A DNA stretch of 40,058 nt, taken from the IMG/VR virus record IMGVR_UViG_3300037587_000326, positions 1 through 40,058 of that record. One strand, given 5' to 3'. The notes under the pieces are model-generated. The model had not been told where the DNA came from. It saw nothing but the letters and a program-made list of their open reading frames with translations, and made no database searches. The translations under genes and the position numbers were made by a program. Of the stretch, positions 1 through 40,058 are shown one piece after another (position 1 is the first letter of the stretch; each line of letters begins with the position of its first letter). This DNA is from a virus.

Positions 1-86
1 TCCCGTGGATGCCTTTTATTGTTACCAAAGTAACAACAGAAAGGGTCGCGTCAACATTTGAATTGAAAATGGTTGGGAGGAAGTAA
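1..86 (+). CDS. C-terminal fragment of the small protein complete at 39811-40017
   Basis: The frame starting at base 3 encodes the last 27 residues and the stop codon of the 68-residue protein at 39811-40017. It is open to the left edge only because the circle was cut inside the gene. It should be counted once, as one gene spanning the join. The remaining stretch to base 159 holds no gene that I can see; it contains an AT-rich segment around 101-120 but no promoter I would defend. Confidence 0.9.
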   Translation, partial: PWMPFIVTKVTTERVASTFELKMVGRK

Positions 87-127
87 CCATCACACCTCTT
101 TATAGACCTATAAAAATTACTCGGGCG
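1..127. repeat. Left copy of the exact 127-bp terminal direct repeat
   Basis: Bases 1-127 are identical to 39932-40058, the last 127 bases of the window. The repeat cuts through the C-terminal part of a gene that is complete at 39811-40017, so the two ends join without disturbing a reading frame. This marks the window as a circular molecule or a circularly permuted or terminally redundant phage genome. The length of exactly 127 matches a common assembler k-mer size, so the repeat may be an assembly overlap rather than a physical terminal repeat. Confidence 0.95.
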
Positions 128-159
128 CACAAACTTAAAACCACTGCTAGGATGAATCC

Positions 160-360
160 ATGACAGATCAAATACCAGATGCGTGGAAGGCCATAGCGAA
201 AATCTACACGCAAAAACTCTGTGTTAGCGAATGCGAGTGGCTGACAGCAGCGACCGACCCATACGGTACAGGTGACAACCAGCTCGTAGTGCATGAGTGT
301 ACGGTACCAACACCACGCCAGTGCCCGGCGTTTAAAAAATACTGTGAGGAGCATTCGTAA
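160..360 (+). CDS. Small Cys-containing protein of unknown function (66 aa)
   Basis: Family not recognised. The 66-residue protein has cysteines at about 21, 25, 47, 54 and 61, and an aromatic, mixed-charge composition; a metal site is possible but no standard zinc finger is seen. The ATG at 160 follows a weak GGAT-type ribosome site. Its stop overlaps the start of the next gene (TAATG), so the two are probably translationally coupled. It lies at the start of a run of four overlapping small genes leading into the DNA polymerase gene. Confidence 0.65.
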   Translation: MTDQIPDAWKAIAKIYTQKLCVSECEWLTAATDPYGTGDNQLVVHECTVPTPRQCPAFKKYCEEHS

Positions 361-770
361 TGACAAACATCAGATCCAACATCGATAAAATGGTCAGTCG
401 CAGATTAACAATGTACGCAGCAGTTTTTGCGATCAGACACCCATTTACGAACTTTGACACGAAAGCCGCGCGCCGCGCAATTCATCGCAGGATCACGAAG
501 CGTATGGGCTGTAGTCTGTGGGTACCACATCAGGGCGCCCAAGAAAAAGCTCGTCGAATTCGCCAAGGCCGTGCGCCGTTTGAGTATAACCAAACTGATG
601 AGCAGCGACTGGCTAGATCACACCGACGCTATTGGAAGCCGAACTTCTCACTGGGTACACGGTTAGGTAGCCAGCACTATCAGAGGCAGCTGCTTGGTAC
701 ACTCAAAGGCTGTACCGAAAAGACGAAATTTTTGATGTCGCCACGCTGTCATGGGAGGCGTGTGCGATGA
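360..770 (+). CDS. Very basic protein of unknown function (136 aa)
   Basis: Not recognised. The protein is rich in Arg, Lys and His throughout, for example RRAIHRRITKR near residue 40, which would fit nucleic-acid binding, but there is no identifiable fold. It starts with an ATG that overlaps the stop of the preceding gene and ends in an ATGA overlap with the next, so it is placed as a true member of the operon. Overlapping shorter frames on both strands were rejected because they lack this tight spacing. The unusual composition leaves some doubt about the frame. Confidence 0.55.
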   Translation: MTNIRSNIDKMVSRRLTMYAAVFAIRHPFTNFDTKAARRAIHRRITKRMGCSLWVPHQGAQEKARRIRQGRAPFEYNQTDEQRLARSHRRYWKPNFSLGTRLGSQHYQRQLLGTLKGCTEKTKFLMSPRCHGRRVR

Positions 771-970
771 TTACGTATCGCTGCATGTTTAACTTCAATG
801 GCCGTACCCGCCAGATGGACGCACCTGAAAATCGTGTGCTGGCAGGTATTAGCCAGGGCTTTTGGGTCGACGTAGATCTGGAGTGGTGTGTACTTTCGAA
901 GGCAAAGTATTGGATACCGCCAAGCCAAATTCAATACATTGTAAAGGTTGAGATTGAGGAAGGTCAGTGA
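767..970 (+). CDS. Small protein of unknown function (67 aa)
   Basis: Not recognised. It overlaps the preceding gene by 4 bases (ATGA) and its TGA stop overlaps the GTG start of the following gene. The protein is mixed alpha/beta by eye, with aromatic-rich stretches (FWVDVDLEW near residue 32 and KYWIPPSQIQYI near 47) and no signal peptide or membrane segment. The overlaps on both sides are the main reason to accept it. Confidence 0.65.
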   Translation: MITYRCMFNFNGRTRQMDAPENRVLAGISQGFWVDVDLEWCVLSKAKYWIPPSQIQYIVKVEIEEGQ

Positions 971-1437
971 TCGGACTTAACGCAAAAGAGTTACCAATCA
1001 CACAACCGATGATTTTGAAATTGATTACGTACGGCTGTGGTGATACGTACGAACCAAGTGAGTTTAGATCAGTTGAGAATAAAAATCACATGAAGCCCAA
1101 AGGAGGTTTATGGGCATCCCCTATAAATTGTAACTATGGGTGGCGCGAGTGGTGTGATGATAACGATTTTGGGGATCGATCCACACAGTTTGAAATTATA
1201 TTTACAGGCAACGTACTCGTTATCAACAGTGCTGCAGATATTGACTTGCTTGACTGGCGAGATGATGTCTTCTATCGAAGCATTGTTGACTACGAAAAAC
1301 TACAAGGCCGTGGCGTCGATGCAATATACATAACCGAGAAAGGAGAGCAGGAAACAAGGTTTTTACAGCCTCGTGACTTGTATGGTTATGACTGTGAGTG
1401 TGTTTTAATTATGAACCCCGAAGGGATTGCAGGATGA
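967..1437 (+). CDS. Phage protein with KPKGGLWASP motif, unknown function (156 aa)
   Basis: The GTG start at 967 follows a GAGGAAGG ribosome site and overlaps the previous stop. The protein carries a KPKGGLWASP motif (about residues 43-52), then GWREWCDDNDFG at about 58-69. From memory, proteins with this GGLW-S-P / W-W-C pattern occur in many phages and in Firmicutes and lack an assigned function, so the name is descriptive only. The end overlaps the start of the polymerase gene by 4 bases (ATGA), so expression is probably coupled to replication. Confidence 0.75.
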   Translation: MIGLNAKELPITQPMILKLITYGCGDTYEPSEFRSVENKNHMKPKGGLWASPINCNYGWREWCDDNDFGDRSTQFEIIFTGNVLVINSAADIDLLDWRDDVFYRSIVDYEKLQGRGVDAIYITEKGEQETRFLQPRDLYGYDCECVLIMNPEGIAG

Positions 1438-2594
1438 TCGGGCTCGACATCGAAACCGCTCCAGACAACGGCGCACCGCAGGAGTACGCGCTGCAGCCAT
1501 GGCGCGTCAAAGAAGGGACTGCGAAGATCACAGCGATGTCATTGGCGCGGTCTGATGGCCAAGCGATGCTAGTTGCCGATCGTACGGATGATCTATTTCT
1601 CGGTGGGCGTAAGTACCAAAGTATTTTAGATCACGCACGCGATACTCACGAAGCCATCTGCACCTGGAACGGCATATTCGACGTGGCCTTTCTAATCGCA
1701 GCTGGGCACGACATATCTAACATCAAATGGCTCGATGTCATGCTGCTGTGGAAGTGGTACTCAAACTCTCAGCGTATGGAGTGGCTACCAGCTTGGTCGT
1801 TAGCCGATGGCGCCAAGCGCTGGCTCAAGGACTGGCCGCACCTTGAAAAGTTCTTGGAAATGAAGTCCGAAGATATCGAAGCCGGCGAGAATGACGAGTA
1901 CTGGGAGCTGCGCTGCAAGATGGACTCCCTGGTGACGGTTATGATCGCAGAAAAAGTCTGGGCCAAGCTCACACCACAGCAGCAGCGCTCAGCTATGATC
2001 ACCATGCAGTGTATCGTGCCGACGGCGAACTCATGGGTTAATGGTGTGCGGCTAAACTTTGGGATTATGAGTGAGATGCTACCGAGCGTCACACAGGAGA
2101 TGTTTGAGCTGGAGTGCAAACTTGGTATCAGCAACGAGCCGCATGCATGTGAGGGCACGATCGTCGGTGGTAAGTGGGTACCATCAAAAATCCTGCGATC
2201 ACCAAAACAGATGGGTCAGCTGTTGTACGACACGTGGGGTTTGGAGTGCACCATGTTTACGCCGAAAATCGATACCGCAGTAACGGAGGCCGAGAAGAAA
2301 AAAGCACGCGCCACGAACAAGGCAGCACTCACCTACCTAGCAGATCACGACGACCGAGTACTGGACATACTACGATGGCGAGAGCTGAACACACAGCTAA
2401 CCAAATTTATCGAGTCGCCAGCGAAGGCGAAGGAATATTTAAACTCGGAGACTATGCACCCGTCACCGCGACTGTTCAGCACGTACACTGGGCGCATGAC
2501 GTATCAGAGCAAGACCAAAAAGAAATTCTTCACCGGCGTGGCGCTGCACCAATGGCCGCGAAATAAAAAACTGAGGGGGTTGATTCATGTCTGA
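1434..2594 (+). CDS. Family-A DNA polymerase, N-terminal half (3'-5' exonuclease and thumb)
   Basis: This 386-residue protein holds the proofreading exonuclease and the first part of the polymerase domain of a T7/PolA-type enzyme. Exo I is DIET at residues 5-8; Exo II is the WNGIFD segment near 82; Exo III is near CKMDSLVT at about 162, with no clear Tyr at the usual place. Near the end are WRELNTQLTKFIESP (thumb) and TGRMTYQSK followed by HQWPR, which normally come just before motif A. The frame stops after LRGLIHV, where an intact enzyme would continue straight into the motif A strand. That continuation is in the gene at 3728. I chose ATG 1434 because translation from there begins at the exonuclease core and overlaps the preceding stop; an upstream in-frame ATG at 1398 would only add 12 residues inside the previous gene. 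Confidence 0.9.
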   Translation: MIGLDIETAPDNGAPQEYALQPWRVKEGTAKITAMSLARSDGQAMLVADRTDDLFLGGRKYQSILDHARDTHEAICTWNGIFDVAFLIAAGHDISNIKWLDVMLLWKWYSNSQRMEWLPAWSLADGAKRWLKDWPHLEKFLEMKSEDIEAGENDEYWELRCKMDSLVTVMIAEKVWAKLTPQQQRSAMITMQCIVPTANSWVNGVRLNFGIMSEMLPSVTQEMFELECKLGISNEPHACEGTIVGGKWVPSKILRSPKQMGQLLYDTWGLECTMFTPKIDTAVTEAEKKKARATNKAALTYLADHDDRVLDILRWRELNTQLTKFIESPAKAKEYLNSETMHPSPRLFSTYTGRMTYQSKTKKKFFTGVALHQWPRNKKLRGLIHV

Positions 2595-2595
2595 A
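2559..2595 (+). repeat. Copy 1 of a 36-37-bp imperfect direct repeat (second copy 3035-3070)
   Basis: This segment (CGAAATAAAAA, then a G-rich ribosome site, then TTGATNCATGTNTGAA) aligns with 3035-3070 with one indel and about six differences. Copy 1 covers the last codons of the polymerase N-terminal half plus the ribosome site and start of the 151-residue gene. Copy 2 covers the end of that gene plus the ribosome site and start of the next. A shorter relative, GGAGGTAGATCATGTGTGA, precedes the gene at 3529. The repeats bracket one gene and suggest insertion or duplication by recombination. Confidence 0.8.
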
Positions 2596-3042
2596 CCACA
2601 GATACCAGAGCGATTCGTAATCTACTCGGCCGAAAGTGATCCCGGCGGGCGCGAAGGATCTACCAAGCGCGAAATAGTTGAGATGTTCACAGCGGATTTA
2701 AAACTAGAGGGCGCACTGGCGGTACTGTCAGATACCAAGGTATCGAATGATTTGAAGCGACTTGATATTCAGTACGTTACATCACTACCAGTCGGTGAGG
2801 TGTGTGTAGGAATAACAACCTTTAGAGATCGAATCATAGTCGCTACTACTACGCATGTGTACCGACTCGAAGATGAGAAACTAATTCCGATTGACTTTCA
2901 ACAACCAAATTTTAATTGTACAGAGTGTAGCGATGGTACATTCAAATATGATGGGATACACCATCTTGATGAGCAACAATGGGGTGGTAAGTGTGATATG
3001 TGTGGACTCACATCGATGTTTGATACCAAGCCACCGAAATAA
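2587..3042 (+). CDS. Unknown protein with C-terminal zinc ribbon, inserted between polymerase halves (151 aa)
   Basis: The family is not recognised. The middle (about residues 63-102) is a run of beta-strand-like sequence (CVGITTFRDRIIVATTTHVYRL) of the type seen in beta-propeller blades. The C terminus has CxxC (about 110-113) and a second CxxC (about 135-138), with two His residues between them, fitting a zinc ribbon. It has a strong G-rich ribosome site 7 bases before its ATG and overlaps the end of the polymerase N-terminal gene by 8 bases. It is bounded by the 36-bp repeats. It shows no homing-endonuclease motif. Confidence 0.75.
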   Translation: MSEPQIPERFVIYSAESDPGGREGSTKREIVEMFTADLKLEGALAVLSDTKVSNDLKRLDIQYVTSLPVGEVCVGITTFRDRIIVATTTHVYRLEDEKLIPIDFQQPNFNCTECSDGTFKYDGIHHLDEQQWGGKCDMCGLTSMFDTKPPK

Positions 3043-3070
3043 AAACTACGGGAGTTGATACATGTGTGAA
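3035..3070 (+). repeat. Copy 2 of the 36-37-bp imperfect direct repeat
   Basis: This is the partner of 2559-2595. Here the repeat spans the last two codons and stop of the 151-residue gene, the GGGAG ribosome site and the first three codons of the 61-residue gene. The two copies are in different reading frames with respect to what they encode upstream, so the conserved property is more likely the initiation region than a peptide. Confidence 0.8.
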
Positions 3071-3247
3071 GTAAGTACTGTAGAGCTAGAAAACGCTGAG
3101 CAGCGAAAAGGTTTTTTAATAGCTATGGAACTGCTTCGCGACGAGGATGATCGGTACGGTATCGGGAATATGTGCAGTCAGTGGACTGCGGGTGAGGTGG
3201 CCGATGATCTATTAGAGCGAGCTGGTTTGAAGGAGGTCACACTATGA
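3062..3247 (+). CDS. Small acidic protein of unknown function (61 aa)
   Basis: Not recognised. It has an acidic, helical-looking sequence with ELLRDEDDRYG near residue 22, and no membrane segment. It starts in the repeated initiation region described at 3035-3070, with a GGGAG site 8 bases upstream. Its end overlaps the next gene by 4 bases (ATGA). It is one of four small genes lying between the two DNA polymerase halves. Confidence 0.65.
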   Translation: MCEVSTVELENAEQRKGFLIAMELLRDEDDRYGIGNMCSQWTAGEVADDLLERAGLKEVTL

Positions 3248-3432
3248 ACACAGAAGATATGCGCCACGCAGTACAAGTCGCGAACAACACACTGGCAGCA
3301 GCTGATAACGTCGCCAATGATCTAGCCAGGCTGCTTGTTGGGCGCCTCAGACGTGTTAGCCCATACAGACTTGAGCAGTTAAAACGAGAACTCAAAAATT
3401 TCAATATACATACCGGACGATGGATGCGATGA
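3244..3432 (+). CDS. Small protein of unknown function (62 aa)
   Basis: Not recognised. The ATG overlaps the previous stop, and a near-perfect AAGGAGGT ribosome site precedes it. The protein is Ala/Asn/Arg-rich and looks entirely helical (two amphipathic segments, about 4-28 and 38-52), ending basic. A long RNA hairpin begins 10 bases after its stop codon, so it is the last gene of the first small cluster inside the polymerase split. Confidence 0.65.
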   Translation: MNTEDMRHAVQVANNTLAAADNVANDLARLLVGRLRRVSPYRLEQLKRELKNFNIHTGRWMR

Positions 3433-3441
3433 AACCTTTTA

Positions 3442-3509
3442 TGCTCCGCTCAGGCTTAACATGCGTTACGGCAAACGCTGTCCCCCTACAGCGTGGCCTG
3501 AGCGGAGCA
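3442..3509 (+). ncRNA. Long stem-loop with nested hairpin between the small genes inside the split polymerase
   Basis: A perfect 14-bp inverted repeat (left arm 3442-3455, TGCTCCGCTCAGGC; right arm 3496-3509) encloses a second perfect 7-bp stem (3475-3481 with 3488-3494) around a C-rich loop. An alternative 5-bp pairing (3463-3467 with 3474-3478) is also possible. There is no U-run after the outer stem, only CCTATTTTGG, so it is not a standard terminator. The right arm ends 10 bases before the ribosome site of the 3529 gene. Candidate roles are an mRNA processing site, translation control, or a remnant of a mobile RNA element. Confidence 0.55.
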
Positions 3510-3528
3510 CCTATTTTGGAGGTAGATC

Positions 3529-3750
3529 ATGTGTGATAGCACCTGTACGAAAGGGATGCCAGAGAAGATATCTATTGAAGATATGTTAGCTGCTGCTGAT
3601 AAAATGAAGTCTCTACCTGTCGAGAGCTTCATGGGATTTCCAGTGGTAGAAAATCCGGCACTTAAATCAAATGAAGTGATTGTAATGGTTAGCAGTGATT
3701 ACATGAAAAAGTTAAAAGCACAGACAAATGAAATACCTAGTCGAATTTGA
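3529..3750 (+). CDS. Small protein of unknown function overlapping the polymerase C-terminal half (73 aa)
   Basis: Not recognised. A strong GGAGG site lies 8 bases before the ATG, in a context (GGTAGATCATGTGTGA) resembling the starts of the 2587 and 3062 genes. Two cysteines occur at residues 2 and 6. The last 23 bases overlap the start of the C-terminal polymerase gene in another frame, so ribosomes finishing here could re-initiate on that gene, which has no good ribosome site of its own. Confidence 0.7.
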   Translation: MCDSTCTKGMPEKISIEDMLAAADKMKSLPVESFMGFPVVENPALKSNEVIVMVSSDYMKKLKAQTNEIPSRI

Positions 3751-4495
3751 CGCCGCCGGCCAAGAGGCGCGGTTCATGGCTGAGTTCAGCCAGGACGAAT
3801 CGATGCTGAATATCTTCCGTAACGACGGTGACTTTCACAGCAACACAGGGAGTGCGATCAGTGGTATTCCATACGACGAATTCATGGCTCGAAAGGCTGC
3901 TAAAGATCCTGAGATCGTTGGAGAGCACGGCCTACGTTACTGCGGTAAGTACGTCGGACTTTCAAACCAGTACAGAGTCGGAGCGAAAAAGTCGCGGCTG
4001 ATAGCACGAGTCCAGTACGGGATCGACGAGAATATACACGTCATTCGGAACTGGCAAAAAGCGTATCACCGCATGTACCCGGGTGTAAAAAAATACTGGG
4101 GTGCTGCGATCCGAAAAGCTAAAGAGGCCGGCTACGCAGAAACACTAGCCGGCCGGCGGTTCGCGATCCACAGCTGGTCTGGTGATGATCGGTGGGGCTC
4201 GGAGTCGAGTGCGATAAACTTTCCGATTCAGGGATCTGGCGCTGATATGAAAGAGCTGGCCATAGCGATCATGGCGCATAAGCACCCTGAGTTTGTGTTT
4301 TCGTTTGATCTTCATGATGGTTTATTTTACGTGCTGGAAGTCGAGAGTGAGAGTCATGCGATTGTAGAGATCAGAAAAGCAAGAACAACACTGGATAACC
4401 TGCCCTACGAATCGGCGTGGGGTTGGAAACCAACAATTAAATTTCCTTGGGACGCAGCGTATGGGACGGATTGGGGCCACATGGAGGAGTTATGA
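3728..4495 (+). CDS. Family-A DNA polymerase, C-terminal half (palm and fingers)
   Basis: This 255-residue protein carries the catalytic core missing from the gene at 1434. Motif A is FDAAGQEAR (catalytic Asp at residue 8), motif B is the RYCGKYVGLSNQYR region (about 68-81), and motif C is LHDGLF (about 197-202, metal-binding Asp present, HDG in place of the commoner HDE). The start falls at the beginning of the motif A strand, matching the point where the first half stops, so the two products together make a full-length enzyme with little loss. No convincing ribosome site precedes ATG 3728; coupling to the overlapping 3529 gene, or joining at RNA level, are the alternatives. Frame upstream of 3728 closes after four codons. 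Confidence 0.88.
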   Translation: MKYLVEFDAAGQEARFMAEFSQDESMLNIFRNDGDFHSNTGSAISGIPYDEFMARKAAKDPEIVGEHGLRYCGKYVGLSNQYRVGAKKSRLIARVQYGIDENIHVIRNWQKAYHRMYPGVKKYWGAAIRKAKEAGYAETLAGRRFAIHSWSGDDRWGSESSAINFPIQGSGADMKELAIAIMAHKHPEFVFSFDLHDGLFYVLEVESESHAIVEIRKARTTLDNLPYESAWGWKPTIKFPWDAAYGTDWGHMEEL

Positions 4496-4995
4496 AGACA
4501 ATAAATATAGTAAATGGGTTAGTGTTACAGAGCGGTAGTGATGGTTATTGGTTGTGCTTTAATGGTACTGCAATGATCTGTCTAAGTGCGTTTACGGGGA
4601 TTACAGGTAAGGCTATTTCGAGGTGGGCGGAAGGTGCTTTCTCAGAAGACCGTATTGTACACCCACCGCAGATCAAAGTAACAACACCACGACAAAGCGT
4701 CCTAACCGAAGCCGAGAGCCTGGTACACGGCGATCGCAACGCGGACTATGGGCACCCACTCGATGATTTCAAACGCACCGCGAAGATCTGGGGTGCGATA
4801 CTTGGCATTGAGATCACACCGGCGCAGGTTGGGCTGTGTATGTGCGGCGTCAAGATCATCCGGGAGTGTAATAAGTCGAAGCGCGATAACATGGTGGACT
4901 TGGCTGGGTATGCCGAGACCGTCGCGTGGTGTCACGATGAGCAGTACGAGCGTGATATACGCACTGAGACATTCGAACCAACTGAGGAGATTTGA
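4492..4995 (+). CDS. DUF6378-type protein with N-terminal extension (167 aa)
   Basis: The C-terminal 100 residues match the pattern I know as DUF6378: HGDRNADYGHPLDDFKRTAKIWGAIL (shown only in outline: HGDR, YGHP, W) followed by KIIRE and DNMVDLAGYAET. The function is unknown; such genes often sit beside nucleotide-metabolism genes in phages, and here thyX follows directly. The first 65 residues form a separate beta-rich segment. ATG 4492 is preceded by GGAGG and overlaps the polymerase stop; a longer in-frame extension to 4447 is not needed. Confidence 0.8.
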   Translation: MKTINIVNGLVLQSGSDGYWLCFNGTAMICLSAFTGITGKAISRWAEGAFSEDRIVHPPQIKVTTPRQSVLTEAESLVHGDRNADYGHPLDDFKRTAKIWGAILGIEITPAQVGLCMCGVKIIRECNKSKRDNMVDLAGYAETVAWCHDEQYERDIRTETFEPTEEI

Positions 4996-4996
4996 G

Positions 4997-5683
4997 ATGA
5001 ACGTGACACTTAATGCAATTACGCAACCAGTGCTACAGTCAATCCGAGAAGGTGCGACTATAATGTCTGCTGAGGAGTACATGATCTATTGCGCTCGTGT
5101 GTCTTCACCAGATAACAGGCTTAACCATGAAACCGCACCCAAGTTGTTAAAGTACCTTTTAGACGCGGGGCACTGGTCGCCGTTCGAAATGATTTCCATT
5201 GGATTTGAAATCGAAACGTCACGGGCCATCGCACAGCAGATTCTGCGCCACCGTAGTTTTTCGTTCCAGGAATTCAGTCAACGGTATTCGAAGGTTGAAG
5301 CTATGGAGCCTGTAGAGTTGAGAATGCAAGCTGAAAAGAACCGACAGAGTTCGGTGGATGTACTTGAAGAAAATAATATTCTTTACAGCTTGGTAGAGCA
5401 ACATGCGAAAGATACCCAAAAGCTCTACAACACACTACTGGAAGATGGGGTGGCCAAAGAGTGCGCTCGGATGGTCCTACCCCTGGCCACCCAAACCACG
5501 ATCGTGATGCACGGCACGCTACGTAGCTGGATACATTTTCTAAATCAACGCTGCGATCTCCACGCGCAGAAAGAGATACAACTCATAGCTTTCGAGATTC
5601 AGGGGCAATTATCGAAAGTCTGCCCTTGGACAGCCAAAGCGCTGAATTGGTCAGAGTTAGATGGTGAAAGGGAGTATTCATGA
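4997..5683 (+). CDS. thyX: Flavin-dependent thymidylate synthase ThyX
   Basis: ThyX converts dUMP to dTMP using FAD, NADPH and methylene-tetrahydrofolate. The signature RHRxxSxxxxSxR is present exactly as RHRSFSFQEFSQR at residues 84-96. A second conserved segment, NQRCDLHAQKEIQ near 175-190, matches the substrate-binding Arg region. At 228 residues it has normal family length. ATG 4997 is preceded by GAGGAGATTTG and lies 1 base after the previous stop; a frame extension upstream to 4748 overlaps the DUF6378 gene and is rejected. It supplies thymidine nucleotide for phage replication. Confidence 0.96.
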   Translation: MNVTLNAITQPVLQSIREGATIMSAEEYMIYCARVSSPDNRLNHETAPKLLKYLLDAGHWSPFEMISIGFEIETSRAIAQQILRHRSFSFQEFSQRYSKVEAMEPVELRMQAEKNRQSSVDVLEENNILYSLVEQHAKDTQKLYNTLLEDGVAKECARMVLPLATQTTIVMHGTLRSWIHFLNQRCDLHAQKEIQLIAFEIQGQLSKVCPWTAKALNWSELDGEREYS

Positions 5684-6369
5684 AACGTCACGCCTGGAGT
5701 TGGAGCCGACTCAACACATTCGAACAATGCCCTCGCAAGTTCTACCTGCAGAACGTCAGTAAGGAGCTGAAGTACGTACAGTCCGATGCTGCGAAACGCG
5801 GGGAGGCGCTGCATGCGATGCTAGAACACGCAGCCATTCACATGCGAGATACTGGCGGTGTGAGTTTCAAGCTCGATGTAGCACACATGATACCACTCAC
5901 GAAGGCATTAATTCTCGGCGCGGATGAGGTGCTGATTGAAGAGGGCTCCAGTGAGAAAGGGAAGTACGCGCTCGATGGTGAGTTTAACAAAGTCGGATAT
6001 TTTTCAAAGAAAGCGTGGCTCCGGTTCGGTATCGATCTCGCAGTCAAGCGTGGCTCGACAGCGGTAATCGTCGATTGGAAGACAGGGAGAAATTACGGGT
6101 ACACGGATCAGCTCAAACTATTCGCTGCGATATGTATGGAACTTATTTGGCCGGATGTCGATGAGATTACCGCAGGTTATGTGTACATTGATCAGAAGGA
6201 AACTTCTAAGCGTGTATTCAAACGCGAAGACCTGGACGATATGTGGGACGACTTGATAAACCGAGCGTCTGCGATTGATCGAGCCCATGAACAGAACGAT
6301 TGGCCGCCACGGCAGAATAACTTTTGTAAGTGGTGTGACGCCAACCCTAACCAGTGCCCGCTGAAGTGA
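5680..6369 (+). CDS. Cas4/RecB-like PD-(D/E)XK nuclease with probable iron-sulfur cluster
   Basis: The N terminus has SWSRLNTFEQCPRKFYL (residues 7-23), the standard opening of the RecB/Cas4-like nucleases with the first cluster cysteine at 17. The active-site segment is VIVDWKTG (about residues 129-136), the D...DxK pattern of the family. The C terminus has CKWC and a further Cys (216, 219, 226), giving the four cysteines of a 4Fe-4S cluster. Related proteins are single-strand-specific exonucleases in phage recombination or replication. It overlaps the thyX stop by 4 bases. Confidence 0.88.
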   Translation: MKRHAWSWSRLNTFEQCPRKFYLQNVSKELKYVQSDAAKRGEALHAMLEHAAIHMRDTGGVSFKLDVAHMIPLTKALILGADEVLIEEGSSEKGKYALDGEFNKVGYFSKKAWLRFGIDLAVKRGSTAVIVDWKTGRNYGYTDQLKLFAAICMELIWPDVDEITAGYVYIDQKETSKRVFKREDLDDMWDDLINRASAIDRAHEQNDWPPRQNNFCKWCDANPNQCPLK

Positions 6370-6379
6370 GGAGTAACGC

Positions 6380-6922
6380 ATGAAAGACATTATGATTGAC
6401 ATTGAAACACTCGCACTGACACCAGACGCGACGATTTTATCTATCGGCGCCGTTGAGTTTGATGCTACATCGATGGGGCGAGAGTTTTATGTAGAGATCG
6501 ACCCAAAGCAAGGGCGCGCGCTCGATCCTGAGACGTGTCTGTGGTGGGCGCAGCAGAGTTCAGCGTTTCTCGATAAGCGCAAGCCAGTACTTGATTCTGC
6601 GCTTGCAGCGCTAGCTGCGTTTATGTATCCAACACACAAAGATGGTTACAATCGTGATGTAGCAAGTGATTTCGAAGGTGGTGTGTGGGCGAATTCCCCT
6701 GTGTTTGATCTGGCGATACTGCGGAACGCGTTTGATAGGTTTTTGATTTTAGCGTGTCCTTGGGACTACCACCAAGAACGTGATGTCCGCACAGCCAAAG
6801 CGTTCGTTGCAAAAGCAGATCGCCCAGAATTCACAGGCACGAAGCACAACGCGCTCGACGATGCCAAGTATCAAGTTTTGCTTGTGCAGAAATTCTTACA
6901 AGAGACTGGTTTAACACTGTAG
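6380..6922 (+). CDS. DEDD-family 3'-5' exonuclease (ExoVIII/Rv2179c-like)
   Basis: The 180-residue protein has the RNase H-fold exonuclease motifs: IMIDIETLAL at 4-13 (DxE), then WANSPVFDLAIL at about 94-105 (second Asp) and HNALDDAKYQ at about 155-164 (HxxxDD). The CLWWAQQS segment at about 51-58 is typical of the Rv2179c/DUF5051 group. These enzymes remove nucleotides from 3' ends of RNA or DNA. ATG 6380 follows GAGGAGTAACGC. It sits between two other nuclease genes, which argues for a DNA-processing role. Confidence 0.88.
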   Translation: MKDIMIDIETLALTPDATILSIGAVEFDATSMGREFYVEIDPKQGRALDPETCLWWAQQSSAFLDKRKPVLDSALAALAAFMYPTHKDGYNRDVASDFEGGVWANSPVFDLAILRNAFDRFLILACPWDYHQERDVRTAKAFVAKADRPEFTGTKHNALDDAKYQVLLVQKFLQETGLTL

Positions 6923-6935
6923 TTGGAGAAAAGTC

Positions 6936-7277
6936 ATGGCAACACCTGAAAGCAGAGTAAAAGACAAAATCAAACGCTGGCTGTACGCGACGTTCCCCAG
7001 TGTGTTTGAGTTCAAGCCGGTAAGTAACGGCATGGGCAAGCACGGCATACCGGATTACGTGTGCTGTGTACCTGTGGAGATCACACCCGCGATGGTCGGT
7101 AAGACGCTGGGTGTATTCGTTGGCATCGAGGCCAAGACTGAGAAAGGCAGGCTGACCAAACACCAGGAAGTTCGGCTCGCTGAGATCGCCGACGCGGGCG
7201 GTATCGTCGAGGTGGTTTACGGTACCGATGAGGGCTTTGAGCGGATGTGTGAATCGTTGGAGGATCAGTTGAAGTGA
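6936..7277 (+). CDS. VRR-NUC domain nuclease
   Basis: The 113-residue protein fits a stand-alone VRR-NUC domain of the PD-(D/E)XK superfamily: GIPDYV near residues 34-39 (catalytic Asp), VGIEAKTEKGRLTKHQ near 65-80 (ExK), then GGIVEVVYG near 88-96. Stand-alone phage VRR-NUC proteins are thought to act as structure-specific (Holliday-junction-type) nucleases. A GGAGAA site precedes the ATG. Its stop overlaps the GTG start of the next gene. Confidence 0.88.
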   Translation: MATPESRVKDKIKRWLYATFPSVFEFKPVSNGMGKHGIPDYVCCVPVEITPAMVGKTLGVFVGIEAKTEKGRLTKHQEVRLAEIADAGGIVEVVYGTDEGFERMCESLEDQLK

Positions 7278-7900
7278 GCGGTATGATTGCAGCTCTATAT
7301 GTTGAGATGGGTGGAACCTATTTCGAGATGTTGGGTGTTGACCCATGGGACGAAGAACGAGACGCCAGGTCATACCTTGGGCCATACCCGGTAGTGGCGC
7401 ACCCACCTTGCCAACGCTGGGGTCGGTATTGGCATGGGGCGCCGAACAAACCGAACCAGTACCGGCTTGGCGAGGATGGTGGGTGTTTTGCTGCAGCACT
7501 GACTGCGGTGCGGAACTACGGAGGTGTGCTGGAACACCCGGCACACTCTAAAGCCTGGGACTACTTCGGGCTGACGCGGCCAACGATGCGCGAAGGGTGG
7601 GTAAAAGCTGATGAGTTTGGCGGGTGGACGTGTCAGGTAGAGCAGGGCCACTACGGGCACATGAGCCGTAAGGCTACGTGGCTATATGCGGTAGGGGTGG
7701 AGCTGCCAGAACTTGATTGGAGTAGGGGGGAGCAGCGCATACACCCTGTAGCACTGGCGCGGTACGGGTACATAAAAGCGAGGCGCATAGGGATGCTGGC
7801 GATGGTCGGCGGTAAGGACAAAACCCGGATTCGAAACGCAACGCCGGACGAGTTTAGGAATGTACTTCTGGCGATGGCCACCACGGCGCACCTCGAATGA
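7274..7900 (+). CDS. PPC-motif phage protein, possible DNA-modification role (208 aa)
   Basis: The protein contains HPPCQRWGRYW (about residues 43-53), followed by GGCFAAALTAVRNYGGVLEHP, then GGWTCQVEQGHYGH and RKATWLYAVGVELP. I recognise this as a common phage family related in its PPC motif to cytosine-C5 methyltransferases, whose catalytic Cys lies in PPC. However, no AdoMet-binding FxGxG motif is seen and it is only 208 residues, so methyltransferase activity is not established. GTG 7274 is preceded by GGAGGATCAG; an internal ATG at 7283 is an alternative start. Confidence 0.75.
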   Translation: MSGMIAALYVEMGGTYFEMLGVDPWDEERDARSYLGPYPVVAHPPCQRWGRYWHGAPNKPNQYRLGEDGGCFAAALTAVRNYGGVLEHPAHSKAWDYFGLTRPTMREGWVKADEFGGWTCQVEQGHYGHMSRKATWLYAVGVELPELDWSRGEQRIHPVALARYGYIKARRIGMLAMVGGKDKTRIRNATPDEFRNVLLAMATTAHLE

Positions 7901-9282
7901 CTTTCAACTATAAATTCCCAGGGCGGTTCACACCGTTCAGACACCAGGTCGTAACATGGGACTTTCTCATCCGAAATCCACGAGCGTTCGTGTTCAACGA
8001 TATCGGCACAGGAAAGACCCTGAGTGCCCTCTGGGCGGCGGACTTCTTGCAGGGCCATGACTGCATGGGCAAGGTGCTGATCGTGTCCACGCTGTCCACG
8101 TTGTGGCGCGTGTGGGCTGATGAGCTGTTCAAGACACTGCCGAACAGATCATTCGCGATCCTGCATGGCTCGAAACAGAAGCGACTCGACCTACTTGCCG
8201 AGGATCATGACTATTACATCATCAACCACGATGGCATCAAAGTGCTGGAAGCTGAGTTGGTCGCTCGAAAGGATATCACGCATATCATACTCGATGAGGG
8301 CGCCCAGTTTAGGAACAAAGCTACGGACAAGTGGAAGTCTCTGAATCGACTAGCAGGCCCAATCAAGCCGGGAATCCCTGAGTATCAGCGCACGCTCTGG
8401 TGGATGACTGGATCGCCGATGCCGCATAGCCCGACCGACATCTGGGCGCAGTGTCGTATCGTCGCCATGCACAAAGTACCAAAATACTTTTCTCGCTTCA
8501 GAGATTCGGTGATGTACCAGCGCGATAAGTTCACTTGGCTACCACGTACCGGGTGGGAGGATTACGTTTATTCGCTACTGTCGGACATCTCAGTGCGATT
8601 TGTTCGTGATGACTGTTTGGATCTCCCGCCCTGCGTTGTAGAGATGCGCGAGTGTGAGATGAGTCCCACACAGAAAAAGCTGTACAGAGAGATGAAAAAA
8701 GAACTTGTACTGGAATTGGCGGACGGAACTATAACAGCAGCTAATGAGGGTATAAAAAGATTGAAATTGCTACAAATAGCGTGTGGAGCTATATATACAG
8801 ATAAGTCTGATCCGTACGCGATTGATGTGAAACCGAAGTTAAAGATTTTATTAGAGATGATCGAGGAGGCTGGAAGCAAAGTACTGATCTTCACACCGTT
8901 CAAACACTCGACCAAGTTGCTGTACAAGTTACTCAGTAAAAAATTCAGTGTCGCGATGGTCACTGGTGATACCGGTACCAGTAAACGCACCGAGGCGTTC
9001 GACCAGTTTCAGAACGGAGACCTACAGATAATCGTAGCTCACCCGCAGACGATGGCTCACGGGCTGACGCTGACAGCGAGTAACACGATTATCTGGTGGG
9101 GTCCGATCGATAACTATGAATTCTATGAGCAGGCGATAGGCCGTATCACACGGCCAGGGCAGACCAGGAAGCAGACGATCGTACAGCTGGTGTGTTCGGA
9201 TATTGAAAAGTTGGTGTACAAGCGTCTCGGCACGAAAGAAAAAATGCAGGGACTTTTACTGGAACTACTGAGGGAAGCATGA
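7897..9282 (+). CDS. SNF2/superfamily-2 DNA helicase
   Basis: This 461-residue ATP-dependent DNA translocase has motif I DIGTGKT (35-41), motif II DEGA (133-136, the SNF2-like DEGH variant), TGSPMPHSP for motif III near 170-178, and a second RecA-like domain with motif V region MAHGLTLTAS and motif VI QAIGRITRPGQ near the C terminus. Phage members of this group resemble T4 UvsW-like or SNF2 enzymes that remodel forks and recombination intermediates. It overlaps the upstream stop and the downstream start by 4 bases each, so it belongs tightly to the nuclease block. Confidence 0.93.
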   Translation: MTFNYKFPGRFTPFRHQVVTWDFLIRNPRAFVFNDIGTGKTLSALWAADFLQGHDCMGKVLIVSTLSTLWRVWADELFKTLPNRSFAILHGSKQKRLDLLAEDHDYYIINHDGIKVLEAELVARKDITHIILDEGAQFRNKATDKWKSLNRLAGPIKPGIPEYQRTLWWMTGSPMPHSPTDIWAQCRIVAMHKVPKYFSRFRDSVMYQRDKFTWLPRTGWEDYVYSLLSDISVRFVRDDCLDLPPCVVEMRECEMSPTQKKLYREMKKELVLELADGTITAANEGIKRLKLLQIACGAIYTDKSDPYAIDVKPKLKILLEMIEEAGSKVLIFTPFKHSTKLLYKLLSKKFSVAMVTGDTGTSKRTEAFDQFQNGDLQIIVAHPQTMAHGLTLTASNTIIWWGPIDNYEFYEQAIGRITRPGQTRKQTIVQLVCSDIEKLVYKRLGTKEKMQGLLLELLREA

Positions 9283-9674
9283 TGAGCCACAAAGCAGATA
9301 AATTAGTAACCGCATACGTCGCCATGCGCGACGATCTATCAGCACAGGAAAAAACATTCAAGGAATTCAAGGCCGGTCGAAAAGCCGATATGCTGAAAAT
9401 CGCCGACGCACTCCAAAAGATCATGGATGCTGATGGTATCGAGTCGCTGAAGACCACAGCCGGTACAGCGTTCCGTGCGACGAAGGACTTTGTTGGAGTC
9501 GATAACTGGGCCGAGGTGCTGGCGTTCGTCAAGGAGACTGACACGTTCGAACTGTTCAACAAGGCAGTGAACAAAGCAGTCGTCAAAGAATACATGGGGG
9601 ACCACGAGGGAATGACACCACCTGGTGTAAACTACGGGACCAAAATTGAAATCCAAATAAGGAGACCAAAGTGA
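9279..9674 (+). CDS. Conserved phage protein next to helicase (131 aa)
   Basis: The sequence has a long helical N-terminal half (about residues 5-50) followed by TTAGTAFRATKDFVGVDNW and KAVVKEYMGDHEGMTPPGV, then a short beta tail (KIEIQIRRP). I have seen this T-x-x-G-T-A-x-R pattern with a PPGV ending in many phage replication modules, without a proven function. The start is an ATGATG pair that overlaps the helicase stop. The next gene overlaps its end by 4 bases. Confidence 0.75.
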   Translation: MMSHKADKLVTAYVAMRDDLSAQEKTFKEFKAGRKADMLKIADALQKIMDADGIESLKTTAGTAFRATKDFVGVDNWAEVLAFVKETDTFELFNKAVNKAVVKEYMGDHEGMTPPGVNYGTKIEIQIRRPK

Positions 9675-9916
9675 AGCAGACACTATTGAATATCGCTGAT
9701 CGACTCGATGCTCGTGTTAAAGTATTTGACACATTCCCACGCACACAAGCGACGGATGCGATGAAGGGCATCGGCGGTGATATAGCAGCGATCATACGCC
9801 TTGAAGCTGAGTCGATGGGTGACACCCCAGGACTTACTTCTGACGACATCAAAGCCATCGTCAACGAACAACTCACTGAATTAACAGCTCCAACCAAAAA
9901 GGCAGGTAAAAAATGA
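9671..9916 (+). CDS. Small protein of unknown function (81 aa)
   Basis: Not recognised. The GTG start at 9671 is preceded by AAGGAG at good spacing and overlaps the previous stop. The protein is helical, acidic in the middle and ends in a Lys-rich tail (PTKKAGKK). Its stop overlaps the start of the ssDNA-binding-type gene, so it may be co-translated with it. Confidence 0.7.
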   Translation: MKQTLLNIADRLDARVKVFDTFPRTQATDAMKGIGGDIAAIIRLEAESMGDTPGLTSDDIKAIVNEQLTELTAPTKKAGKK

Positions 9917-11028
9917 CAACGGAAATCGCAACACTAGCAGGAGCCCAGCTCCCCGCGCACATCACTGGCGGGGCGGAACAAGCCGCCGGCATGGTAACGT
10001 CCGAGTCGGTACCTCGAATCTCACTACGGGACGCGTCGTTCATTCTGAAGAAGGATGGTGACGAAATCAAGGTCGGTATGGCCAAGCCCATCCAGGTGGT
10101 GATTATGGGTATCGACCCGCCTGAGCCCAAGCACACCGCGAAGCAGTGGTACGGCGGCGCTTGGACCGAGGATTCTGCAGACGCACCAGACTGCTTCTCC
10201 AACGACGGTATCCGCCCTGATCAGTCGATTGCAGAGCCCCAGTGGGGTACCTGCGCCCATTGCCCTAAGAATGCGTGGGGGAGTGGCCACGACGCTGATG
10301 GTAACGCCAGTAAGGGCAAGGCATGCTCAGACCGCAAGAGCCTGCTGGTCGTGCTGAGCGGCAAGCACATGGACGGTGACGTGTTCAGGCTGTCCGTACC
10401 TCCAACGTCGCTCAAGGCGCTGAGTACCTATGGCCGCGAACTGGTTCGGTACAACGTCAATATGCACAAGATCGTCACTCAGGTCTCCGTGGACGAAGAC
10501 AATCCCAAGGCCATGCAGTTTGGGTACTCCGGGTACCTGAATGAGGCTGACGCCACGCGTATGGCTGCACGCGCCGGGAGCCCAGAAATTAGTGAGATGA
10601 TCCACAAAGCGCTGCCGGCGCCTGATAGCGGTCCAAGCATGGCGAGCCCAGAGCCTGCCGGTGCCTCAGACGAGTTGGATCTCGACGCGCTGGGCGGGGA
10701 GCCTGCAGTTCAGACACAGTCGCGCGGCAAAGCCACGAAATCAGTTCAGACACAGACTGAGAAAAATCCTGCTGTCGATGATGTAGAGCAGGACAGCGCA
10801 GGTCACACATGGGATGGTAACATCCACAGCGGTAGCAAGACTAAGTTGAAAGCTGATGGTACCTGGAAGCTCAAGCGTAGTGTCACAGCAGATATGGCCG
10901 CTGAAGTACTGTCAAAGCAAGGTGTTGTAGCAGAGTCTCAAACGACATCTGAGCCTACCCAAGAATCCGCCAGTTCGACTGAGGGTGATCTGGATGATCT
11001 GCTAAGTAATTGGGGCGACAACGTATAA
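9913..11028 (+). CDS. Probable phage single-stranded DNA-binding protein with zinc site
   Basis: The 371-residue protein has an N-terminal core (about 1-210) with cysteines at 94, 114, 117 and 138, including CAHCPKNAWGS and GKACSDRK; this arrangement is seen in a group of phage replication proteins taken to bind ssDNA. The region after about 215 is disordered, Ser/Gln/Ala-rich, and the C terminus is acidic with an aromatic residue (DLDDLLSNWGD), as in ssDNA-binding proteins whose tails contact partner proteins. It is the last gene of the block, followed by a terminator. The assignment rests on pattern and context, not on a classical OB-fold match. Confidence 0.65.
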   Translation: MTTEIATLAGAQLPAHITGGAEQAAGMVTSESVPRISLRDASFILKKDGDEIKVGMAKPIQVVIMGIDPPEPKHTAKQWYGGAWTEDSADAPDCFSNDGIRPDQSIAEPQWGTCAHCPKNAWGSGHDADGNASKGKACSDRKSLLVVLSGKHMDGDVFRLSVPPTSLKALSTYGRELVRYNVNMHKIVTQVSVDEDNPKAMQFGYSGYLNEADATRMAARAGSPEISEMIHKALPAPDSGPSMASPEPAGASDELDLDALGGEPAVQTQSRGKATKSVQTQTEKNPAVDDVEQDSAGHTWDGNIHSGSKTKLKADGTWKLKRSVTADMAAEVLSKQGVVAESQTTSEPTQESASSTEGDLDDLLSNWGDNV

Positions 11029-11048
11029 AATAACAAAGCCCCATTTGG

Positions 11049-11091
11049 CCTCGCACGCGTCACCTCCCTCGGCGCGTGCGAGGTCTTTTTT
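11049..11091 (+). terminator. Rho-independent terminator after the replication block
   Basis: A perfect 11-bp GC-rich stem (11049-11059 with 11073-11083; CCTCGCACGCG paired with its complement) has a 13-base loop and is followed by six T residues at 11086-11091. It lies 20 bases after the stop of the ssDNA-binding-type gene and 5 bases before the end of the last minus-strand gene. On the minus strand the stem is not followed by an uninterrupted T-run, so it should work mainly for plus-strand transcripts. Confidence 0.9.
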
Positions 11092-11096
11092 ATAAG

Positions 11097-11549
11097 TCAT
11101 ACTTTTCGATTCACGTCACGAAGCACTTTTCGCAGTACTTTTTTCAATACAAGATTACGAAACTCAGCCACGATAGCACCAGTCGCAGTAATCGCTCTCG
11201 CGGTAAATGACAGTGTGGCAGCAGTGAGATCAATCACTGTCGAGACAAGTAGTGAGATAGTATTTGCTGTGAGCGACAGTGCAGCTGAGGTAAGAGCAAC
11301 GAGTGTCCCAAGCTGGATCGACTTCGCAGAGAATGAGAGTGAGCTTGCTGCGAGCGCAACCAGCAGCGATCCTTGAACAGCGAGAGCTGAGAAAGAAAGA
11401 CTTGCTGTGGTCATCGCTGTGGAGAGACTAAGTTGAGGGGCTTGCGCTGTAAGTCCAAAAGTAGCGGTGGTTAGGTCGATTGTAACAGCACCAACTGCTG
11501 CCTTAATCTCACCAAGCGCAAATTCGCCAAGAGCGCCTTCACCTAACAT
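11097..11549 (-). CDS. Repeat-containing protein at the end of the structural operon (150 aa)
   Basis: The protein is built from five imperfect units of about 20 residues with the pattern T-A-A-x-L-S-F-x-A-x-x-I: residues 27-37, 47-58, 67-78, 87-98 and 109-120. Each looks like a pair of short beta strands, suggesting a small solenoid. The first 15 residues are a GEGALGEFALGE stretch and the last 20 are basic (KKVLRKVLRDVNRK). It overlaps the upstream membrane protein gene by 7 bases and is the last gene before the terminator. A virion or receptor-contact role is plausible from position only. Confidence 0.65.
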   Translation of the reverse strand: MLGEGALGEFALGEIKAAVGAVTIDLTTATFGLTAQAPQLSLSTAMTTASLSFSALAVQGSLLVALAASSLSFSAKSIQLGTLVALTSAALSLTANTISLLVSTVIDLTAATLSFTARAITATGAIVAEFRNLVLKKVLRKVLRDVNRKV

Positions 11550-11737
11550 TTACGGCCGCGCATTTTTACTTGCACTATGGCAACAGGCCATAGAATTATT
11601 AAAATAAGCAATGTCACACCAAAAATAAAAGCGTTTTTGTGCTTTGTTTGCGAAAGCAATCCTGGCAGGTCTTTATGTGTTAAAACATAAATCACTAGTA
11701 AGCTGCCGATAGCCAAGTATGCAATTAAATAATTCAT
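11543..11737 (-). CDS. Small membrane protein with two transmembrane segments (64 aa)
   Basis: Two hydrophobic helices are clear: about residues 3-20 (LIAYLAIGSLLVIYVL) and about 36-57 (AFIFGVTLLILIILWPVAIV), joined by a short polar loop, with a basic C terminus (KMRGRK). This topology fits a class II holin or another small phage membrane protein, but a better holin candidate lies in the lysis cluster at 14432-15018. It belongs to an AT-rich part of the genome. Confidence 0.65.
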   Translation of the reverse strand: MNYLIAYLAIGSLLVIYVLTHKDLPGLLSQTKHKNAFIFGVTLLILIILWPVAIVQVKMRGRKC

Positions 11738-12184
11738 TTAAGGCCAACTCGGTGTATTCACCACATTATACGCTTCAACTTCTGCGACTGTGGTCAAAGC
11801 ATTAATGGCTGCTACTGCCACCTTACCAGCTTGAAATATATCAATCATAGATTGAAAATTTGCTGTAGCTGATCGTGCCGCTGGGGCAATGCTTAACCAT
11901 TGATCACGTACTAAATCTAAATCATCCCAATCTTTGATTGCAGGGAATACAAGCTGAACGCGGGAAAGCCCTTTAGATTTTAATTCCTTGATTTTGACTG
12001 TTTTGCTGATTGGCAGCGGATCAAAATTATTTATTAAAGATTCAATTACAGTAATTTCTAAGTTAGTTACCAAAGTGCCATTATCTCTGTAATAATTTTG
12101 TAGCCCATTACGCGTACGTACTGTAAAACCGGAATCTTCTAAACTGGCAACTAAATACCTTTTTTGCTCTGTATTTATAGCCAT
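11738..12184 (-). CDS. Tail-associated protein of unknown function (148 aa)
   Basis: Not firmly recognised. The protein is soluble, with a segment SKTVKIKELKSKGLSRV in the middle and an Ala-rich helical C-terminal third (AGKVAVAAINALTTVAEVEA), a pattern found in small proteins encoded beside phage tail fibre genes. It starts directly at the stop of the putative receptor-binding protein gene upstream (one-base overlap at 12184). The region is clearly AT-richer than the core virion genes. Confidence 0.65.
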   Translation of the reverse strand: MAINTEQKRYLVASLEDSGFTVRTRNGLQNYYRDNGTLVTNLEITVIESLINNFDPLPISKTVKIKELKSKGLSRVQLVFPAIKDWDDLDLVRDQWLSIAPAARSATANFQSMIDIFQAGKVAVAAINALTTVAEVEAYNVVNTPSWP

Positions 12185-13017
12185 TATACTTCCTCCAAGA
12201 AAATTGTTGGAGTGGTGCTTGCCTGAGCAATTGTCATCCCTGTAGTCGCTGGATCAGGCATTACAGTTATTCCTGTGAGTACAACTCTAAACCCCATTTT
12301 ATGCACCATGCCAGCCTCATAGCCTAAATGCACATCTAAGCAAGCATCTACAGTATAAGAGCGTATGTCTGGAGTAACATCTGTCCAAAAGCCAACCCAA
12401 TAAACACCGGGATTTAATTTTCTTGCAGTAAATGACCCGGACTGAAATCCTGTTACGCTCGGGTCAAGTGATGCTTCACCAATTAAAACACCAGGATAAT
12501 TTTTACCTGTTGTTTCATATAATGCAACCAATAAATGATCCGTCCCTAAACCATTTGCGGTTTGTACATATAATCCAATACCATCAACCTCAACAGCATG
12601 ATCGATGATAAAAGGATAAAATATTGCACGAGTCGCAACAGCCGTAAAAATAGTATCTGGATTTATGATATGCGCCGAAATTAATTGATTATTTGCTGCA
12701 ATCTCACGTGGTGGATATTGCCATAAACCTTCTTCAGAAATAGAATGAAATAAGCTTGGCGCAGTAGTAAAGTTAACTATAGCTGTAGTTCCTAAATGAT
12801 TATCCAATACTGTTTCACGCACCAAAGTTGTAGATGCGGACAAATAACCAATACCCGTTTCCCACTCATTATCGGTATCATTCACCGCCCAATAGGTGAA
12901 CCGTCGATCAGTGCCAAATGCAGTGTTGAATGTTTGAAATCCTGCAACAGCACCAGAAGTAGTGAAACTCCCTGTACCGGTTGTCGCTGTGGTTTCTTTT
13001 ACTCTGTTGGCAAGCAT
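12184..13017 (-). CDS. Putative tail fibre / receptor-binding protein (277 aa)
   Basis: The N terminus has the pattern VKETTATTGTGSFTTSGAVAG... F-T-F-x-A-F-G-x-D, WAVNDTDNEWETGIGYL and RETVLDNHLGTTAIVNF. This is the common N-terminal module of phage tail proteins that starts VKETT-TGTGT and is found before many different receptor-binding parts. The C-terminal half (about 110-277) is beta-rich and not recognised, as expected for a host-specific tip. The gene lies in the AT-rich segment and is well spaced after the signal-peptide protein upstream. Confidence 0.75.
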   Translation of the reverse strand: MLANRVKETTATTGTGSFTTSGAVAGFQTFNTAFGTDRRFTYWAVNDTDNEWETGIGYLSASTTLVRETVLDNHLGTTAIVNFTTAPSLFHSISEEGLWQYPPREIAANNQLISAHIINPDTIFTAVATRAIFYPFIIDHAVEVDGIGLYVQTANGLGTDHLLVALYETTGKNYPGVLIGEASLDPSVTGFQSGSFTARKLNPGVYWVGFWTDVTPDIRSYTVDACLDVHLGYEAGMVHKMGFRVVLTGITVMPDPATTGMTIAQASTTPTIFLEEV

Positions 13018-13057
13018 TACTTCACCTCTAAATTAAACGGAGTACCTGGGACGGTTA

Positions 13058-13399
13058 TCATTTCACACTCATCTTAGTTATTCCCTTTGATGTTGGGACA
13101 TCTTCCTTATAGATAAATGTGTAAATTGGCGACCAGTCAGCAGTAGCCCCGTCACTTTTTCGTTTCGGTCGCACCTTGCACTGCAATTTATCATTGTGTT
13201 TTATCGTCATATCCTTAGTGACTTTTGTTTTACTTGCATCAAAAGTAACCCACCAAGCCCAACCACCAGTGTTAACTTTGCAGTTAATTTGCATCGTATG
13301 ACCGACTGGCGTTGGATATGGGCTGATGGTAGCTATCACTGAAACAGCAAGTGCCGGTAGCGGCAGAATTAATAATAAAATCCAAAGTAGTTTTTTCAT
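13058..13399 (-). CDS. Exported protein with signal peptide, unknown function (113 aa)
   Basis: Residues 1-18 are a textbook Sec signal peptide (MKKLLWILLLILPLPALA) with an Ala-x-Ala cleavage site. There is no Cys after the cleavage site, so it is not a lipoprotein and not an outer-membrane spanin. The mature part (about 95 residues) looks like a single Ig-like beta domain with two cysteines that could form a disulfide (CKVNTGGWAWW and QCKVRP). A secreted protein in the tail gene cluster is uncommon; periplasmic superinfection exclusion or host-envelope modification are guesses. Confidence 0.75.
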   Translation of the reverse strand: MKKLLWILLLILPLPALAVSVIATISPYPTPVGHTMQINCKVNTGGWAWWVTFDASKTKVTKDMTIKHNDKLQCKVRPKRKSDGATADWSPIYTFIYKEDVPTSKGITKMSVK

Positions 13400-13410
13400 A
13401 TTTACTCCAA

Positions 13411-13860
13411 TTATCGCGAACTGGTGTAGATGCCTGATGCGTTGATTGTCACAGAAAAGTCTCCAGCAACATTACCTGAGTCAGCCCCGAAGTCATCTGA
13501 GTACCCAAGAAGTCGAGAAGTGCCTGGTGTGCCAGTGTCGTAATAAAAAATAGCCCGGCGCCCAGTGGAAAAGCCTGCACCGTTCTGTGACCAGGTAGCA
13601 GGGTCACTCGCATCAAATGTGAGTACACCTGAGCCATCAGGTCCGGTCCACCCAGGGCTTGCACAGGCATTGCCTCCGGCGGTATACCCAGTGCCGGAGA
13701 CTTCGTTCGTTATATCACCGAAAAAATCATGGAGGTTTTGATCAGGCGTGTAGATTCCTGTAACAATCGCGCATTTCAGTGTACCTGCAATTGCCGCCGC
13801 CCGAGTTGGGTCAGCGATGATATCCCGCCACGGATCATATAGATTAAGTGTGGTAGCCAT
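13411..13860 (-). CDS. Putative virion-associated protein (149 aa)
   Basis: The protein begins with a helix (about 12-27) and then GTLKCAIVTGIYTPDQN, DITNEVSGTGYTAGG and RAIFYYDTG..., the same strand pattern found in a group of phage structural proteins that start with a short helix followed by K-x-A-L-V. This suggests a small decoration or fibre-base protein. It overlaps the gene upstream by 17 bases. Confidence 0.65.
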   Translation of the reverse strand: MATTLNLYDPWRDIIADPTRAAAIAGTLKCAIVTGIYTPDQNLHDFFGDITNEVSGTGYTAGGNACASPGWTGPDGSGVLTFDASDPATWSQNGAGFSTGRRAIFYYDTGTPGTSRLLGYSDDFGADSGNVAGDFSVTINASGIYTSSR

Positions 13861-14128
13861 GCGACACCTCCAGCTGTTTCAGAATTTGTTTTGCATCACT
13901 CGCCGTTTTTGGTGCGTTGAACCCTGCGAACTTGAGAGCTCGCTGCCGCAGTTTAATCTCGGCCTTGGTGTCAGCGGTCTGCTTCATCGTAAACACCCGA
14001 GAGAGCCGCCCGGCATGTCGTCGCAACGCCGCCTGGCTTTGAGGTGTCAGGTTGATATCAATTTCCCTGGGTGTCAGTCCAACATCAGGGATCGGTGGTG
14101 AAAATATTCTTTTGAGAAATCCAAACAT
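13844..14128 (-). CDS. Small basic helical protein of unknown function (94 aa)
   Basis: Not recognised. It is almost wholly helical and strongly basic, with a hydrophobic N terminus (MFGFLKRIF) that could touch a membrane, then RRHAGRLSRVF and a run of Lys/Arg-rich helices. It lies between two beta-type small virion genes, overlapping the downstream one by 17 bases. A GGAG-like ribosome site (TTAGGAGTTT) is present before its ATG. Confidence 0.65.
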   Translation of the reverse strand: MFGFLKRIFSPPIPDVGLTPREIDINLTPQSQAALRRHAGRLSRVFTMKQTADTKAEIKLRQRALKFAGFNAPKTASDAKQILKQLEVSHGYHT

Positions 14129-14142
14129 AATAAACTCCTAAG

Positions 14143-14427
14143 TTACTGTGATATTCGCGCCAAGATAGTATCGGTGCCATAGTCCCCAGTCTTCACACCA
14201 ACCCGGTACACAGCACCTTGCTCACTGGCATCCACGGTGCGCTCAAAGTTGGCTGTGAAGCTCTCAATGTCCTTGGCAGTCAAACCACCATCGAACGATC
14301 GCTGCACTGTCACAGTGGAGTCTGAGACGCCTGATACGCTGATGTCTCCATTCCCACGAAGGCTCGCCCACGGCGTGAACGTATTCTCTGCTGTGATCGT
14401 CGCTATTGCTCTTACTCGTGCGCCCAT
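14143..14427 (-). CDS. Small beta-rich protein, putative virion component (94 aa)
   Basis: Not firmly recognised. The sequence is beta-rich, with GDISVSGVSDSTVTVQRSFDGG near residues 27-48 and GAVYRVGVKTGDY near 72-84, similar in style to small phage proteins carrying a single strand-repeat domain. It is separated by 4 bases from the holin gene upstream, at the point where the lysis cluster changes to tail accessory genes. Confidence 0.65.
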   Translation of the reverse strand: MGARVRAIATITAENTFTPWASLRGNGDISVSGVSDSTVTVQRSFDGGLTAKDIESFTANFERTVDASEQGAVYRVGVKTGDYGTDTILARISQ

Positions 14428-14431
14428 CGTA

Positions 14432-14821
14432 TCATCCTCTCCAGGTCTTTAAGCCTTTCTCAACTGAACGCCCGACTACGTAGCCACCCAGGCCTAATTT
14501 TAGTAGCTCCCACATATCTGTGGGGATTTCCAGCGTCGGCGCCTCTGGCCAGAACAGGCTCAAATATGGATAGATGATGTAGTTATTTGCGATAATAAAA
14601 ACAAACGTAAGCATCGTGATCGGTCGCCAAGCAGCTACCAGAAAGTGTTCGGATTTGGCCTCAGCAGTGATTATTTGCATCGCAGCTTCAAGCTCTTTCA
14701 ACTCACCAGCCTGGTGCAGCGCCAGTAGTTTAGCCTGAGCCTCTGCTTTTTGCACGGGATCAGGGAATACTTTATCGAGTAGTTTGCTTCCGATATCAAA
14801 GATTGCGAGTGGGTTCATCAT
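14432..14821 (-). CDS. Holin, 3TM family (GTA_holin-like)
   Basis: The 129-residue protein has an N-terminal helix (NPLAIFDIGSKLLDKVFPDP), a charged helical middle rich in Ala/Glu, a strong membrane segment at about 67-90 (PITMLTFVFIIANNYIIYPY), and a further hydrophobic segment at about 104-118 (LLKLGLGGYVVGRSV) before a basic tail. This order matches the 3TM holin family described from gene transfer agents and many phages. It overlaps the small membrane protein gene upstream, next to the endolysin gene, forming a lysis cassette. Confidence 0.88.
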   Translation of the reverse strand: MMNPLAIFDIGSKLLDKVFPDPVQKAEAQAKLLALHQAGELKELEAAMQIITAEAKSEHFLVAAWRPITMLTFVFIIANNYIIYPYLSLFWPEAPTLEIPTDMWELLKLGLGGYVVGRSVEKGLKTWRG

Positions 14822-15018
14822 TTCGTCCTTCTTTGCGTATTGCGCATATCAATAATTCGATATACACCCCAGATCAGTGATGTTAGTAACACCAAAAATG
14901 TCATCCCACCATTAATTAAATCCATGTAATTAGCTAGCCCGGTTACTACTCCGGTAGGTATTAACGCAGCATCTGCGATATGTTTAAGTGTATCTTGGTG
15001 CTGATTAAGCCGTTCCAT
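14818..15018 (-). CDS. Small membrane protein of the lysis cassette (66 aa)
   Basis: One clear membrane segment (MTFLVLLTSLIWGVYRI, about residues 40-57) follows a weaker hydrophobic region (ADAALIPTGVVTGLANYM). It ends with basic residues. I use ATG 15018 (MERLNQH), with GGTGGA just upstream; a longer frame to 15039 lacks a ribosome site. The start lies inside the endolysin gene and the end overlaps the 3TM holin gene, so it may be a second holin, antiholin or pinholin-like partner. Confidence 0.75.
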   Translation of the reverse strand: MERLNQHQDTLKHIADAALIPTGVVTGLANYMDLINGGMTFLVLLTSLIWGVYRIIDMRNTQRRTK

Positions 15019-15421
15019 TATTCCACCACTCTTGAACATTAAAATTAGGACAAGATTTATTTTTATCTAATTCGTAATGACCAACTATTTTAGCGTTTGG
15101 AAAGTCAGTCAGTAGACCTGTCAGTAGATCACGCAGAGCACCTAACTGCGCGTCCGTGAATTTGTCTATCCCGATCAAACATATTCCCAAGCTTTCGTGA
15201 TTGTGGCTTCTTACATGCGCCCCTTTCCAGTACACTGGCCGCCCGAACTCAATGTGAGCGTCTTCACGAATGACAAAGTGATATCCAATACCATCCCACC
15301 CTCGTTCTTTGTGCCATCTGTGTATATCAGCAGCACCATCCAGGCGACCATCATAGGGATCATTCGGGGAATCCGAACAGTGTACTACCAGGTACTTCAC
15401 ATCACTCGCTTTCACTACCAT
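15005..15421 (-). CDS. Endolysin: N-acetylmuramoyl-L-alanine amidase (T7 lysozyme-like)
   Basis: This 138-residue protein has the Amidase_2 fold signature with zinc ligands His14 (VVHCSDS), His115 (GHYELD) and Cys124 (KSCPNF), plus catalytic Tyr47 (GIGYHFVI) and Lys122, aligning with His17, His122, Cys130, Tyr46 and Lys128 of T7 lysozyme. It cleaves the amide bond between MurNAc and L-Ala. No signal peptide is present, so export would rely on the holin. T7 lysozyme also inhibits T7 RNA polymerase, but no such polymerase was found here. AAGGA precedes the ATG. Confidence 0.95.
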   Translation of the reverse strand: MVVKASDVKYLVVHCSDSPNDPYDGRLDGAADIHRWHKERGWDGIGYHFVIREDAHIEFGRPVYWKGAHVRSHNHESLGICLIGIDKFTDAQLGALRDLLTGLLTDFPNAKIVGHYELDKNKSCPNFNVQEWWNNGTA

Positions 15422-15457
15422 ATCCTTGAAATAGACATAGAAATATTATGGTACACA

Positions 15458-15655
15458 TTATCTCAGTACTAATTTACCGCGCCCATCAGGCTTCATCCAT
15501 CGGATGTTTACTCTATTAGAACTAGTTGCTATTGGCTGGTGTGGCCTATTCCTTAGCGCAAGACTTACGGCAGTAGCTACTATAGTTGCATAGCTGTATA
15601 CAGGCTCATCAAAATACTTTTGCCCATCCACTATGTTTGCTTTACTAGTTTCCAT
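15458..15655 (-). CDS. Small protein of unknown function (65 aa)
   Basis: Not recognised. The 65-residue protein has a mildly hydrophobic middle (YSYATIVATAVSLAL, about 20-34), too polar on its flanks to call as a membrane helix with certainty, and a basic C-terminal third (NRVNIRWMKPDGRGK). It starts 1 base after the stop of the tail spike gene, so it is probably co-translated with it; genes in this place are often fibre-assembly or tail-tip components. Confidence 0.6.
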   Translation of the reverse strand: METSKANIVDGQKYFDEPVYSYATIVATAVSLALRNRPHQPIATSSNRVNIRWMKPDGRGKLVLR

Positions 15656-15656
15656 G

Positions 15657-17579
15657 TCAATTACCTATGCAAAAATAACGAATTGCATCTGTTCCTGTTC
15701 CTGTAAAATCAATCTGAGTTCCGCTTACTTGCTGCACTCTGACAGGGTTTGCTGCCGACTGATCGTTTGCGGTGCATACATAGCTAGACCCAGAGGAAAA
15801 CACTGCGTCACCAGACAGTGTTAATGTAGCTGCCCCGGCCACGAGTGAGATTAATCCAGCAACACAGTGTTGGTTAACCTGTTGTGTTCCGGCGTTGTTG
15901 TAAACAACCGGCTCTGCTGTTAGATTGGCGACAGGTTTTGTAGATGTTATTGCAAGGGGCGGTCCTGCACTTGTCGCGCGCGTTGAGATGAACTGCGAAG
16001 TTACAGATAGAGACGAAGATGTGAGATCTACGAGATTCACACCTGGATAGTTAACTACAGACGGCTGTGTATCATTATCTATCAATACAATACTAACGCC
16101 TGTAGCAAAATTAGCCGCGTCTATAGTTTGCGAGCTAGAGAATCTCATTCTTGATATGCCAAGACTGATTTGGTTTGACGTAAACAACACTCTTCTATTT
16201 GATTGTGCTGCTGATGGAGAGCCAAAGTACCCGCCATGGAGTGTTGCGCGCGCTCTTATTGCCGACCCGCCGGTTAGCTCAACATCTGCTTCTCCAGAAG
16301 AGCTGCCATTCTGCTCAAAATGGGCGTTTGTAAATAAAACTTGTGACTTATTAACTACAACACCTTTACCAGGATTTGACTCACACGTAAGGTTTGCAAA
16401 GTGAATGCTTGTCTGATCTGAAGTGTCATTCGTATGTTCAATATGTAACCCAGTAACAGAAGCCCCTTGTACGCGAATGCCCTGCCATTGTGTAGCATTT
16501 AAAATACTTAAACCGGCAGCGTATATCCCATAAGACCCCATATTTTCACAATTAATGGATTCCCATCTAGTTCCTATAACGGATGCCGTTATATTGATAC
16601 CTTTACCACTTTGACCTGTTATTTCAAGGTTTTTAAAGAGAGATGATCCATGTATGTGTTTAGTCCCGTCAACTGGAGGCCCAACTACATTGAGGCCATT
16701 AGTTCCACCTTCCAAGGCAAAGCCATCGAGTTTGATTATTTTCCCGTTAACTGTTGGGTTTATGGTAACTACATGTTCCGTGGGTGTGCCTTGTATTAGC
16801 CTTGTAAACCCACGACCAATGTTATTTGTATAAAGAGAGACACTCCTAGTAATATTTAGCGCGGCAGTTAAATTGTAACTAGCAAGGGGAAAGTGTATCC
16901 CTGTGCCTTCTGGGACATTATCAATAGCTTCTTGTGGCGAGTCAAAATCACTCACACTCACCATCTCGATAAATTTATCTTGCGCTGTCCTGTCAGCAGT
17001 GGCGAACTCAGTTCGTTTGAATCCAACTAGTTCAGCGCCTTTGCTTGTATCAGTAGAGCCTAAGTCTCCACGCAAGCCAGCATCGGCGCCAGTACCCGTG
17101 GATATCGATACATGCCCATTGGCATCAAATACCAAGAACATATTCGCACGCAGCGAGGCGACTGGTAGTTCAAGATCCGGATCTGTATCTGATACCGGTG
17201 CTGAGATCGCCCGGCGTATAGCTTGACTGACTTCCTGTGCGACCAGTGTCAGTCGATCAAGTGCTGCTTCGTGCGTCTCCGCTGGAAATGGGTCATTCTC
17301 TACGTAATCGGTTTCCTGGGTGATCGTGGTGATGCGTTTGAGTGCGAGTACTTCGCCGCTGGCCGGGGCTGTGATCATCGTTACCGTGCCGCCGGCATCG
17401 TCGCCAGCACCTGTTACCGCGTAATGCGTTGTCTCTGCCTGTAGCGTCTCGATACCGGCGGCATCTTGTATGATGACTTCGATATCTGCGGTGGCTAGGA
17501 ATTTAAATGTCGTCGGGAATGCTACCGTGCTGTCATCACCGGCGTACTCCTTTCGACTTATATCACTCGAAACAGTCAT
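15657..17579 (-). CDS. Tail fibre/spike with T7-fibre-like N terminus and beta-helix body
   Basis: The first 130 residues match the N-terminal, virion-attaching domain of T7-type tail fibres (ISRKEYAGDDSTVAF...TFKF near 6-30, ALKRITTITQETDYV, and the helical EAALDRLTLVAQEVSQAIRR). The body from about 210 to 560 looks like a right-handed parallel beta-helix with repeated short strands and Asn/Gly turns, as in polysaccharide-binding or depolymerase spikes. No catalytic residues can be assigned by eye. ATG 17579 follows CTGGAG; an extension to 17600 would overlap the upstream gene. Base composition falls from GC-rich in the N-terminal part to AT-richer in the body, a sign of modular exchange. 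Confidence 0.88.
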   Translation of the reverse strand: MTVSSDISRKEYAGDDSTVAFPTTFKFLATADIEVIIQDAAGIETLQAETTHYAVTGAGDDAGGTVTMITAPASGEVLALKRITTITQETDYVENDPFPAETHEAALDRLTLVAQEVSQAIRRAISAPVSDTDPDLELPVASLRANMFLVFDANGHVSISTGTGADAGLRGDLGSTDTSKGAELVGFKRTEFATADRTAQDKFIEMVSVSDFDSPQEAIDNVPEGTGIHFPLASYNLTAALNITRSVSLYTNNIGRGFTRLIQGTPTEHVVTINPTVNGKIIKLDGFALEGGTNGLNVVGPPVDGTKHIHGSSLFKNLEITGQSGKGINITASVIGTRWESINCENMGSYGIYAAGLSILNATQWQGIRVQGASVTGLHIEHTNDTSDQTSIHFANLTCESNPGKGVVVNKSQVLFTNAHFEQNGSSSGEADVELTGGSAIRARATLHGGYFGSPSAAQSNRRVLFTSNQISLGISRMRFSSSQTIDAANFATGVSIVLIDNDTQPSVVNYPGVNLVDLTSSSLSVTSQFISTRATSAGPPLAITSTKPVANLTAEPVVYNNAGTQQVNQHCVAGLISLVAGAATLTLSGDAVFSSGSSYVCTANDQSAANPVRVQQVSGTQIDFTGTGTDAIRYFCIGN

Positions 17580-17583
17580 TTCT

Positions 17584-20500
17584 TTACTCCAGTTTCTCAC
17601 CGTAAATTGGGTGCCCTAAGAATCCAGCCATCCCAGATACACCCTGATCTGCTACCTGCTGTGCAAAAATCGGTACGAACTTTTTCCCGACAAGCCCTGC
17701 ATTAGCATAGCTCTTTTCCCAGAATGTCGCATCATCCGCGTATAGTGGAGGGTCACTTGACCGTCCTGAGAAGTACTCGATCCCCTTCGCCAGCTCAATT
17801 GCTGTCTTTGGGAGGATACCGCCCTTGTTGATAAATGTCTTACCTGGACTATCCACCCAGTGAAATGGCTCTACGAATTGTTTGGAGAACGTCATTCTCC
17901 GACCATCCCCCATATCAACCATTGTAGGGTCTTCGTTCTCCCAGATTGGTTTGCCTGTATACAGTATGTTAATCGCAGAGCCTGCGGTCGCAAAGAACAG
18001 CGCGCCTCTGGCCGCGTAATACTGGTGCATGCGAGTAATTCGCTTATTCTTAGCGACTCCGGGGATTGCTTTCAAGAGTACCCGAACATTCGCAATCGTC
18101 CAATCTGGGGCGAATAGCCCTAGTTGCAGCCATTTACGCGCGTTGGGGTTGAATGCTGCCATGGCGATATCGCGCCCCAATTTAGACTTCGTACCTTCAG
18201 CAATTCGGCGCCAGTTTAGCCCGCCAAAGGCATCGTTCGTGTACTCAGCGACTTCAGCAGCTAATTGCTCGCGTGGGATCAACGGGAACTTTTTAGGGTC
18301 TTTTGCATGCTTCGCAGCGTTATTTAATAGGGCTTTTTCCATCTCATTCGCAAATACAGCTAGTTTGCCGCCAGTCGCGATTTTATCCCACATAATGTCA
18401 TCGACTACACGGTTTAACTTCTCGACGCCCTTAACTGCAGCGCCTCCCACAACTGGAAGGATGTCATCGGCGATACTCTGAATATCCTTGAGCGCTGCGT
18501 AGAACACGTCTGAGCCTACATCTTCGATCACACCGATCTTGAGCCCGGCTCTCAGCGCCTCATCTACCATATCGCCGGCTTTGCCATGGGCGAGCTGGTG
18601 CAGCGCTGGTACGATCTTGTGAGGGCTCACACCGGCGTACACCATGGACTCCATAAGTGCATTCGCGTGGAAAAAGCTCATTGACACCAGTGATCGCTTC
18701 ATGGCGAAATTCAGCGCCAACACACCACGCATAATCACATTTGGATCAGTGCTGTGATATATGAAATTCAGCGATGGTGCGATATCCGGATGTACCTTCT
18801 CCCCAGAGAATTGCGGGTGATTTAGTGATACATAGCCTTGGGGTGCTGGCTGAGCGGACTGCTCAGCACGACGAACACCTTCTCTGGCCTTTTCGAGATT
18901 GCCTGTCTTGCCCGCAGCGACACGAGCTTCTATGCGCTTCAGCTTCGCTTGTGCAATTGCAATATTTCGAGCTGCTGCTGACCCTTCTTTAGCTGTTAAC
19001 GGTCGACTCCCAGATCGCATAACCAGTGGGTTTCCATCCGGCGCAATTTCTTTCCGCAGCGCCTGTGCGAGCTGCTTGTTTCGGATTGCTCGATACACAC
19101 TATCCGAATACATCTTGAATATCTCTGCGATATCGAGCGTCACAGGTTCAAGTCCAGCGTCGATACCGGCTTTTAGTGTTGGTATGACACGCTGCCTGGC
19201 GTGTACTGTCTTGGTACCCATACCCCCCGTCGCGCCAAGCTGGTCTGACAAGATCTGCATAATCTCAGATTTTGACTGGCCTTTTTGGCGCCAGAAATGA
19301 GGTACGTAATTGTCGAGATACGATTCAAGTACACCTTCTTTTTCAGCTACACGAGCTACTTCGTCAAACATACCTCGAATCTGCTTCGCTGTGATTTGCT
19401 CGCTCGCGGACAGTTTCTGTGTCTTGTCTCCTTCGAGCCAGTGAGCTATCGCCTCTCGCTGTTTGGGCTTTGGCACATCTACTTTTACTGCCTCTTTGTA
19501 CTGCCATGTCGATCTATAGTGTGTTGAATTATCAGCCTCGTGCATGTTCGTGAGATCATCAATACGGATGCGATTGTCAGGCTTCGTCACAAATTTGTAC
19601 GAGTTAATCACACCCTTGCCAAGTACTCTCAATGTACGGCCAGCCAGTATCATACCAACTGTAGCTCCAACGCCGACAGCAGCTCCCAGGAGCGGATCAT
19701 CCGCGCCCCCAGCTCCTACAACCGCACCCAGGCCGATAAAGGCTGTGGTGGCCAGCACCTTCGGGTCGGCCTTGCCTGCGTGGCGTCGTGTCCACAGTGC
19801 GTCCTTGAACGCTTTCTGCATCGGTGTGTCAAAAGGTCTGTGATCAACGAATTTCTGCGCTCTGGCGAGCTCCTTAATTTGTCGAAACCCAGCTTCCTGC
19901 TCGATTCGTTTAGCCACATCTAGGCCGAGTTCGACCTGTTGGTGAGCGCTGATCCTCGCACCGTGCTCGGCAGCCGCTATATCGTCCGCGACAACTCGCT
20001 CAAGTACTTCGATCTCTTTCGCAAGGGCATCACTACCACGTGCGTGAAGTGTCCGTACCGGGCCTACAAGGGGCTCTACAGGCTCTGTTTCAAACTTCGG
20101 CACCTTTGTAACTGGTTTCGCACCTGTCACAGCCTTGGCAGCGGCTCCAATACCTTTAAATGCACCCACGAGCAATACAGACGCAGCGGCGCCCAGCTCA
20201 GCATCAAGTGCGACGGCTTCAGGATCTGTGATCTCACCTGCCTCGCCAAGCTGCTCCCCGGCGGAGATGGCACCCGTTACAGCAGCGCCTGCGGCGGCTG
20301 TGCCGGCAGCGCCAGCAGCGACTTCACCGGTGGCGACTGCTTTTGTTGTAATTCCCATGCGTGTGAGCGCCGCACCGGTGCGTGTGGCTGCTATGCGCCA
20401 ACCTATTGGTGTGGTAAGCAATTCTGGGGCTTTCGCTACTGTATTAGCAAACTCTGCAAAAAAAGCACCTGGATCTCGATTGAATGCCTGTTTAACAGTT

Positions 20501-21003
20501 GCGAACGAAAATTTTGGGTCTTCGTCAGCACTCTCCAGATCAGCTTCCACAGCCTCCAACTCACTCATCAGCGCAGCATATTCTGGAGTGTCAATCTTAT
20601 CAGCATCTTCCAGCACACCAAGCTCAGTATTTATCGCAGCGACATTCGGATCAAGACGGTATTTCTTGCGCTCTGCTTGCAGTGCTTCACCAGTCTTCCC
20701 GGTAAGCCATTTAATCAGATTCGCAGGCAGCGACTCTTGTTTGATGGTACGCATCGGGTCATCAAGATTCTCTACAAATCCAGAAGCGTTCTGCCACACT
20801 GGATAGTCATCAGGATCTTCCATATCGAACTGATCATGCGGCTGCGTTCGCATTAAATCCGGGGATATCTCGTCAACAGCCTGCGCCTGCGCCATATCGA
20901 TATCTTCAGGGTTTTCACGGCCAGCCGCTATCCCGCGCTCGATCGCAGCGCGTTCGATTTCTTTTGCGTCAACAGATTGTATTCGAACAAATTTACGAGC
21001 CAT
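17584..21003 (-). CDS. Large internal virion protein (T7 gp16-like by size and position)
   Basis: At 1139 residues this is the largest gene. Its position between the second internal protein and the fibre equals that of the DNA-ejection protein gp16 in T7-like phages. The sequence is mainly helical, with an Ala/Gly-rich hydrophobic region at about 215-300 (AAGAAGTAAAGAAVTGAISAG) and another near 420-455, which could insert into a membrane during ejection. No lytic transglycosylase motif was recognised, unlike T7 gp16. The role is inferred from size, composition and order. Confidence 0.75.
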   Translation of the reverse strand: MARKFVRIQSVDAKEIERAAIERGIAAGRENPEDIDMAQAQAVDEISPDLMRTQPHDQFDMEDPDDYPVWQNASGFVENLDDPMRTIKQESLPANLIKWLTGKTGEALQAERKKYRLDPNVAAINTELGVLEDADKIDTPEYAALMSELEAVEADLESADEDPKFSFATVKQAFNRDPGAFFAEFANTVAKAPELLTTPIGWRIAATRTGAALTRMGITTKAVATGEVAAGAAGTAAAGAAVTGAISAGEQLGEAGEITDPEAVALDAELGAAASVLLVGAFKGIGAAAKAVTGAKPVTKVPKFETEPVEPLVGPVRTLHARGSDALAKEIEVLERVVADDIAAAEHGARISAHQQVELGLDVAKRIEQEAGFRQIKELARAQKFVDHRPFDTPMQKAFKDALWTRRHAGKADPKVLATTAFIGLGAVVGAGGADDPLLGAAVGVGATVGMILAGRTLRVLGKGVINSYKFVTKPDNRIRIDDLTNMHEADNSTHYRSTWQYKEAVKVDVPKPKQREAIAHWLEGDKTQKLSASEQITAKQIRGMFDEVARVAEKEGVLESYLDNYVPHFWRQKGQSKSEIMQILSDQLGATGGMGTKTVHARQRVIPTLKAGIDAGLEPVTLDIAEIFKMYSDSVYRAIRNKQLAQALRKEIAPDGNPLVMRSGSRPLTAKEGSAAARNIAIAQAKLKRIEARVAAGKTGNLEKAREGVRRAEQSAQPAPQGYVSLNHPQFSGEKVHPDIAPSLNFIYHSTDPNVIMRGVLALNFAMKRSLVSMSFFHANALMESMVYAGVSPHKIVPALHQLAHGKAGDMVDEALRAGLKIGVIEDVGSDVFYAALKDIQSIADDILPVVGGAAVKGVEKLNRVVDDIMWDKIATGGKLAVFANEMEKALLNNAAKHAKDPKKFPLIPREQLAAEVAEYTNDAFGGLNWRRIAEGTKSKLGRDIAMAAFNPNARKWLQLGLFAPDWTIANVRVLLKAIPGVAKNKRITRMHQYYAARGALFFATAGSAINILYTGKPIWENEDPTMVDMGDGRRMTFSKQFVEPFHWVDSPGKTFINKGGILPKTAIELAKGIEYFSGRSSDPPLYADDATFWEKSYANAGLVGKKFVPIFAQQVADQGVSGMAGFLGHPIYGEKLE

Positions 21004-22667
21004 TATTCGTCAATCTCCTCAGTTGCCCATGCTCTGGCCAAATTCTCATCCGCCAACTCACGAGATAATTCGATGTCACCACCAGTATAATCGAAAAACA
21101 TCCTTACCAGATTCTGATAGTCAGCGGCCATGCCCGGTGGCGCTTCTGGAGCCCCTGCAAATACATTGCTCCAATTCATCGCAGAGATGTTCGGGAGTTT
21201 GGCCAGCTCCCCAGCTGTTGGGTCGAACTGCGTCAGAAAGCCATTGAACGAGTTTTTATTTCCCTTCACATATTTCCGATCTTTGTACCTCTGCTTCAGC
21301 GCACCACGCTCATCGTCAGTCATCTCAAACGCGTTATGCCTGGCAAGTTCGACAGCTTCTTTAGCAAACATACCGGCCTGGCGGAGTTTGCCGACTGTTT
21401 TCCAAAATGCCTGATCCTCTGGCACCGTCGATTTATTAACAGCTGCCACAGTGGGGTCGTTACTGACTCGATCATACAGATTTGAAAAGCTCTCAATTGT
21501 ATCCATAGAACCATGTTTCGTCGCGATTCGCATCTGACTTTGCAGTGATTTAGGCCATATCTTTGTAGGCCGTAATATCTCATTAATGATTCGAGTATTC
21601 GCTTGTCGTGGGTTCAGTGCTGGCAGTTCTAGTGCAAGCTGTTGAAAACCTACTTCAGCAGCTTCGCGATGCTCTAGGATTTTATAGTCAAGAGCTTCAT
21701 TGGTGGTGATCGCTGTTTGATATATCTTTAGTGCTCGACCTAGTTTTGCTTTATTTTTTTCGTGCTGACGCAACCGACCGAGCAGTGCACGCTTCCCAGG
21801 ATCGGATAGACCACGCAGGCCTGTCTCTGGGTCTATCGCATCATATGCTTGTTCGATATCTTCACGCCCCATCGAGTCCTGATCAATACCGTCAAAAATA
21901 GCGGTCCATGTCTCTTGTTGCTGCTTCGCCACAGCGGCTTCAAGAGCTTTCTGTTCTCGGGTGATATCACGTTTTGCTTTCGCTGTGACAACTTGGCGAT
22001 CCTGTTCTTCAAGGGCATACAACCCGTCTGTGATCCCTTCGAGTGCGAGTGTTGGATCTGTATCGATATCCGCCAATACACGAAGTTTCTCAGCTCGATT
22101 AACAAAGATCTGGTTTCGCTGCTCCGCTTCTTCTGCTGTGAGTATCCCGTTCGCTACAGCAGTGTCGTATGAGTCTTCAATACCATCTAGCACAGCCGCT
22201 CGATCTACAGGTGTCTTCAACAGTGCGTAGTTGTCGCTGAGTACATCCTCCATCGCTGCAATAGCAGATCGGCCCTCGTTGATTTCTTTGCTACGAGCCC
22301 CTTGGCGCACACGAACTTCACTGTGCACCTCCATGGTATTGAACCGCTGCTCGAATTGATCACGAACTACTGCTTCGCCCAGCTCATCACCGAGTTCGCT
22401 GCGTAGGGTTATTAGGAATCCTTTTTGATCTTCTTGCCATGTGGCGAATCCGCCGGGGTTCTGTTTCAGCTCATCTTCATTTTCAGCGATACGTCGAGTG
22501 GCTTCTGTCACAGCCTCATTAAGCTCACGCCCACGACGCGCCTGCTGCATACGATCATCGATCGCGCTTATCGTGCGCCCGATGCCGGCCACAGCACCGC
22601 CGACATCCGTAGGCACTGCTCGTACATGGCCTGGGCCTCGCCGCTCTAGTGTTGGGATCACAGGCAT
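21003..22667 (-). CDS. Internal virion protein (T7 gp15-like by position)
   Basis: The 554-residue protein is almost entirely charged and helical, with long coiled-coil-like stretches (for example about 170-260) and no membrane segments or enzyme motifs. The start MPVIPTLERRGPGHV is typical of second internal proteins in similar phages. It lies between the small internal protein and the 1139-residue protein, with a one-base overlap on each side. It probably forms part of the ejected DNA-translocation channel. Confidence 0.75.
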   Translation of the reverse strand: MPVIPTLERRGPGHVRAVPTDVGGAVAGIGRTISAIDDRMQQARRGRELNEAVTEATRRIAENEDELKQNPGGFATWQEDQKGFLITLRSELGDELGEAVVRDQFEQRFNTMEVHSEVRVRQGARSKEINEGRSAIAAMEDVLSDNYALLKTPVDRAAVLDGIEDSYDTAVANGILTAEEAEQRNQIFVNRAEKLRVLADIDTDPTLALEGITDGLYALEEQDRQVVTAKAKRDITREQKALEAAVAKQQQETWTAIFDGIDQDSMGREDIEQAYDAIDPETGLRGLSDPGKRALLGRLRQHEKNKAKLGRALKIYQTAITTNEALDYKILEHREAAEVGFQQLALELPALNPRQANTRIINEILRPTKIWPKSLQSQMRIATKHGSMDTIESFSNLYDRVSNDPTVAAVNKSTVPEDQAFWKTVGKLRQAGMFAKEAVELARHNAFEMTDDERGALKQRYKDRKYVKGNKNSFNGFLTQFDPTAGELAKLPNISAMNWSNVFAGAPEAPPGMAADYQNLVRMFFDYTGGDIELSRELADENLARAWATEEIDE

Positions 22668-23131
22668 TAGGTACCACCTCCGACACTACTACCTATCTGA
22701 TACCCAGCTGCTGCACCTGCAGGGCCGCCATAGATACCCCCGACAGCGGCGCCAGCGGCGCCAAAAATCCCGGCGCGTTTCTTGCGACGCGCAGCCCGGC
22801 GCAGTTCTTTCGCTTGACGCGCAGCTGATCGCTCAATCTCAAGCGCATTCGACTCTGCGATATTCGCTGTCTCGGCCATAACCTCAAGAGGTGTACCACT
22901 CAGAATGACACCCCCTTTCGCAAATCCTGTGCGCTGTGCGCTCTGTACACGTTCACCTTCCTCACGCATACGCAAAGCTGCTAACTTCCCCTCACGGAGC
23001 ACTTCACGAGCATCGAATTTCAATCCTCTGGAAGACTCGCTCGCGGACATCAGCGCACCGAATACCTGTAACGATACTCCAGCGATCTGCAGTCCAGATG
23101 GTGTCGTTGATTTAGTTGTCACATCAACCAT
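22667..23131 (-). CDS. Small internal virion protein (T7 gp14-like by position)
   Basis: This 154-residue protein has a charged helical middle and a Gly/Ala-rich C-terminal region (AGIFGAAGAAVGGIYGGPAG, about 121-140), the usual pattern of the smallest internal protein which enters the outer membrane during ejection. It overlaps the tail tubular B gene by 8 bases and the next internal protein by 1 base. Confidence 0.8.
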   Translation of the reverse strand: MVDVTTKSTTPSGLQIAGVSLQVFGALMSASESSRGLKFDAREVLREGKLAALRMREEGERVQSAQRTGFAKGGVILSGTPLEVMAETANIAESNALEIERSAARQAKELRRAARRKKRAGIFGAAGAAVGGIYGGPAGAAAGYQIGSSVGGGT

Positions 23132-25166
23132 TTGTCTTAACCTCTGGCATCACAGCAAGCAGTGTAAACGGTAGCGGCTGCGGCTGCCTGAAATACAACT
23201 TACCATCGCGATCGTACCCACTCGGCACCGGGGCTTTCTTGTCGCCAGTAAAGGGCGGTATTGGCTGATCCATTAAATCAGATGAGTCGCGAAATGGTAT
23301 TCGATCTAACTTCGTCGCGTCAGGGCCGAATAGAATACCTACCGACTGGAAAAATCTGATTGCAACTGATGATATTCGCTTTATCTTTCCTTGTGCAGTC
23401 CCGTCCGCACTTCCTGCTTCAATTCGAAGTAACCCTACATCACGATTTTTATACAGTCCAATATGTACTTTCGAAGCGGTTCGATCCAGTGTTATAGCAC
23501 CGCTCACAACTGTCTTATCCGGGTGTGTGGCACCATCAGCAAGTATCTGAACAGCCTCACCCTCCAGGTGGTCTAGACCTGAAATCGTCGTTGCTGGCGC
23601 ACCGTCATACGATAAACCTGAATCGATAAAAAAGGCGTTTTCGATATCAGCATCAGGCTCTAAACCACCTGTTTTGACTTCAATATACCGGTACTCCACA
23701 CCATTGATCCAGCGCTTCACAGATAACCACACTTCGTCCCGAGCCACATTATCAGATCCTGGGATTACCGCAACTGACTCAACCAGCGCCTGTGTGCCGC
23801 TGGCATCTGAGGTGCCTCCAAGTACATGCGAGTGCCAGCCAAATACATCCTGATCACGTTCGTACGTCATCCCTACGAGGCGCCCATCCGCTCGGACACC
23901 CCAGATTATACTATCCGGATCTTGCTGGTACGCGAGCTGTGATATACCGCCACGAGTAATGTGCTCTGAAAGCAGTGTCAGATCCGGTGTGTTATAACTA
24001 TCTGATTCGAACGAGTACTCTAATTGGCGAACCTTCTCACCACCACGCTGTACAAATATCACCACGTCTGCAATTCGAGTCGGTTGTATTCCAAGACATC
24101 CAAATTTAGTGCGCCGTACAATCCGAACATCCGTCGGTGTGATTGCAGCGTCTCTCGATGATGCAGATGCGACGTGGATGCCACCAGCTGTTCCGATCGC
24201 AAGTAGATCTCCCGGTGATAGCCACTGAATCGCGTTGACCTGATCAGACGCGATCGTATACTTCAAGGCGTCCGAATCGTCAGATCCTGCCAGGTGATTT
24301 GGGTAATCAGCACTCTGTGACGCCCATAGCGTCTGTGAGTACTCAATCGACCCAGCCCACCATAATCTCTGCTCATAGAACGCTACCGCTCTTGGATAGC
24401 CGTTAGCATCGGACCAAGCCCCTTCTGACCAGTCGCTGATAGCGCTGGTTCCAGATAATGTCTCAATGACAGTAGCTGCGACAACAGTATCTGACGTGAA
24501 TCCTGTGATTTTCACGTAACCATCACCGGTACCATAGCGCCACAGCGCACCGACATGGCCTGCCAGGAATAGTGCCGCACTCGCTACCAGTGTTATATTC
24601 CCAGTCGTCGCTGACGGCGTTATGGTGAGTGTGTCATCAATATTTAGATCGAGGTATGGTCCGAATGTAGTTACAAACTCAGCCAAAATCCATGTAGTCA
24701 CAGTCGTTCTGACCAACGTCATTGGAGCATGATTTTTATGTGCGATATATAGCGTATCCGCACTCTGTGTAAACTGCAGTTCGAATAACTCAGCTTCAGT
24801 ATATGGGGTTACAATCTCGAGTACTGCTGGTGTATCAAACTCATCCGCGAACTCATCTGCAAATGGCCCAGATTGCAGCGCAGATTTATTCGCGAAGACA
24901 CGGATATACAGATTACCAAATTCCAATACATATGCTTGAGCCGTGGAGAATTCGAATGGCACCAACCGAGCTTTTTCAGTGCCTGTCTTAGTAGCTTCGA
25001 TGTGCTGAGTCCCACCTCTGGACGTTACAGGTCCGTGCGGCATGACTTCCATATTTAGCAGTGTTTCAGAGCTATTCTGATATTTATCCAGGTCGCTACG
25101 ACCCAACAGCCGCGGACTTAGCTCTCCAGCATTAAAACTATTTTGGATTGGTGATGCTTTTGGCAT
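23124..25166 (-). CDS. Tail tubular protein B / nozzle (680 aa)
   Basis: The N terminus has the well-conserved pattern NSFNAGELSPRLLGRSDLDKY followed by MPHGPVTSRGGT (given as two short motifs, residues about 9-27 and 42-53), typical of podovirus nozzle proteins. The rest is beta-rich, including WYAQ-like strands and a region FYEQRLWWAG near 257-266 that is also characteristic. It forms the distal tail tube below the adaptor encoded by the gene directly upstream, with which it overlaps by 1 base. Confidence 0.92.
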   Translation of the reverse strand: MPKASPIQNSFNAGELSPRLLGRSDLDKYQNSSETLLNMEVMPHGPVTSRGGTQHIEATKTGTEKARLVPFEFSTAQAYVLEFGNLYIRVFANKSALQSGPFADEFADEFDTPAVLEIVTPYTEAELFELQFTQSADTLYIAHKNHAPMTLVRTTVTTWILAEFVTTFGPYLDLNIDDTLTITPSATTGNITLVASAALFLAGHVGALWRYGTGDGYVKITGFTSDTVVAATVIETLSGTSAISDWSEGAWSDANGYPRAVAFYEQRLWWAGSIEYSQTLWASQSADYPNHLAGSDDSDALKYTIASDQVNAIQWLSPGDLLAIGTAGGIHVASASSRDAAITPTDVRIVRRTKFGCLGIQPTRIADVVIFVQRGGEKVRQLEYSFESDSYNTPDLTLLSEHITRGGISQLAYQQDPDSIIWGVRADGRLVGMTYERDQDVFGWHSHVLGGTSDASGTQALVESVAVIPGSDNVARDEVWLSVKRWINGVEYRYIEVKTGGLEPDADIENAFFIDSGLSYDGAPATTISGLDHLEGEAVQILADGATHPDKTVVSGAITLDRTASKVHIGLYKNRDVGLLRIEAGSADGTAQGKIKRISSVAIRFFQSVGILFGPDATKLDRIPFRDSSDLMDQPIPPFTGDKKAPVPSGYDRDGKLYFRQPQPLPFTLLAVMPEVKTNG

Positions 25167-25744
25167 TACGTTGCTACGTTACCGATACGTGAGTTAACCC
25201 ACTCATCAGCCTCATAGACCTCGATGGAGCCATTTTCTTGCGCGTCTGATCCTTTCGCTTCCGCGATCTTTTCATCGTAGAGCGTCTTCATCGATGCCAA
25301 GCGTGAGTCTGAATCTGTTAGTGGGATCGCCAAACTCATAGCAATCTTAGCTGAAAATGCCTCTACAAACAGCGCATCGAACTGTACAGGATCAGTAACC
25401 TGTTTAATATATTGGATTTTTACCGCGATGCGATTCGTTAGAAGTTTTTTACCTTCGATTTTGTACGTATCTAAATCACAATCCGTCTTCAAGACTCGAA
25501 GACAATTAGTAGGAAGTTGGAACTGATTTGAAAACCCAAACGGGGGGCTAGTTACTAGCAACGCTAATCGCGCACGCTCAAGCGCAAAGTTCCATTTTGC
25601 TGCTCGTAAGACAGAATCTCGCAGCGCTTCATACCGCTGGTTGCAGAGTCGCGCAGCTTTCACATCATCAGTAAGTGATGTGATTGTATCCTCACCAAGT
25701 TCAATCAAGCCCGCGTTACAGATCGCTACAATACTTTGTGACAT
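25166..25744 (-). CDS. Tail tubular protein A / adaptor (192 aa)
   Basis: The pattern ICNAGLIELGEDTITSLTDD...AARLCNQRYEALRDSVLRAAKWNFA (in pieces, residues about 8-28 and 31-55) is the standard start of gp11-type adaptors that connect the portal to the nozzle. The length of 192 residues is normal. It is the first gene after the terminator at 25754-25785 and overlaps the nozzle gene, so it begins the tail part of the operon. Confidence 0.92.
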   Translation of the reverse strand: MSQSIVAICNAGLIELGEDTITSLTDDVKAARLCNQRYEALRDSVLRAAKWNFALERARLALLVTSPPFGFSNQFQLPTNCLRVLKTDCDLDTYKIEGKKLLTNRIAVKIQYIKQVTDPVQFDALFVEAFSAKIAMSLAIPLTDSDSRLASMKTLYDEKIAEAKGSDAQENGSIEVYEADEWVNSRIGNVAT

Positions 25745-25753
25745 AATTTAACA

Positions 25754-25785
25754 AAAAGGGCGGAACATTCCTGCGCCGCCCTTTT
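25754..25785 (-). terminator. Rho-independent terminator after the capsid genes
   Basis: On the minus strand a perfect 10-bp stem (25785-25776 with 25763-25754; AAAAGGGCGG with its complement) has a 12-base loop and ends in a run of five T. It follows the putative decoration protein gene and precedes the adaptor gene, so it would reduce transcription of tail genes compared with capsid genes, as Tphi does in T7. The A/T symmetry means it could also act on plus-strand transcripts. Confidence 0.85.
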
Positions 25786-25815
25786 CAGACCTCCTTAGCC
25801 AGCCGATACGCGCGT

Positions 25816-26301
25816 TTAATCTTGTACGTAAACGAAGTACCCGTTGATCGTTGCGGAAGCTATGAGCGTAGCGTCATTGACTTGAGCGGTAAGCGTAACC
25901 CCACCGTTCGATTCAAACAGCTTCGTCTCATCCTCACCGATCGTACCGGTAGGATTAAACGTCACTGCTAACGATACGTCAACACCATCATCCAAACCGT
26001 TGGGATCTGCAGCTACTGCATCACCATCTGTATCGACATACGCCAACCAGCCGATATCCATCGTACGTGCAGCACCCAGCGCCGAACATGTGATCCGCGA
26101 CGACGCCAGAAATACTCGGACAACACCAGCCGGGACTTTAACCAACTCTGCGAGTGAGCCAGCGTCACCAGCTGCAGCGCCTTGAGTAAACGTGAACCGC
26201 AGAATTTTCAACTTCCCGCGAAGTGTATCGACACCGGTCATAACAGGTGGTGTCGCCTCCTGGTTTTCAATCTGGTCGCTTTGTTCTTGTGTAACAGCCA
26301 T
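25816..26301 (-). CDS. Putative head decoration or minor capsid protein (161 aa)
   Basis: The protein is acidic and beta-rich (DVSLAVTFNPTGT, TLTAQVNDATLIAS), with a short helical N terminus. It starts right after the major capsid gene with a good GGAGG site and is followed by a terminator, so it is expressed at capsid-protein level. Position and composition suggest a capsid-stabilising or decoration protein; no family was recognised with certainty. Confidence 0.75.
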   Translation of the reverse strand: MAVTQEQSDQIENQEATPPVMTGVDTLRGKLKILRFTFTQGAAAGDAGSLAELVKVPAGVVRVFLASSRITCSALGAARTMDIGWLAYVDTDGDAVAADPNGLDDGVDVSLAVTFNPTGTIGEDETKLFESNGGVTLTAQVNDATLIASATINGYFVYVQD

Positions 26302-26336
26302 TTAACTATCCTCCAAAATATTTTAGTTAGTGCCGA

Positions 26337-27200
26337 TTATTCTTCGCAGGCAATTTCAACGACTTTCTTTTCTTCCATCCGAGTCGCACCGAAAGTTTCC
26401 TCGCGGAATACCTGAACTGAATAGTTCTTGTCATCACGCTCCGAAACCCGAGTTACAGTCCCACCTTCACCACGTGAAATTAAGATCCCATCTTCAGCCC
26501 AGGCAATAACTTGGCGATCAGGTGTGGAGTCTTCAGTCAACTGCTCGGAGCGGATGAACTCAAACCCAAGGAACGAGTTAAGCTGCCCCATGGCCAGTGC
26601 TTTGACCGTGTTGTAGTCAGAGCTTTTCACTTCAGTGGTATTCAGTAAGTCACTGACCTGTTTAGCTGTAACTGCGATATACCGTTTGATTTCCTCGTCG
26701 ACTTCATTCTCGTCAAGGATTTCTTTGGCACTCAGCAATTTCGCGATCGTCAGACCAGCAGATCCGTGTACGATCTTCTGTGTTGATGGGAGTACAATAC
26801 TCGTACCACCGGCCTTGCCAGTCTTTGCGGTACCCAGCGCTGCTTGAATGATCAGTAAATCGCGTTTGCGGTTCATACTCGTCATAGCACTTTGTGCGTA
26901 CGTACTGGCCGGGTCGATCAGCATGCGCACCTTATCAGCATTGTCGATAAGATCCGCCCAACGGAATGTACGCAGAGTCACCTGGCGGCGAGCATGCGGT
27001 GTATCCATACGAGGGGTATCATCGTGGCGACTGGTGGCCTCCTCGACTTCAGTGGCGCCGACCTGTTCAAAAAACTGTGTTTCACCGGTCTGGGTTTCTT
27101 CTCGAACTTTCCCGCCAAACCGAGAATCCTTCTGTTGTGAAAGCAAATCGATATTAGCACCAAACTGCTCCACAAATGCGGTAGTGATTTCAAAACTCAT
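26337..27200 (-). CDS. Major capsid protein (287 aa)
   Basis: The N terminus EITTAFVEQFGANIDLLSQQKDSRF... is the pattern of the podovirus capsid family found in many marine and environmental phages, followed by DTPHARRQVTLRTFRWADLID (about 66-86) and RKRDLLIIQAALGTAKTG (about 111-128). HK97-like fold is expected for this family. Size and place, downstream of a scaffold gene, agree. GGAGG lies 8 bases before the ATG. The leader upstream is 123 bases long and may hold extra control elements. Confidence 0.92.
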   Translation of the reverse strand: MSFEITTAFVEQFGANIDLLSQQKDSRFGGKVREETQTGETQFFEQVGATEVEEATSRHDDTPRMDTPHARRQVTLRTFRWADLIDNADKVRMLIDPASTYAQSAMTSMNRKRDLLIIQAALGTAKTGKAGGTSIVLPSTQKIVHGSAGLTIAKLLSAKEILDENEVDEEIKRYIAVTAKQVSDLLNTTEVKSSDYNTVKALAMGQLNSFLGFEFIRSEQLTEDSTPDRQVIAWAEDGILISRGEGGTVTRVSERDDKNYSVQVFREETFGATRMEEKKVVEIACEE

Positions 27201-27254
27201 GACACATCCTCCAAAAAATTTGGGTTATCAAATAGTTCAGGGGTGTCGGAGTTT

Positions 27255-27308
27255 ACCGGCCCTATTGCTGCTTTTTAGTGCCAGGCTCTTGCGAGGTGTC
27301 TGGCCGGT
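27255..27308 (-). promoter_or_regulatory. Possible structured leader before the major capsid gene
   Basis: The 123-base gap between scaffold and capsid genes contains the inverted repeat ACCGGCC (27255-27261) / GGCCGGT (27302-27308) and an overlapping alternative GCCAG/CTGGC hairpin (27280-27284 with 27300-27304) with an inner CTC-GCAA-GAG loop. It could be a partial terminator after the scaffold gene, a processing site or a leader that increases capsid translation. No promoter hexamers were convincing. Confidence 0.35.
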
Positions 27309-27323
27309 TACATTTACTGTAGC

Positions 27324-28133
27324 TTAAGCTGCGATCCCTTGCAACCTCTGACGTAGTGCATACACCTTATCAACTTGCTGCTTATGCTCGATATGCTTCC
27401 TGTCCATGTATGCCGGGTGGCCCATCGCCTCAGCGATATCAGTTTTGATATCAGTTCTAGTCATCCCCTGCTCTCCACCATCGAGACCGGTGTCCTCAAG
27501 TACTTTATTGGCGATTCCTGAGAGAATCTTTACCAAAATCGGATTTTCCAGTAAATCATCTTTGCTGATCTTACCTTCAGCACCCTCACCGCCCAGTTCG
27601 CGAATGATCCGCATGCTGACTTCAACATGTGCATCTACATTGGCACCATATTCACTGCGCAGTTCGGTAAGCGCCTCGGCTTTTAGTGCTTCGCCAGCTT
27701 CTGCTGTGTCTTTCCCAGACGTTACGACTGTGTTGTAGAGAAATTCGTTCATGCCTTGCGCTTGTTTACTACTCAACCCAAGCCCGTGCATCATCTCAGT
27801 TAACGTCTTGTCAAAAGTCTCGTCGAACTTCTGCTCATCGGAAACGCCTTCAGGGGCAGTTAGTTCGTACCCATCGGCAGCATCCGGGCGGCCAAGTCGC
27901 CCGTAAATATCAGTCCACTGCTCATCAGTCTCCGGCAGCGTAAATTTATCTTTGCCGATCATGCCGACAGCATTTATGTGGCCTTTAACAAAGGCACCAA
28001 AGTCGGTGTACTTCGCGATCGACGGATCTTCGCGTATGTCTTCTGGGATCAGTTCGCGCCAGTTATCAGCGCTCATTGTTACGGTATCGCCTGCAGGTGG
28101 TGTTCCTTCTGGCGGCGTAGTTGGATCAGGCAT
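27324..28133 (-). CDS. Scaffolding protein (269 aa)
   Basis: This acidic, largely helical protein starts with a Pro/Thr-rich disordered segment and ends with a basic helix (HKQQVDKVYALRQRLQG), the usual arrangement of podovirus scaffold proteins in which the basic end contacts the coat protein. WRELIPEDIREDPSIAKYTDFGAFV in pieces (residues about 26-50) matches many phage scaffold proteins. It lies directly upstream of the major capsid gene. GAGGAG precedes the ATG. Confidence 0.88.
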   Translation of the reverse strand: MPDPTTPPEGTPPAGDTVTMSADNWRELIPEDIREDPSIAKYTDFGAFVKGHINAVGMIGKDKFTLPETDEQWTDIYGRLGRPDAADGYELTAPEGVSDEQKFDETFDKTLTEMMHGLGLSSKQAQGMNEFLYNTVVTSGKDTAEAGEALKAEALTELRSEYGANVDAHVEVSMRIIRELGGEGAEGKISKDDLLENPILVKILSGIANKVLEDTGLDGGEQGMTRTDIKTDIAEAMGHPAYMDRKHIEHKQQVDKVYALRQRLQGIAA

Positions 28134-28377
28134 TTTGTGTCTCCTCGATTATTGTTGGTAAATCTGCTGGGCCGTAGCCCATACTGAACATAATGTGGTG
28201 TGCAACATCTCTGCGATGTGCACGAGCAATGATATTATTTGGGTCGTTATCCTGCTCTGGCTCCAACACATGGCATGTGGTTAGAATATCAGCTAGCACG
28301 CGCTTCCCAGCTGGTGAGTTAAACGTCTCAGCGTAATCCATACGCAGCTGGTCGGGTTTATCTGCTTTTTTACCCAC
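28126..28377 (-). CDS. Small head protein between portal and scaffold (Bbp19-like, 83 aa)
   Basis: The likely start is GTG 28377, which overlaps the portal stop by 8 bases and has GGAGG 6 bases upstream; the longer frame to 28569 lies inside the portal gene and is rejected. The sequence has YAETFNSPAGKRVLADIL (about 14-31) and RRDVAHHIMFSMG (about 56-68), a pattern found in small proteins placed between portal and scaffold genes in phages such as BPP-1 relatives. The function is not known. Confidence 0.8.
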   Translation of the reverse strand: MGKKADKPDQLRMDYAETFNSPAGKRVLADILTTCHVLEPEQDNDPNNIIARAHRRDVAHHIMFSMGYGPADLPTIIEETQNA

Positions 28378-29977
28378 CGGCAGCCTCCGCGTTAGCGTTC
28401 GTCGAATCCACGTTGGCCTGCTTCTGAGCCATTTCAAGATCAAATGCTTGCCTCTGCGCCTCTGCACGCTGCTTTCGAATCGCGTCCACATCATTATCAC
28501 TACGAAATAAATCTGGATCGATCCCATGTAAATCAATACCGATGTGTCTAAACGCAGCATCACCGTCAAACGAGTCCATGATACTTGGATCTTGCTGGAT
28601 CATAATCGACATGATATCAAACGTCCGCAATATTCCGCCGGCTTCAAGCTGTTTCTGAGCACGCGAAATTGGGCTTTCGTACTCAATTTTGATCTTACCT
28701 GCTGTCTTCAAGATCTCAGGTACTTCTGGAAATTTCCCCTGGCGGAACAGAATCGCAAAAATTCGGTCGATCATCGGCCCCAGCAATTCTGTCTGGAGGC
28801 GGCCAAGTACCGGCCCCATCAACCGCAGTTTTTCCTCAGTGCGCTGTAATACCTCAGTCGCCGTCATCTGCGGTCCTTGCTGAAGCTGTAACTGATCGAT
28901 AAAGAACGCCTCGCGAATACGTGCCCGCACACCGTCCATCATGGCCTCGCCGATATCGATCCGGCCACCTGTCTTCATTGGCTCTGGTTTCGCCGCTCCA
29001 CGCCGATAGTAATTGATCCCCGCCGGTACTGAGCGTAGAACACCGATTACGCTGTCATCCTCGACCAGTAATGTCGGATCGACCATCTTCTGTGCGGCTT
29101 TGATCGTGGTGCGCATCATGGCGTTGAGCATCTTTACATCTGGTAAGGTCGAGATACCTGGCCCGCGACCGTACGTCTCACCACTGGATGATTTCGCAAA
29201 ACGCGGTGACATAAACGGCTTTTCAGGATACCCGCCATCCCTGATCTGGTGCTTACTTTTGACTTCAATAAACGTGGACATATACGGCATATTCGCCGTG
29301 TCGTTCCTTGTCGTATCACGTTCTGTACGAGGTGCTATGACGTGCAGAATCTCGATCTTCTCATCGAATTTTTTCTTTTCGATTAGCTTCTGAGTCTTCT
29401 CGCTGAGTTTTTCTTTTGGCCATTTCTGCAGTGCCTGGCGTACAGTCCATTTCCAGGTTCTGTACAGTGTATCCACTAGGCCGTCGGCATTTTCTGAGAT
29501 ATAACTCTCAGTCAGCGACCGCGCCTGGAAGTTTATACCTGATCGATCCTGGCGCTCTCCGATGAATAAAACGGCTGTGCAGAATGATCCAAAATCCATG
29601 TAGACTTCGTGCATTGCAGTGGAAAACCCAGCTTCTGGATCATTAATCTCCTCGAACATGATGTCCCGAGTAGCTCGGAGCCATTTCTTTACAGCGTCGT
29701 CCTTATTCAACTTTGGATCTGCCATCAACAGGGAGGCCCATGTCGTCGCAGGATTGGTCAGCATGCCATGGAGGCCAGACGCTAAAAGTTCGTTCGCGTG
29801 GATTGGTGTAGAATCATAGATTTTCGCCATCCGGCGTTCGCCAGGTGCTCGCTCAACTGTGAAATCAGCTCGTTTGGGGTAGATAAGATCTGCAATTTCT
29901 TGCCAATGAGAGTCCCAGTTTCTACGCTCAGATTTGAGGGATTTGAGTCGTGCGAGGTGCTGAGTGACATCAACCAT
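28370..29977 (-). CDS. Portal protein (head-tail connector)
   Basis: The protein has the hallmarks of podovirus head-to-tail connectors: LKSLKSERRNWDSHWQEIADLIYP near the start (in pieces, about 13-36), DSTPIHANELLASGLHGMLTNP near 55-76, RGPGISTLPDVKMLN near 271-285, and MTATEVLQRTEE near 375-386. The length of 535 residues is normal. It forms the dodecameric ring through which DNA enters and leaves the capsid. I choose ATG 29977 (MVDVTQHL); ATG 29995 is possible but overlaps the upstream gene and has no better ribosome site. Confidence 0.93.
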   Translation of the reverse strand: MVDVTQHLARLKSLKSERRNWDSHWQEIADLIYPKRADFTVERAPGERRMAKIYDSTPIHANELLASGLHGMLTNPATTWASLLMADPKLNKDDAVKKWLRATRDIMFEEINDPEAGFSTAMHEVYMDFGSFCTAVLFIGERQDRSGINFQARSLTESYISENADGLVDTLYRTWKWTVRQALQKWPKEKLSEKTQKLIEKKKFDEKIEILHVIAPRTERDTTRNDTANMPYMSTFIEVKSKHQIRDGGYPEKPFMSPRFAKSSSGETYGRGPGISTLPDVKMLNAMMRTTIKAAQKMVDPTLLVEDDSVIGVLRSVPAGINYYRRGAAKPEPMKTGGRIDIGEAMMDGVRARIREAFFIDQLQLQQGPQMTATEVLQRTEEKLRLMGPVLGRLQTELLGPMIDRIFAILFRQGKFPEVPEILKTAGKIKIEYESPISRAQKQLEAGGILRTFDIMSIMIQQDPSIMDSFDGDAAFRHIGIDLHGIDPDLFRSDNDVDAIRKQRAEAQRQAFDLEMAQKQANVDSTNANAEAAGG

Positions 29978-29978
29978 A

Positions 29979-30533
29979 TCAGTGCATCGACCCATCTACA
30001 AAGAACGCGATTTCTTCGATCGTAATCGTCGCTGTACTTGTTTCATTCGTTACGAATAGCTCAAAATAATCATCGGCTGATACATCCTCATAACCACTAA
30101 CTGAAATAGCTATAACCTCTGATCCTGATCCGATTGTATGCCGGACACTTGATGTATCGATTACAACACCGTTTTTCGCTATTTTAAACCCAAGTACCTG
30201 GTTGCTGCCACTACAGGTTAGTGATACCACAGCTCGTATCTCACAGTGCTTGTCTGGTGTGCCGATATATTTGATTCGATTACTCGTGCCGGAGTCATCA
30301 TCAAAAGCAGTCGCATCATCCGTAGCAAATAACGTCGTACCAGCCGCTTTGTAGTAAGTACCCGCTACTGAGATCGTCGTCGCAGCTGGTGTTACCATGC
30401 TAAACGCTCCGTTCGAGTGTAGCATCGAGACAATCAGATCACGCAAATCCTGCGCTGTGATCGAACTAGCAGCTTGACCATCTTGGAATAAGTTCGCCAG
30501 CAGGTCTGCCGAGGAGCGTACTGTATCAGCCAC
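29979..30533 (-). CDS. Putative virion protein with beta-sandwich C-terminal domain (184 aa)
   Basis: The start is GTG 30533 after AGGG. Residues 1-45 are helical (SADLLANLFQDG and TAQDLRDLIVSM), a pattern used as a trimerisation or attachment segment in phage fibres. Residues 50-184 are beta-rich (ISVAGTYYKAAGTTLFA, CEIRAVVSLTCSGSNQVLGFKIAKNG) and resemble C1q/TNF-like jelly-roll domains found in phage head fibres. It lies between a small basic protein and the portal gene. Confidence 0.7.
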   Translation of the reverse strand: MADTVRSSADLLANLFQDGQAASSITAQDLRDLIVSMLHSNGAFSMVTPAATTISVAGTYYKAAGTTLFATDDATAFDDDSGTSNRIKYIGTPDKHCEIRAVVSLTCSGSNQVLGFKIAKNGVVIDTSSVRHTIGSGSEVIAISVSGYEDVSADDYFELFVTNETSTATITIEEIAFFVDGSMH

Positions 30534-30534
30534 G

Positions 30535-30864
30535 TTATTGCCCTAAAAGCGTCTTTGGTGCGCCCAGGCTGGACGCGAAGATATCCGGTGTAATCTGTGA
30601 TCGACGTGTCGAGCGCGCACCTTTGAGTCGCAGTGGTCTCCGCCGGCGCTCCAGTGCAGCTGCAGTTTGAGTTTGTCCAAGTTTGGCTGCAGCTTCTGTC
30701 GCAGCCCCTGCCTCCTTCTCACGTTTTTTCTTTCGAGCTTGGCGTGCGGTATCATCCAACTCAGCACCAAGCGCCTCAATGGTCTCCCCACCGGAGTGGA
30801 GTGCACTTCCAACTGTGCGCCCAACACCGCTTACGCCTTTTCGTATTTTTTTCAGAAGTCCCAT
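30535..30864 (-). CDS. Small basic protein between terminase and portal region (109 aa)
   Basis: Not recognised. The N terminus MGLLKKIRKGVSGVGRTVGSALHS could be an amphipathic helix; the rest is Arg/Lys/Ala-rich, ending in SLGAPKTLLGQ. A similar Lys/Arg-rich small gene with a C-terminal 'LG-P-TLLGQ' ending is common near portals in this phage type, from memory. ATG 30864 is preferred over the adjacent GTG 30867 because both share the CGAGGT ribosome site. Confidence 0.65.
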   Translation of the reverse strand: MGLLKKIRKGVSGVGRTVGSALHSGGETIEALGAELDDTARQARKKKREKEAGAATEAAAKLGQTQTAAALERRRRPLRLKGARSTRRSQITPDIFASSLGAPKTLLGQ

Positions 30865-30988
30865 CACAAATACCTCGTGCTATAAATCGAATTTATCCAA
30901 GTATAGATAGTTTTTACAGTGAATTTCCACTCTTTCTCAGTAAAAAGTAATAAAAACACAGAGTTTTTCAGGTTTTTTCTCTGTAATT
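30865..30988. other. AT-rich gap with a 15-bp dyad before the 30864 gene
   Basis: This 124-base gap is very AT-rich and holds the perfect dyad ATAAAT-CGA-ATTTAT at 30882-30896, just upstream of the ribosome site of the minus-strand gene at 30864. It also has several T-runs at 30909-30980. It may contain a minus-strand promoter or operator for the portal-capsid genes; TATACT occurs on the minus strand but without a good -35, so I do not call a promoter. Confidence 0.3.
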
Positions 30989-32347
30989 TCAAAAATAATC
31001 GTGATCATCTACCGCAACTTCTTGCCGATTTGGCTGCCCTAAGCCGAATCCAACCTCATCATACGCCGTGGTGGCCGACGCCTGGCGCCTCTGTGATGGC
31101 CGTATCTCTCGGAGCCCCATAGCCAGAGTCCGCATACTATCCGCTGTGTGTGAGGTCCAGTCATGCACCGGTTTATACAGCCCGGATTTCTCATCAAACT
31201 CGCTGCGATACAGCGCCAGCGCTTCATACCCCACCTCGGTTTTATCTTCGTCAAAGTACATTCGCGGCAACAGCGTCCGTACGGCCTGTATACCATCCTC
31301 CACGGACTGCCGCGGTACAGCTGTTACTCGCTGATTCAATAGCGCCTCGAGTATATCCTGGCGACTCCGCGCCTCCGCGCCCATATTCCGCACCGTAATA
31401 TCATGTGGCAGCAAGTGCTCCTCATAGCTGTAGGGCTTATCCAACAGGACTTTCGCGTAGTGCTCAAACCCCTCATTTCGATTTGCATAATAGTCGATTA
31501 CTCGTACTTCTTTTCCATGTAACTGTACGAACCAGATTACCGTATCGTCATCCACTCCGATGTCCCACGCCGTTACCACACGTAGTTTCGGCTCCCATGG
31601 GACTGCTCCAATTCGATTTTCCGCTTTCGCCTTGGTGATCTGCTTGCCGTAGTAGGCGCCAGCCACCGCTGCATCAAACGAGCAGTAGTATTCCTGCTGT
31701 ACCAGATCCTCATCCATCCCCTCAGCACGCTCATCGTCGATGATTGATACTGGGTACGCCTGAGTGTCCTCCAGTGTGAGTATTTCTGCATACCACTTAA
31801 GGTTCTTTTTGGCCATCTGGAACAGTGTGTGGCCGTGATTCTTACCGCGCGGGGTGTAGATATACAACTCCCAACCTTCATTCTCTTTTAAAATCGGGGA
31901 GAGGAAGCGCCGGGCAGCAGGATTCGCCACTGAAAATTCAGAGTGGACCACACCAACCGGGTTGGCGCCCACCAGAGAATCGTAATTATCCGACCCCACT
32001 ACCTGCCAGATTGATCCGCACTTTAGCTCGATCCGCATCTCCTGCGAGTTTGTGGACTTGCGTATGGCCTCTGGGAACACCTGGTCGATCATCCGCCGGC
32101 CCTGCTTGTCGATGCCATCCCAGATAACCTTGCGGCCCTGCTTCTGCGTCGGGAGCATGTGCCAGTACACACCAATCCGCGTGTGAGCCGCTACCGCGGT
32201 CCAATTGAGCGCGAGTGAGTCTTTACCCCCGCGCCGGTGCCATACCGCTACTCCATGCTTCCCACCACGCTCAAAATACGTCCACAGGGGTAACTGGTAG
32301 GCGCGCGGCACCCAGGCGTTCGGGATCGTTATCTTGGTTTTGGCCAT
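30989..32347 (-). CDS. terL: Terminase large subunit (DNA-packaging ATPase/nuclease)
   Basis: The ATPase domain has HRRGGKDSLAL near residues 37-47 as Walker A (GKD variant), the adenine-contact MLPTQKQGRKVIWDGI near 64-79, and VGVVHSEFSVANP near 131-143 as the Walker B region. The nuclease domain has VTAWDIGVDDDTVIWF (about 258-273), with further Asp in LPHDITVRN and TADSMRTLAMG. The length of 452 is slightly short but normal for small podovirus terminases. It cuts and pumps DNA with the small subunit encoded upstream. Confidence 0.94.
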   Translation of the reverse strand: MAKTKITIPNAWVPRAYQLPLWTYFERGGKHGVAVWHRRGGKDSLALNWTAVAAHTRIGVYWHMLPTQKQGRKVIWDGIDKQGRRMIDQVFPEAIRKSTNSQEMRIELKCGSIWQVVGSDNYDSLVGANPVGVVHSEFSVANPAARRFLSPILKENEGWELYIYTPRGKNHGHTLFQMAKKNLKWYAEILTLEDTQAYPVSIIDDERAEGMDEDLVQQEYYCSFDAAVAGAYYGKQITKAKAENRIGAVPWEPKLRVVTAWDIGVDDDTVIWFVQLHGKEVRVIDYYANRNEGFEHYAKVLLDKPYSYEEHLLPHDITVRNMGAEARSRQDILEALLNQRVTAVPRQSVEDGIQAVRTLLPRMYFDEDKTEVGYEALALYRSEFDEKSGLYKPVHDWTSHTADSMRTLAMGLREIRPSQRRQASATTAYDEVGFGLGQPNRQEVAVDDHDYF

Positions 32348-32353
32348 TTGTTG

Positions 32354-32533
32354 CTACAGAAATTTTTTTATTTTTTCTTTCAGTGTCGGGGGTTTTGGCT
32401 TTTGACGCTTGGCTCCTGGCGTTATGAGTTTGTACGTGTGGAGCTGGCCAGTCATGCCTATGTCGAGATGGAGAACATCTGGCGGGTGGGGGAGGGTTCT
32501 CAGCTCGTCGATCATGGTTTCTTGTTTTTTCAC
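32354..32533 (-). CDS. Small basic protein between the terminase genes (59 aa)
   Basis: A minus-strand frame starts with GTG 32533, has AAGGAG 7 bases before it, and encodes 59 residues that begin MKKQETMIDELRTLPHPPDV and end in a Lys/Pro-rich basic tail (KRQKPKPPTLKEKIKKFL). It fills exactly the gap between the two terminase genes, ending 7 bases before the large subunit start. I do not recognise a family. The ribosome site, codon spacing and fit to the gap support it as a true gene that length cut-offs would miss. Confidence 0.7.
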   Translation of the reverse strand: MKKQETMIDELRTLPHPPDVLHLDIGMTGQLHTYKLITPGAKRQKPKPPTLKEKIKKFL

Positions 32534-32561
32534 TCTGAATCTCCTTACTTTTAGTGTGGGA

Positions 32562-33215
32562 TTACTCAGCTTCTGAATCAGAAAATCTGGCTACGTGGCA
32601 GGGTTCATCATTCTGAGCAGCCGGGAGTTTGGGGGTGCCCCCTTCTGGAATAGCCCCCCCTCCTAAGTCTGGGAGCGAAGCTCCTGGAGCCTGGTTACTC
32701 AGAGCCTCAGTGCTTGGCACGGCACCAGCCTGCGTCAGATCGCTTCTAAGCTCTTCACTCCCTGCGCCTAGTGTTACGTCGTGTTCAATTGGTTGTGGTT
32801 GTGTGACCAGCTGTCCGAACTGTACGACAGCAATGGCTATGCCGCCGGAGTGTTCGAGCTTCTGTACAGGGTTGAATTTGTCGGGTCGATGCGCCTTGAG
32901 TAGTAGCTCCATAAGCCGGTCGCTTGGTTCGTATATCGTGCCACATGGTCTGCCTTTGTAGTACAGCTCGCGCTTAGCGCCCTTTACCGCCCGGTTCCTG
33001 GCTACCAGCTCCAGCTTGTCAATAGATACCTCTATCGCTCGCTCCCAGGCTTCTTTGAACTCTATATCTCGCTCCCTGCGTTTGTATATGTGACTACGAT
33101 CAAACCCAGCAGCCATGCAGGCTACAGTGACGTTTCCTGTATCTTTTAGAGCTCGTAAAAACTCGGCGTCGTTATCAACGCGCGCGCGAAGGGTGGTCTG
33201 TGCGGCGGTTTGCAT
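32562..33215 (-). CDS. terS: Terminase small subunit
   Basis: Residues about 15-60 form an HTH-type DNA-binding region (ALKDTGNVTVACMAAGFDRSHIYKRRERDIEFKEAWE in parts: TGNVTVACMAAG and SHIYKRRERD), typical of small terminases; YKGRPCGTIYEPSDRLMELLLKAHRPDKF (in parts, about 86-114) is also a standard feature. The C-terminal 90 residues are Pro/Gly/Ser-rich and disordered. It begins the minus-strand operon. No ribosome site precedes ATG 33215; see the promoter note for the leader question. Confidence 0.88.
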   Translation of the reverse strand: MQTAAQTTLRARVDNDAEFLRALKDTGNVTVACMAAGFDRSHIYKRRERDIEFKEAWERAIEVSIDKLELVARNRAVKGAKRELYYKGRPCGTIYEPSDRLMELLLKAHRPDKFNPVQKLEHSGGIAIAVVQFGQLVTQPQPIEHDVTLGAGSEELRSDLTQAGAVPSTEALSNQAPGASLPDLGGGAIPEGGTPKLPAAQNDEPCHVARFSDSEAE

Positions 33216-33345
33216 ACACTGAGCTTATACGCACATAAAAATTACTTCAAGAAAGCGCCCTGTTTTTATTTCTCACGGCCTTTACTTATTACAGTGTATT
33301 ACGCTATATTATGTCCAACACCAACGAAACAAGAGGGTAACGACT
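33216..33345. promoter_or_regulatory. Divergent promoter region between packaging and early genes
   Basis: This 130-base interval separates genes transcribed away from each other. On the plus strand TTACTT (33282-33287) and TATATT (33305-33310) are spaced 17 bases apart, followed by GAGGG and ATG 33346. On the minus strand TATAAG (33229-33224) lies 8 bases before ATG 33215, with TTGAAG 15 bases further up. Both resemble host sigma-70 promoters. The minus one is imperfect and would give a transcript with almost no leader. Confidence 0.5.
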
Positions 33346-33588
33346 ATGGATCTATCTACCAAAAACTTAGCAGAAGCTATCAGTGTTAGCTGGCGTACTG
33401 CTCAAGCTGCGACAACTTGCGAACTACATTGCCACCGATGGTCCGCGGTACTGGCGGAGCTGGAGGGTATGAGACTGCTTATAAACCATTGCGGTGGTGC
33501 TAAAGGTAGGAACTCCCCCGCATATATTGAAAGTGTGTGGCTCTGGAATATCGCCCTTGAGCATTTGGCGCATGGGTTTAAACCATGA
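33346..33588 (+). CDS. Early-type small protein of unknown function (80 aa)
   Basis: Not recognised. It is the first gene after the divergent promoter region, with GAGGG 8 bases before its ATG. The protein is helical and has three to four Cys/His residues in the first half (TCELHCHRW near 25-33), plus CGG near 49; a metal site is possible. Genes at this place in phages often act on host functions early in infection, which is an inference from position only. Confidence 0.7.
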   Translation: MDLSTKNLAEAISVSWRTAQAATTCELHCHRWSAVLAELEGMRLLINHCGGAKGRNSPAYIESVWLWNIALEHLAHGFKP

Positions 33589-33698
33589 AACACATCTACC
33601 GATACATCGAAAAAGACGCGCTGATCATAATCGGGTGCTTTCTGCTACTAGGGCTTTCCGAATCCCTGGTGGACGTGCTCTATAACTTCTTTCATTGA
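33585..33698 (+). CDS. Single-pass membrane microprotein (37 aa)
   Basis: The frame begins with an ATG that overlaps the stop of the preceding gene (ATGA) and encodes 37 residues: a charged N terminus (MKHIYRYIEKD) followed by one hydrophobic helix (ALIIIGCFLLLGLSESLV) and a short tail. The overlap, the clear N-in membrane topology and the following gene 11 bases away make it credible in spite of its size. Confidence 0.6.
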   Translation: MKHIYRYIEKDALIIIGCFLLLGLSESLVDVLYNFFH

Positions 33699-33708
33699 GG
33701 GCTGAATC

Positions 33709-33996
33709 ATGAAAACCTTTAAACAGATCGCTTATGCATTCGCAACATCCACCAACGCCAAAACCCTCGGCTTTAACGCTGAAGGTTGCTGGTTTGTCGA
33801 GGTGTACGGGATCATAGAGGGAGTACAAATGCCCCCGGCTATTGCACACAACTGCGAAGGCTTTAAAACCCCTGATGATCCTGATTTAATCGCCTTGTAC
33901 CACGAATATTCCGGCGATATAGCACCCGCTTTTGAGCAATTTGGCAACGCTGAAGCACTTCAAGCAATCAGTGATTGCCAACAACAGGAAACCTGA
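33709..33996 (+). CDS. Small acidic protein of unknown function (95 aa)
   Basis: Not recognised. A weak GAGGGC site precedes ATG 33709. The protein has a short beta segment (GCWFVEVYGIIEG, about 26-38) and an acidic helical second half (DDPDLIALYHEYSGDIAPAFEQFG in part), ending in QQQET. It is soluble with no membrane segment. It belongs to the early-type cluster of nine small plus-strand genes. Confidence 0.65.
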   Translation: MKTFKQIAYAFATSTNAKTLGFNAEGCWFVEVYGIIEGVQMPPAIAHNCEGFKTPDDPDLIALYHEYSGDIAPAFEQFGNAEALQAISDCQQQET

Positions 33997-34000
33997 ACCC

Positions 34001-34135
34001 ATGAACTCATTCAATAAAGACTGCAAACCCCGTCCCAAATTCTCAAACTTTGAACGCGGGCTTCTAATCGCCGTGCTGGTATCTGGCGCCACCGTTTTAG
34101 TGACGACTGGCCTTATTTTATGGCTTTTTAACTGA
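34001..34135 (+). CDS. Single-pass membrane microprotein (44 aa)
   Basis: The ATG at 34001 starts a 44-residue protein with a basic N-terminal half (MNSFNKDCKPRPKFSNFERG) and one C-terminal membrane helix (LLIAVLVSGATVLVTTGLILWLF) that ends at the last residue. The topology is clear: N-terminus in the cytoplasm by the positive-inside rule. It lies 4 bases after the previous stop. Function unknown. Confidence 0.6.
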   Translation: MNSFNKDCKPRPKFSNFERGLLIAVLVSGATVLVTTGLILWLFN

Positions 34136-34145
34136 GGACAAAACT

Positions 34146-34307
34146 ATGACAATGCGCGATTTTATCAAAGAACACCGGGAAGCCCTTGACGCGGCCATCA
34201 AATCCGTTTGCCCCAATTGCGCGCTCAATGACAGCGAGCGCCGCGAGTGGATCGTGAATGACGAAGGCTTATATTCTTGGGCTCAGTCTGAAGGTGTAAG
34301 AATTTAA
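34146..34307 (+). CDS. Small protein of unknown function (53 aa)
   Basis: A GAGGA site precedes ATG 34146, and the 53-residue frame fills the gap between the membrane microprotein and the next gene. The sequence has VCPNCALND near residues 19-27 (one CxxC) and a charged helix (SERREWIVNDEG); two more metal ligands are not obvious. Not recognised. It was found by reading the gap. Confidence 0.6.
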   Translation: MTMRDFIKEHREALDAAIKSVCPNCALNDSERREWIVNDEGLYSWAQSEGVRI

Positions 34308-34322
34308 ACCAGGAGAAAGACC

Positions 34323-34643
34323 ATGAAAGTAGAAAACATGACAAGCCCGCGTGGCAATACCGTTGCTAATCAATTCATCCTTACGGGTTTTAAGCACTTC
34401 GGAGGCCCCGACAACCTCCCGATGTCTACGAGCCGCTGCGAAGTATTCCAGTCGTATGACTCAATAATTGCTGAGCGCATTTTTGATGTCGTGTCGGGCG
34501 ACCCTATTATTAGGCTTGACAAAAACTACTGGGACTACTCACGCACCACCGGCAAGTATCGCAACCAATTCTTGGGTGAGACCAAAGCCGAAACACAGAA
34601 AAAGATTGATTCGGGAGAATATATCCTGACCGATCTCAACTAA
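34323..34643 (+). CDS. Conserved phage/plasmid-type protein (106 aa)
   Basis: The pattern MTSPRGNTVANQFIL (residues 6-20), CEVFQSYDSIIAERI (about 39-53), WDYSRTTGKYRNQFLG (about 69-84) and DSGEYILTDLN at the end is one I have seen often in phages and plasmids (I believe it belongs to the DUF8033 group). The function is unknown. AGGAG precedes the ATG at good spacing. The complete conserved ends suggest an intact gene. Confidence 0.75.
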   Translation: MKVENMTSPRGNTVANQFILTGFKHFGGPDNLPMSTSRCEVFQSYDSIIAERIFDVVSGDPIIRLDKNYWDYSRTTGKYRNQFLGETKAETQKKIDSGEYILTDLN

Positions 34644-34653
34644 AGGCCCGACC

Positions 34654-34848
34654 ATGTACACCTTAAGACTAACAACCGCCAAGAACCAGGTTATCCAGCA
34701 CTCGCACCACGAGCCGAGCTACTTGTTCAAACTAGCGGGCGATTATTCAGACTGCCGAGCCTGGGCGATCATGCGCGCCGGGTCGCTGGTTAAGAAATAC
34801 GTAAACGATTCGCACTTGCCCGCAATGCTGCGGGTTCAATCTGATTAA
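34654..34848 (+). CDS. Small basic protein of unknown function (64 aa)
   Basis: Not recognised. The ATG is 10 bases after the previous stop, with only a weak ribosome site (AAAGG). The protein is compact, mixed alpha/beta, with HSHHEPSYL near residues 16-24 and a helix about 35-50. It forms part of the early-type cluster. Confidence 0.6.
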   Translation: MYTLRLTTAKNQVIQHSHHEPSYLFKLAGDYSDCRAWAIMRAGSLVKKYVNDSHLPAMLRVQSD

Positions 34849-34860
34849 GAGGGTAATCCA

Positions 34861-35097
34861 ATGACACACCAAACCAAAACGCTGGGAGCCGCGCCAGTAA
34901 CACCGACATATAAGATCCACGCTCGCTTACTCGCAAATGTTTTTGAGAAGTCCGGGAGATCGCGAACTGAGGCTATGTTCACCAAACTCTGCGACAAGTA
35001 CAGCCTCAAACGCTGGGAGATGTCGGCACTCTCAAATGAGTTTAGAATTGAACTTAATCGCCGAGGTATTGATCCACTCAAGAGGACTAAACCATGA
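34861..35097 (+). CDS. Small basic helical protein of unknown function (78 aa)
   Basis: Not recognised. GAGGG precedes the ATG. The sequence is helical and basic (RTEAMFTKLCDKYSLKRW and IELNRRGIDPLKRTKP), suitable for nucleic-acid or protein binding but without a clear helix-turn-helix. It overlaps the next gene by 4 bases (ATGA). Confidence 0.65.
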   Translation: MTHQTKTLGAAPVTPTYKIHARLLANVFEKSGRSRTEAMFTKLCDKYSLKRWEMSALSNEFRIELNRRGIDPLKRTKP

Positions 35098-35285
35098 CCA
35101 ACACAGCCATACTCTACCAGTCTTTACGATTCGAGCACCGAGAGGTCGCGCGCAAGTTTTACGAGTACGTGGGACCACAACCGGAGGGCAAATTTCTCGA
35201 TCACTTAAAGGCCGAGAGCCCGGCGCCAGGGTTTATCGTAATCCTGGATGATGACGGCGCGCCGATCAAATCACTACCGTACTAA
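35094..35285 (+). CDS. Small protein of unknown function, last before the origin region (63 aa)
   Basis: Not recognised. It begins in an ATGA overlap and ends 9 bases before the G-run that starts the iteron region. The first half is helical and charged (FEHREVARKFYEYVG), the second beta-type (GFIVILDDDGAPIKSLPY). It terminates the early-type cluster. Confidence 0.65.
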   Translation: MTNTAILYQSLRFEHREVARKFYEYVGPQPEGKFLDHLKAESPAPGFIVILDDDGAPIKSLPY

Positions 35286-35300
35286 CCTAAAAAGGGGGTC

Positions 35301-35433
35301 TGACTCAGCCACTGAGTCAGTCTTTTGCTCTGAGTCAGTCTTTTTGGGACTGAGTCAGTCTTTTTTAGGGGGGTCTGACTCAAAATACCTGTTTATATTC
35401 AATGACATACCAAAAAATACCCTCACTGAGTCA
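35301..35433. repeat. Left group of six TGASTCA iterons
   Basis: The copies are at 35301-35307 (TGACTCA), 35313-35319, 35331-35337, 35351-35357 (all TGAGTCA), 35376-35382 (TGACTCA) and 35427-35433 (TGAGTCA). Four of them, all pointing left, are followed by GTCTTTT, giving the unit CTGAGTCAGTCTTTT. The two opposite copies share the 14-mer GGGGGTCTGACTCA (35294-35307 and 35369-35382), so a 75-bp local duplication probably built part of this group. Confidence 0.95.
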
Positions 35434-35497
35434 GTCTTTTGGGTAAAAACGACATTGTATGTATACGGTATGGTTGAGGCAGGGGTACCCCTACCCC

Positions 35498-35530
35498 TAT
35501 ATATATATACTACTACTACTACTACTATAA
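35498..35530. repeat. (TA)6-(TAC)6 AT-rich block between the iteron groups
   Basis: An alternating TA run at 35498-35509 passes directly into six TAC triplets at 35508-35525 and then TATAA. The block is placed between the left and right iterons, where a DNA-unwinding element would be expected. Microsatellite length may vary between isolates. Confidence 0.9.
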
Positions 35531-35538
35531 AGAAAGAC

Positions 35539-35681
35539 TGACTCAGTAACTCAATATTCCTACAGGCGTTGGTACACAAGGGCTACAGACTGAGTCAATC
35601 TCTTGGAAAGACTGACTCAGACACTGACTCAGCCAAAGACTGACTCAGCTGTATCTCTAACGCAGTTTGAACACTGACTCA
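35539..35681. repeat. Right group of six TGASTCA iterons
   Basis: The copies are at 35539-35545, 35591-35597 (inverted), 35613-35619, 35625-35631, 35641-35647 and 35675-35681. Five point right and one left, the reverse preference of the left group, so the array is roughly symmetrical about the AT-rich block. Copies at 35539, 35613 and 35641 have the full AAAGACTGACTCAG; those at 35625 and 35675 have ACACTGACTCAG. Neighbouring spacings of 12, 16 and 34 bases are irregular. Confidence 0.95.
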
Positions 35682-35693
35682 GAAAAACCTTGG

Positions 35694-35722
35694 TTGACAG
35701 ATCAAAATGCATGTATTACAGT
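35694..35722 (+). promoter_or_regulatory. Sigma-70-type promoter for the replication initiator genes
   Basis: A perfect TTGACA (35694-35699) is separated by 17 bases from TACAGT (35717-35722, 4 of 6 matches to TATAAT). The last iteron ends 12 bases upstream of the -35, so a protein bound there could control the promoter. It would transcribe the HTH, zinc-ribbon and PrimPol-helicase genes. Confidence 0.6.
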
Positions 35723-35761
35723 CTATTATTCTAGTCGTTCAACAATCACCAGGACCACCCC

Positions 35762-36019
35762 ATGGCCTACCTAACGCCGGAACAAGCCGCTGACTTGGCA
35801 GGTATCTCACTTGGATACCTTAACCACCTCAGAACCAAAATCTCAATTGATAGTGGCCGCACCGGACCCCCTTACTTTATAGTGAAGTCGGACCCGCTCG
35901 TAACGGGGTTCGCAAATCCCGTGCGTATTCGATACGATGAAAAAGACATCATCGAGTGGGCCGCCGAGCGCAAAGCTCGAAAAGCCGCCAAACCAAAAAT
36001 CACACGATTCGCCAGCTGA
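35762..36019 (+). CDS. Excisionase/MerR-like helix-turn-helix DNA-binding protein (85 aa)
   Basis: Residues 4-30 (YLTPEQAADLAGISLGYLNHLR in part) form the first helix and HTH of the excisionase/AlpA-type winged-helix family, and RIRYDEKDIIEWAAERKARK (in part, about 55-74) is the following wing and last helix; the family usually reads 'R-Y-x-x-x-D-v-x-x-W'. A basic tail completes the protein. There is no integrase here, so excision is unlikely. It starts 80 bases after the last iteron and is the best candidate for an iteron-binding regulator or initiator accessory protein. Confidence 0.8.
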   Translation: MAYLTPEQAADLAGISLGYLNHLRTKISIDSGRTGPPYFIVKSDPLVTGFANPVRIRYDEKDIIEWAAERKARKAAKPKITRFAS

Positions 36020-36020
36020 T

Positions 36021-36269
36021 ATGGACAACAATACAAAAATTGGATTCTGTGCTGAAACACACAAGCAAGACTACAAATGCGCCAACTGCGGGCATGAAAA
36101 GAGTTTTGGCCAGATAACAAACCACTATGAACATAAAATTGTTGAGTGGGGTGACAAGGTTTGTCCTGAATGCGGGTTTAAATCACTCAAGCCGATACCT
36201 TTTTCGCTGGAGTTAAGTGCTGAAGTTACTGAGTCAATCCGTAAAACCATAGCCAAACTCCAAAAATAA
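36021..36269 (+). CDS. Zinc-ribbon protein (82 aa)
   Basis: Two CxxC pairs, CANC (about residues 20-23) and CPEC (about 48-51), with the second in the VCPECGF context, form a zinc ribbon. A helical, acidic C terminus (ELSAEVTESIRKTIAKLQK) follows. ATG 36021 is 1 base after the stop of the HTH gene; longer frames that start inside that gene are rejected. It probably acts as a small DNA- or protein-binding partner in the replication operon. Confidence 0.75.
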   Translation: MDNNTKIGFCAETHKQDYKCANCGHEKSFGQITNHYEHKIVEWGDKVCPECGFKSLKPIPFSLELSAEVTESIRKTIAKLQK

Positions 36270-36299
36270 CTAGATCGAAAACAACAACGGAACCCACGT

Positions 36300-38870
36300 A
36301 TGTCTAAACTACTGGACCAAGCCCTCGACCTCGCAGCGCAGGGATACCGAGTACTCCCGCTGCGCAGGGGGGCCAAGATCCCAAACCTCTCAGAGTGGCA
36401 GCGACTCGCCACCACAGACCCTGCCACCATTCGCAAGTGGTGGAATCGCCACCCTAACGCCAACGTAGGACTCGCCACGGGCAGCACGTTCCTCGTAATT
36501 GACGTGGATACCAAAAAGGGCGCGAAGGGCGCACAGTCGCTCTCAGAGCTGCGAGCCGCGCACGACCTGCCCAAGACATACACGGTAAAGACACCATCCG
36601 GCGGGATACACCTCTACTACAAGCACCCGGACCCTGCCCGGCCTATCAAAAACACCGTGAGCATCAAACTACCGTGCCTCACGGCCACCAAGTCCGGCAT
36701 CGACATACGCGCCGAGGGTGGTCAGGTGGTAGCCCCCGGGATGTACCTCACAGACCACCCCGACACGCCGTACACCATCATATTCGACATACCCATGGCT
36801 GAGTTGCCGGAATCACTGGCAGAGCAGCTACCATATAAGGACCGACAAGATGAGTTGGAAACACAAAACACACAGCGCTCGGCGCAAACGAGCATTACGC
36901 AGGAGAAAAGCCATGAAACCACTCTGGGACGACAGCCGAATAACACCCAAACGTCGCCTGAGCGACCACCCCACACCGACAATCCGCAACAGGAAGACCA
37001 GGCGCTGCGTGACAGCGTGTATCGTGATTTACCTGACTACATTCGGAGCACTGATGGTATACCTGGCTCAGGTGGTGGGGTTGGTGGATTAGTCACCGAT
37101 GATGATCCATCCGAATACTCTAAAATTCCTGATCGAATACCAGCGGGCGGCCGTGATGACACACTATTTCGTTTTATGTGCTCATGGAGAGAGCGTAACT
37201 ACCCTCTCGCACACGCTGAAATCCTCGCAAGGGAATTACACCTACGTCTTGAACAGCCTAGAGGGGATGAGATATCACTGAGCAGCATCATCCTCAAACT
37301 CCACCGCACGTACAAAACATATAACCCATCCGCGCGCGACGAGGCTGAGCTACAGGCGATAACACCCACCCAGCCGATCGCAGATACCCGGGAACGCTCG
37401 ACGACACCCAGGCAGCACGCACCACCCAGTGACGACAACGCACTGCCGGACCCGGCCGGCGAGTACGCGGACATCATCGAAGTCCCACCAGAGGGCGTGC
37501 TGGACACCGTCCAGGCGGCGCTGAATCGCTTTGTGTTCTGTATCGAGGGCAACGTGGTGATCGACACCATCAAACACCCGGCGTACGCGACGATCCGTAT
37601 GGACGCGTTCAAGTCAGCCTTCGGGAACATCATGCTGCGAACCAGCACACGGGAGAACGCGAAGTCGAAACCCCTGCCGGATATCTGGCTGAAGCACAAG
37701 AATCGGCAGACGGTGGATGATTATGGATACAAACCGAACGGCCCGAAGGTGTACGAGCACCTAGGGACTAAATTTTATAACAAATGGGCGCCCTCAGAGG
37801 TCGCCGAGGAGTTGAAAAATGGATTGGAATGCAATGACAGAGATAGTGGTGATCATAGCTGTAGCAGCGGTATCAATAGCTCTGCTGAGGAGTTGAAACC
37901 ATTCTGGAACCACCTCGACTACCTGTTCGGGGACGACGAGAAAGAAAAGCAGGCCTTTTGGCGCTGGCTGGCTTTTTCAGTCCGGTACCCGGAGCGACGC
38001 GTCGCGCATGGCGTGCTGATTGTATCAGCCCCCGGTGTCGGGAAGTCCTGGTATTACAAACTACTGCAAAAGCTGGTGGGTGTGTACGAGGTCAACACAG
38101 CCGGGAACAACGAGCTGAACTCCGACTTTAACGGGTGGGTATTTGGCTGCTCCATGGTGGTAATTCATGAGCTGATGACGGGTAGTAAGCAGCACATGAT
38201 GCAGCAGCTGCTGAGCCTGATCACCGAGGAGCGGATACTGATCAACGAAAAGCACAAGCAGCCACGGATGCGCGATATCTTCGCGAACTTTCTGTGCTTT
38301 TCGAACCATGCCAACGCAGCGGCGCTGGGAGCCATGGACCGACGGTTCTTTGTCTACATGTCCGCAGCGGTCAAGGAATCCAACGAATACTATAAAAAAT
38401 TATTTGCTTGGTTGGACACCGACGGGCCGCTGCACCTCCTACAGCACATACACCAAATGGACCTCAGCGATTTCAACCCGGGCGAGGCGCCGATGACCAC
38501 AGCAGCCAAGCGCAGCATGACACACGCCAACATGTGCCTGGTCGAGCAGGCCATAGTCGAGGCAGTTGAGGATCGAATCGGGCCGTTCGTGAGCGATGTC
38601 ACAGCCGCCGAGATCGTCGAGAAGTGGTTGGAAGCCCGTATGGAGATGAGCCGCCAGGACCGGTACAAAATACGCACCACACTCACCAATTTCTGCCCAC
38701 CGCTGCGCCAGAGTCGGTACCGATTTCATACTGACCCGAAACAGCACCGGCTGCGAGCCGTGCGTAACGGCGCCCGCTGGGCGAAAGCCGACACGATCGA
38801 TGTACTAAATGAATTTGAAAAATCACTGACAGCGACGAGCGCCCCAGTGACTAAGTTGGAGGTTGTGTAA
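36300..38870 (+). CDS. Bifunctional primase-polymerase / SF3 helicase (856 aa)
   Basis: Residues 5-170 are a Prim-Pol domain: GYRVLPLRRGAKIP, WWNRHPNANVGLATG, the metal-binding VIDVDTKKG (Asp68, Asp70), SGGIHLYY (His104) and GIDIRAEGGQVVAPG. Residues 185-280 are a low-complexity linker. The C-terminal helicase (about 535-720, DUF5906-like) has Walker A SAPGVGKS (576-583), Walker B MVVIHE (619-624), a sensor Asn in FSNHANA (667-673) and DRRFFV (680-685) as arginine finger. The order recalls the NrS-1 phage enzyme, which primes and extends by itself. It would prime and open the adjacent origin. Residues 503-532 include an 81-bp in-frame insertion, and two other-frame ORFs lie within the gene. 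Confidence 0.93.
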   Translation: MSKLLDQALDLAAQGYRVLPLRRGAKIPNLSEWQRLATTDPATIRKWWNRHPNANVGLATGSTFLVIDVDTKKGAKGAQSLSELRAAHDLPKTYTVKTPSGGIHLYYKHPDPARPIKNTVSIKLPCLTATKSGIDIRAEGGQVVAPGMYLTDHPDTPYTIIFDIPMAELPESLAEQLPYKDRQDELETQNTQRSAQTSITQEKSHETTLGRQPNNTQTSPERPPHTDNPQQEDQALRDSVYRDLPDYIRSTDGIPGSGGGVGGLVTDDDPSEYSKIPDRIPAGGRDDTLFRFMCSWRERNYPLAHAEILARELHLRLEQPRGDEISLSSIILKLHRTYKTYNPSARDEAELQAITPTQPIADTRERSTTPRQHAPPSDDNALPDPAGEYADIIEVPPEGVLDTVQAALNRFVFCIEGNVVIDTIKHPAYATIRMDAFKSAFGNIMLRTSTRENAKSKPLPDIWLKHKNRQTVDDYGYKPNGPKVYEHLGTKFYNKWAPSEVAEELKNGLECNDRDSGDHSCSSGINSSAEELKPFWNHLDYLFGDDEKEKQAFWRWLAFSVRYPERRVAHGVLIVSAPGVGKSWYYKLLQKLVGVYEVNTAGNNELNSDFNGWVFGCSMVVIHELMTGSKQHMMQQLLSLITEERILINEKHKQPRMRDIFANFLCFSNHANAAALGAMDRRFFVYMSAAVKESNEYYKKLFAWLDTDGPLHLLQHIHQMDLSDFNPGEAPMTTAAKRSMTHANMCLVEQAIVEAVEDRIGPFVSDVTAAEIVEKWLEARMEMSRQDRYKIRTTLTNFCPPLRQSRYRFHTDPKQHRLRAVRNGARWAKADTIDVLNEFEKSLTATSAPVTKLEVV
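36913..37092 (+). CDS. Overprinted membrane protein inside the PrimPol-helicase gene (59 aa, tentative)
   Basis: In the +1 frame relative to the helicase gene, ATG 36913 has AGGAG exactly 7 bases upstream and opens 59 codons. The product has a basic N-terminal region (KPLWDDSRITPKRR, RNRKTRR) and one strong membrane helix at about residues 33-53 (VTACIVIYLTTFGALMVYL). The host frame here is the disordered Q/T/P-rich linker (residues 205-264), which is where overprinting is tolerated. It is not proven to be translated; the same frame stays mostly open to 37281. Confidence 0.45.
   Translation: MKPLWDDSRITPKRRLSDHPTPTIRNRKTRRCVTACIVIYLTTFGALMVYLAQVVGLVD
37819..37896 (+). CDS. Overprinted 25-aa transmembrane peptide inside the helicase gene (tentative)
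   Basis: The +1 frame has GAGGAG (37806-37811), a 7-base spacer and ATG 37819, and encodes 25 residues: a polar start (MDWNAMTE), a pure hydrophobic helix (IVVIIAVAAVSIALL) and RS. The segment is an 81-bp in-frame insertion in the helicase, bounded by the 12-mer GAGGAGTTGAAA at 37806-37817 and 37887-37898. The helicase frame there reads as a Ser/Gly/Asn/Asp-rich filler (residues 507-532). The ribosome site lies in the left repeat, and the stop TGA lies in the right repeat. Confidence 0.45.
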   Translation: MDWNAMTEIVVIIAVAAVSIALLRS

Positions 38871-38962
38871 TGCTAAGTAAAGCAAAGAACAAAAAAGTTG
38901 CATAGTATGCGTTACAAACTTAGGCGGGACTGACGCGCCAAGTACTTACAAAGGAGCTTGTT

Positions 38963-39166
38963 ATGACTAGGCACATTAAAGCAGAGGTGAAAGTTGACAG
39001 CAGAAATGATGTCGCTACAGAATTTTTGGATGAGGGCATCCAAGTTTGGTCGAACGGTAGACCGAGTGCAACAGTACAGTTAAAAATCGGTGATTTATTA
39101 CTTGTTGTTGAGGCAAAAGACATTATTGACGCTGTACAGCGGTGCAGTACTGTAGGTACAGAGTGA
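38963..39166 (+). CDS. Small protein of unknown function (67 aa)
   Basis: AAGGAG precedes ATG 38963 at good spacing. The 67-residue protein is alpha/beta-like (IKAEVKVDSRNDVATEFLDEG, TVQLKIGDLLLVVEA) and resembles the 68-residue protein at 39811 in length and in its opening strand (HIKAEVKVDS versus HAQITLKIDS), so the two could be distant relatives. Its TGA overlaps the GTG of the HNH gene. The 92-base gap before it holds only a possible 11-codon ORF and no clear signal. Confidence 0.7.
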   Translation: MTRHIKAEVKVDSRNDVATEFLDEGIQVWSNGRPSATVQLKIGDLLLVVEAKDIIDAVQRCSTVGTE

Positions 39167-39564
39167 GCGGTAACATCCGAGCCAGGGTGGGAACACCCAG
39201 TTGGATCAACAAAGATCCAGATGCCCCAGGAACGTCCAAGAGCATGCGTAGGAATATTTTGTATTTTCGTAACATGGCCATCGCAACGCCAAAGTGGGTA
39301 GACCACAACAAGGTGGTAGCTATCTACAAAGAATCAAAATCTCGGAGGGATCAAGGGGAGGATACGAATGTTGATCATGTTGTTCCTCTGAACCACCCAC
39401 ATGTGTGCGGACTCCACTGGCATGGTAATTTAGCGGTAATCACCAAGCTAGCTAACGATGTGAAATCGAATCACTGCTGGCCTGACATGTGGCACGAACA
39501 ATTTGAGTTATTCGAGAATCAGGAGGCTGAACAGTATGAGCTACCCCTATCGATGCTCAATTAA
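39163..39564 (+). CDS. HNH endonuclease (133 aa)
   Basis: The second half carries the HNH core: NVDHVVPLNHPHVCGLHWHGN (in parts, DHVVPL at about 73-78 and VCGLH at about 84-88), then NLAVITKLANDVKSNHCW, the form common in phage HNH nucleases (DHIIPL...VCGLH...NL...N..K). The N-terminal part has a basic, helical region. The start is taken as GTG 39163, overlapping the previous stop; GTG 39142 and a later ATG 39274 are alternatives. It could be a homing-type or a DNA-processing nuclease; it is not placed inside the split polymerase. Confidence 0.8.
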   Translation: MSGNIRARVGTPSWINKDPDAPGTSKSMRRNILYFRNMAIATPKWVDHNKVVAIYKESKSRRDQGEDTNVDHVVPLNHPHVCGLHWHGNLAVITKLANDVKSNHCWPDMWHEQFELFENQEAEQYELPLSMLN

Positions 39565-39814
39565 ACGTACGTGTGGCGCACGTAAAGTACTGCCAAAGCC
39601 TATCGAGATGTACACAGAAACTCGGCGACCTAAGTGCCCAGCGTGTAAACGCAACACACTAAAGCCGGACAAGTGGCGAAAGGAAACAGATAAAAAACGC
39701 ACATGCCTGTGCGACGGGTACCCACACCCTCACCACAGAGGCACTGAGCCGTGGTGTCAGCACGCAAAGATTGGACCGGTAGACTCGGACTACCAAGGAC
39801 GATACAAACAATGA
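39536..39814 (+). CDS. Cys/His-rich metal-binding phage protein (92 aa)
   Basis: ATG 39536 follows AGGAGG by 9 bases, within the end of the HNH gene. The sequence has RCSIKRTC, CPACKRNTL, CLCDGYPHPHHRGTEPWC, forming a chain of probable zinc ligands. The 'C-x-C-x-G-Y-x-x-P-H-x-R-G-x-x-x-C' ending is one I recognise from many phage genomes as a conserved unknown family. It overlaps the next gene by 4 bases. Confidence 0.75.
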   Translation: MSYPYRCSIKRTCGARKVLPKPIEMYTETRRPKCPACKRNTLKPDKWRKETDKKRTCLCDGYPHPHHRGTEPWCQHAKIGPVDSDYQGRYKQ

Positions 39815-40017
39815 AAATCGACACACTAACAGTACACGCGCAGATTACACTGAAAATAGATAGTCCTGAAGCTATCAGGCTATCCAGTATGTTTTCGAGT
39901 GGTGATAAAGTCGTAGGTCTTGTTGATCAATTCCCGTGGATGCCTTTTATTGTTACCAAAGTAACAACAGAAAGGGTCGCGTCAACATTTGAATTGAAAA
40001 TGGTTGGGAGGAAGTAA
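39811..40017 (+). CDS. Small protein spanning the genome join (68 aa)
   Basis: ATG 39811 overlaps the previous stop. The 68-residue protein looks like a small beta-sheet with one helix (HAQITLKIDSPEAIRLSSMF; VGLVDQFPWMPFIVTKVTTERV). Its last 27 codons lie in the terminal repeat and reappear at 3-86. It may be distantly related to the 67-residue protein at 38963. In the circle the next gene is the 66-residue one at 160. Confidence 0.75.
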   Translation: MKIDTLTVHAQITLKIDSPEAIRLSSMFSSGDKVVGLVDQFPWMPFIVTKVTTERVASTFELKMVGRK

Positions 40018-40058
40018 CCATCACACCTCTTTATAGACCTATAAAAATTACTCGGGCG
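39932..40058. repeat. Right copy of the exact 127-bp terminal direct repeat
   Basis: These bases equal 1-127 without a mismatch. Joining the window at this repeat restores an unbroken gene and a plus-strand operon that runs from 35762 through the join to 11028. The true unique genome length is then 39,931 bp. Confidence 0.95.

Follow-up and report, generated by a model that had tools for sequence, protein, structure and literature searches.

Does the dense array of short repeats in the longest non-coding region of this phage genome mark the site at which its DNA replication starts and, if so, what kind of origin is it? The window, the whole stretch of 40,058 bp analysed here, is a complete circular contig, as its ends (1-127 and 39932-40058) are identical over 127 bp, leaving a genome of 39,931 bp. 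The length of this overlap fits an assembly k-mer overlap better than a true terminal repeat, suggesting the former. Packaging, head and tail genes are podovirus-like by sequence comparison—resembling, for example, those of MW202510—and the virus is one of bacteria. Genes point leftward from 11 to 33 kb and rightward elsewhere, with the array falling within the rightward block, in a gap of 476 bp; the runner-up among the non-coding regions measures 214 bp (Table 1). Rfam and tRNA scans returned no matches.

Table 1 Positions of the repeat array, its internal elements and the phage's replication genes in the window
Feature	Position	Strand	Basis or remark
Family A DNA polymerase, N-terminal part	1398..2594	+	phrog_17 positions 671-999
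Family A DNA polymerase, C-terminal part	3728..4495	+	phrog_17 positions 1007-1235
Non-coding region holding the array, putative origin	35286..35761	none	longest gap of the genome
Hairpin from the first two sites, then a T run	35300..35320	+	consensus match no commoner than by chance
Left iteron group: four full AAAAGACTGACTCAG units, core-only TGACTCA at 35301 and 35376	35300..35440	-	units 35312-35326, 35330-35344, 35350-35364, 35426-35440
12-bp palindrome AGGGGTACCCCT	35481..35492	none	between the two iteron groups
(TA)6 then (TAC)6, candidate DNA unwinding element	35498..35525	none	(TA)6 at 35498, (TAC)6 at 35508
Right iteron group, three near-perfect units	35532..35682	+	units 35532-35546, 35606-35620, 35634-35648
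Right iteron group, weaker units	35618-35632, 35668-35682, 35590-35604	+, +, -	part of 35532..35682
Promoter-like TTGACA-17-TACAGT before the HTH and PrimPol genes	35694..35722	+	not above chance
85-aa protein, weak HTH_17 match; possible regulator or accessory factor	35762..36019	+	profile match
82-aa zinc-ribbon-like protein	36021..36269	+	sub-threshold matches
856-aa PrimPol-SF3 helicase, presumed initiator, primase and helicase	36300..38870	+	Prim-Pol and DUF5906 domains

The initial annotation had described twelve TGASTCA sites within 381 bp, a unit repeated in full at least seven times, a left group pointing mostly left and a right group pointing mostly right, and an AT-rich microsatellite with a 12-bp palindrome between them; each of these observations was reproduced. 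The twelve sites lie within 35301-35681 and make up most of the 17 in the genome, where shuffling gave a mean of 6.2 per genome, or ~0.06 per 381 bp; in 2000 shuffles of the 476-bp region, the mean count was 0.14 and the maximum 3. The sequence AAAGACTGACTCAG occurs in seven exact copies, all of them in the array and nowhere else in the genome, four on the minus strand (35312, 35330, 35350, 35426) and three on the plus strand (35533, 35607, 35635). The fuller unit reads AAAAGACTGACTCAG, with its last 14 bases exact in seven copies and three weaker copies in addition, while the two remaining sites carry the core without a fuller unit. As the TGASTCA core is palindromic, it is the conserved A-run on one side that gives the units a direction: all four clear copies of the left group are on the minus strand, and five of the six clear and weaker copies of the right group are on the plus strand, the sixth being on the minus strand. 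Between the groups, the palindrome, (TA)6 and (TAC)6 were all found, and the 50-bp segment starting at 35498 is the second least stable duplex of the genome.

Signals for transcription in the region were less distinctive. The perfect TTGACA promoter that had been proposed stands as far as the hexamer at 35694 is concerned, but its partner TACAGT matches at four of six positions, and promoter-like sites occur in the region at chance frequency (2 found versus 1.6 expected), as do terminator matches. The hairpin formed by the first two sites could also terminate transcription of the upstream gene. No DnaA boxes were found near the iterons, the sole TTWTNCACA match in the genome being at 17660. 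The minimum of cumulative GC skew falls at 37.5 kb and so away from the array, in a profile confounded by gene direction. GC skew is negative through the rightward genes (33346-37500), although AT skew turns already at 33.3 kb, where the genes switch strand. When gene strand and codon position were treated separately, third-position GC skew of the rightward genes amounts to -0.16 left of the array, -0.20 at 35.8-37.5 kb and +0.11 in the remainder, a change that falls near the array, not at it, and is computed from few bases.

Downstream of the array, the predicted PrimPol-SF3 helicase gene was confirmed by the domains of its product and starts about 619 bp away. By sequence, the best solved relative of its helicase region is the NrS-1 polymerase (E=1.7e-34), with which the protein shares the combination of a PrimPol domain and a C-terminal SF3-like helicase, and its PrimPol domain matches PDB 1rni and 3m1m, of pRN1 ORF904 (E about 1e-5). 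A structure model built from 11 sequences has a mean pLDDT of 57, with the helicase part at about 80-90 and the primase part poor; Foldseek likewise ranked the NrS-1 polymerase highest (5.8e-18), followed by SaPI5 PriRep1 (7ola, 7pds) and poxvirus D5-type helicases. The HTH gene said to lie next to the array is present, but its assignment is soft, the HTH_17 match (E=2e-4) being under the Pfam cut-off. Similarly, the phage does encode its own family A polymerase, but split over two reading frames 1.1 kb apart. The profile positions of the two pieces are contiguous, the break falls just before the motif A region, and the ~1.1 kb in between holds small ORFs; Rfam returned no intron match.

Several known systems share parts of this layout. 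The P4 ori and crr likewise consist of short (8-bp) repeats on both strands, in clusters that adjoin a primase-helicase gene and precede a small HTH gene, and the window's protein weakly matches the helicase domain family of P4 alpha (P4-family primase C-terminal domain, TIGR01613; 2.2e-5, below cut-off). P4 differs in having a Toprim-type primase domain, two separate clusters and the repeat GGTGAACA. Its ori adjoins the start of an 88-aa regulator gene whose leftward gene series ends in alpha, an order similar to that of array, HTH and PrimPol in the window. In SaPI5 PriRep1, other SaPI Rep proteins and SCCmec Cch2, a self-loading helicase fold is again combined with iterons beside the gene (PMC7581432). 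SaPI Rep helicases bind the iteron origin directly downstream of their own gene via a C-terminal domain, and the C-terminus of the SCCmec helicase itself binds the repeats next to its gene (PMC7581432). Because the window's array is upstream of the helicase gene, beyond two small genes, whereas SaPI origins are directly downstream, it is not a SaPI origin in the strict sense and was not filed as such; the P4 ori and the array of locus L322 (see below) do not lie directly downstream of the helicase gene either. What the window does have in common with P4 and SaPI iteron origins are clustered short units in non-coding DNA, an adjacent SF3/D5 primase-helicase and an AT-rich, easily unwound segment.

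NrS-1, whose PrimPol-helicase is the best solved relative of the helicase domain in fold as well as sequence, has only two copies of an 8-nt site, TTTGGTTA, in its genome and no described array (PMC7102993, PMC8718748). pRN1 shares with the window a PrimPol domain (in ORF904), a small regulator gene in the same operon and an origin beside the gene; that origin, however, is a 100-bp stem-loop downstream, stated by the authors to have no iterons (PMC4234260), and thus unlike the window, which has iterons and no single extended stem-loop. According to a published comparison, PrimPol-SF3-winged-helix proteins assemble at stem-loops, with no iteron origin noted in pRN1 or BIP-1 (PMC4234260).

In the collections searched, the window's array was found on no other contig. 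Scanning IMG/VR with a 14-mer of the unit yielded single hits only, as expected by chance, and a two-copy pattern scan returned 18 contigs, none with a comparable array. Relatives by terminase, the best of them L133 at 76% identity, are either fragments or equipped with other replication genes, and neither among terminase and PrimPol relatives nor in the IMG/VR pattern scans did we find a close relative carrying the window's replication module. The five closest IMG/VR PrimPols (L213-L216, L219) and that of Roseobacter phage RDJL3 (L128), at 28-30% identity, have no detectable array, which counts against the array being an origin. In RDJL3, the gene annotated as integrase (L128:3956-6292) is a PrimPol-helicase by homology, so that annotation looks wrong.

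As no other contig had the window's array, we compared PrimPol loci in general, collecting 84 that were reduced to 64 by removal of near-duplicates; an alignment of very diverse PrimPols was unusable for scanning. Arrays were defined as at least 5 copies of an 8-mer within 450 bp with both strands represented, and the near zone as reaching up to 800 bp from the PrimPol gene. Both-strand arrays numbered 12 in the near zones (107 kb) versus 3 far from the gene (413 kb), a 15-fold enrichment (p=1.4e-6) across the 64 loci. Since the zone had been set after the first set was seen, loci retrieved only once the pattern had become apparent were held out for a separate test, which gave 6 near versus 1 far (p=6e-4). 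The detector found no arrays in shuffled sequences and, run on phage P4 as a control, returned exactly the annotated ori and crr. The near count includes two doubtful arrays, the second of L224 (a minisatellite) and that of L275 (in the 3' end of the gene), and falls to 10 versus 3 without both. Among the far arrays, that of L227 begins where a separate SF3 helicase gene ends, at its stop codon, which is in line with a rule of arrays beside helicase genes. It comprises twelve copies of ACCCTCCA on both strands (L227:9888-10188), the gene ending there being that of a P4-like helicase. Repeat arrays thus tend to sit beside PrimPol genes across many of the phages compared, and duplex stability tends to be low where they lie (KS p=8e-5).

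Individual loci of the set vary in their arrangement, most arrays being downstream of the PrimPol gene, not upstream, a second point against the origin reading. Just upstream of its PrimPol gene, with a helicase gene next, L322 has three copies of TTTAGTGT, an AT-rich core and six copies of ACACTAAA; as far as its sequence tells, this is the window's design in another repeat. In L302, triplets of GGTTTCTG flank an AT-rich stretch on both sides, and in L218, GTGACTACC stands to the left and the complementary sequence to the right. L271 carries many copies of GTGTGCCA after the PrimPol stop codon, with one inverted pair around TATATATTAAAATATATA. This region (L271:6840-7568), in which the repeats and an AT-rich palindrome lie just 3' of a PrimPol gene whose product includes a RepA-like helicase domain, is itself a striking origin candidate. 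Other apparent arrays were rejected on inspection: that upstream of PrimPol in a Thiohalocapsa phage (L127:4058-4491) is pentapeptide-repeat coding sequence, those of L224 (9067-10007), L260 and L258 are largely minisatellites, and that of L264 is coding.

Could the array serve something other than replication? If the 85-aa HTH protein or a host factor bound the palindromic CTGASTCAG to control the rightward operon, with replication starting elsewhere, a palindromic core would equally suit a dimeric transcription regulator, and the HTH gene directly after the array, the promoter-like site at its right edge and the terminator-like hairpin of the first site pair would all have a place. An operator nevertheless needs less than twelve sites across 380 bp with a readily melted core in their midst, the A-run makes the units directional, the HTH match is weak, and the arrays of the comparative set are tied to PrimPol and helicase genes, mostly past the stop codon, where an operator is unexpected; we consider an operator cluster unlikely. 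Still less probable are integrase arm sites, a partition site or a neutral minisatellite. The attP arms of P4 are also short repeats, but for an integrase or ParA the window has no unassigned plus-strand frame of that size except 9913-11028, which matches phage families of unknown function, and the array's irregular spacing and use of both strands argue against a minisatellite.

Other alternatives accept an origin and change how it is recognised. The inverted groups might fold into a large hairpin recognised by PrimPol, as ORF904 of pRN1 relies on a stem-loop next to the gene encoding it (PMC4234260), and single-strand folding of the array is indeed far stronger than that of shuffles (z=-6.6). 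Yet this energy is a trivial consequence of inverted copies of one unit, the copies are also direct repeats within each group, and the predicted fold is not one hairpin, rendering a pRN1-type origin very improbable. That the small HTH protein binds the iterons and loads the PrimPol-helicase, as RepC does in RSF1010, is a possibility we take seriously while doubting it: its gene lies between the array and the PrimPol gene, and P4 likewise has an HTH gene beside ori, but tblastn found no phage homologue of the protein, its structure model is of low confidence, and the C-termini of the SaPI and SCCmec helicases bind repeats themselves (PMC7581432).

In our view, the phage quite probably starts its replication at the array, which would be an iteron origin of the P4/SaPI kind. 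This reading, already put forward in the initial annotation, is the best supported by the largest gap, the unwinding-prone core, the PrimPol-SF3 neighbour and the comparative enrichment of arrays near PrimPol genes, the last of which is its main support. The further suggestion of an unusual replication system was not borne out, as iteron origins beside primase-helicase genes are known in P4 and SaPIs and similar arrays recur in many PrimPol phages here. Most likely, then, the sequence of the array is new and the kind of origin already known, what sets this one apart being its position upstream and the mirror-image arrangement of its groups.

Because SaPI and SCCmec helicases bind repeats next to their own genes (PMC7581432), and with P4 alpha as a further precedent (PMC4234260), we infer the following course of binding, melting and initiation. 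The PrimPol-helicase would bind the AAAAGACTGACTCAG units, probably via its C-terminal region and perhaps aided by the small HTH protein, and form rings to either side of the AT core. It would then melt the core and prime DNA synthesis, and the phage's family A polymerase would extend the primers. By occupying sites upstream of the gene that encodes it, the PrimPol-helicase may in addition regulate the operon.

More tentatively, the mirror-image groups might load two PrimPol-helicase rings head to head around the AT core, so that a tailed phage encoding a family A polymerase of its own would replicate bidirectionally, much as T antigen achieves for SV40 or E1 for papillomaviruses. PrimPol phages in general might rely on private iteron arrays as origins, at odds with the published suggestion of stem-loops. 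We regard these wider proposals as speculative, though the loci compared do suggest that many PrimPol phages use iterons instead of stem-loops. For this uncultivated phage, the array provides a concrete origin candidate. If such arrays are origins, a simple rule would serve to locate origins in viral metagenomes, and a set of pairs of initiator and site would become available for biochemistry.
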